Shown here piece by piece: positions 1-39,413 of a DNA stretch of 39,413 nucleotides. The DNA comes from Candidatus Treponema equi (GTDB lineage: Bacteria > Spirochaetota > Spirochaetia > Treponematales > Treponemataceae): positions 1 through 39,413 of the forward strand of contig JAGHUO010000078.1 in the NCBI GenBank assembly GCA_018064785.1, given 5' to 3'. The translations under genes and the position numbers were made by a program. Within the stretch, counting starts at the first letter, position 1; every line of letters starts with the position of its first letter. Below the pieces are notes generated by a model, which saw only the letters and a program-made list of their open reading frames with translations, was not told the origin of the DNA and did not search any database.

Positions 1-879
1 CCACGCTGGATTTCGATTCCACACGTGATTACATTTCAGCCATCGGAAATGGTGAAGTTTACAATGGTGCTTTATCTTTCTCATCTTTTTGACAAGCACA
101 GCCAGGAATATGAGGAGGATGCAAAGGAATTCATGTATCCAGCCATTGCTCTTGCTGTACTTGCCGGAGCAATCTTCATCCAGAAAGACCTTTCTACTAG
201 CGTAATGGTTTTTGGCATCGGTGTAGCCATGTTCATTGTGTCTGGTTCACCTGTAAGAGTGTTCCTTCCTATTTTATTTTTGATAATTCCTGTAGGTATT
301 CTTATGACACTGACCCACAGGTACAGACTTTTGAGAATTCTGTCTTTCATCAGACCAAATGATTTTACTTCCACCAGTGGTTACCAGGCTCTTGCAAGTG
401 AACGTGCCATAAGTTCCGGCGGAATATGGGGAGTAGGTACAGGCAGCGGTCTGAACAAGATTTCTTCGATTCCGGAAATTCAGACTGACTATATTTTTGC
501 TGGTTTTGCCACTGCCATGGGACTTGTTGGTGTCATCGGCTATTTTGTGCTTCTGGGAGTATTCCTTTTCAGGGGACTTAAGATTGCCTTCAACTGCCCA
601 AACAGGTTTGCATCCCTGGCGGCCTTTGGATGTGTGTTCACCATAACTACACAGTCCATAGTGAACTGCGCGGTTGTTTGTGGAGCGGCTCCGACAACGG
701 GTATTCCGCTTCCATTCTTTTCAAGCGGAGGATCGTCGCTGATAGTGACCCTCTGCATGTGCGGTTTTGTGATTAACGCATCCCATTGCGATGCCGATAA
801 TTACAGTGATAACAGAAAGAAAAAAGAAACGATAGATGTTGATATAGAAAGTTTTGGAGAGACGGTGGTAGAGTTATGA
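1..879 (+). CDS. ftsW: Cell-division lipid II polymerase FtsW, SEDS family (5' truncated by window edge)
   Basis: Frame 1 is open from base 1 (PRWISIPHVITFQPSEMVKF...). QPSE motif, multiple TM segments, C-terminal GIPLPFFSSGGSSL motif of FtsW/RodA. Stop overlaps the ftsQ start (ATGA). Confidence 0.93.
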   Translation, partial: PRWISIPHVITFQPSEMVKFTMVLYLSHLFDKHSQEYEEDAKEFMYPAIALAVLAGAIFIQKDLSTSVMVFGIGVAMFIVSGSPVRVFLPILFLIIPVGILMTLTHRYRLLRILSFIRPNDFTSTSGYQALASERAISSGGIWGVGTGSGLNKISSIPEIQTDYIFAGFATAMGLVGVIGYFVLLGVFLFRGLKIAFNCPNRFASLAAFGCVFTITTQSIVNCAVVCGAAPTTGIPLPFFSSGGSSLIVTLCMCGFVINASHCDADNYSDNRKKKETIDVDIESFGETVVEL

Positions 880-1715
880 GTGAGCTTGCAGTTACAGATT
901 TCAACGATTTTTTTGTGTCCTTTGACAATGGCAATCGCCCTGCTGCAAAGGAACCTGCAAAGGATAAGAAACTTGTTGCCCTCAAGGCAATCGTCATCAT
1001 TCTTGGAGCATTCCTTGTGCTTGAGGCTCTTTTGTACAGCTTCATCCTTCCTGTATTTTCAGCTCCAGAAGTGACATTTTCTGGCCTCAACTACCTTACA
1101 AAGGCAGACATCAAGGAAAAACTGGCCGAGCTGGACGGAACTACATGGACTGGATTCAGCACAGAAAAGGCAGTTTCCCTTCTAAGCACCATTTCCTGCG
1201 TGGAAAATGTATCTGTGGACAAGCATTTTCCTAATGTGATTTCCATCAAGATCAAGGAAAGGGTACCGGTTGCTAAGTCAATTATCTGCCAGAACGGATC
1301 GTCAAAGTCTATTCAAATTGATGAAAATGGTATACTATTCAGTGTTGATTCTGCATCCGTGGCAACAGACTATTCAGTTCCCCTTGTTTCGGGACTTCCT
1401 GTGGACAATCTTCAGGAAGGAATGCGTCTTCCTGCGAAGTATCGCGTGCTTATGGATCAGATTTCAGACATCAGAAAACTTCCACGCAAATATTTTGCCG
1501 CAGTATCTGAAATTCAGGTTGTTCCAAAGGAATATGGCAACTATGAGCTTGCCCTTTATCCATCACAGGCAAAGGTCAAGGTTCTCACAGACCGCAATTT
1601 GAATGAAGATGCTCTTCAGTACATGATGGTTGTCCTCGATGTCGTTAATTCAATTGAACCTGACGTGTCGGAAATTGACCTTCGCTATGGAGCAGTTTCC
1701 TACAGACGCCGCTAG
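876..1715 (+). CDS. ftsQ: Cell-division protein FtsQ/DivIB (POTRA domain)
   Basis: Cytoplasmic N-terminus, one TM helix, POTRA-like segment (VTFSGLNYLTKADIKEKL... FPNVISIKIKERVPVA). Position between ftsW and ftsA. Confidence 0.85.
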   Translation: MSELAVTDFNDFFVSFDNGNRPAAKEPAKDKKLVALKAIVIILGAFLVLEALLYSFILPVFSAPEVTFSGLNYLTKADIKEKLAELDGTTWTGFSTEKAVSLLSTISCVENVSVDKHFPNVISIKIKERVPVAKSIICQNGSSKSIQIDENGILFSVDSASVATDYSVPLVSGLPVDNLQEGMRLPAKYRVLMDQISDIRKLPRKYFAAVSEIQVVPKEYGNYELALYPSQAKVKVLTDRNLNEDALQYMMVVLDVVNSIEPDVSEIDLRYGAVSYRRR

Positions 1716-1727
1716 TGAGGATTTGTT

Positions 1728-2969
1728 TTGAGCCGCCGAATTGTAGGTCTTGATATCGGAACCTGTTTTGTAAGGACAGTAATTGCAGAAATTGACTCTG
1801 ACGGACATATTGAAGTCATTGGACTTTCAAAAGTTCCGTCCCAGGGTGTCCGCAACGGTGTTATAGTAAACATCGATGCGACAAAAGAAGTTGTAAGAAA
1901 GTCCATTGAAGCCGCAGAACAGATGGCTGGTGTCGAAGTCGTTGAACTTTATACTACTATTGGTGGCAGCCAGGTTTCCAGCATAAAGTCTACAGGTGTT
2001 GTCGGTGTTGATCCTAAGGGAAATTCCACAAGACCTATGGAAATCAAACTTGAAGCAAAGGAACGTGCCCTCAAATCAGCAAAATCACTTCTCATTCCGT
2101 ATGATGAGATTCTTCTGCATATAATTCCTCAGGAATACCTTATCGACGGCAAGGAATATCCAGATCCAATAGGAAACCTTGGTGTCCGCCTTGAAGTAAA
2201 GGCTCTTCTTGTAAAAGTATCAAAATCAGCCCAGGGAAACATTTCTGAATGTATTTTCCGTGCCGGCTATGAATTGAGGAACATCACCCTTAAGACTCTT
2301 GCCGCAGCTACTGCCACAATCCACAAGGATGAAATGGCACTTGGTTCAATCTTGATCGATCTTGGTGGTGGATCGACCGACGTAATCGTAATCAATAAAA
2401 ATGCGCCTGTATTCACTACATCGATTCCGTATGGTGGAAACAGGATCACAAATGATATCGCACAGGTTCTTGGAATTCCTTTCTCCATCGCTGAAGACCT
2501 TAAGCTTAACTACGGAAGCTGCTGGCTTGAGCCGGAAGAGGAAAAGGATGAGGTCATCATTCCTAGCATAGGTGGCATGCCTCCTGCATGCATCGACAAG
2601 AAACTTCTTGCGGACATCATTTCAAGCCGCGTAGAGGAAATCCTTCTTGCCGTAAAGAAGGAAGTTGTCCGCCATTCAGGACTCAAGAAGCTCAGCGGTA
2701 CCATCGTTCTTACCGGTGGTGGAGCACTCATGCCTGGAATAGTCACTCTTGCACAGGCCGTGTGGAATTCTTCCAGCGTTGGTGTTGGTTATGGTGCCGA
2801 CCATGGCGGAGCGGACACAAGCTACAGGAATGCTGATTTTGCTACTGTCATGGGCCTTGTCCTTACAAACAAGGACGATGATTTTAGAAACACAAGAAAA
2901 GCTGCTAAAAAACAGAGCAGTGAACCTAAAAAGAGTTTCTTTAGGAATTTACTAGGAAAGTTAAATTAG
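1728..2969 (+). CDS. ftsA: Cell-division actin-like ATPase FtsA
   Basis: RRIVGLDIGTCFVRTVIAE, SILIDLGGGSTDVIVI, IVLTGGGALMPGI actin-fold motifs; C-terminal amphipathic KKSFFRNLLGKLN. TTG start. Confidence 0.95.
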   Translation: MSRRIVGLDIGTCFVRTVIAEIDSDGHIEVIGLSKVPSQGVRNGVIVNIDATKEVVRKSIEAAEQMAGVEVVELYTTIGGSQVSSIKSTGVVGVDPKGNSTRPMEIKLEAKERALKSAKSLLIPYDEILLHIIPQEYLIDGKEYPDPIGNLGVRLEVKALLVKVSKSAQGNISECIFRAGYELRNITLKTLAAATATIHKDEMALGSILIDLGGGSTDVIVINKNAPVFTTSIPYGGNRITNDIAQVLGIPFSIAEDLKLNYGSCWLEPEEEKDEVIIPSIGGMPPACIDKKLLADIISSRVEEILLAVKKEVVRHSGLKKLSGTIVLTGGGALMPGIVTLAQAVWNSSSVGVGYGADHGGADTSYRNADFATVMGLVLTNKDDDFRNTRKAAKKQSSEPKKSFFRNLLGKLN

Positions 2970-2976
2970 GTAGAAT
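2948..2976 (+). promoter_or_regulatory. Candidate sigma70-type promoter upstream of ftsZ
   Basis: TTTACT (2948-2953), 17-bp spacer, TAGAAT (2971-2976). The -35 overlaps the end of ftsA. Confidence 0.4.
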
Positions 2977-3066
2977 AGATGTATGAAAGTTTCTGGTTCT
3001 GCCATTGCGGAAGGGGGATATTCCGCTGTGGAATGAGGGAATCAGAAATTGGGTCGGGAGGAAAAA

Positions 3067-4614
3067 ATGGAATTCACAAACGTACAGGACACATTGTCTT
3101 CGCAGGGTAACACCGTAGCTCCAAACGGGCTTCTTGCCACTGCCCAGTCGGTCGCTGTTCCGTCTGCTGCTGTAAACGCTGCTTCACAGGATGCAAGTGG
3201 CGAACTTAATTTTGATGACGAACTCAATACAGTAAATCCAACAAAAATCAAGATCATCGGTTGTGGTGGCGGTGGTTCTAGTGCCGTTCAGCGCATGATT
3301 GACGATGGTGTCAGTGGTGTTGAATTTATTGTCCTTAATACAGATAAACAGGCTCTTTTCAAGTCAAAGGCAAAGCTTCGTGTTCCTATCGGACAGAAGA
3401 TCACAGGTGGTCTCGGTGCCGGTGGAAATCCAAAGGTTGGTGAAGAAGCTGCCATCGAAGATACAGAAAGACTTAAGCTTGTACTCAACGGCGCAAACAT
3501 GGTTGTCATCACAGCCGGAATGGGTGGTGGAACTGGTACAGGTTCCGCTCCTGTAGTTGCCCAGCTTGCTCACGATGCCGGAATCCTTACAATTGCTGTT
3601 GTAACGACTCCATTCGAGTTTGAGGGTACCGTACGCATGAACAATGCCATGGAAGGCCTCGCAAAACTCCGCAGCAATGTAGACAGCCTTATCGTCCTCC
3701 CAAATGACAAGATTTTCAAGGCCATGAAACCTGCCGGTGACAGAAAGCTTACTTTCCGTGAGCAGTTTGTCCTTGCAGACAACCTTCTTTGCGCTGGTGT
3801 AAAGGGTGTTACTGAAATCATCACAAAGCCTGGTGACGTAAACGTTGACTTTGCCGATGTATGTTCCATCATGCGTGGTTCCGGTGAATCTATCCTTGGT
3901 GTTGGAAAGGGCAAGGGTGAAAACAGAATCAATGAAGCCGTTGAAGGCGCTATCTTCAATCCTCTCCTTGAGAACCGTCAGATTGATGGTGCCAAGAAGA
4001 TCCTCATCAACATCACTACTAATGGAAACATTTCCCTCGAGGAAACCCAGGAAATCGCGGACCTTATCCGTCATTCCGCAGATAAAAACGCAAACATCAT
4101 CTTTGGTCTTGCAACCAACGAAAACATGGAAGACGACGATCTTGCCGTTACAGTAATCGCTACTGAATTTGACGCTGTAGACAATGACTTCGTGTCTGTA
4201 GCTGAAGTTGAACAGATGGAAGACAAGGACGACACTGTTGTCTCTATGGAAGACTTCCACAATATCATCAACGGCGGAATCAAAACAGAGCCTGTAGTTG
4301 AAGAAAAGCCTCAGTTCTCTCAGCCTGAACCAAGAGTAAGCACAATCGGAAGAAATTCTATTTTCGATACATTCGGTTCTTTTGAGGAGCCAGCAAAGAC
4401 TGCTGAACCTGTAAAGACAGAACCTGTGATTGAAGAAAAGACTTCTGTTTTTGCTTCAAAGGATTCAGATCCTATCAAGCTTGATGAGAGCACACCTAAG
4501 TTTACTGTAAAGGATCCAGCACCTGGTACTGATCTTGATGACGGCAGCGTTCCTGCTTTCTACAGAAACAGGATGAAGAACCTTAACCGTTCAATTGACC
4601 TTACAAGCATCTGA
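3067..4614 (+). CDS. ftsZ: Cell-division tubulin homologue FtsZ, with extended N-terminus
   Basis: [31 protein letters not shown] tubulin signature, C-terminal VPAFYRNR peptide. The ORF track start (3049) is 6 codons upstream; ATG at 3067 follows GGGAGG. Confidence 0.96.
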
Positions 4615-4620
4615 TAGAAA

Positions 4621-5532
4621 TTGGATACAAACATTCTTTTGCGGGATTTCTACAATGAGATAGTCTTTGTTGAAAACCACTCCCGTGTAACAGCAGAGAC
4701 CTATCTTATCTCCGTGAAAGAATTTATAGCCTATCTCGAAGAAAACAATATTGATATTGCCGCCGTGGATCCACAGACTGTGCTTTACTACGCGGCATGG
4801 AGAAAAACAAAAGGGCTTAGCGATCTGACAGTCGCAAAGGACATGACTGCCCTCTGCGAATTTGGCATGCTCCTTGTTCGAAAACAGGTCTGGGCAGACA
4901 ATTTTGTAGCCGAGCTGGATAGACCTAAGATTTCAAGAGCCCTGCCTAAGGTTCTTGAGATAGAGCAGGTGGACAACCTGCTTGCTGCCATAGATACTTC
5001 CAAGCCTTTGGGAGTCCGTGACAGGGCTCTCTATGAGGTGATTTACAGCTGCGGCCTTCGTATAAGCGAGGCTTCCGGGCTTCTGATGTCGAACATACAT
5101 TTTGACGAGCAGGTGCTCATAGTGCAGGGTAAGGGAAGCAAGGAGCGTCTTATTCCCTTTGGAGGAGACGCTGAATTCTGGCTTAAAAAGTGGATTTTTG
5201 AAGCAAGGCCGGAAATCATGGGGCAAAAGATCCTTGATGAGGTTTTTGTTAATTCCAGGGGAGAAGTGCTTTCCCGCAAAGGAATATGGAAAAACTTCAA
5301 GGCACTTGGAGCAAAAAGTGGTGTGGAAGCAAAGGTGCATACCTTAAGGCATTCTTTTGCGACCCATCTTCTGGCTGGTGGAGCTGATCTGCGTTCCGTT
5401 CAGGAACTGCTTGGACATTCAGACCTTGCGACGACACAGATCTACACACATATTGAAGACAGTCAGCTTAAAGACTATCACAGAGACTATTTCCCTGGTC
5501 ATAAAAACAATGACGGCCAGGATGATTCATAA
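4621..5532 (+). CDS. Tyrosine recombinase, XerC/XerD family (copy 1)
   Basis: SAM-like N-terminus; catalytic residues in CGLRISEASGL, GKGSKERLIPF, HTLRHSFATHLL, LLGHSDLATTQIYTH. TTG start. Confidence 0.93.
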   Translation: MDTNILLRDFYNEIVFVENHSRVTAETYLISVKEFIAYLEENNIDIAAVDPQTVLYYAAWRKTKGLSDLTVAKDMTALCEFGMLLVRKQVWADNFVAELDRPKISRALPKVLEIEQVDNLLAAIDTSKPLGVRDRALYEVIYSCGLRISEASGLLMSNIHFDEQVLIVQGKGSKERLIPFGGDAEFWLKKWIFEARPEIMGQKILDEVFVNSRGEVLSRKGIWKNFKALGAKSGVEAKVHTLRHSFATHLLAGGADLRSVQELLGHSDLATTQIYTHIEDSQLKDYHRDYFPGHKNNDGQDDS

Positions 5533-5550
5533 AGTAAGGGAGAAAATGTT

Positions 5551-6303
5551 ATGAGTAAGACTTTGGCAAAAGCAATGCTGTGCATCATGGTTTTTTCTGT
5601 TTCAGGTGCGGTCATTTCCTGCACACCTTCGTACAATACTGTAAAGAGAATGCAGAAAATTGAGGAAGGTGTACACAATCCTACGACAAAGGAAGAACTG
5701 CAGGAAGCCATCAAGAAATTTGATGCCCGCGCCCTTGACCTTGCCACTACCGAAGAACAGGTAGGAATCTGGTACAAGATCCTTGGTACACGCTATCTCG
5801 ACCAGCAGCTTTATGGAAGGGCTTTTGAATGCTTCCAGAAGGCTCTTGAATATTACCCTGACAACGCAAACCTCTATTACTATGTAGCTCTTTGTGCAGG
5901 CTATCTTGCCAACAGTACAATGGACTTTGAAGCCCAGGGATCCCAGAGCCCTAGCATCGAAAAAAGACAGAACTATCTGCGTCTTGCAGAAACTGCCTAT
6001 ATCCGCGCACTTGGAATAAATCCAAAGTATTATCGTGCCATGTATGGACTTGGAGTCCTCTATGTATTTGTCCTTGATGAAAGCGAAAAGGCTATCCCTC
6101 ATCTTGAAAGGTTCCTTTCTGTCCAGGTGAAGGACACCAATGCTATGTTCGTCCTTGCCCGCGCATATTACATGACCTATGAGTTTGACAAGGCTGTTGC
6201 CCTTTATGACAAAATCATCGAGCTTAAGCCTAATGCAGAAAAGGTCAAGGAAGCTGAGGCAAACAAGAAGACAGTTCTGGACGCCAAGTTCAGTCAGAAA
6301 TAA
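5551..6303 (+). CDS. TPR-repeat lipoprotein
   Basis: Signal peptide with lipobox-like AVISC; TPR motifs (YGRAFECFQKALEYYPDNANLYYYVA, YDKIIELKPN). Confidence 0.8.
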   Translation: MSKTLAKAMLCIMVFSVSGAVISCTPSYNTVKRMQKIEEGVHNPTTKEELQEAIKKFDARALDLATTEEQVGIWYKILGTRYLDQQLYGRAFECFQKALEYYPDNANLYYYVALCAGYLANSTMDFEAQGSQSPSIEKRQNYLRLAETAYIRALGINPKYYRAMYGLGVLYVFVLDESEKAIPHLERFLSVQVKDTNAMFVLARAYYMTYEFDKAVALYDKIIELKPNAEKVKEAEANKKTVLDAKFSQK

Positions 6304-6325
6304 TCAAGTGTTATAAAATTATAGG

Positions 6326-6357
6326 AAGCATGTCCAATTGGGCATGCTTTTTTTTTT
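6326..6357 (+). terminator. Rho-independent terminator after the TPR lipoprotein gene
   Basis: AAGCATGTCC-AATT-GGGCATGCTT (10-bp stem with one G-U) followed by a run of T. Confidence 0.85.
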
Positions 6358-6397
6358 GAAATTTGACAAATAGGAAAAATCTTCTTAGTTTTTTTTC

Positions 6398-7348
6398 GTG
6401 AATATTTTAGATATAGCATTGTCCCAGATCTGGTTTCTCACGACCCGTGAAAAAAATCTTTTGAAGAAAAATATTGACAGTTTAGATACTCTTGCGATAC
6501 TGTCTATAGAAGATATTTCTTCAATAGTGAACCGTACCATAAAAGCGACCTGGTCGGGTGCGGAAAACAGGAGCCTTGCCCAGAGGGCTGCACTGATAAT
6601 GGAATCCAAGGGGATATGCGGAACTGTCAACGGCAGCGAAGACTATCCTGCCATGCTTGGAACCATCTCAGATCTGCCTTATGCCGTGTTTTACAGAGGC
6701 AATCTTGATGTGCTGTCGAAGAAATGCGTATCTGTCGTGGGTACCCGTAGGATTTGCCGTGAGACTGCCCAGGCTGCCATGGAGTTTTCTAGGGATGCCG
6801 CTGATAATGGTCAGGCTGTCGTCTCGGGTCTTGCCGAGGGTATAGATACCTTTGCCCATAAGGGTGCACTTGAAAGCGATTCAGACGGAACAACCGTAGC
6901 CGTCCTTCCGTGCGGAATAGAATCGGTAGTGCCCTATAGCAACAGGGGACTTGCAGGACAGATACTAAGGCAGGGTGGCCTTGTATGCAGTGAATACATA
7001 CCTGGTGTTCCCGCCGAGCCATGGAGGTTTCTGCAGAGAAACAGGCTTATTGCGGCCTTGTCCAGCGCCACCGTGGTTATACAGGCTCCCAAGGGCAGTG
7101 GTGCCCTGGTTACGGCCGATTTTGCCCTTGCGTACAACAGGGACCTTATGTTCCATGAGGCTGGTTTCTGTGAAGAGGCAAGGAAAAAAGGTTCCTTCGT
7201 GAAGGAATCAAAGAGCAAGGCTCCAGACGCGCAATGGTATGTGTCTGAAGGTGCTCCTATAATTGAAAACTACGCCAGTTATGTCAGGGTGATGGAAAGT
7301 CCTCCTGGAACATACGGCATCAAAGACAGACAGCTCGAGCTTTTCTGA
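6398..7348 (+). CDS. dprA: DNA-processing protein DprA/Smf
   Basis: Rossmann-like core: VSVVGTRRICRETAQAAMEFSRDAADNGQAVVSGLAEGIDTFAHKGAL, TVAVLPCGIESVVPYSNRGLAGQI. GTG start. Confidence 0.92.
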   Translation: MNILDIALSQIWFLTTREKNLLKKNIDSLDTLAILSIEDISSIVNRTIKATWSGAENRSLAQRAALIMESKGICGTVNGSEDYPAMLGTISDLPYAVFYRGNLDVLSKKCVSVVGTRRICRETAQAAMEFSRDAADNGQAVVSGLAEGIDTFAHKGALESDSDGTTVAVLPCGIESVVPYSNRGLAGQILRQGGLVCSEYIPGVPAEPWRFLQRNRLIAALSSATVVIQAPKGSGALVTADFALAYNRDLMFHEAGFCEEARKKGSFVKESKSKAPDAQWYVSEGAPIIENYASYVRVMESPPGTYGIKDRQLELF

Positions 7349-7376
7349 GCTTGGGTTTTGTGAGGGGATAAACAAT

Positions 7377-9593
7377 ATGGCTGAGACTACAGAAGAAGAG
7401 AAAAAGACAGCAAAAAAGGCTGCTCCAAAAAAGACTGCAAAGACCAAGAAGAAGGATGCCGCCAAGAAAGTAAAGAAAACTCTGGTAATCGTAGAGTCGC
7501 CACATAAGGCACAGGTTATCGGTGGATTCCTTGGAACACATTACAACGTCAAGGCTTCCATCGGTCATGTCATTGATCTTCCAAAGAGCCGCATGGCTAT
7601 TCAGATAGAAAACAATTTTGAGCCTGAATATATCACAGTCCGTGGTAAGGCAAAGCTCCTTAAGGAACTTCAGAAAGATGCAAAGAACGCAGACCTTGTT
7701 CTCCTTGCATCCGATCCTGACCGTGAAGGAGAAGCAATCGCATGGCATCTTAACAATGCCCTCAAGGAAAAGACGGAAGCACCTATCAAGCGCGTCGTGT
7801 TCCCTGAAATCACACCAAAAGGAATTTCCGATGGTGTCGCTGATCCTCATGAAATCAATGAATCCATGGTCAATGCCCAGAAGGGACGCCGTGTAATCGA
7901 CCGTCTTGTTGGCTACAATCTTTCTCCTCTCCTTTGGAAGAAGGTTAAGAACGGACTTTCTGCAGGTCGTGTTCAGTCTGTTGCCCTCAAGATGATCTGT
8001 GCACGCGAGGATGAAGTTGAATCTTTTATTCCGGAAGAGTACTGGAGCCTTGATGCTGATTTCCAGAAAGGAAAATCAAGTTTCACTTGCCAGCTTGCAA
8101 AATATCAGGGAAAGACACCTGAGCTCAAGAATGAGTCGGAAGTTAAGAAAATCATAGATGAGATCAAGAATTCCGAATGCAAGGTCACAGACATAAAGTC
8201 TACTGAAAAGACCGTTAGACCAAAGCCTGCCTTTACTACTTCAAAGATGCAGCAGGCTGCCGCAAATAGACTTGGATTCAATGCAAGAAAGACAATGCAG
8301 ATTGCCCAGCAGCTTTATCAGGGTATCCAGGTCGGAAAGACTACTGTCGGTCTTATCACTTACATGCGTACAGACTCCGTACGTATCGCCGACAGCGCTC
8401 TTGAAGAAGTACGCAACTGGATCGGAAAAAACTACCCAGACCAGCTTCCTGCGGAACCAATCCAGTATGCCGTTGGAAAGGGAGCCCAGGATGCCCATGA
8501 AGCCATCCGTCCTACATATGTCACATATACTCCTGAAGAAATGAAGGAATATCTTAGCCGTGACCAGCTCCGCCTTTACCAGCTCATCTGGGAACGTTTT
8601 GTCTCATGCCAGATGACCAACGCAAAGACAATCACAACCACTGCAGAAATCTCCGCAGGTGAGGCTGTCTTCAGGATTTCTTCCACAAAACTCAGCGAGA
8701 AGGGATTCTATTCTGTAATAAAGCTTCTTTCATCAAAGGAAGAGGTTACAGGAAGCCTTCCATCACTCAAGATAGGCGAAGTTGTTGACGCAAAGGATTT
8801 CCATCCGGAACAGCACTTCACCCAGGGTCCTGCACGTTACACGGACGCTTCCATCATCAAGCTTCTTGAAGAGACTGGAATCGGACGTCCATCAACATAT
8901 GCGACAATCGTTTCGGTTCTTCTGGACCGCTACTATATAACAAGAAGCAACAAGCAGCTTGTGCCTACCCAGCTTGGACGCATGATCAACAAGATTCTTG
9001 TTGAGGCATTCCCTGAAGTAATCAACGAACAGTTCACCGCTGAAATCGAAACAAAACTCGATGAAGTTGAACAGAACAATGTCGTATGGAACGACATGAT
9101 CCGCGACTTCTATTCTCCTTTCAAGACAAGGGTCGATGAAGTCGAGGCAACTACAGAAAGCATCAAGGGATTCCTTGATGAAGCAACTGACAAGGTATGT
9201 GAAAAGTGCGGCAAGCCTATGGTAAAGAAGCTTGGCCGTTTTGGCTACTTCCTTGCCTGTTCCGGCTTCCCTGAGTGCCACAACACAAAGTCTGTTCCTC
9301 TTGCAAAGTGTCCTCGTGAAGGATGTAACGGTGAAATCGTCGCAAGAAAAACAAAGGGACGTGGAAAGGAATTCTACGGATGTACAAATTATCCGGAATG
9401 TGATTTCATCTCCCACTTCAAGCCAATTGATGTATACTGTCCTAAGTGCAACTGGTTCCTTGTTGAGAAATACGACAAAAAGAACGGCACCTACAAGAGC
9501 TGCATCAACCCTGACTGCGACTATCTCCATTCCGCAGATGATGAGCCTATGCCTGAGATGGCCGCAGACGACAAGGAACAGCCTAAAGACTGA
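7377..9593 (+). CDS. topA: DNA topoisomerase I (type IA) with Lys-rich N-terminal extension and three C-terminal zinc ribbons
   Basis: TOPRIM LVIVESPHKAQVIGGFLG and ASDPDREGEAIAWHL; LSAGRVQSVAL; active-site TYMRTDS; three Cys4-type C-terminal modules. Confidence 0.97.
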   Translation: MAETTEEEKKTAKKAAPKKTAKTKKKDAAKKVKKTLVIVESPHKAQVIGGFLGTHYNVKASIGHVIDLPKSRMAIQIENNFEPEYITVRGKAKLLKELQKDAKNADLVLLASDPDREGEAIAWHLNNALKEKTEAPIKRVVFPEITPKGISDGVADPHEINESMVNAQKGRRVIDRLVGYNLSPLLWKKVKNGLSAGRVQSVALKMICAREDEVESFIPEEYWSLDADFQKGKSSFTCQLAKYQGKTPELKNESEVKKIIDEIKNSECKVTDIKSTEKTVRPKPAFTTSKMQQAAANRLGFNARKTMQIAQQLYQGIQVGKTTVGLITYMRTDSVRIADSALEEVRNWIGKNYPDQLPAEPIQYAVGKGAQDAHEAIRPTYVTYTPEEMKEYLSRDQLRLYQLIWERFVSCQMTNAKTITTTAEISAGEAVFRISSTKLSEKGFYSVIKLLSSKEEVTGSLPSLKIGEVVDAKDFHPEQHFTQGPARYTDASIIKLLEETGIGRPSTYATIVSVLLDRYYITRSNKQLVPTQLGRMINKILVEAFPEVINEQFTAEIETKLDEVEQNNVVWNDMIRDFYSPFKTRVDEVEATTESIKGFLDEATDKVCEKCGKPMVKKLGRFGYFLACSGFPECHNTKSVPLAKCPREGCNGEIVARKTKGRGKEFYGCTNYPECDFISHFKPIDVYCPKCNWFLVEKYDKKNGTYKSCINPDCDYLHSADDEPMPEMAADDKEQPKD

Positions 9594-10516
9594 TGGTAGA
9601 AACTATATCCCAGTGCTGTGAAGAATTTCTCGTATATCTTTCAAGCGTAAGGGGACTGTCCGACAACACCATAACAGGATACAGGCAGGACTACCTTCAC
9701 TTGATGAAAGTAACTGGAAAGGATCGCTCCCTTGCAGAAATTACCCTTGATGATGTGAGGGCCTGCATAGGAGCCATGAGCCGTGACAAGTATACGGTGA
9801 CATCCATAAACAGGTTCATTGCGGCTGTAAGGGGGGTGTTCTCCTATGCAAAGAAGTTCGGGTACATAGAAAAAAATCCGGTTCTGGAACTGAAGACACT
9901 GAGGGCTCCAAAGGCGCTGCCAAAATTCATGACACAGAAAGAGGTGGACGGAATGTGCTCTCAGCCGGAATCAAAACCTCTGCTGTGGCAGGCAAGGGAC
10001 AAGGCTCTTTTTGAGATGCTTTATTCCAGTGGATGCCGTGTTAGCGAAATGGCTGACCTGAAGTTTGGCGATTTTTCTTCTGATTTCAAAAGTGCTGTGG
10101 TGACTGGTAAAGGACGCAAGGACCGCAAGGTGTTCTTTGAGGTTGATGCAAGAAAAGCCCTCGCTGATTATCTCAAGGAAAGAAGGGAAAGGTTTCCAGC
10201 CAATGAGATAGACGGTGCAAGTCCAGTCGACAACGTGTTCATAAACCAGAAAGGCACGGCGCTTACGGCCCATGGCATCTGGTACATAGTGAGCAGATAT
10301 AGCGGTATAGAAGGAACGGGCAGGCAAATTTCGCCCCATGGATTCCGCCATACATTTGCAACACAGATGCTCAACAACGGTGCGGACATAAGGGTTGTCC
10401 AGGAAATGCTGGGGCATTCAAGCATAAGCACCACACAGCGTTATACCCATGTGACAATGGAAAGACTTAAGGAAGTATATAAACAGGCTTTCCCTCATTC
10501 AGGGAAAAAGGATTGA
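9593..10516 (+). CDS. Tyrosine recombinase, XerC/XerD family (copy 2)
   Basis: [51 protein letters not shown] catalytic motifs. Overlaps the topA stop. Confidence 0.93.
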
Positions 10517-10527
10517 AAGGATATAAT

Positions 10528-11070
10528 ATGGACGCAGAAAACAAAATAAGAAGCACTACTGTCATCGCAGTAAGAAAAGACGGAAAGGTTGCCATGGCTG
10601 GTGACGGCCAGGTGACCATGGGCAATACAGTAATGAAGGGCAATGCCCGCAAGGTACGCAGAATATATGACGGCAAGGTTCTTACCGGATTTGCCGGAGC
10701 TACGGCAGATGCCTTTACACTTTTTGATAAATTCGAGGAAAAACTCAAGACTTTCAACGGAGACCTTACACGCGCTGCCGTGGAACTTGCAAAGCTATGG
10801 CGTACAGAACGCAGCATGAGCAAGCTTGAGGCTCTTCTTCTTGTGGCCGATGCATCTAAAATCCTCCTGATCTCAGGAAGCGGTGATGTGATCGAGCCTG
10901 AAAACGACATCCTTGCCATCGGTTCTGGCGGAAACTATGCCTATTCGGCAGCCATGGCTTACATGGAATCAAGCACTCTTTCTGCAAAGGAAATCGCTGA
11001 AAAATCGTTGAGGATCGCAGGTCAGATCTGCATCTACACAAACAATAATGTTGTTGTCGAGGAACTCTAA
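10528..11070 (+). CDS. hslV: ATP-dependent protease subunit HslV
   Basis: [25 protein letters not shown]-terminal Thr protease signature. The track gives a TTG start at 10513; ATG at 10528 preferred. Adjacent to hslU. Confidence 0.95.
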
Positions 11071-12572
11071 TGGAAAAGAAAATTGACGGGCTTACACCTT
11101 CAGAAATAGTCGAGAAGCTTGATGGATATATCATCGGTCAGAACAAGGCAAAGCGTTTTGTGGCAGTAGCTCTCCGCAACCGTCAGCGAAGGATCCAGCT
11201 GCCGGATGAGATCCGTGATGAGGTCGCTCCAAAGAACATCCTCATGATCGGGCCTACAGGCTGTGGAAAGACAGAAATCGCCCGCCGTCTTGCAAAACTT
11301 TGCGGGGCACCGTTCCTTAAGGTCGAGGCTACAAAATATACAGAAGTCGGTTATGTAGGCCGTGATGTAGAAAGCATGGTCCGCGACCTTATGGCAGTAG
11401 GCGTCAACATGGTAAAGGCCGAAATGCAGGAAAGAATCCGAGAGCAGTGTCTTCCTTTGGTTGAAGAACAGCTTCTTGACCTTCTTTTGCCTGGCAGTGG
11501 TCCAAAGAAAGAGAAAAGAAACGAAGAGCCTGCAAATCCTGTAAAGGTTCTTGGAAATATTTTTGGAGACCAGAGTCCAATCCAGGGCAGTCTCATAAAG
11601 ATTGATATTCCAAATTCAAAGCCTGAGGAATCCTTTTCACAGGCGGAAGAAAAGAGCGATGATGTTTCTCCAGAAGAAAAGGAGAGGATGTCTTCTACCC
11701 GTGAAAAATTCCGTCAGATGCTCAGGGAAGGAAAGCTCGAGGACCGTACTGTTGAAATCACCGTTCACAGGACACCAAGTTTCAGCATGGGCATGATGAA
11801 CGGAGGCAATCCAGAGGACCTTGAGGCAAGTCTCAATGGAATCCAGGAAATGCTTTCAGGCGGAAAAAGCAAAAAAAAGACCGTCACTGTAGGTGAGGCT
11901 CGCAACATTCTCATGGAACAGACCCTCGACCGCCAGACAGACAATGATAAAGTCGCAGATGAGGCAAAGTCCCGCGTTGAGCAGAGCGGAATCATTTTCA
12001 TCGACGAAATCGATAAGATCGCAACCCACGGTGGAGAAGGCGGAAGGGCCGAGGTAAGCCGTGAAGGTGTTCAGCGTGACATCCTTCCTATTGTTGAAGG
12101 CTGCGATGTAAATACAAAGTGGGGTGTGATCAATACTACCCACATCCTTTTCATTGGTGCAGGTGCCTTCAGTGTTTCTGCTCCAAGCGACCTCATTCCA
12201 GAACTTCAGGGACGTTTCCCTCTTCGTGTTGAGCTTGAGGCACTTAAGAAGGAGGACTTCAAGAGAATCCTCACGGAACCAAAGAACGCTCTCGTAAAGC
12301 AGTACAAGGCTCTCCTGGGAACTGAAGGCGTTGACCTTGATTTTGCGGAAGAATCCATCGACCGCATGGCTTCCATCGCGGAGGAAGTCAACAGCCATCA
12401 GGAAAACATCGGTGCACGACGTCTTCATACAATCATGGAAAGTGTCCTTGAGGAACTGAGCTTTGATGCCGACAAGCACAGCGGAGAGAAGATAACCATC
12501 GATGGCGCCTTTGTTGACAGACGCCTTGACGGAATCGTACAGAATCAGAATCTTGAAAGATACATTCTCTAG
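11070..12572 (+). CDS. hslU: ATP-dependent protease ATPase subunit HslU
   Basis: LTPSEIVEKLDGYIIGQNKAKRFVAVALRNR, Walker A GPTGCGKTEIARRLAK, Walker B IIFIDEIDKIA, C-terminal LERYIL. Confidence 0.97.
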   Translation: MEKKIDGLTPSEIVEKLDGYIIGQNKAKRFVAVALRNRQRRIQLPDEIRDEVAPKNILMIGPTGCGKTEIARRLAKLCGAPFLKVEATKYTEVGYVGRDVESMVRDLMAVGVNMVKAEMQERIREQCLPLVEEQLLDLLLPGSGPKKEKRNEEPANPVKVLGNIFGDQSPIQGSLIKIDIPNSKPEESFSQAEEKSDDVSPEEKERMSSTREKFRQMLREGKLEDRTVEITVHRTPSFSMGMMNGGNPEDLEASLNGIQEMLSGGKSKKKTVTVGEARNILMEQTLDRQTDNDKVADEAKSRVEQSGIIFIDEIDKIATHGGEGGRAEVSREGVQRDILPIVEGCDVNTKWGVINTTHILFIGAGAFSVSAPSDLIPELQGRFPLRVELEALKKEDFKRILTEPKNALVKQYKALLGTEGVDLDFAEESIDRMASIAEEVNSHQENIGARRLHTIMESVLEELSFDADKHSGEKITIDGAFVDRRLDGIVQNQNLERYIL

Positions 12573-12581
12573 AAAATAATG

Positions 12582-12610
12582 AAGGCCTGCTTGTTCCAAG
12601 CAGGCCTTTT
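12582..12610. terminator. Bidirectional hairpin terminator between convergent hslU and the - strand gene
   Basis: Perfect 12-bp inverted repeat AAGGCCTGCTTG-TTC-CAAGCAGGCCTT with short T run on the + strand. Confidence 0.8.
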
Positions 12611-12613
12611 CTA

Positions 12614-13465
12614 TCATTCCTTGATGTTGTTTTTCTTTTTGTAATCGTCAGCTGATTTAAGGATCTTTGAACGCTTTTTGTTGTAGTCGTTGAGTGACAG
12701 TCCCAATGCGTTCTGTTCCCTCAGCAGTTTTACACGTCTGCTGCCGGGACATAGTTTTTCCGCGTCATCAAGCTGTCTGGCGCTTTCCTCATATTCTTTC
12801 ATCTCAAAAAGAAACTGTGAATAGGCAAGTTTTGCAAAGAATGTCTCGGCATCGATCCTTGCGTTTTCCAATGCCTTTATAAGCCATTTTCTTGTCTGTT
12901 CCTTTGATCCGCCAAAAATCTTAGGGCTGTAGTAGTACCAGGTTGAAAGATTGAGCATGGCCGGTGAAAAGTTTTTTCCCTGTTCGACTGCTTTTTCCTG
13001 ATATTTCTTTACGCTCATGCCGTTGAAGATGATGTCTGTTATGGAATAGGACATATAATATGATGTTATATCTGCATTGCATAGAAGGATGTAGGGTGTG
13101 ACCTCGCTGTCTTTTTTGTTTTCAAGATATTTCTTGATTCTTTTCCTCATTTTTTCAAAGGGAGGTCTTGATGCCTTGTCTTCACCTGGAAAAACATAGA
13201 TGTAGTTATAACGTTCCATTAAAATTAAGGCATCAAGGAGTATTGCTGCTTCCTCGCTGATCTGGGAAATCTCATCTGCGTGCACTTCCTTGTATCTGTC
13301 CAGGGCCTGCACGGTTTCTTCATCGTTTTCAATACAGGTGGCTTCCATGCGGTATGTCCAGAATCTGTCTATGACAGCTTGATCCACCTCGTTGAATTTT
13401 GTACCAGCAAAGGCGGTGAGTGAGATTCCGGCTGTAAATATCATTGAAAGCAATTTCTTGTTCAT
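12614..13465 (-). CDS. Exported TPR-like protein of unknown function
   Basis: Signal peptide MNKKLLSMIFTAGISLTAFAG; helical repeats with SPKIFGGSKEQTRKWLIKALENA and YEESARQLDDAEKLCPGSRRV. Confidence 0.75.
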   Translation of the reverse strand: MNKKLLSMIFTAGISLTAFAGTKFNEVDQAVIDRFWTYRMEATCIENDEETVQALDRYKEVHADEISQISEEAAILLDALILMERYNYIYVFPGEDKASRPPFEKMRKRIKKYLENKKDSEVTPYILLCNADITSYYMSYSITDIIFNGMSVKKYQEKAVEQGKNFSPAMLNLSTWYYYSPKIFGGSKEQTRKWLIKALENARIDAETFFAKLAYSQFLFEMKEYEESARQLDDAEKLCPGSRRVKLLREQNALGLSLNDYNKKRSKILKSADDYKKKNNIKE

Positions 13466-13527
13466 AGGCTAATTAATACTCCATTAACAAAAAAAAAGAT
13501 AGATAGTTTCATGAAAATATATTTTTC

Positions 13528-13554
13528 TAAACTTTTTTTTAAATTTTCCGAAAT
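13528..13554 (+). promoter_or_regulatory. Candidate sigma28-like promoter of the flgB operon
   Basis: TAAACTTT-N11-TCCGAAAT, compared with the enterobacterial sigma28 consensus TAAAGTTT-N11-GCCGATAA (7/8 and 5/8 matches). Confidence 0.35.
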
Positions 13555-13561
13555 TCAGTGT

Positions 13562-13987
13562 ATGGGTATGAACAGTTTTACAAATTCCATCGATTTGCTT
13601 CACCGTGCAATGGATGTTTCCAGCCTGCGCTATCAGGTTACTGCAAACAATATTGCCAATGCTGAAGTTCCTAACTTCAAGAAGCAGTCTGTCAATTTTG
13701 AGAGCGAACTCAAGAGAGCTTTTGAGAGCCGCGACAACAGCCACAATGAATTCCGCATGCAGACAAATGACCCACGTCATATCAGCAGCGAAACTCCAAG
13801 AGACTGGCGCGATGTTGAGCCAAGACGTGTGTCTGACTATCTTACACAGTCAAAGGCAAACGGAAACAACGTGGATGCAGAAGAAGAGGCAATGAAAATT
13901 GTACAGATTCAGATGCAGTACCGTCTCCTTACCCAGATGACTAACTTTGAATTCTCGCAGGTAAACACTGCGATGAAGAGCATCTAA
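13562..13987 (+). CDS. flgB: Flagellar basal-body rod protein FlgB
   Basis: MNSFTNSIDLLHRAMDVSSLRYQVTANNIANAEVPNFKKQSVNFE. Start at 13562 or 13568; the track start 13511 is probably too far upstream. Confidence 0.94.
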   Translation: MGMNSFTNSIDLLHRAMDVSSLRYQVTANNIANAEVPNFKKQSVNFESELKRAFESRDNSHNEFRMQTNDPRHISSETPRDWRDVEPRRVSDYLTQSKANGNNVDAEEEAMKIVQIQMQYRLLTQMTNFEFSQVNTAMKSI

Positions 13988-14012
13988 TCTGATTTAACTG
14001 GAGGTTGATTTC

Positions 14013-14474
14013 ATGGGACTTTTCACCAGCATTAACATAGCAGCTACAGGAATGAGCGTTGAACGTCTTCGCACAGACGTCATCTCAAACAATATCGCAA
14101 ACGCTACTTCGACACGTACACAGGAAGGTGGCGCCTATAGAAGACAGTCCGTTGTGGTTGAACCTATCGCTTCAAGAAATCCACAGTGGAGAAGCCCTTT
14201 TGTGAATTCCGACATGGACAACGGTGCAGGTCAGGGTGTACGCGTACGTAACATCGTAAAGGATACAGAGCAGGGTAGAATGGTTTACGATCCATCACAT
14301 CCTGATGCAATCCAGTCTGGTCCACACAAGGGATATGTTGAATATCCTAATGTGAACATCGTAAATGAAATGGTGGACATGATATCAGCCAACCGCGCAT
14401 ACGAGGCAAACTCCAGCGTAATCCAGGGCAGCAAGGAAATGTTTGCTTCTGCTCTTGATATCGGATCAAGATAA
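14013..14474 (+). CDS. flgC: Flagellar basal-body rod protein FlgC
   Basis: MGLFTSINIAATGMSVERLRTDVISNNIANATSTRT; C-terminal VDMISANRAYEANSSVIQGSKEM. Confidence 0.95.
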   Translation: MGLFTSINIAATGMSVERLRTDVISNNIANATSTRTQEGGAYRRQSVVVEPIASRNPQWRSPFVNSDMDNGAGQGVRVRNIVKDTEQGRMVYDPSHPDAIQSGPHKGYVEYPNVNIVNEMVDMISANRAYEANSSVIQGSKEMFASALDIGSR

Positions 14475-14481
14475 TTCATAA

Positions 14482-14510
14482 TTCACAATTTGAATTTTGT
14501 AGTGTAGAAT
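14482..14510 (+). promoter_or_regulatory. Candidate internal sigma70-type promoter before fliE
   Basis: TTCACA (14482-14487), 17-bp spacer, TAGAAT (14505-14510), in a flgC-fliE gap. Confidence 0.35.
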
Positions 14511-14535
14511 TGTGATATAAAAAGAGGGGAATACT

Positions 14536-14880
14536 ATGAATTTGAATATCGGATCACTTGAACTCAACAGAAGCAACCAGGCACATATGGGTTCCGCAAA
14601 GATCAATACAGAAATCAATGTAGGCGGAATCCAGAACGAAAACAACGGCGTTGCAAAGACAGGTACATTCAAGAACTATCTTCTTGAAGCTGTGGACAAG
14701 ATGAACAGTCAGCAGCTCAATGTGTCTGCCCTTCAGGAACAGGTGATCACAGATCCTGACAGCGTTGACATCCATGATGTTACTACAGCAATGGCAAAGG
14801 CCCAGATGTCCCTTAACCTTGCACAGACTGTCATTGAACGCCTTGTAAAGGGATGGACAGACCTTTCTCAGAACAGATGA
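14536..14880 (+). CDS. fliE: Flagellar hook-basal body protein FliE
   Basis: FKNYLLEAVDKMNSQQLNVSALQEQVITDPDSVDIHDVTTAMAKAQMSLNLAQTVIERLVKGW. Confidence 0.93.
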   Translation: MNLNIGSLELNRSNQAHMGSAKINTEINVGGIQNENNGVAKTGTFKNYLLEAVDKMNSQQLNVSALQEQVITDPDSVDIHDVTTAMAKAQMSLNLAQTVIERLVKGWTDLSQNR

Positions 14881-14889
14881 TGAACATGG

Positions 14890-14920
14890 CATGTAATTCA
14901 TGAATTTGCGGAATTACATG
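14890..14920 (+). other. Intergenic hairpin between fliE and fliF
   Basis: Perfect 10-bp inverted repeat CATGTAATTC / GAATTACATG with 11-nt loop; no T tract. Confidence 0.6.
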
Positions 14921-14952
14921 TCAGAATGCGACAAATTTTATATAGAAAATAC

Positions 14953-14981
14953 TAGTCAAATTTGAATTTGTATGGTAAAAT
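14953..14981 (+). promoter_or_regulatory. Candidate internal sigma70-type promoter before fliF (extended -10)
   Basis: TAGTCA (14953-14958), 17-bp spacer, TGG-TAAAAT (-10 at 14976-14981), in the 186-nt fliE-fliF gap. Confidence 0.35.
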
Positions 14982-15066
14982 TTTCCATTCATAATTGGAT
15001 TTTCTATGCGGGTGGGAAAAGCATACAACATTCAATAAAACTCATATTCGTTCATGGGAGGGGATT

Positions 15067-16776
15067 ATGAACGAATGGTTCAAAAAAAGTACAGAAACCA
15101 TTAAAACAAAATGGACAAGATGGTCAGTTCTTCAGAAGGCGATAGCTGCAGGTATTGTAGTTGCCATCATTATCGCTGTCGTAGTTCTGGCAAAGATGTC
15201 CTCACGTCCAACTTCAGTTAAACTTTTCAGTGCTCCGGTAAACGACGAGCAGGAAAGAGACGCAATTCTTACACGTCTCGATGAAGACAGCCGTACACAT
15301 GCATATGTTTCCTCAGACAACTACATCTATGTTGAGAATGAGGCAATCGCAAAGAAATACAGAAGCCAGCTTATTGCAGAAGGTCTTGCTCCTTCCCGTA
15401 TGGATTCTTTTGCTCTCTTTGACGTTACCAGATGGTCACGCACTCAGTTTGATGACCAGGTCAACTGGAAGCGTTCCATGGAGAATCTTGTAAAGCAGCA
15501 TCTTGAATCTTTGGACGGAATCATGAGGGCTGAGGTAGTTCTCGCTCTTCCTGAAGAGTCCCTTTTTTCTTCGAACCAGAATCCTACGACTGCCAGCGTA
15601 ATCCTCTATTCGCGCGGTGGTTCCAACATTCTTGAAGACAAGAAGCAGATAAAGGGTATACAGAATCTTATCGTTCGTGCTGTTGAAGGTCTTAAAGCAG
15701 AGAACATCTCCATCGTTGACGGTGCTACAGGCCAGGAAATCAATGATTTTGAAGGCATGGCAGAAAGCGATCGTCTTTCCAATATTGAAAAAGAAAAGCG
15801 CATCATCCTCAAGCTTGAGACGGAATATGCAAGCCGTGTCCTCAAGGCACTTCAGGTTACCTTTGGTGACAAACGTGTTCAAATTGCCAACATGAAGATT
15901 GACATGAACACTTCAAAGCGCACTACAAATTCCAAGGAATATACCGGTATTACAATCAGACCGGATAACCCAAATACTCCATACGATGACTCAGAGATCG
16001 TAGAAAAGCTTGTTCTTTCTGAGGAGACAGTGGACAAGACCTTTACAGGAACTGGATACAATCCAGAAGGTCCTGCCGGTATCGAAGGACAGAATCCACC
16101 TGTATACAGCGACATGAGCAATGTTGTTGGAAAAACAACAGAAAACGGAGCAAAGAGAAACTATGCCCTCAATGAAAAGGTTGTGTCGGAGGATACTTCT
16201 CCTCAGATCGACCGTGTGACAGTTTCTGTCAACATTGATGGTAAATGGGATCTTGAATACAACGAGAAAAACAGTCCTATCCTTGAATACGGACATCTTC
16301 GCAGAAAGTATACAGCGATTTCACCTGAGGAGCTTGCCAACGCAGCAAGTCTTGTCCAGGGAGCTGTAGGTTATACAAAGGCCCGTGGAGACAATGTAGT
16401 CGTAACCAACATTCCTTTTGACCGTTCAGAAGAACACAATGCGGAAGACCTTGCCTTCATCGCACGTCTCAACCGCAACAGAACTATCATGTTCAGCCTT
16501 GTTGGTGTTGCCGTCATCCTCATTGCCTTCATCGCATTCCGCATCATCAGCCGCGAAATCGAAAAGCGTCGTCGTCTTGCGGAAGAAGCAAGAATCCGCG
16601 AACAGGAAGAAGCACGCCAGAGAGCCCTTATGGAAGCTCAGCAGCAGGGTATGGAAGTCACCATGTCTGTCGAAGAACGCAAGCGTGCGGAACTCCAGGA
16701 AAATGCCATCGCCATGGCAAAGGAACATCCAGAAGATGTTGCTATGCTTATCCGTACATGGCTCATGGAGGAATAA
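15067..16776 (+). CDS. fliF: Flagellar MS-ring protein FliF
   Basis: Two TM regions, RTQFDDQVNWKRSMENLVKQHLESLDGIMRAEVVLALPE, ring-building motif; C-terminal EHPEDVAMLIRTWLMEE. ATG 15067 follows GGGAGGGG; track start 14995 is 24 codons upstream. Confidence 0.96.
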   Translation: MNEWFKKSTETIKTKWTRWSVLQKAIAAGIVVAIIIAVVVLAKMSSRPTSVKLFSAPVNDEQERDAILTRLDEDSRTHAYVSSDNYIYVENEAIAKKYRSQLIAEGLAPSRMDSFALFDVTRWSRTQFDDQVNWKRSMENLVKQHLESLDGIMRAEVVLALPEESLFSSNQNPTTASVILYSRGGSNILEDKKQIKGIQNLIVRAVEGLKAENISIVDGATGQEINDFEGMAESDRLSNIEKEKRIILKLETEYASRVLKALQVTFGDKRVQIANMKIDMNTSKRTTNSKEYTGITIRPDNPNTPYDDSEIVEKLVLSEETVDKTFTGTGYNPEGPAGIEGQNPPVYSDMSNVVGKTTENGAKRNYALNEKVVSEDTSPQIDRVTVSVNIDGKWDLEYNEKNSPILEYGHLRRKYTAISPEELANAASLVQGAVGYTKARGDNVVVTNIPFDRSEEHNAEDLAFIARLNRNRTIMFSLVGVAVILIAFIAFRIISREIEKRRRLAEEARIREQEEARQRALMEAQQQGMEVTMSVEERKRAELQENAIAMAKEHPEDVAMLIRTWLMEE

Positions 16777-16779
16777 CAG

Positions 16780-17175
16780 ATGCTTCCAGTTCAGAATGGT
16801 TTCGTAAAGCAGGTTAGACTCACGGGAAAAGAGAAGGCCGCTGTTCTCCTTGGGGAACTTGGTTATTCAGGTGATCATCTTCTCAAATATTTCTCTGATG
16901 AGGATTTGAAAAAGATCAGAAAAGGATTCGCCTCATTGGGCGGTCATTATAACGCAAGTCTGGAAAACACTGTCCTTGAAGAAGCATGTGCATATGGAAT
17001 CTCAAGGAATGTTCTTGCTCCGGACACAATCGTTAGAGCACAACGCAACGCAGAGGAAACAGCCGCAAGATATGCAGCCTCTGCAAAGATCAATGGTGCC
17101 GGTGTTCTCCCTGAAAATGGTTTGAATGCAAAAGACCTGGCAAATGTTCTTTCAATGTGGCTCAAGGAGGAGTAG
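16780..17175 (+). CDS. 131-aa FliG-N-like / FliF-C-like chimeric protein, function unknown
   Basis: N-terminus VRLTGKEKAAVLLGELG resembles the downstream FliG NLTGRQKAAIFLVAVG. C-terminus NAKDLANVLSMWLKEE resembles FliF HPEDVAMLIRTWLMEE. Good Shine-Dalgarno, 3-nt spacing to both neighbours. Confidence 0.85.
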   Translation: MLPVQNGFVKQVRLTGKEKAAVLLGELGYSGDHLLKYFSDEDLKKIRKGFASLGGHYNASLENTVLEEACAYGISRNVLAPDTIVRAQRNAEETAARYAASAKINGAGVLPENGLNAKDLANVLSMWLKEE

Positions 17176-17178
17176 GTT

Positions 17179-18237
17179 ATGGCAGAAGAAATGGCCGATG
17201 GCAAGAAAGGCAAGAAAAAGGGTGGAGCCAAAGACTATAAGAATCTTACAGGCCGCCAGAAAGCTGCTATATTCCTTGTCGCAGTAGGTAGCGATGTCGC
17301 ATCTGACGTCATGAAACATCTTCGTGAAGACGAAGTTGAAACTCTTACATTTGAAATTGCCCGTCTCGATACAATTGATGCAGACTTCAAGGACCAGGTT
17401 CTTGAAGAGTTCCAGGAACTCATGCAGGCACAGAACTTTATCACAACTGGTGGTATCGACTTTGCACGTGAACTCCTTGAAAAGTCATTGGGATCACAGA
17501 AGGCTATTGATATCATCAACCGTCTTACTTCAAGCCTTCAGGTTCGTCCGTTTGATTTCATCCGTCGTACAGACCCTGCACACTTGTTGAACTTCGTTCA
17601 GCAGGAATATCCACAGACAATTTCTTTGGTTCTTGCCTACCTTGAACCTCAGAAGGCAGCACAGATCCTTCAGAACCTTCCTCCTGAAATCCAGCCGGAA
17701 GTTTCAAAGCGTCTTGCTACAATGGACCGTACATCTCCGGAAGTTCTCCGTGAAGTTGAACGCGTTCTTGAAAAGAAACTTTCAACATTGTCTTCTGAAG
17801 ACTATACAGCAGCCGGTGGTGTCGACAGCATCGTTGAAATCCTTAACCTTGTTGACCGTTCTTCTGAAAAAGCCATCATCGAAACTCTTGAAGAAGACGA
17901 TCCAGAGCTTGCAGAGGAAATCAAGAAGCGCATGTTCGTTTTCGAAGATATTGTTATGCTTGATGACCGTGCTATCCAGAAAGTTCTTCGTGAAGTTGAT
18001 ACACAGGAACTTGCAAAGGCCCTCAAGTCCGTTGATACAGAAGTTCAGGACAAGATCTTCCAGAACATGTCAAAGCGTGCCGCTAGCATGCTTAAGGAAG
18101 ATATGGAATACATGGGACCTGTACGTCTCAAGGACGTTGAAGAAAGCCAGCAGAAGATCGTTTCTGTCATCAGACGTCTTGAGGATAGCGGTGAAATCGT
18201 TATCGCACGTTCTTCTGACGACGAAATGGTTGTATAA
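17179..18237 (+). CDS. fliG: Flagellar motor switch protein FliG
   Basis: LTGRQKAAIFLVAVGSDVASDVMKHL; NFVQQEYPQTISLVLAYLEPQKAAQIL; C-terminal MFVFEDIVMLDDRAIQKVLREVD motor domain. Confidence 0.97.
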   Translation: MAEEMADGKKGKKKGGAKDYKNLTGRQKAAIFLVAVGSDVASDVMKHLREDEVETLTFEIARLDTIDADFKDQVLEEFQELMQAQNFITTGGIDFARELLEKSLGSQKAIDIINRLTSSLQVRPFDFIRRTDPAHLLNFVQQEYPQTISLVLAYLEPQKAAQILQNLPPEIQPEVSKRLATMDRTSPEVLREVERVLEKKLSTLSSEDYTAAGGVDSIVEILNLVDRSSEKAIIETLEEDDPELAEEIKKRMFVFEDIVMLDDRAIQKVLREVDTQELAKALKSVDTEVQDKIFQNMSKRAASMLKEDMEYMGPVRLKDVEESQQKIVSVIRRLEDSGEIVIARSSDDEMVV

Positions 18238-18275
18238 GGAAGAGACATCAAAAAGCTGTTTTAAGGAAATAAAGT

Positions 18276-19208
18276 ATGGCACAGAGTGTATTCAGATCCA
18301 GCGAAGTTACCACAAAGGAAGACAAGGTAGTTCTCCAGTTCACAAAGAATTTCGAGCCTCCTAAGGAAGAGGTTGTGGAAGTTGTTCCTGAATATACAGG
18401 TCCTACTGCCGATGATCTGCGCCGTGAGGCTGAGGCATTCAAGGAATCATGGGAGCATGAAAAGCAGAAGATGCTTGAGAAGGCACAGGCCGACGCTGAC
18501 CAGATCCTGAAGAATGCCGAAAATGCCGCATTCAATCAGGTAAAGCACCAGGCTGATCAGGCTGCTGTCGTAAAGGCACAGGCTCAGAAAGAAGCTGAAG
18601 ACATCATCAACAATGCCAAGATGGAAGCCCAGGCAATCATCGAAAAGGCAAGAACTGAAGAAAAGGAAATTTTCAACAAGGCAGAAAGTGACGGTTTCCG
18701 TGCAGGCCACGAAGAAGGCTACAAGGAAGGAAACCAGGAAGCTGAACGTCTTGTAGAACGCATCCATAAAATGATTGAAGCTGTCCAGGCAAAGAGACAG
18801 GAAATCCTTGATGGAACAGAGCAGCAGATTGTAAGTCTTGTCATTCTCATGGCACACAAGGTCGTAAAGATCATGTCTGAGAACCAGAAGAGCGTAATCA
18901 TGTCCAATGTTGTCCAGGCACTCAAAAAGGTAAAGGGCAGCGGCGAAGTCACATTGCGTGTAAACATGTCTGATGTAAAGCTTACGACAGAACATATCAG
19001 CGAATTCATCCATCAGGTAGAAAACATCAAGAATATCTTTGTTGTAGAAGACAGTTCTGTAGACAAGGGTGGATGTATCGTTGAAACAGACTTTGGTGCA
19101 ATTGATGCACGCATTTCAAGCCAGCTTTCTGAACTTGAAACACAGATCCTTAGCATCAGTCCAATCAAAACTGTAGGTAAATCAGAAGTAATAAATCCAG
19201 ATCTGTAA
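18276..19208 (+). CDS. fliH: Flagellar assembly protein FliH
   Basis: Coiled coil with GxxxG-like GFRAGHEEGYKEG, C-terminal FliH/YscL-like domain, location between fliG and fliI. Confidence 0.88.
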   Translation: MAQSVFRSSEVTTKEDKVVLQFTKNFEPPKEEVVEVVPEYTGPTADDLRREAEAFKESWEHEKQKMLEKAQADADQILKNAENAAFNQVKHQADQAAVVKAQAQKEAEDIINNAKMEAQAIIEKARTEEKEIFNKAESDGFRAGHEEGYKEGNQEAERLVERIHKMIEAVQAKRQEILDGTEQQIVSLVILMAHKVVKIMSENQKSVIMSNVVQALKKVKGSGEVTLRVNMSDVKLTTEHISEFIHQVENIKNIFVVEDSSVDKGGCIVETDFGAIDARISSQLSELETQILSISPIKTVGKSEVINPDL

Positions 19209-19234
19209 GCAATTCATAATTTGGGTGGGAAATT

Positions 19235-20584
19235 ATGGAAAACTTTTTTGATAAATACATTAATACTGTAAATCGCATTGAGCCTATCAAGTATACAGGC
19301 ACTGTCACTGGTGTCAGTGGACTTATGATTGAATCAAATGGTCCTCGTTCTGTAATAGGCGAAATCTGTTCAATACAAATTCCAAGCCAGAATACTTCGA
19401 TCCTAGCTGAGGTCGTTGGCTTTGAAGGCAAAACTGTAAGACTTACTCCATACGGGGAGACAAAGGGAATTGAATGTGGCTGCGTTGTCGTAGCTTCTGG
19501 TCATGTCCTTGAAGTTCCTGTTGGAGAACATCTGCTTGGCCGTGTCATCGACGCTACAGGCAAAGCTCTTGATGGAAAGGGTGACATAGTTGCCCAGGAA
19601 TATTATCCTGCTACCTCGACTCCTCCAAATCCAATGTCCAGAATGACGATCAAAAAAAGGATTGTAACTGGAGTTCGTGCAATAGACGGAATCCTTACAG
19701 CCGGCAAAGGACAGCGTATCGGTATATTTGCCGGATCTGGTGTAGGTAAATCTACGTTGCTTTCAACAATCGCACGCAATACAAGCGCCGACATAAATGT
19801 AATCGCCCTCATCGGTGAACGTGGCCGTGAAGTCCGTGAATTCATAGACAATGATCTTGGTGAGGAAGGACTCAAACGTTCCGTCGTTATCGTTGCAACT
19901 TCTGACAGTCCTTCAATCTGTCGTCTACGTGCCGCTTATGTCGCCACAGCCATCGCTGAATATTTCCGTGACCAGTCAAAGGATGTAATGCTTCTTTTTG
20001 ACAGCGTGACCCGTTTTGCCCATGCACAGCGTGAAATCGGACTTGCAAATGGAGAACCTCCTGCACAGCGCGGATATCCTCCTAGCGTTTTCGACATGCT
20101 TCCTAAGCTTCTTGAACGCACTGGTACCAACGACAAGGGAACCATCACTGCCTTCTATACAGTTCTCGTTGATGGCGGTGACATGGATGAACCTATTGCC
20201 GACAAAGTCCGCGGAACCTTGGATGGTCATATTGTCCTTAGCCGTGATCTTGCCATGAAACAGCATTATCCTGCAATCGACATGCTTACAAGCATAAGCC
20301 GTCTTGCCGACCGTGTTTCCGGTGAATGTACAAGAAAGGCTGTCCAGCGTGTAAGAAGATGGATCGCCACTTATGCGGAACAGGAAGATTACATCACTGC
20401 CGGTGTTTACCAGAAGGGCAACAATCTTGAAACAGACGAAGCCATTGAGCATCATCAGGCCGTTGAGGAATTCCTTTGCCAGGAAAAGAAAGTTCATCTG
20501 ACCATGGAAGACACACTCAGAAAGCTTTCAGAAGTAAGTGGAATCGAAATCCCTGAAGAGGAATTTGCGGAGATTCCTTCCTGA
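19235..20584 (+). CDS. fliI: Flagellum-specific export ATPase FliI
   Basis: Walker A GIFAGSGVGKSTLLS, IGERGREVREFI, VMLLFDSVTRFAHAQREIGLANGEPPAQRGYPPSVF. Confidence 0.97.
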   Translation: MENFFDKYINTVNRIEPIKYTGTVTGVSGLMIESNGPRSVIGEICSIQIPSQNTSILAEVVGFEGKTVRLTPYGETKGIECGCVVVASGHVLEVPVGEHLLGRVIDATGKALDGKGDIVAQEYYPATSTPPNPMSRMTIKKRIVTGVRAIDGILTAGKGQRIGIFAGSGVGKSTLLSTIARNTSADINVIALIGERGREVREFIDNDLGEEGLKRSVVIVATSDSPSICRLRAAYVATAIAEYFRDQSKDVMLLFDSVTRFAHAQREIGLANGEPPAQRGYPPSVFDMLPKLLERTGTNDKGTITAFYTVLVDGGDMDEPIADKVRGTLDGHIVLSRDLAMKQHYPAIDMLTSISRLADRVSGECTRKAVQRVRRWIATYAEQEDYITAGVYQKGNNLETDEAIEHHQAVEEFLCQEKKVHLTMEDTLRKLSEVSGIEIPEEEFAEIPS

Positions 20585-20603
20585 TCCATCAGCTTCCTAA
20601 AAT

Positions 20604-21044
20604 ATGAAGAAATTTGAATTCAAAATGCAGAAGATCCTCGACTTAAGGCAGTACGAGCAGAAACAGGCGGAAGCCGAACTGGGAAAGGCCAATGCCGAGG
20701 TTGCAAGAATTCAGGCAAAGCTTGATGACATCGCACATAAGAAAGCCCACACTGTCACCACATACAATACAGAAACTGATTTTACCATCGTAAACCAGAT
20801 ACAGCAGTTTTTTAAGGTTCTCGATATAAAGAAAGAAGAATATCTGCAGGAACTTGTGTCGGCTCAGATGGTTGCCGACCAGAAGAGGGCAGTGGTTCTT
20901 GAATGCATGAAAAAGACAAAAGCCCTTGAAAAGCTTCGCGAGAAACATCTTGCAAAATGGAAGATCGAAGAAGCAAGAAAGGAAGAAGTTGTTGTTGATG
21001 ATATGGTCAATGGCAGGTTCTATTCCGCATCTTCCGGAAGCTGA
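20604..21044 (+). CDS. fliJ: Flagellar export chaperone FliJ
   Basis: Short coiled-coil protein MKKFEFKMQKILDLRQYEQKQAEAELGKANAE directly after fliI. Confidence 0.85.
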   Translation: MKKFEFKMQKILDLRQYEQKQAEAELGKANAEVARIQAKLDDIAHKKAHTVTTYNTETDFTIVNQIQQFFKVLDIKKEEYLQELVSAQMVADQKRAVVLECMKKTKALEKLREKHLAKWKIEEARKEEVVVDDMVNGRFYSASSGS

Positions 21045-21706
21045 ATCGTTTTCCATCCTTCCGTTTTGTTCATTTTTTCCAGATCTTCTATGACCTTGTT
21101 AAGCCGTGCAAGTTCACGGTCCAAAGTTTTCCTGTAGTTCAGTTTTCCGTTGTTGATGCGTTCCCGTTCATCTTCCCAGTTCTGAAGGCTTGAGATGTTC
21201 AGGAATTTGAATTTTCCTTCGTTTGCTTTTTCAGCCCAAAGGGAAGCTTCCTGCCAGTATGCGTAGCATGTCTCATATACTGCCTTTGCTTTCTGCAGGT
21301 TGCGAAGGTATTCGTCCTTCCATGGTGCGTCATAGAAATATGCCACATTCTTGTCATAGACCCGGCCAAGACGAAGATGCTGTTCAATCAGCTTTAGGTT
21401 GAGGTGCATCTGGAACAGACAGCGGTATTTTTCCCACTGTTCCTCGTTTTCTATTTTGGCATAGGCATAGAGTGGATTGCTGAAATCTGACTTTACGGCC
21501 TGCTCAAGCCACCATATGTTTTCAAGGACATCGTCGGGCTGCTGCTGGTGGTGCACGTGATAAAGCCTAAAAAAATCTTCCTTGTATTTGCACATGAATG
21601 CATCTGCCTTTGATGTTCCAAAAACAGCAAACACCGCGCACAATGAGAATACTTTAACTGCCATCAAAAAAGACTTTTTCACGCTCTTATTATCGGTATA
21701 TGCCAT
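21020..21706 (-). CDS. Exported helical protein of unknown function
   Basis: Signal peptide SFLMAVKVFSLCAVFAVFGTSKADA, then a helical charged domain. Convergent 25-bp overlap with fliJ. Confidence 0.7.
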   Translation of the reverse strand: MAYTDNKSVKKSFLMAVKVFSLCAVFAVFGTSKADAFMCKYKEDFFRLYHVHHQQQPDDVLENIWWLEQAVKSDFSNPLYAYAKIENEEQWEKYRCLFQMHLNLKLIEQHLRLGRVYDKNVAYFYDAPWKDEYLRNLQKAKAVYETCYAYWQEASLWAEKANEGKFKFLNISSLQNWEDERERINNGKLNYRKTLDRELARLNKVIEDLEKMNKTEGWKTIQLPEDAE

Positions 21707-21790
21707 TGCATTTCTTAAAAAAAATCTTGGAATTCGTCTTCTTCATTAAATTCAGAATTTCTGATAAAATTAATCGGATATATATACGCT

Positions 21791-24700
21791 ATGAAGTCCA
21801 GGGTATTGAAAACCGTTTTTGGTATTTTGATTTTTCTCACTATAATTGCATGCTTTGTCGTGGTCATGCGGCCTGTCTACATGAAGGTTGACCAGACTGT
21901 GCGCCAGGCGGAAGCAAAGGCCGTCGCAATGTTTGAGAAAAGAACCGGACTTTCAGTTTCCTATAAATCCCTGTCTCCTTCCATATTAAGTGGACTCATA
22001 ATGAAAGGTATTGTCCTCAGGGATGCTCAAACGGGTGAGGAAATCCTAAACGTAAGAAAGACTTCCCTGTACTACAGGCTTTCCAGCATTCTCGAAGGAG
22101 ATATTGAACATGCCTTCACAAAACTTTCCATCCGCGATGTAAACATAAACTTCAGTGATGAAAAAATAGAGCAGATCTTTCCATCTACAGGTGAAGAAGA
22201 TCCGGCTAAAGCTGTTGAGACAAGTGCCACCACAATTGCTTCCATTGAAGATATGGTCCGGACCATTGCCTTCTCGTTGCCTTTTGATGTCCAGGTAAAA
22301 AATGTAAGGTTCTCTTATACGTCAGGAAAGGAACTCTATTCCCTTGCCCTTAGGGAACTTCTGGTACGCAAGGATTCTTCTGCCAGTTCCGTATATGTCA
22401 GACTCAACGGAAATACAAGCTGCAACATGGACTTCCTTGACTATAAGCCGGCAGGTTTCATCTATAGAATTGAAGGCAATCTGATGCATACGGTTTCCGG
22501 CAGTTCCTTCAGAATGAGGCTTGACGACAACAGGCGATGTGACTATTCCGTAAAGCATCTTGAATTCCTTCTGAACTACAGGGAGCATAATTTCATTGTC
22601 CGTTCCACAAGGCAGTTCTTCCCTATGAACATGAGGGTCCTCTTTAGCCTTGACAGCATGTCCATGGACAGTGCCCTTCGTACGGAAAAACTTGATCCAC
22701 TTGCGATGTTCAGGGTTCCGTCTTATGACGATTGGATCGATTTCTTTAAAGGCTCACTTATTACTACGGAATCTTATTTTACCTTGGATTTCAACAGCTT
22801 AAGGTACAGCTGGTCTTCTGATACAGAAGTAAACATGCCAAAGAATACCCACTTCACAAAGCAGGGGCAGAATGTCTATGCAAAGTGTACAGGCAACAAC
22901 ACTGACATAAAAATCTCGAATCTTTCTGCCGACGGCGGAATTTTCAAGGGCGTGTTCAAGGGGGAATTCAACATTCCTAAAATGCAGCCAAAGGGAAAAC
23001 TTGACCTTGACTACTATGCATACTTCAACGGAAACAAACTTTCTGCAACCATGTATTTCAAACCTCGAAGCGGTGAAGGTTTTGATTTCTACATGCCGGA
23101 AGTCACATTCGGCAAATGGTGCAAGTATTCAAATTTCAGAGGATATTCATCTCTTGGTGATACCATAGTTCTTGTCATTGATGCCGATGACTACAGCCAC
23201 AGTGAATATGGTGTGCCAGGCCATGTTTCCGCCAACGGAACACTTCAGCTTGGAGACAACATGTACCTTCAGGCTTCCGCCAACGTGGACAACTTCTTCC
23301 TTGATACGGGATTCAGGACGGCCGCCTTCTTTACGGATACTGAAGGTGATCCTGACGAGACATACATGGGACCTCTTGTGCCTTATGCAGAGCCATACAT
23401 CACCCAGGTTGAAGTTTATTTTGCAACCGACTTTGATGACTTTACATACAATTCTCCTGTAATAATCTGCGCTAACACAAAGCAGGACAAGGAAATCATG
23501 TTCGTTTCTTTGGATGGTTCCGGTACATCGATCCAGTTCAGCCGCCTTGATGTCATGTACGGAAACAATTCACTTCTAGCTTCTGGAAGCCTGGACATCG
23601 ATACTGACATCGGGCAGATGAATTTCTATACGGACTTCAACTTGAATTCATTCCCGTATGCAATGAACGGAATCTATACATTCGGTGAATGGCTGAACCT
23701 TAGCGGTAATTACGGAATGGAAGCTTCTGTGAATTTTGGACGTACAACCGATGGTTCCATCAGGTTCAACAGCATGCCTCTTTCATACGGAACATACGCG
23801 GCTTCCGTTTCTCTTGATACCAATTTCAGTGTTGACAGCAACGGACAGTGGGATGCCTTCATAGATAAATTTGAGATAAGCGAATTGTCCGACAACTTCA
23901 GGTCAAAGCCAAAGGTCGTTTTTGCCGGCGAGTTAAATGACAAAGGACTTCTGGCATCTAGCATCCTTTATTCAGACAACCTGTCGTCTCTTGAAGGTTC
24001 CGGTTATGTCCTCTGGAACAATGCCTATGATACCGGATTCTTTGACAATGCTATCGTAAGCATGAACCTTTCAAGTCCTGTCTCTTCGGAGAGCATTGAA
24101 TTCAGCGGAGAGGCAAAGAATCTGTCTCAGGGTGAATTCTCCTTTGACAATTATGAGAAGGATCTGTATTTCAATGTGACCTCAAGGATAACATCATTCC
24201 CTATAAGCAGGTTCCTTCTGGGGCAGGGTACAGGAAACACAGTTTCAGTGGACATAAATGCAAGCGGAACCTTTGAGAATCCTCTTTATTCCGTCAATGT
24301 CAGGGATGCTTCTGTGCTTCTTGGCGGTTCCAACCTTACAGCAAAACTTAACGCGACTTATATAGACAACATCTTTGATATTTCCAATGCGGATATTGCC
24401 TGGAATGACTTCAAGATCGATGAAGTCCATTCACGCCTGGATATGAGTTCTTTTGATGGAGATGCTGTTCTTCATGTTAAGATGAACGGAGTGGACAGAC
24501 AGCTGGATGCCGGTCTTGATTTTGTGATGACAAATCTCGGTGATCCGACTGTAAAGGGGCTTCCGGAAGCATTCTCGATAGAAGCGGACTGCAGTTCCTT
24601 GGACAGCAACTTCATAGAGAATTTCACTCCTTTCCATGTTTCCCTCATCCGCTCACCAGGTCGTCTTGATATCGTCACCGATGAAAATATAGGTGCCTAT

Positions 24701-26284
24701 GGTGAAATCCTGGATGATGGATCCATTGCCTTTACTGTCGCCGACGACAAGGCCCTTCATTTCTCCATGAACGGAACAGTGAAGGACCAGATGCTTGACC
24801 TTGACCTCAATGATGTGTACTGGGATCTTTCAAAGATAGCCTATGTGTTCAATTCGGACATGTTTACCCTTTATAAAGGTGTGCTTGCAGGAAACCTGAA
24901 TATCTCTGGTCCTGTCATTGGACCTGAAATGAACGGAATCATGTCGCTTCTTGAGCCTGACTTCAATCTTCCTCAGTATATTCCGGATCACTTTACAACT
25001 GACGAGATAAAAGTAGTGTTCTCACAGGAAGAGATATCCCTGACGGAGACTCTTTTCAACGTACGTACAGGTTTTGTTGCCGTCAGCGGTCTTGTTTCCA
25101 TGGACAGATGGTCTCTAGGAAATCTTGTGGTCAACATCCGTACTCTGGAAAACTTCAAGATACCTGTAGATGCCAGGGTTGACCACTTTAGGATCAAGGG
25201 TTTCACCTCTGTTGATGCAGCCCTTATCATGGAAGACAGGTTCCTTACGCTCAATGGTTCCGTAGAACTTCAGAATTCAGTGCTTTCAGTTTCCATGTCA
25301 AACCAGGAGCAGCTGGTGGACATTGACAGAAAGGATAAAAAGGACAAGAAAAAGAAAAAGGAAGCAGCTCCTGCCACTGGAGCCGGATATATGCCGTCTC
25401 TTGACTTCAACATAAACCTTGCCCTCATGGTTGGACAAAGGGTTCAGGTTGATGTAAATCCATTCCTTAGAAGCCTTATTGCGCCATCGACACCTATCTA
25501 TGTGTCTGTTGATACGGCGACAGGACTCTGGAGCCTTAAGGGCGACATTGTTCTTCGTGGTGGAGAAATCTCATATTTGAACAGAAACTTCTATCTGAAG
25601 CAGGGCCGTCTTGTCCTCAACGAGACCCAGGACCATTTTGATCCTAACATCACGGTACGTGCGGAAACCCGTGAACGTGATTCCGACGGTGAGAATGTCA
25701 CTATCAGTCTTTCCGCCATTTCCCAGAACATATCAAGCTTCAACGCTGTTCTTTCTTCTGTTCCGGCCAAATCGGAGAATGAAATCATGGAACTTCTGGG
25801 GCAGATTGTCGCCGGAGATTCCAGTTCCGTAGGTAACCTGCTGGTTGCCGGTATGGATTATGGTGTTCAGGTCACGGTTCTGCGCAAGGTAGAGAATGCA
25901 TTGCGTGATTTATGTAATTTTGATATATTTTCAATCAGAACTACGGCGCTGCAGAACACAATTATACAGGGACTTGATATAGGTAAACGTGCGGAAAATA
26001 ATTCCGTAATCGGTAACTTATTCGATAATTCGACTGTTTATATTGGTAAATACTTCGGAAGCGATGTTTATGCTGATGCTCTTCTTCACTGGACTTATGA
26101 CAGAAAAGTCGCCGGTTCCAGTGAGGCGATGGGTGAAGGTCTGGTTTTCCAGCCAGAGATTGGTCTTGAGTTCAACGCTCCATTTGCCAATATCCGCTGG
26201 AATTTTGCACCTGATCTCAGTGATTTCCAGGAATCATGGGCCAAATCAACATCCATTACATTGTCGTGGCGTGTCGCATTCTGA
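21791..26284 (+). CDS. tamB: TamB/YtfN-like translocation and assembly protein (DUF490-type C-terminus)
   Basis: 1497 aa, N-terminal signal anchor, long beta-rich body, conserved C-terminus (LSSVPAKSENEIMELLGQIVAG... SITLSWRVAF). Directly upstream of bamA. Confidence 0.88.
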   Translation: MKSRVLKTVFGILIFLTIIACFVVVMRPVYMKVDQTVRQAEAKAVAMFEKRTGLSVSYKSLSPSILSGLIMKGIVLRDAQTGEEILNVRKTSLYYRLSSILEGDIEHAFTKLSIRDVNINFSDEKIEQIFPSTGEEDPAKAVETSATTIASIEDMVRTIAFSLPFDVQVKNVRFSYTSGKELYSLALRELLVRKDSSASSVYVRLNGNTSCNMDFLDYKPAGFIYRIEGNLMHTVSGSSFRMRLDDNRRCDYSVKHLEFLLNYREHNFIVRSTRQFFPMNMRVLFSLDSMSMDSALRTEKLDPLAMFRVPSYDDWIDFFKGSLITTESYFTLDFNSLRYSWSSDTEVNMPKNTHFTKQGQNVYAKCTGNNTDIKISNLSADGGIFKGVFKGEFNIPKMQPKGKLDLDYYAYFNGNKLSATMYFKPRSGEGFDFYMPEVTFGKWCKYSNFRGYSSLGDTIVLVIDADDYSHSEYGVPGHVSANGTLQLGDNMYLQASANVDNFFLDTGFRTAAFFTDTEGDPDETYMGPLVPYAEPYITQVEVYFATDFDDFTYNSPVIICANTKQDKEIMFVSLDGSGTSIQFSRLDVMYGNNSLLASGSLDIDTDIGQMNFYTDFNLNSFPYAMNGIYTFGEWLNLSGNYGMEASVNFGRTTDGSIRFNSMPLSYGTYAASVSLDTNFSVDSNGQWDAFIDKFEISELSDNFRSKPKVVFAGELNDKGLLASSILYSDNLSSLEGSGYVLWNNAYDTGFFDNAIVSMNLSSPVSSESIEFSGEAKNLSQGEFSFDNYEKDLYFNVTSRITSFPISRFLLGQGTGNTVSVDINASGTFENPLYSVNVRDASVLLGGSNLTAKLNATYIDNIFDISNADIAWNDFKIDEVHSRLDMSSFDGDAVLHVKMNGVDRQLDAGLDFVMTNLGDPTVKGLPEAFSIEADCSSLDSNFIENFTPFHVSLIRSPGRLDIVTDENIGAYGEILDDGSIAFTVADDKALHFSMNGTVKDQMLDLDLNDVYWDLSKIAYVFNSDMFTLYKGVLAGNLNISGPVIGPEMNGIMSLLEPDFNLPQYIPDHFTTDEIKVVFSQEEISLTETLFNVRTGFVAVSGLVSMDRWSLGNLVVNIRTLENFKIPVDARVDHFRIKGFTSVDAALIMEDRFLTLNGSVELQNSVLSVSMSNQEQLVDIDRKDKKDKKKKKEAAPATGAGYMPSLDFNINLALMVGQRVQVDVNPFLRSLIAPSTPIYVSVDTATGLWSLKGDIVLRGGEISYLNRNFYLKQGRLVLNETQDHFDPNITVRAETRERDSDGENVTISLSAISQNISSFNAVLSSVPAKSENEIMELLGQIVAGDSSSVGNLLVAGMDYGVQVTVLRKVENALRDLCNFDIFSIRTTALQNTIIQGLDIGKRAENNSVIGNLFDNSTVYIGKYFGSDVYADALLHWTYDRKVAGSSEAMGEGLVFQPEIGLEFNAPFANIRWNFAPDLSDFQESWAKSTSITLSWRVAF

Positions 26285-26311
26285 CGAGTTCAAAATAGAG
26301 GATTTATTTAT

Positions 26312-28792
26312 ATGTTTTTGCGCAGCAAGCACTTTCTTTTCAGTTTAATTGCAGTTTTGCTTACAATGGCTGCAACAGCCTACGCTCAGTCTTCACTTCC
26401 GGATGACTGGTATTACGATAAGCCGATAAAGAACATTCACTTTCAGAATCTGCAGTCAATCAAAAGCAATGACCTTGACGGTGTTACAAGCAGCTATATA
26501 AGCAAGCCTTTTACAGATGACCTTATCAGCAGTCTTTATGACCGTCTTTTTTCTCTTGACTACTTTGATGATATTGAGATCAAGGCCGCAAAGAACAGTG
26601 ACAACGGAAAGACCGTAAACCTCTTTATTGTCGTTCAGGAAAAACCTATTGTCGACAAGATCACCTTCAGCGGAAACAGATATCTGCATTCGACGGATCT
26701 TAAATCAAAGATTTCCACAAAGCAGGATGATATCTTCAATGAAAGCAAGCTTCTCGTCGATGAACGTGCCCTTAGAAACTATTATATAGAAAGAGGTTAT
26801 ACAAAGGCTACTGTAACAGCTTCCTATGAGATGAAGAAGGGTGGAGCACAGATCCTCTTTAAAATCCGTGAAGGAAAGCAGTCTGTTGTAAAGTCCATCA
26901 ATTTTTCAGGCAACAAGGTCGTTTCTTCAAAGACTTTGAAAGGCAAGATTTCACTTAAGGAAGTAAACCTTTTCAACAAAGGTGCTTTCCAGGATGCGTC
27001 TCTCGGTGCTGATGCACGTGCCATCGTCGCATACTACCAGAACCGTGGTTATGTTGATGCAAAGGTTCTCAATGTTAATACAGATTCTTCATACAATGAA
27101 AAGAAGAACCGCGAGGAACTTACAATCACATTCGATATCCAGGAAGGTGCACAGTATACCTTTGGTGGAATGTCTTTTGACGGCAACACTGTATTCTCGA
27201 CTGATGAGCTTTCCAAACTTGTTACAATCAAGTCTGGTGCCATCTATAACGAAACAAAATATCAGGAATCCCGCGCCGGTATCCAGAACAAATACTATGA
27301 GAATGGATACACTGCCAACGCATTCTATCCTGAACAGAAGAAGGATGCCGAAGCTAGGGTGGTTTCCTATGTGATGCATATCCAGGAACGCCCAAGAAGC
27401 CATATTGAAAACATTCTCATAAAGGGAAATGAGAAGACTAAGGACTATGTAGTCCGCCGTGAAATTCCTATCGATGACGGCGATATCTTCTCCAATGCAA
27501 AGATTTCCAACGGTATGAGAAACCTTTACAACCTTCAGTACTTTGCCTCTGTCGTTCCAGAAGTCGTACAGGGTTCCGAAGAAAATCTTGTTGATGTTGT
27601 TTTCACAGTTGAAGAGCAGAGCACAACATCCCTTGACCTTGGTTTCACATTCTCTGGTGTTACGGATCCTAACGATTTCCCTATTTCTCTTTATGCAAAG
27701 GTTCAGGATTCAAACCTCTTTGGTGAAGGTCGTTCTGTTTCTGTCGGAACAAACCTTTCCACAAGTCAGCAGTCCATCTCCCTTGGTTATGGACAGAACT
27801 GGATCTATGGCCTTCCTGTAAGTGCCAACGCTTCAGTTTCTTATTCACATTCGACAAACTATGCGCTCCGCAACAAGTTTATGCCTAGCGGAGACATCAA
27901 TGACGACTATTACTACATGAAGTATCAGCAGAACCAGTTTGATTTCAGTGGTTCCCTTGGAAAAAGATGGATGCCTGATTTTGCCATCCTTACTCTTTCC
28001 GGTGGTATGACCAACAGTATCATCAACAACATCTATGATGAGACTCAGTTCATTCCGTATGATTCTTCAATCAGCCTTTATAACGACAACTGGGAACCAA
28101 AGAATTCCATCTGGACTTCTTTCTCTATGGATGGAAGAAACATTGCATATGATCCTTCAAAAGGTTGGTTTGCAAGCCAGCGTTTTGCCTGGTACGGTCT
28201 TATCAAGAAAGGCGCATTCAGTTTTGCTCCTGACTGGGGTGAGACTGAATTCTACCTGAGAACAGATACAAAGCTTGAGAAGTACTTTACTCTCGTGGAT
28301 CATAATTTCAATGATTCCTTCAACTTCAAGCTTGTCCTCATGGGATATTCAGGACTTTCCTTCCAGATTCCATTTGGCGATACAAACATCAAGAGATCCA
28401 ACCAGCTTTACATCGACGGTATGTTCAATGGCCGCGGTTGGACTGTATACAACCAGAGTGCCGGACGTGGACGTGCAATGTGGTCCAACAGCGTAGAATT
28501 GAGATGTCCTTGTGTTCCTGGCATTCTTGCTCTTGACCTTTGGGCAGATGCTGTTGCAATCAAGAAGGACCAGAACGATTTCTTTACTTCACTCAACAAG
28601 GAAGACTGGTATTTCAGCTTTGGTCCTAGCATCAGATTCTGTGTTCAGCAGTTCCCTCTTAGACTTCTCTTTGCAAATACATTCAAGTATAGAGATGGAG
28701 AATTGGTATTCACAAATCAGAATGGAGAAGGTGATTACAGCTGGAAAAGCAACTGGCACTTTGTTCTTTCGTTCAACATGACAAACAGATAA
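26312..28792 (+). CDS. bamA: Outer-membrane protein assembly factor BamA
   Basis: Signal peptide, repeated POTRA domains (e.g. VVKSINFSGNKVVSSKTLKGKI), C-terminal beta-barrel ending WHFVLSFNMTNR. Confidence 0.95.
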   Translation: MFLRSKHFLFSLIAVLLTMAATAYAQSSLPDDWYYDKPIKNIHFQNLQSIKSNDLDGVTSSYISKPFTDDLISSLYDRLFSLDYFDDIEIKAAKNSDNGKTVNLFIVVQEKPIVDKITFSGNRYLHSTDLKSKISTKQDDIFNESKLLVDERALRNYYIERGYTKATVTASYEMKKGGAQILFKIREGKQSVVKSINFSGNKVVSSKTLKGKISLKEVNLFNKGAFQDASLGADARAIVAYYQNRGYVDAKVLNVNTDSSYNEKKNREELTITFDIQEGAQYTFGGMSFDGNTVFSTDELSKLVTIKSGAIYNETKYQESRAGIQNKYYENGYTANAFYPEQKKDAEARVVSYVMHIQERPRSHIENILIKGNEKTKDYVVRREIPIDDGDIFSNAKISNGMRNLYNLQYFASVVPEVVQGSEENLVDVVFTVEEQSTTSLDLGFTFSGVTDPNDFPISLYAKVQDSNLFGEGRSVSVGTNLSTSQQSISLGYGQNWIYGLPVSANASVSYSHSTNYALRNKFMPSGDINDDYYYMKYQQNQFDFSGSLGKRWMPDFAILTLSGGMTNSIINNIYDETQFIPYDSSISLYNDNWEPKNSIWTSFSMDGRNIAYDPSKGWFASQRFAWYGLIKKGAFSFAPDWGETEFYLRTDTKLEKYFTLVDHNFNDSFNFKLVLMGYSGLSFQIPFGDTNIKRSNQLYIDGMFNGRGWTVYNQSAGRGRAMWSNSVELRCPCVPGILALDLWADAVAIKKDQNDFFTSLNKEDWYFSFGPSIRFCVQQFPLRLLFANTFKYRDGELVFTNQNGEGDYSWKSNWHFVLSFNMTNR

Positions 28793-28808
28793 TATCAGGA
28801 GTTATCAT

Positions 28809-29327
28809 ATGAAGAAAAATATTTTTGCAGTGTGTGTTCTGTCTCTTGTTTTTACTGTGGCTTCCTTTGCCCAGCAGATCACAAAATTTGCTGTAGTTGA
28901 TACAAACAAGGTATATCAGGCATATTTCAGAAATTCTGCTCCTGTAAGAAACTACGAATCAAAGAAAGAAGATTTCCAGAAAGAACTGGACAAGCATGTT
29001 GCAGAACTTCAGCGCTTGAATGACCAGAAGATTGAATATCAGCGCAAGGGAAATGATTCCGAAGCCATGAAGATCGAGGCACAGATCACAAAGAAGACTG
29101 ACTTCATCAATGAATATACAAGCGCCAAGAACACCGAACTTGAATCCCTCAAGAAATCACTTAAGGAAAACAATACGTTCTACAAGCAGCTTTATGACAC
29201 TCTTGCACGTGTTGCGGAAAGCGGTGGATATAGTGCCATCCTTAACCTTCAGGAAGCAAATTCCGTTCTCTGGTACAGCCCATCTGTTGACATCACAGAC
29301 CAGGTAATCTCTCAGCTCGGACTCTAA
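28809..29327 (+). CDS. Periplasmic chaperone Skp/OmpH family
   Basis: Signal peptide MKKNIFAVCVLSLVFTVASFAQQ; FAVVDTNKVYQ, coiled-coil arms, C-terminal GYSAILNLQEANSVLWYSPSVDITDQVI. Follows bamA. Confidence 0.88.
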   Translation: MKKNIFAVCVLSLVFTVASFAQQITKFAVVDTNKVYQAYFRNSAPVRNYESKKEDFQKELDKHVAELQRLNDQKIEYQRKGNDSEAMKIEAQITKKTDFINEYTSAKNTELESLKKSLKENNTFYKQLYDTLARVAESGGYSAILNLQEANSVLWYSPSVDITDQVISQLGL

Positions 29328-29332
29328 TTCCC

Positions 29333-31936
29333 ATGGCAGACGAAACACCTATCATTACTCAGTATCGCGGAATCAAGGCACAGTATCCTGATGATGTGCT
29401 TTTTTTCAGGCTTGGTGACTTCTATGAGATGTTCAATGAAGATGCTGTTGAAGTATCCCGTCTGCTGAATCTTACTCTTACCCATCGTGGGGACAATCCC
29501 ATGTGCGGTATTCCTTATCACGCATCAAAAATTTATATCGCTAGACTTCTTCGCATGGGAAAGAGAATCGCCATAGCCGAACAGATCGGTGAGATTGCGA
29601 AGAAAGGACTTACGGAACGCAAAGTTGTGGAGGTCATCACTCCTGGTACTGCGACTGAAAGTGAATACCTTGATGGTGGAGCCAACAACTTTCTTGCCTG
29701 CGTAAGCATATCAAAGGGCAGGTGTGGTCTTGCCTATGTGGATGTTACTACAGGTGAATTCCGCGCAACCAGTTTTTCAGAAAAAAGTCTCCGTGAAAAT
29801 CTTGCCAAGGAACTGGGACGATGTTCTCCACGTGAAATCATTCTTCCTGAAAGCCTCAGGACAAACAATGACATTGTCACTGTTCTTGAGAGCCTTAATG
29901 TTTCTTCCGTGTCCTTCTATCCTGAATGGCATTTCAACGACAAACAGTGCTACGACAGGCTTGTAAAGCAGTTCAAGACAGCAAACCTCAGTTCTTTTTC
30001 CCTCGACGAAAGCAGTCCTGAAGTTCCGCCTGCTGGCTTTTTGCTTGATTATATTGAAAAGACTACAAACTCAGAATCCGACCATATCAAAGGCATCTCA
30101 GTCTATAAGGACAGTCATTTTGTCATCATGGATGATTCTTCAAGGCGGAATCTTGAGATCACTTCAAATCTTCGTGATGGCAGCGTTCAGTATACGCTTC
30201 TTGAATGCGTAAACAACGCAAAGACAGCCATGGGAGGCCGTCTTATCCGCGACTGGCTTTCTTTTCCTTTGACCAATGAAAAACAGATAGTCTCACGTCA
30301 GGACCATGTTCAGCAGTTTGTGGATAATTCAGGTCTTCTTAGAAAGGTAAGGGAACAGCTGGATGGAATCCTTGATATAGAACGTCTTGCTGCCCGTATT
30401 GCCATGGACCGCGCACATGCAAAGGACCTGCAGGCCCTCAAGAATTCTCTGTCACTGTGGCTCAAGGCAAGGACTTCCCTTATGGACAAGGGCTTTGCTT
30501 TTTCTGATGAGAGTGATGCTGTTAAAATCATAGATCTTATTGAGAATTCCATAGACGATGACCCAGCTACGGTTTTTACAGAAGGCCGCATCATAAAAGC
30601 CGGATGGTCGGAAGAACTGGACCACTGGAAAAAAATCCAGCGGGACTTCAATACAGTCCTTGAAGAATATGCGGAAGAAGAAAGGCATCAGACAGGCATC
30701 CAGAACCTCAAGATAAAAAATACAGGCAACCTTGGTTATTTCATTGAGGTTACCCGCGGAAAGCTGGACAAGGTTCCGTCTCATTTCATAATGAAGAGGA
30801 CACTTGTAAATGCCGACCGATATACAACTGAAAGACTTCAGCAGCTTGAAGAAAACCTTAACGAGTCAGGTTCAAAGATAATTACTCTTGAGCATGACCT
30901 TTTCATTGAAGTCAGAAACGAACTTAAGAAATATGTTCTCTATCTTCAGCAGACGGCACAGGAAATCGCCTACTGTGATGTAACCAGTTCCTTTGCCGAC
31001 GCTTCCCTGAGCCATGGTTGGGTCCGTCCTCAGATGTCGGCGGAAAGCAATGAGTTCTTCGTTGTGGAAGGCAGACATCCTGTCGTTGAACAGCACCTTC
31101 CTAAGGGGGAATTTGTTCCGAACGACCTTATTCTTTACGGTACAGAGGAAGGTGAGAAGGGCAAGTCTTTTGCTTTGATAACCGGTCCAAACATGGCTGG
31201 TAAAAGTACTTTCTTGAGACAGAACGCGCTTATCGCATTGCTTGCCCAGACCGGCTGTTTCGTACCTGCAAAAAGTGCCCGCCTTGGAATCGTAGACCGT
31301 ATTTTCTGCCGTGTGGGAGCCAGCGACAATCTTGCTAAAGGCGAATCAACATTCCTTGTTGAGATGACAGAGACAGCCCGTATCTTGAGAAGTGCCACAG
31401 AAAAATCCCTTGTCATCATGGATGAGGTAGGCCGTGGTACAAGCACAGAGGACGGTCTGTCCATTGCATGGGCAGTGAGCGAACATCTTCTCAACACTTT
31501 AAAATGCAAAACACTTTTTGCGACCCATTACCATGAACTGACCCGACTTGACCATGATGCCATAAAGCAGCTTTGCATGGCCGTAAGCGAAAATGGTTCG
31601 GATATAGTCTTCCTTAGAAAAGTTATCCAGGGTGCCAGTGAAAACAGCTATGGTATCCACGTAGCAAGACTTGCCGGTATTCCAGATCAGGTCATTTCCC
31701 GTGCCCAGGACATCCTCGAAAAAATCCAGTCGGATGCAGGAGATGTTGCGGCTGTTGTGGAGACAGCAACGACTGCCGCTCCTGAACCAAAGAAGGGGCT
31801 TACCTATGCTGGAGGTCTTTTCAGCGAGGAAGAAATGGTCATCAATGAAATTCTTTCAACTGACGTGGACAATATGACTCCTATGTCGGCATTGCAGGCC
31901 CTTTCAAGGTGGAAGAAATCTCTTTCCGGACTTTGA
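29333..31936 (+). CDS. mutS: DNA mismatch repair protein MutS
   Basis: TPIITQYRGIKAQYPDDVLFFRLGDFYEMF; GPNMAGKSTFLRQNALI; STFLVEMTETARILRSATEKSLVIMDEVGRGTST. Confidence 0.98.
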   Translation: MADETPIITQYRGIKAQYPDDVLFFRLGDFYEMFNEDAVEVSRLLNLTLTHRGDNPMCGIPYHASKIYIARLLRMGKRIAIAEQIGEIAKKGLTERKVVEVITPGTATESEYLDGGANNFLACVSISKGRCGLAYVDVTTGEFRATSFSEKSLRENLAKELGRCSPREIILPESLRTNNDIVTVLESLNVSSVSFYPEWHFNDKQCYDRLVKQFKTANLSSFSLDESSPEVPPAGFLLDYIEKTTNSESDHIKGISVYKDSHFVIMDDSSRRNLEITSNLRDGSVQYTLLECVNNAKTAMGGRLIRDWLSFPLTNEKQIVSRQDHVQQFVDNSGLLRKVREQLDGILDIERLAARIAMDRAHAKDLQALKNSLSLWLKARTSLMDKGFAFSDESDAVKIIDLIENSIDDDPATVFTEGRIIKAGWSEELDHWKKIQRDFNTVLEEYAEEERHQTGIQNLKIKNTGNLGYFIEVTRGKLDKVPSHFIMKRTLVNADRYTTERLQQLEENLNESGSKIITLEHDLFIEVRNELKKYVLYLQQTAQEIAYCDVTSSFADASLSHGWVRPQMSAESNEFFVVEGRHPVVEQHLPKGEFVPNDLILYGTEEGEKGKSFALITGPNMAGKSTFLRQNALIALLAQTGCFVPAKSARLGIVDRIFCRVGASDNLAKGESTFLVEMTETARILRSATEKSLVIMDEVGRGTSTEDGLSIAWAVSEHLLNTLKCKTLFATHYHELTRLDHDAIKQLCMAVSENGSDIVFLRKVIQGASENSYGIHVARLAGIPDQVISRAQDILEKIQSDAGDVAAVVETATTAAPEPKKGLTYAGGLFSEEEMVINEILSTDVDNMTPMSALQALSRWKKSLSGL

Positions 31937-32004
31937 TCTAAGATAACAAAAAATTATCCTTCGTTTTTGTCAGTTTTTTCTCTTTTCTCTTAATTATAAG
32001 GTTG

Positions 32005-32790
32005 ATGTCTTTCAAGAGAATCCCTTGTCTTTTCTTCAATGCTTCTCAGCTGGTAGCGGAAGGCCTTCGCCTGTTGCTGAACCTCTGTTTCGGTGGCGGT
32101 GAATGTCTTGTCTGCGGAAAGCAAACTGTCATGGGGCAGGTCTGCAAAAAATGCAGGGACCGTATTGCTGATGGAATCGTAAACCCACCCCCTGGGGAAG
32201 AGCGATGTTCCGTCTGCGGTAAGATCCTTCTGAGTGAAAGTGGAAAATGCATGGATTGCAGGAGAAACAATGTCATTGGATCCTGCGACCGTGTCTTTCC
32301 GATGCTTTCCTACAGACTTTGGGCAAAAAATCTGATGTTCCAGTGGAAAAGCATGGAAAAGAGGGGGATTTCTCCCTTTATCGCCAGCCTATGCAACAAG
32401 GCTATTCTGTTCCGGCTGGAAATGAAGGATGTCGTGGTTGTTCCGGTTCCTCCCAGGCCGGGAAAAATGCGGAAAAAAGGATGGGATCAGATAGATGAAA
32501 TATGTCGATTCCTGGATTTTCGCTATGGATATAAAGTCATGCATCTGCTTAGAAGGAATGCCACTGTCCAGCAAAAGAAGCTTGGCCGTGCGCAAAGGCT
32601 TGAGTCCGCTGAAAAATCCTATGCACTTTCTGGAAACTTGGATGCCATGGACCGTGAAAAATTGCCAGAATGTGTTATAATCATTGATGATGTAATGACT
32701 ACTGGCATTACGGTAGAGACTTGTGCTGCAGAACTGAAGAAAGCCGGAATCAAGAAAGTTGTGGTTTTGACTGTTTTTGTAGTGGACTAG
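32005..32790 (+). CDS. comF: ComF-family phosphoribosyltransferase-like protein
   Basis: Double zinc-finger N-terminus (CLVCGKQ...CKKC, CSVCGK...CMDC) and PRTase motif VIIIDDVMTTGITVETCAAEL. ATG at 32005 preferred over TTG 32002. Confidence 0.85.
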   Translation: MSFKRIPCLFFNASQLVAEGLRLLLNLCFGGGECLVCGKQTVMGQVCKKCRDRIADGIVNPPPGEERCSVCGKILLSESGKCMDCRRNNVIGSCDRVFPMLSYRLWAKNLMFQWKSMEKRGISPFIASLCNKAILFRLEMKDVVVVPVPPRPGKMRKKGWDQIDEICRFLDFRYGYKVMHLLRRNATVQQKKLGRAQRLESAEKSYALSGNLDAMDREKLPECVIIIDDVMTTGITVETCAAELKKAGIKKVVVLTVFVVD

Positions 32791-32859
32791 AGTCTTTTTA
32801 TGGATTAAAATTGTATAGTGTACTGGTTATTCTAGTGCTGCTTTTAATAGGAGTATGAA

Positions 32860-33348
32860 ATGGCAGAAGAGAATACATCTTTCCAGCTTGTAACATTCCA
32901 GTTGGGTGATGAACTTTATGGCGTTGACATCATGGACGTCAAGGAAATCGTTAAGACTCAGAACGTACGTCCGATTCCGAATGCACCTTTCTATGTAGAG
33001 GGTATCATCAATCTTCGCAGCGAAGTTATTCCTATCATCAACCTTCACAAACGTTTCTATCTTAAGAAAATGTCTGTCGATGCTGATGATATCGTTGAAG
33101 ATGAAGGCGGATTCATCATCCTTGATATTGAAGGAAATAAAATCGGTATCATCATAGACAGGATTGCCCGTGTTATTCCGGTTGAACGTGGGGATATCAA
33201 GCCTCCTCCACAGATGCTCAGTGGTATCGGTACTGAATACATTCAGGGTGTGGTTCGTCAGGATAACAGTTATTTGATTATTCTTGATACACGCAAGCTC
33301 TTCAGTGCAAGGGAACTTCAGAAGATTCTTGATCCTGATGCAGAGTAA
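32860..33348 (+). CDS. cheW: Chemotaxis coupling protein CheW
   Basis: FQLVTFQLGDELYGVDIMDVKEIVKTQNVRPIPNAPFYVEGIINLRSEVIPIINLHKRF. Confidence 0.95.
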   Translation: MAEENTSFQLVTFQLGDELYGVDIMDVKEIVKTQNVRPIPNAPFYVEGIINLRSEVIPIINLHKRFYLKKMSVDADDIVEDEGGFIILDIEGNKIGIIIDRIARVIPVERGDIKPPPQMLSGIGTEYIQGVVRQDNSYLIILDTRKLFSARELQKILDPDAE

Positions 33349-33366
33349 TTAGGTATATAAAGCAGG

Positions 33367-33412
33367 GGGCTGTCTTTTAGTGCATTTAGCATTAGACAGC
33401 CCTATGTTTTTT
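33367..33412 (+). terminator. Rho-independent terminator after cheW
   Basis: GGGCTGTCT ... AGACAGCCC 9-bp perfect stem with T run a few bases downstream. Confidence 0.7.
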
Positions 33413-33470
33413 ATAGTAATATCTCTTCATATAAATTTCTTATTGTTTATTTCATAAAGGAACAATAAAA

Positions 33471-34589
33471 ATGATTCATACTTACAGTCCTACAATTCGT
33501 CGCAAAGAGATGGAAGCCGTCCTTACATGCATGGTTGATGAGAAAATCGGCCCAGGCGACATGAACACAAAACTTATTCAGACTGCAAAGGAACTTATGG
33601 GCTTTGACGGTGCTGTCGCTTTAAGAAGCCCTGCCATTGCCTTTGAATACATTTTCAAGGCCCTGGATTTTTCAAAGAATGATGCCGTCATTTTCAGCGC
33701 TTTGGCTCCGGCTTACCAGGTGCTTACTGTGGAAAAGCTTGGCTACAAGACTCTTTTTGCTGATGTCTCGGAAGAGACCGGTCTTATGACTCTTGAGTCT
33801 GTACAGGACTGCATTAAGGAAGGTGGACGTCTTCTGGTTCTGGCGGAATCCATGGGAATCCTTCCAGACATAAAGGCTTTCCTTGAACTTGGAATTCCGG
33901 TTGTCGAAGACATTTCACAGTCAGCTCTTTCAAGCTATCCTTTTGATGAGGCTGATGGCGCAAAGAAAACTGCATCATCATCTTCTCCTGTCTCAGCCAA
34001 TGGCGAGGAAGTCAAGGTTGAGGTAGAAGTTCTTGGAAGAAAAGCCGGAATGTACGGTGTATATACACTCCTTGGTATGGAAGAGAAGGATATCATTACA
34101 GCCGGTGGTGGTGCTCTTCTCATTGCTCCTTCAAGAAAGGAATGGACTGTCCTCAAGCATATTGCGGAGGATGCTCCTTTTACGGATGCGATGACGGATA
34201 TGAACGCGGCTCTTGCTTACGTAGAGCTTAAGGAATTTGCACGCAACGAAAAAACAAGGCAGGAGCTTTTTGCTTTGTTCTCACGTGCTGTCATGGCAGG
34301 ACGCCATAAGACTTATACACGTGCGGACAAGAGAGGTTCCACCATATATTCATTCCCATTGGTGCTCAATTCTGGCTTTAAGGATGCAAAGGCCTACGCC
34401 CAGAAAAAGAACATCGAAATTCGCCAGGCATATGAGGATTCCATCATTGCCCTCAGACAGGAAGAGATCGCCAAAAAGTGCATATGCGCAAATTCACTTC
34501 TGTTGAGATGTGCTGCTTTCCCTCTCTATCCTCGTCTTGGTCAGAAGGATGCTGCACAGATTGTAAAAGTGCTGTCTACATTGCTTTAG
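33471..34589 (+). CDS. DegT/DnrJ/EryC1/StrS-type PLP-dependent aminotransferase-like protein
   Basis: N-terminal YSPTIRRKEMEAVLTCMVDEKIGPG, VVEDISQS (cf. EDxAQ), EEKDIITAGGGAL (cf. K-N-I-T-T-G-E-G-G). Confidence 0.7.
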   Translation: MIHTYSPTIRRKEMEAVLTCMVDEKIGPGDMNTKLIQTAKELMGFDGAVALRSPAIAFEYIFKALDFSKNDAVIFSALAPAYQVLTVEKLGYKTLFADVSEETGLMTLESVQDCIKEGGRLLVLAESMGILPDIKAFLELGIPVVEDISQSALSSYPFDEADGAKKTASSSSPVSANGEEVKVEVEVLGRKAGMYGVYTLLGMEEKDIITAGGGALLIAPSRKEWTVLKHIAEDAPFTDAMTDMNAALAYVELKEFARNEKTRQELFALFSRAVMAGRHKTYTRADKRGSTIYSFPLVLNSGFKDAKAYAQKKNIEIRQAYEDSIIALRQEEIAKKCICANSLLLRCAAFPLYPRLGQKDAAQIVKVLSTLL

Positions 34590-34607
34590 GGCAGGATCGC
34601 ATAAAAT

Positions 34608-35462
34608 ATGAAAAAATGTCTGATAGTTTCCAATTCATTCAAAGCCGATGCCCAGCATCTAGGTAAAGAAATAACTTCTTTCCTTGAGGCGAGGGGAATA
34701 CTATGCTCAGTGTTCTCGTATAATGGAAGGGATGCTGTCAATAAAACCCTGGAGCTGGATTGTTCCGGAAATGATTTTGTCGTTACTTTAGGCGGTGACG
34801 GTACTGTACTTTTTGCATGCAGAAGTTGTGCGCCTCTGGACATTCCTGTGTTTCCAATAAACCTTGGAGAATTCGGTTTCCTTGCGACTGTCTCAAAGGA
34901 TGGCTGGGAAAAAGAACTTTCTGCATTTCTTGAAGGGAAAAGCTTCGTCAGCGAAAGAAATCTCGTTAAGTGTGAGGTCATACGAAATGGTTCCACAGTC
35001 TTTGAGTGCTCAAGCATGAATGACTGTGTAATTTCCTCAAGTCCGTCCACAAGACTTGTGAACATGAATGTGGCCTACAACCATGCACTCCTTGGTCCAT
35101 TCAAGGCAAACGGAATCATTGTCTCAACTCCTACAGGATCAACAGCATATTCCGCCGCTGCAGGTGGACCTATTGTGGAACCTTCTGTTCCCGCTCTTGT
35201 CCTTACTCCAGTAAGTTCATTCAGTCTTTCTGCGCGTCCTCTTGTTTTTGGACGTCATGGTGAAATAGTGATAACTGTTCTTGAATCCCGTGCGGAAGTC
35301 GCCCTTGATTGTGACGGCCAAGTTGGATTCGAGCTACAAAAAGATGATGTAATAATTCTTGGTATTCCTGAGTATACGGCAAAGCTCATTGGCGCAACGC
35401 AGGAAAAATTCTACGCAGCGCTTCAGAGCAAGCTCAACTGGTCAGGAGGTCCCCGTGCTTGA
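34608..35462 (+). CDS. nadK: NAD kinase
   Basis: VVTLGGDGTVLFACR, NLGEFGFLATV, NGIIVSTPTGSTAYSAAAGGPIV. Confidence 0.95.
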   Translation: MKKCLIVSNSFKADAQHLGKEITSFLEARGILCSVFSYNGRDAVNKTLELDCSGNDFVVTLGGDGTVLFACRSCAPLDIPVFPINLGEFGFLATVSKDGWEKELSAFLEGKSFVSERNLVKCEVIRNGSTVFECSSMNDCVISSSPSTRLVNMNVAYNHALLGPFKANGIIVSTPTGSTAYSAAAGGPIVEPSVPALVLTPVSSFSLSARPLVFGRHGEIVITVLESRAEVALDCDGQVGFELQKDDVIILGIPEYTAKLIGATQEKFYAALQSKLNWSGGPRA

Positions 35463-37155
35463 AGAACTTGACATAAAGAATTTTGCCCTCATTGATTCAG
35501 CCCATGTTGACTTCAATGGTGGTTTTACTGTTCTTAGCGGTGAGACTGGTGCCGGTAAATCCATACTTATCGGCAGCCTTGCTTTCCTCCTTGGCGGAAA
35601 GGCCAGTCCAGATCAGATCAGAACCGGAATGCATGAAGCCCAGGTTTCAGGTTCATTCCATATCGACTCAAAGGAAGCCTTCGCTTGGCTTGAAGACCAT
35701 GGAATGGAAGCGGAAGATGACCGTGTGCTGCTACGTAGGCTTATCCGCGATACAGGCAAGTCCAGCGCATGGATCTGTGGAGTGCCGGTGACAAGAGCCG
35801 ACCTTGCTTCCTTCGCAGACTTCCTTGTGGACATCCACGGCCAGCACGAACAGCAGTCCCTTATGAAGGTTGCTGACCACAGGCGTTATCTCGATATCTA
35901 CGCGGACATAGTTGATGAAGTTTCTAGCTTCACTGTCCTCTATGATCAGCTTGTAGAAAAGCGCCGTGTCCTTGATTCCCTGAACAGCAACGAAGCTGAG
36001 AGGACAGAAAAGATCGACATGCTTTCTTTTGCCGTAAACGAGATCACAGAAGCAAAACTCAAGGCAAACGAGGACGAGGACCTTGAGGCAGAGGAATCGA
36101 AACTCAGTTCATTTGAAAAACTTTACTCGGATATAGAAGAAATCACCGCCGCTTTTGATGGTGATGACAATTCAGGCGGAATCATTCCAGGCTTCAAAAG
36201 ACTTGCCGGAACAGCCTCTAAGACAGTGGAACTGGACAAGAATCTTCAGGAACTGGAAGGCAGGCTTCAGTCGGCTTTCTATGAGATCGATGACATCGCC
36301 CAGGAATTCCGCAGATACAGGAACTCTCTTGTCTTTGATCCGGATCGTCTTGTTCAGGTTCAGGAACGTCTTGACCTTATCTACAAGCTTAAGAAAAAGT
36401 ATGCAGGCGGAATCAACGGCACTGTGGCTGACGTCATGGCATACCTTGACAGGGCGCAGAAGCAGCTTGATGAACTTACAGGAAGCGGTGCAGACAAAAG
36501 CGTCCTTGAAAAAGAAATTTCCGACCTTGAAAAGAAAGTATACACAGCCGCAAAGAGCCTTTCTGATAAGCGCAAGACAGCATCTGAAAAAATGTCCAAG
36601 GCTGTGGAGGAAATCCTTTCCAAGCTTGGCATGAAGGAAACCAGGTTCCGTGTGAACCTTACAGAAAAGGAAGGCAACGAGGTTGAGCAGAAGTGTGGAC
36701 CATACGGAATGGACAACATCGAGTTCCTTATCAGCGCAAACCCTGGTTCTCCTTTGCTTCCACTTGCAAGGATTGCCTCCGGCGGTGAACTTAGCCGTGT
36801 AATGCTTGCCCTCAAGACCATTTTGAGCGCGGCTGACCTTGCCGGTACCCTTGTCTTTGATGAAATCGACACTGGAATTGGTGGTGAAGTCGCTGTAGCT
36901 GTCGGCGAGCACATGAAAAAGCTTTCCGCAAAAAAACAAATTCTTTGCATAACACATCTTGCCAGTATCGCAGTTTATGCCGATAATCAAATTAAGATCC
37001 AGAAGGGAGTTGAAGGAAACACCACAGCCACAAACGTATTCCCTATTGAAGGGCAGGACAGGGTGCGTGAAATTGCTCGCATGCTTTCCGGCGACAGTGT
37101 TTCTCAGGCTTCACTCGACCATGCTGCGGCAATGCTAAAAGAGTACAGCTGCTAA
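35455..37155 (+). CDS. recN: DNA repair ATPase RecN
   Basis: LEELDIKNFALIDSAHVDFNGGFTVLSGETGAGKSILIGSL; LARIASGGELSRVMLALK; LVFDEIDTGIGGEVA. GTG 35455 after AGGAGGT; overlaps nadK by 8 nt; the track start 35359 is too far upstream. Confidence 0.96.
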   Translation: MLEELDIKNFALIDSAHVDFNGGFTVLSGETGAGKSILIGSLAFLLGGKASPDQIRTGMHEAQVSGSFHIDSKEAFAWLEDHGMEAEDDRVLLRRLIRDTGKSSAWICGVPVTRADLASFADFLVDIHGQHEQQSLMKVADHRRYLDIYADIVDEVSSFTVLYDQLVEKRRVLDSLNSNEAERTEKIDMLSFAVNEITEAKLKANEDEDLEAEESKLSSFEKLYSDIEEITAAFDGDDNSGGIIPGFKRLAGTASKTVELDKNLQELEGRLQSAFYEIDDIAQEFRRYRNSLVFDPDRLVQVQERLDLIYKLKKKYAGGINGTVADVMAYLDRAQKQLDELTGSGADKSVLEKEISDLEKKVYTAAKSLSDKRKTASEKMSKAVEEILSKLGMKETRFRVNLTEKEGNEVEQKCGPYGMDNIEFLISANPGSPLLPLARIASGGELSRVMLALKTILSAADLAGTLVFDEIDTGIGGEVAVAVGEHMKKLSAKKQILCITHLASIAVYADNQIKIQKGVEGNTTATNVFPIEGQDRVREIARMLSGDSVSQASLDHAAAMLKEYSC

Positions 37156-37171
37156 TTTTTGGAGGAATAAG

Positions 37172-37972
37172 ATGCCGGTATCGGAAGAAGCACGTAAAGA
37201 ATTCAACGAAAGGGTACGCCCGATCAAGGAACAGATCAATGGCCTCGTAAAGAAGGACAAGGATGAATCTTTTGCGCTTCGTAACCTGAAGGAAGGTATT
37301 GAACTCAAGAAAATAGCCCTTGCTGAACAGATGGTTTATCTTGCCACTGTGCAGATGTCGATCAACAGCGTTTCCGTTGAAATGCTTGAGGTTAAGAACA
37401 ATGATATCCTCAATGATGCCCGTAAGTCGCTTTACAAGGCGATCATCTATCTTGAGGATGTGGTTTCCAATACTGTCGACTGTCCTTATGCCGACATTGA
37501 AGTCAAGATTCTCCCGATAAAAGACATTTCCATCACAAAAAGACTTGATATAATCCGCAAGCTTGGCCTTGCCATCGATCTTCTTGTGGATGCCTTTGGT
37601 GAAAACTCAAAATGGAAAGAATCTTTCGTAGAACTCCGTGGTCGCCATGCTGTTGTCGCAAAGAACTTTGTTGACATGAAGCAGGCTGTAAAAGACTACT
37701 TTGATCATAATTCTCCTGTATATGAAGATACAATTCTGTACGTGCGTCTTATCCGCGAGCTTCTCTCAAAATGTGCCACAGATTATCGTGACCGTTATGA
37801 GCTGGCAAGCAAACGCGTTGATGATATGCGTATGGCAGTAAATCTTCTTATCGCGCTCCGTCGTATCGCCATGGTAATGAGCGACAGCGAAGAATCTGAG
37901 AACATCAGAAAGAAGGCTCTTGCCTGGAAGACCAAGATGGAAAGCGATGAGAAAAAAGGTATCTCAAAGTAA
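37172..37972 (+). CDS. Conserved helical protein of unknown function
   Basis: Clean 266-codon ORF with GGAGGAATAAG SD, sense codon usage, soluble helical composition; no family recognised. Confidence 0.75.
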   Translation: MPVSEEARKEFNERVRPIKEQINGLVKKDKDESFALRNLKEGIELKKIALAEQMVYLATVQMSINSVSVEMLEVKNNDILNDARKSLYKAIIYLEDVVSNTVDCPYADIEVKILPIKDISITKRLDIIRKLGLAIDLLVDAFGENSKWKESFVELRGRHAVVAKNFVDMKQAVKDYFDHNSPVYEDTILYVRLIRELLSKCATDYRDRYELASKRVDDMRMAVNLLIALRRIAMVMSDSEESENIRKKALAWKTKMESDEKKGISK

Positions 37973-37984
37973 ACGTAATCCGAT

Positions 37985-39208
37985 ATGAACAAAAAATTTA
38001 TCCTTAAGATTTTCGAGGCATTTTCCATTGAAAGATGGAATGATCTGGTACGTCCGTTTGAAATCATTGAAATGGACAAACATGCGGAAAAATGCGTTGT
38101 CGCATATATAATCGCAAAATATGAAGAAAGCCTTGGTGCAAAAATAGATTGGCAGTGGCTCATATACGCAAGCCTTTTTGACCTTCTCAGGAAAATTCAG
38201 CTTTGTGACATCAAGGCTCCAGTGCAGACTCTCATTAAGAACGAATATCCGGAAGAATACCGAAAGCTCAACCAGTGGGTTCTTGAACGCTATGAGAAAC
38301 TCATCGAGGACAAAGAGCTTTTTGAACGGTTCAAGAAATATCAGGACAACCTCAGTGAATATAAAGGGGAGGACGCAAATCTTTCACTTACTGTGAGAAT
38401 TTTCCGCGCCGCACACAAATATTCAACCTTGCGTGAGCTTGAGATGCTTACACCTGTAAATGAAATCGAGCGTCTTGAGGGAATCAGAAAGGAACTCAAC
38501 GCTGATCTTCAAGGCTATCTTGATCTTCGTGGACTTCAGCTTCTTATCACAAAGCAGAAACCTTTTGAGTTCCTCATGAGGATAGAGCAGCTGAGATTCC
38601 AGACCAGATGGAACCAGACACCTCGCGTGCCTAAGACTTCCGTTCTTGGTCATTGTTTCTTCGTTGCTGTGATCACTCTTCTTTTAGGACGTGAAAGCGG
38701 AATCTCAATGTGCCCACGTAGAGTATACAACAACTTCTTTTCGGGACTTTTCCATGATCTTCCAGAAAGCGTCACCCGTGACATCATTTCACCTGTAAAG
38801 AATGCGACCGATGGACTTCCTGAAATAGTGAAGAACATAGAGGATCAGATTGTCCAGAAGGAACTTGTTCCGCTTATGGAACCTTTCTATAGGGATGAAA
38901 TCCTTTACTGGACCAGCGATGAGTTTTCCAACAGGGCAGTTTTTGACGGATGCGTCCTTTCGCTTTCCTTTGATGAGCTCAACGCCAAGTTCAATGAGGA
39001 TAAATTCAATCCTGTGGACGGACGTCTTGTACGTGGTGCTGATCATCTTTCGGCATTGCTTGAGGCCCATCTGTCCATTCAGCATGGAATCACAAGCAAA
39101 CAGCTGGAAAAAGGTCGTGAAAATCTGCTGAAAAGCTATACAAAGGGCAAGCTTGTCAATGGAATAGACATAAGGGCTCTTCTGGATGATTTCATGCAGG
39201 ACCAATGA
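37985..39208 (+). CDS. HD-superfamily hydrolase, YfbR-like
   Basis: GHCFFVAVITLLLG ... FSGLFHDLPESVTRDIISPVKNATDGLPEI matches the HD-xx-E-xxTxDI-xxPVK pattern of YfbR-type proteins. Confidence 0.78.
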   Translation: MNKKFILKIFEAFSIERWNDLVRPFEIIEMDKHAEKCVVAYIIAKYEESLGAKIDWQWLIYASLFDLLRKIQLCDIKAPVQTLIKNEYPEEYRKLNQWVLERYEKLIEDKELFERFKKYQDNLSEYKGEDANLSLTVRIFRAAHKYSTLRELEMLTPVNEIERLEGIRKELNADLQGYLDLRGLQLLITKQKPFEFLMRIEQLRFQTRWNQTPRVPKTSVLGHCFFVAVITLLLGRESGISMCPRRVYNNFFSGLFHDLPESVTRDIISPVKNATDGLPEIVKNIEDQIVQKELVPLMEPFYRDEILYWTSDEFSNRAVFDGCVLSLSFDELNAKFNEDKFNPVDGRLVRGADHLSALLEAHLSIQHGITSKQLEKGRENLLKSYTKGKLVNGIDIRALLDDFMQDQ

Positions 39209-39263
39209 TTCCGCCTCTATGAAAATTTGATAAAAATCTAACAAATCTTTTATTCTCAACTAA

Positions 39264-39292
39264 TTGTAAAGAAATCTTTTTTCTTATATACT
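39264..39292 (+). promoter_or_regulatory. Candidate sigma70-type promoter of the 3'-terminal gene
   Basis: TTGTAA (39264-39269), 17-bp spacer, TATACT (39287-39292). Confidence 0.45.
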
Positions 39293-39362
39293 CATTGCGA
39301 TTTACGCTATAAAATGCGGAAAAAATTCGTTTTTAGGAAATATATATCTATCTGGAGGATTT

Positions 39363-39413
39363 ATGACAATCTCTGAAATGCTCAGCCAGAGTGGAATTCT
39401 TACTCTGCTGGGA
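39363..39413 (+). CDS. Start of a membrane-protein gene (truncated), possibly OadG-like decarboxylase gamma subunit
   Basis: TCTGGAGGATTT SD then ATG; MTISEMLSQSGILTLLG... Only 17 codons visible, family assignment weak. Confidence 0.35.
   Translation, partial: MTISEMLSQSGILTLLG

Follow-up and report, generated by a model that had tools for sequence, protein, structure and literature searches.

A chimeric FliG_N/FliF_C mini-protein encoded between fliF and fliG and at other sites in Treponema-like spirochaetes: a possible accessory flagellar rotor protein

The N-terminal domain of FliG (FliG_N) and the C-terminal tail of FliF normally clip the switch ring of the flagellar motor (C ring) to its membrane ring (MS ring). 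Three papers describe how this joint is built: FliG_N changes conformation and co-folds with the FliF tail (PMC6079021), the FliF C-terminus wraps FliG domain D1 while D2 completes the D1 of the next FliG (PMC11087270), and helices alpha5-alpha6 of FliG_N pack on alpha2-alpha3 of the neighbour (PMC11528121). The same two elements form one domain in the co-folded split domain FliFc:FliGn (5TDY) and in FliF-FliG fusion chains (8Z4D), and spirochaetes also feature an extra FliG-derived gene in the paralogues FliG1 and FliG2. Here, we present a small spirochaetal protein that shares with FliG_N (PF14842, FliG D1) the LTGxxKAAILLxxLG ... VLEE segment, the helices and, by model, the fold (5TDY and 5WUJ are among the top hits), and with the FliG-binding helix of FliF the PxxVAxxLxxWL signature at the extreme C-terminus (28-31 residues). 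It differs from FliG in having D1 only, without the D2 hairpin, FliG_M and FliG_C, and in bearing a FliF-like tail; from FliF in being small, in lacking the ring-building domains and in that the tail follows the FliG part instead of preceding it; from the split domain and the fusions in being a single small chain with the FliG part first and the FliF tail last; and from FliG1 and FliG2, which are long proteins, in resembling the fliF-linked FliG much more than FliG1-like ORFs. No description of this mini-protein was found in the open-literature titles and passages covered, and nothing searched named it as a flagellar protein, in agreement with a sequence-only reading of the locus that did not recognise it as a named flagellar protein. 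Within these sources the chimera, which is carried by many Treponema-like spirochaetes, is undescribed so far.

The gene was analysed in a stretch of 39,413 nucleotides from Candidatus Treponema equi (GCA_018064785.1, contig JAGHUO010000078.1; hereafter the window), where it lies in an otherwise ordinary flagellar operon on the + strand, flgB-flgC-fliE-fliF-[ORF131]-fliG-fliH-fliI-fliJ (fliF and fliG named by NCBIfam equivalogs, the remaining genes by eye). It spans 16780..17175 and encodes 131 amino acids, comprising a FliG D1-like head with the motif LTGxEKAAxLLxELG ... VLEE (residues ~13-77, 16816..17011), a variable linker that, judging from the family alignment and the end of the FliG similarity, replaces the D2 armadillo hairpin of FliG (residues ~78-103, 17012..17088), and a helix resembling the FliF C-terminus with the family motif NPDxVAxVLxxWL (residues 104-131, 17089..17172). 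Upstream lies fliF (15067..16776, + strand, 569 aa, TIGR00206 at 318 bits), whose C-terminus, HPEDVAMLIRTWLMEE, is the part resembled by the tail, and downstream lies fliG (17179..18237, + strand, 352 aa, TIGR00207 at 487 bits), whose domain D1 is the part resembled by the head.

Three bases separate the fliF stop from the ORF131 start, and three more separate the ORF131 stop from the fliG start. The sequence and the tight spacing at such loci point to a GGAGGA in the final FliF codons (16767..16772) as the likely ribosome-binding site of the mini gene and to another in the final mini codons (17166..17171) as that of fliG. The fliF end (16765-16776, ATGGAGGAATAA) and the mini end (17164-17175, AAGGAGGAGTAG) thereby also supply the ribosome-binding site for the gene that follows, and this dual use may be what preserves the terminal EE. 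Tight coupling of the mini gene to fliF and fliG was found at 24 loci; at the 22 where it was measurable, the mini gene starts -1 to +4 bases relative to the end of the fliF stop codon. In the window, fliF, the mini gene and fliG (15067-18237) also share one reading frame, with the stop codon and one further codon between each. This layout recurs in G030, G137 and G035 and, without the further codon before fliG, in G373, and it is absent from most other loci.

A protein search of 59 related genomes turned up orthologues, some lying in the fliF-fliG gap and others at unrelated sites. Sixteen of these were aligned, and the resulting profile, which contained no FliG rows, was run against 118 genomes from the genus and 247 from the phylum, giving 64 distinct members in total. 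Members scored at E<1e-15, and the FliG N-terminus mostly at ~1e-7 to 1e-10 in almost every genome. A second profile, built from 63 members and likewise free of FliF and FliG rows, was run in six frames against 70 genomes of the family without a member. The FliG N-terminal domain was the best match in nearly all 70 (E 1e-8 to 5e-12), and the extreme C-terminus of FliF (last ~30 residues) was among the next matches in most, at E ~0.001-0.04 and running to the end of FliF; since these FliF matches are orthologous between genomes, they are not independent trials. In some genomes, longer FliG1-like ORFs (~350-490 aa) scored similarly to these FliF matches. FliG1-like ORFs of ~390-490 aa recur in the genus, and the genome of the window has a second FliG-like gene of its own (G000:C174:15512-16057, open frame 452 aa) that matches FliG_N twice.

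For the head, the N-terminal match to the window's FliG is as the sequence-only reading had it, with 8 of 16 residues identical. Against Pfam FliG_N the window protein reaches E=7e-4 over residues 14-71, at 20.6 bits and thus below the 25-bit gathering score, and against TIGR00207 it gives a weak match restricted to residues 12-77, whose 16.4 bits do not reach the cut-off of this FliG equivalog (226.7 bits; N, M and C domains). Across the family, 62 of 63 members match Pfam FliG_N (E<=0.1, best 2.4e-13), and one matches FliG itself with 41% identity over ~74 residues. Searched against the PDB, the family profile retrieves FliG_N of T. maritima (5TDY, E=3.8e-9), Salmonella FliG (E=1.5e-6), H. 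pylori FliG (5WUJ, E=1.3e-4) and a FliF-FliG fusion chain, the latter at its FliG part. The similarity stops around profile column 86-92, near the GG(I) that marks the beginning of D2; D1 is thus present and the D2 hairpin is missing.

For the tail, 6 of the last 16 residues are identical to those of the window's FliF (D, A, W, L, E, E), again as had been read from the sequence. The likeness to FliF stood up to closer analysis; the final EE identity is partly explained by the GGAGGA at both gene ends, and in members from the fliF-fliG gap the last two identities, mostly EE or ED codons doubling as a ribosome-binding site, are to be discounted. Members at other sites end in DS, GE, DD and so on, and still match the FliF tail. 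When the family was aligned to 23 FliF tails, hhalign gave a probability of 95% and, for that single profile pair, E=3.5e-8; the 28 aligned columns run to the C-terminus on both sides. When a FliF-tail matrix was scored on 60-residue C-termini, 62 of 64 members exceeded 2000 shuffles at p<0.01, the match lying a median of one residue away from the C-terminus. Each of the 16 non-member C-termini that score above the members' median belongs to FliF. By these two measures the mini tail carries the FliF C-tail signature PEDVAxLIRxWL. The window's own tail is among the weaker ones (p=0.007), and matches of the family profile to FliF C-termini in the PDB are weak (Salmonella FliF 6SCN, 489-558 of 560, E=0.095; 12DR, E=0.97). 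No YscJ_FliF or FliF (TIGR00206) match of the window protein was found in the Pfam/NCBIfam search; the tail alone is FliF-like. The claimed FliF_C-like end is therefore borne out by hhalign, by the family-profile matches and by the shuffles, and the mini-protein is homologous to FliG_N and FliF_C jointly. Chance similarity was considered as well and is ruled out by the family profiles, hhalign and the shuffles.

Structure prediction was poor for the window protein (AlphaFold, pLDDT 60.8, pTM 0.41). The 125-aa orthologue L006 from G024 was predicted as six helices with a mean pLDDT of 83.7 and a pTM of 0.78, its tail blocks reaching pLDDT 88-92. For both models the top Foldseek hit is FliG_N from 5TDY, the co-folded FliFc:FliGn complex, with a probability of 0.99 despite the kind of weak E-value (0.33) that a short helical domain tends to give, and further hits have far lower probability, except for FliG 5WUJ (0.77) with the window model. 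L006, which superposes on 5TDY at an rmsd of 2.7 A, is thus predicted to adopt the FliG_N fold, and together with the significant profile match this sustains the FliG_N-like head that had been claimed. The pTM and pLDDT of this model, along with structural logic, suggest that the tail closes on the protein's own head in cis.

The mini-protein is real, constrained yet fast-evolving, and under purifying selection. Compared in pairs, the three closest members give dN/dS values of 0.10-0.17 by NG86 (dS up to 1.9, partly saturated), as against 0.013-0.017 for FliG and 0.05-0.10 for FliF. The gene occurs in 57 of the 118 sampled genomes of the genus. Conservation in relatives with low dN/dS, which the sequence-only reading had named among its possible refutations, thus holds. 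It was also found in two other genera of the same family (G373 and G383), never with more than one copy per genome, and the profile search did not find it in the rest of the phylum sample (247 genomes) or in several near-complete genomes of the genus, such as G021, G066, G123, G131 and G316. A single-protein scan of named genomes matched only two metagenome-assembled spirochaete genomes. The family forms a single clade apart from FliG (SH-aLRT 100); in a tree rooted on FliG, with few columns and long branches, either the gap or the scattered location could be the original one.

The location between fliF and fliG applies to 24 of the 64 members, that of the window among them. It is not a defining feature, as 40 of the 64 sit at scattered sites adjoining non-flagellar genes, and a definition of the gene by the fliF-fliG gap was rejected on this account. 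Among the scattered members only clade-level synteny was seen, and no common partner among the non-flagellar neighbours. In one clade (L013, L014, L080, L081, L083 and L084) the mini gene is divergent beside a kinase-like gene, cytidylate-kinase-like by eye, and in other clades the scattered gene has other neighbours. Sigma-28-like promoters upstream of the mini genes did not rise above shuffles except in 1 of 64.

Close relatives without the gene offer a direct comparison. In G021 and G031, FliG is 97.4-97.7% identical to the window's and 68-69 of the 69 residues of D1 are identical (none or one change); FliF tails are likewise unchanged in relatives that lack the gene. No compensating FliG change was seen in this comparison, and with D1 this similar whether or not the gene is present, FliG bears no mark of adaptation to the mini-protein. 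Presence and absence of the gene among close relatives with near-identical FliG provide a ready-made genetic and biochemical probe of the ring joint.

Tentatively, we prefer to read the mini-protein as an accessory flagellar rotor protein, a self-closed unit of FliF tail and FliG D1 that would act as a one-sided cap or plug of the FliG inner ring. Both halves of the MS-ring/C-ring split domain are joined here in a single small chain, with their order reversed, and the FliF-like tail would fold back and close its own D1-like head. The closed unit would retain the D1 face that receives the D2 hairpin of a neighbouring FliG; it could accept the neighbour's D2 and, having no D2, middle or C-terminal domain, would donate none. 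It would then bind FliG on one side only and cap or plug the inner ring of FliG_N and FliF_C; alternatively, the self-complemented unit might sequester FliG and hold it in check. As D1 and the FliF tail are present and D2 is missing, a cap, plug or sequestering factor is the most economical reading, and from it we infer binding to FliG, capping and an effect on the motor. If so, the mini-protein would bear on how MS-ring and C-ring stoichiometry stays matched, or mismatched, and on what limits FliG polymerisation. Counting against a rotor cap are the position of most members away from flagellar genes, the lack of a sigma-28-like promoter standing out upstream, the absence of the gene from about half of the genus, and a FliG D1 that is unchanged with or without it.

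A soluble assembly regulator appears somewhat unlikely. Such a decoy or chaperone would act on free FliG, or on FliF tails, outside the finished ring and prevent premature polymerisation or limit motor number. The small size, fast evolution, patchy occurrence and single copy usually away from the operon would all suit this role; however, the in-operon position in other lineages would mean joint expression of the mini-protein, FliF and FliG, as would be equally fitting for a structural part. We regard it as unlikely that the protein is an extra lineage-specific switch-ring subunit, circularly permuted and self-complemented, that would enter the FliG inner ring, end or interrupt the D1-D2 intercalation and so set stoichiometry or a seam in Treponema-like motors. 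An open adaptor in series from MS ring to C ring, whose head would take the FliF tail and whose own tail would enter FliG_N, is the idea put forward by the sequence-only reading and is distinctly unlikely. Its receptor-like and ligand-like parts are both conserved and the gene is closely coupled between fliF and fliG at 24 loci, but the L006 model suggests that the tail completes the head of its own chain, so that both the groove for FliF and the mini tail would be occupied. FliF tails and FliG_N also do not differ in relatives that lack the gene, which would make a linker in series an optional element of an interface that is the same in all other respects.

The scattered members without a consistent partner or sigma-28-like site could also indicate that the chimera has left the flagellum, its fliF and fliG pieces now serving another process. 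Against this stand the FliF signature (P, A, W), kept in the tail across very divergent heads, and the 24 members still residing between fliF and fliG, and we consider it quite improbable. The gene could have originated by tandem duplication across the junction of the fliF 3' and fliG 5' ends, which would place exactly a FliG_N-then-FliF_C chimera between the two genes, and it would then exemplify how core rotor parts can recombine into new accessory genes. That the ORF is a mere chance frame or a decaying duplicate of this junction, whose expected product it would match, is ruled out by the 64 orthologues, the dN/dS and the motifs conserved at both ends, and its likelihood is negligible.

The flgB-fliJ operon of the window is flanked by two ORFs of 283 and 228 aa on the - strand (12614-13465 and 21020-21706), both with signal-peptide-like starts. 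After fliJ, a 1497-aa ORF (21791-26284) has, by eye only, the look of a large TamB/AsmA-type envelope protein.
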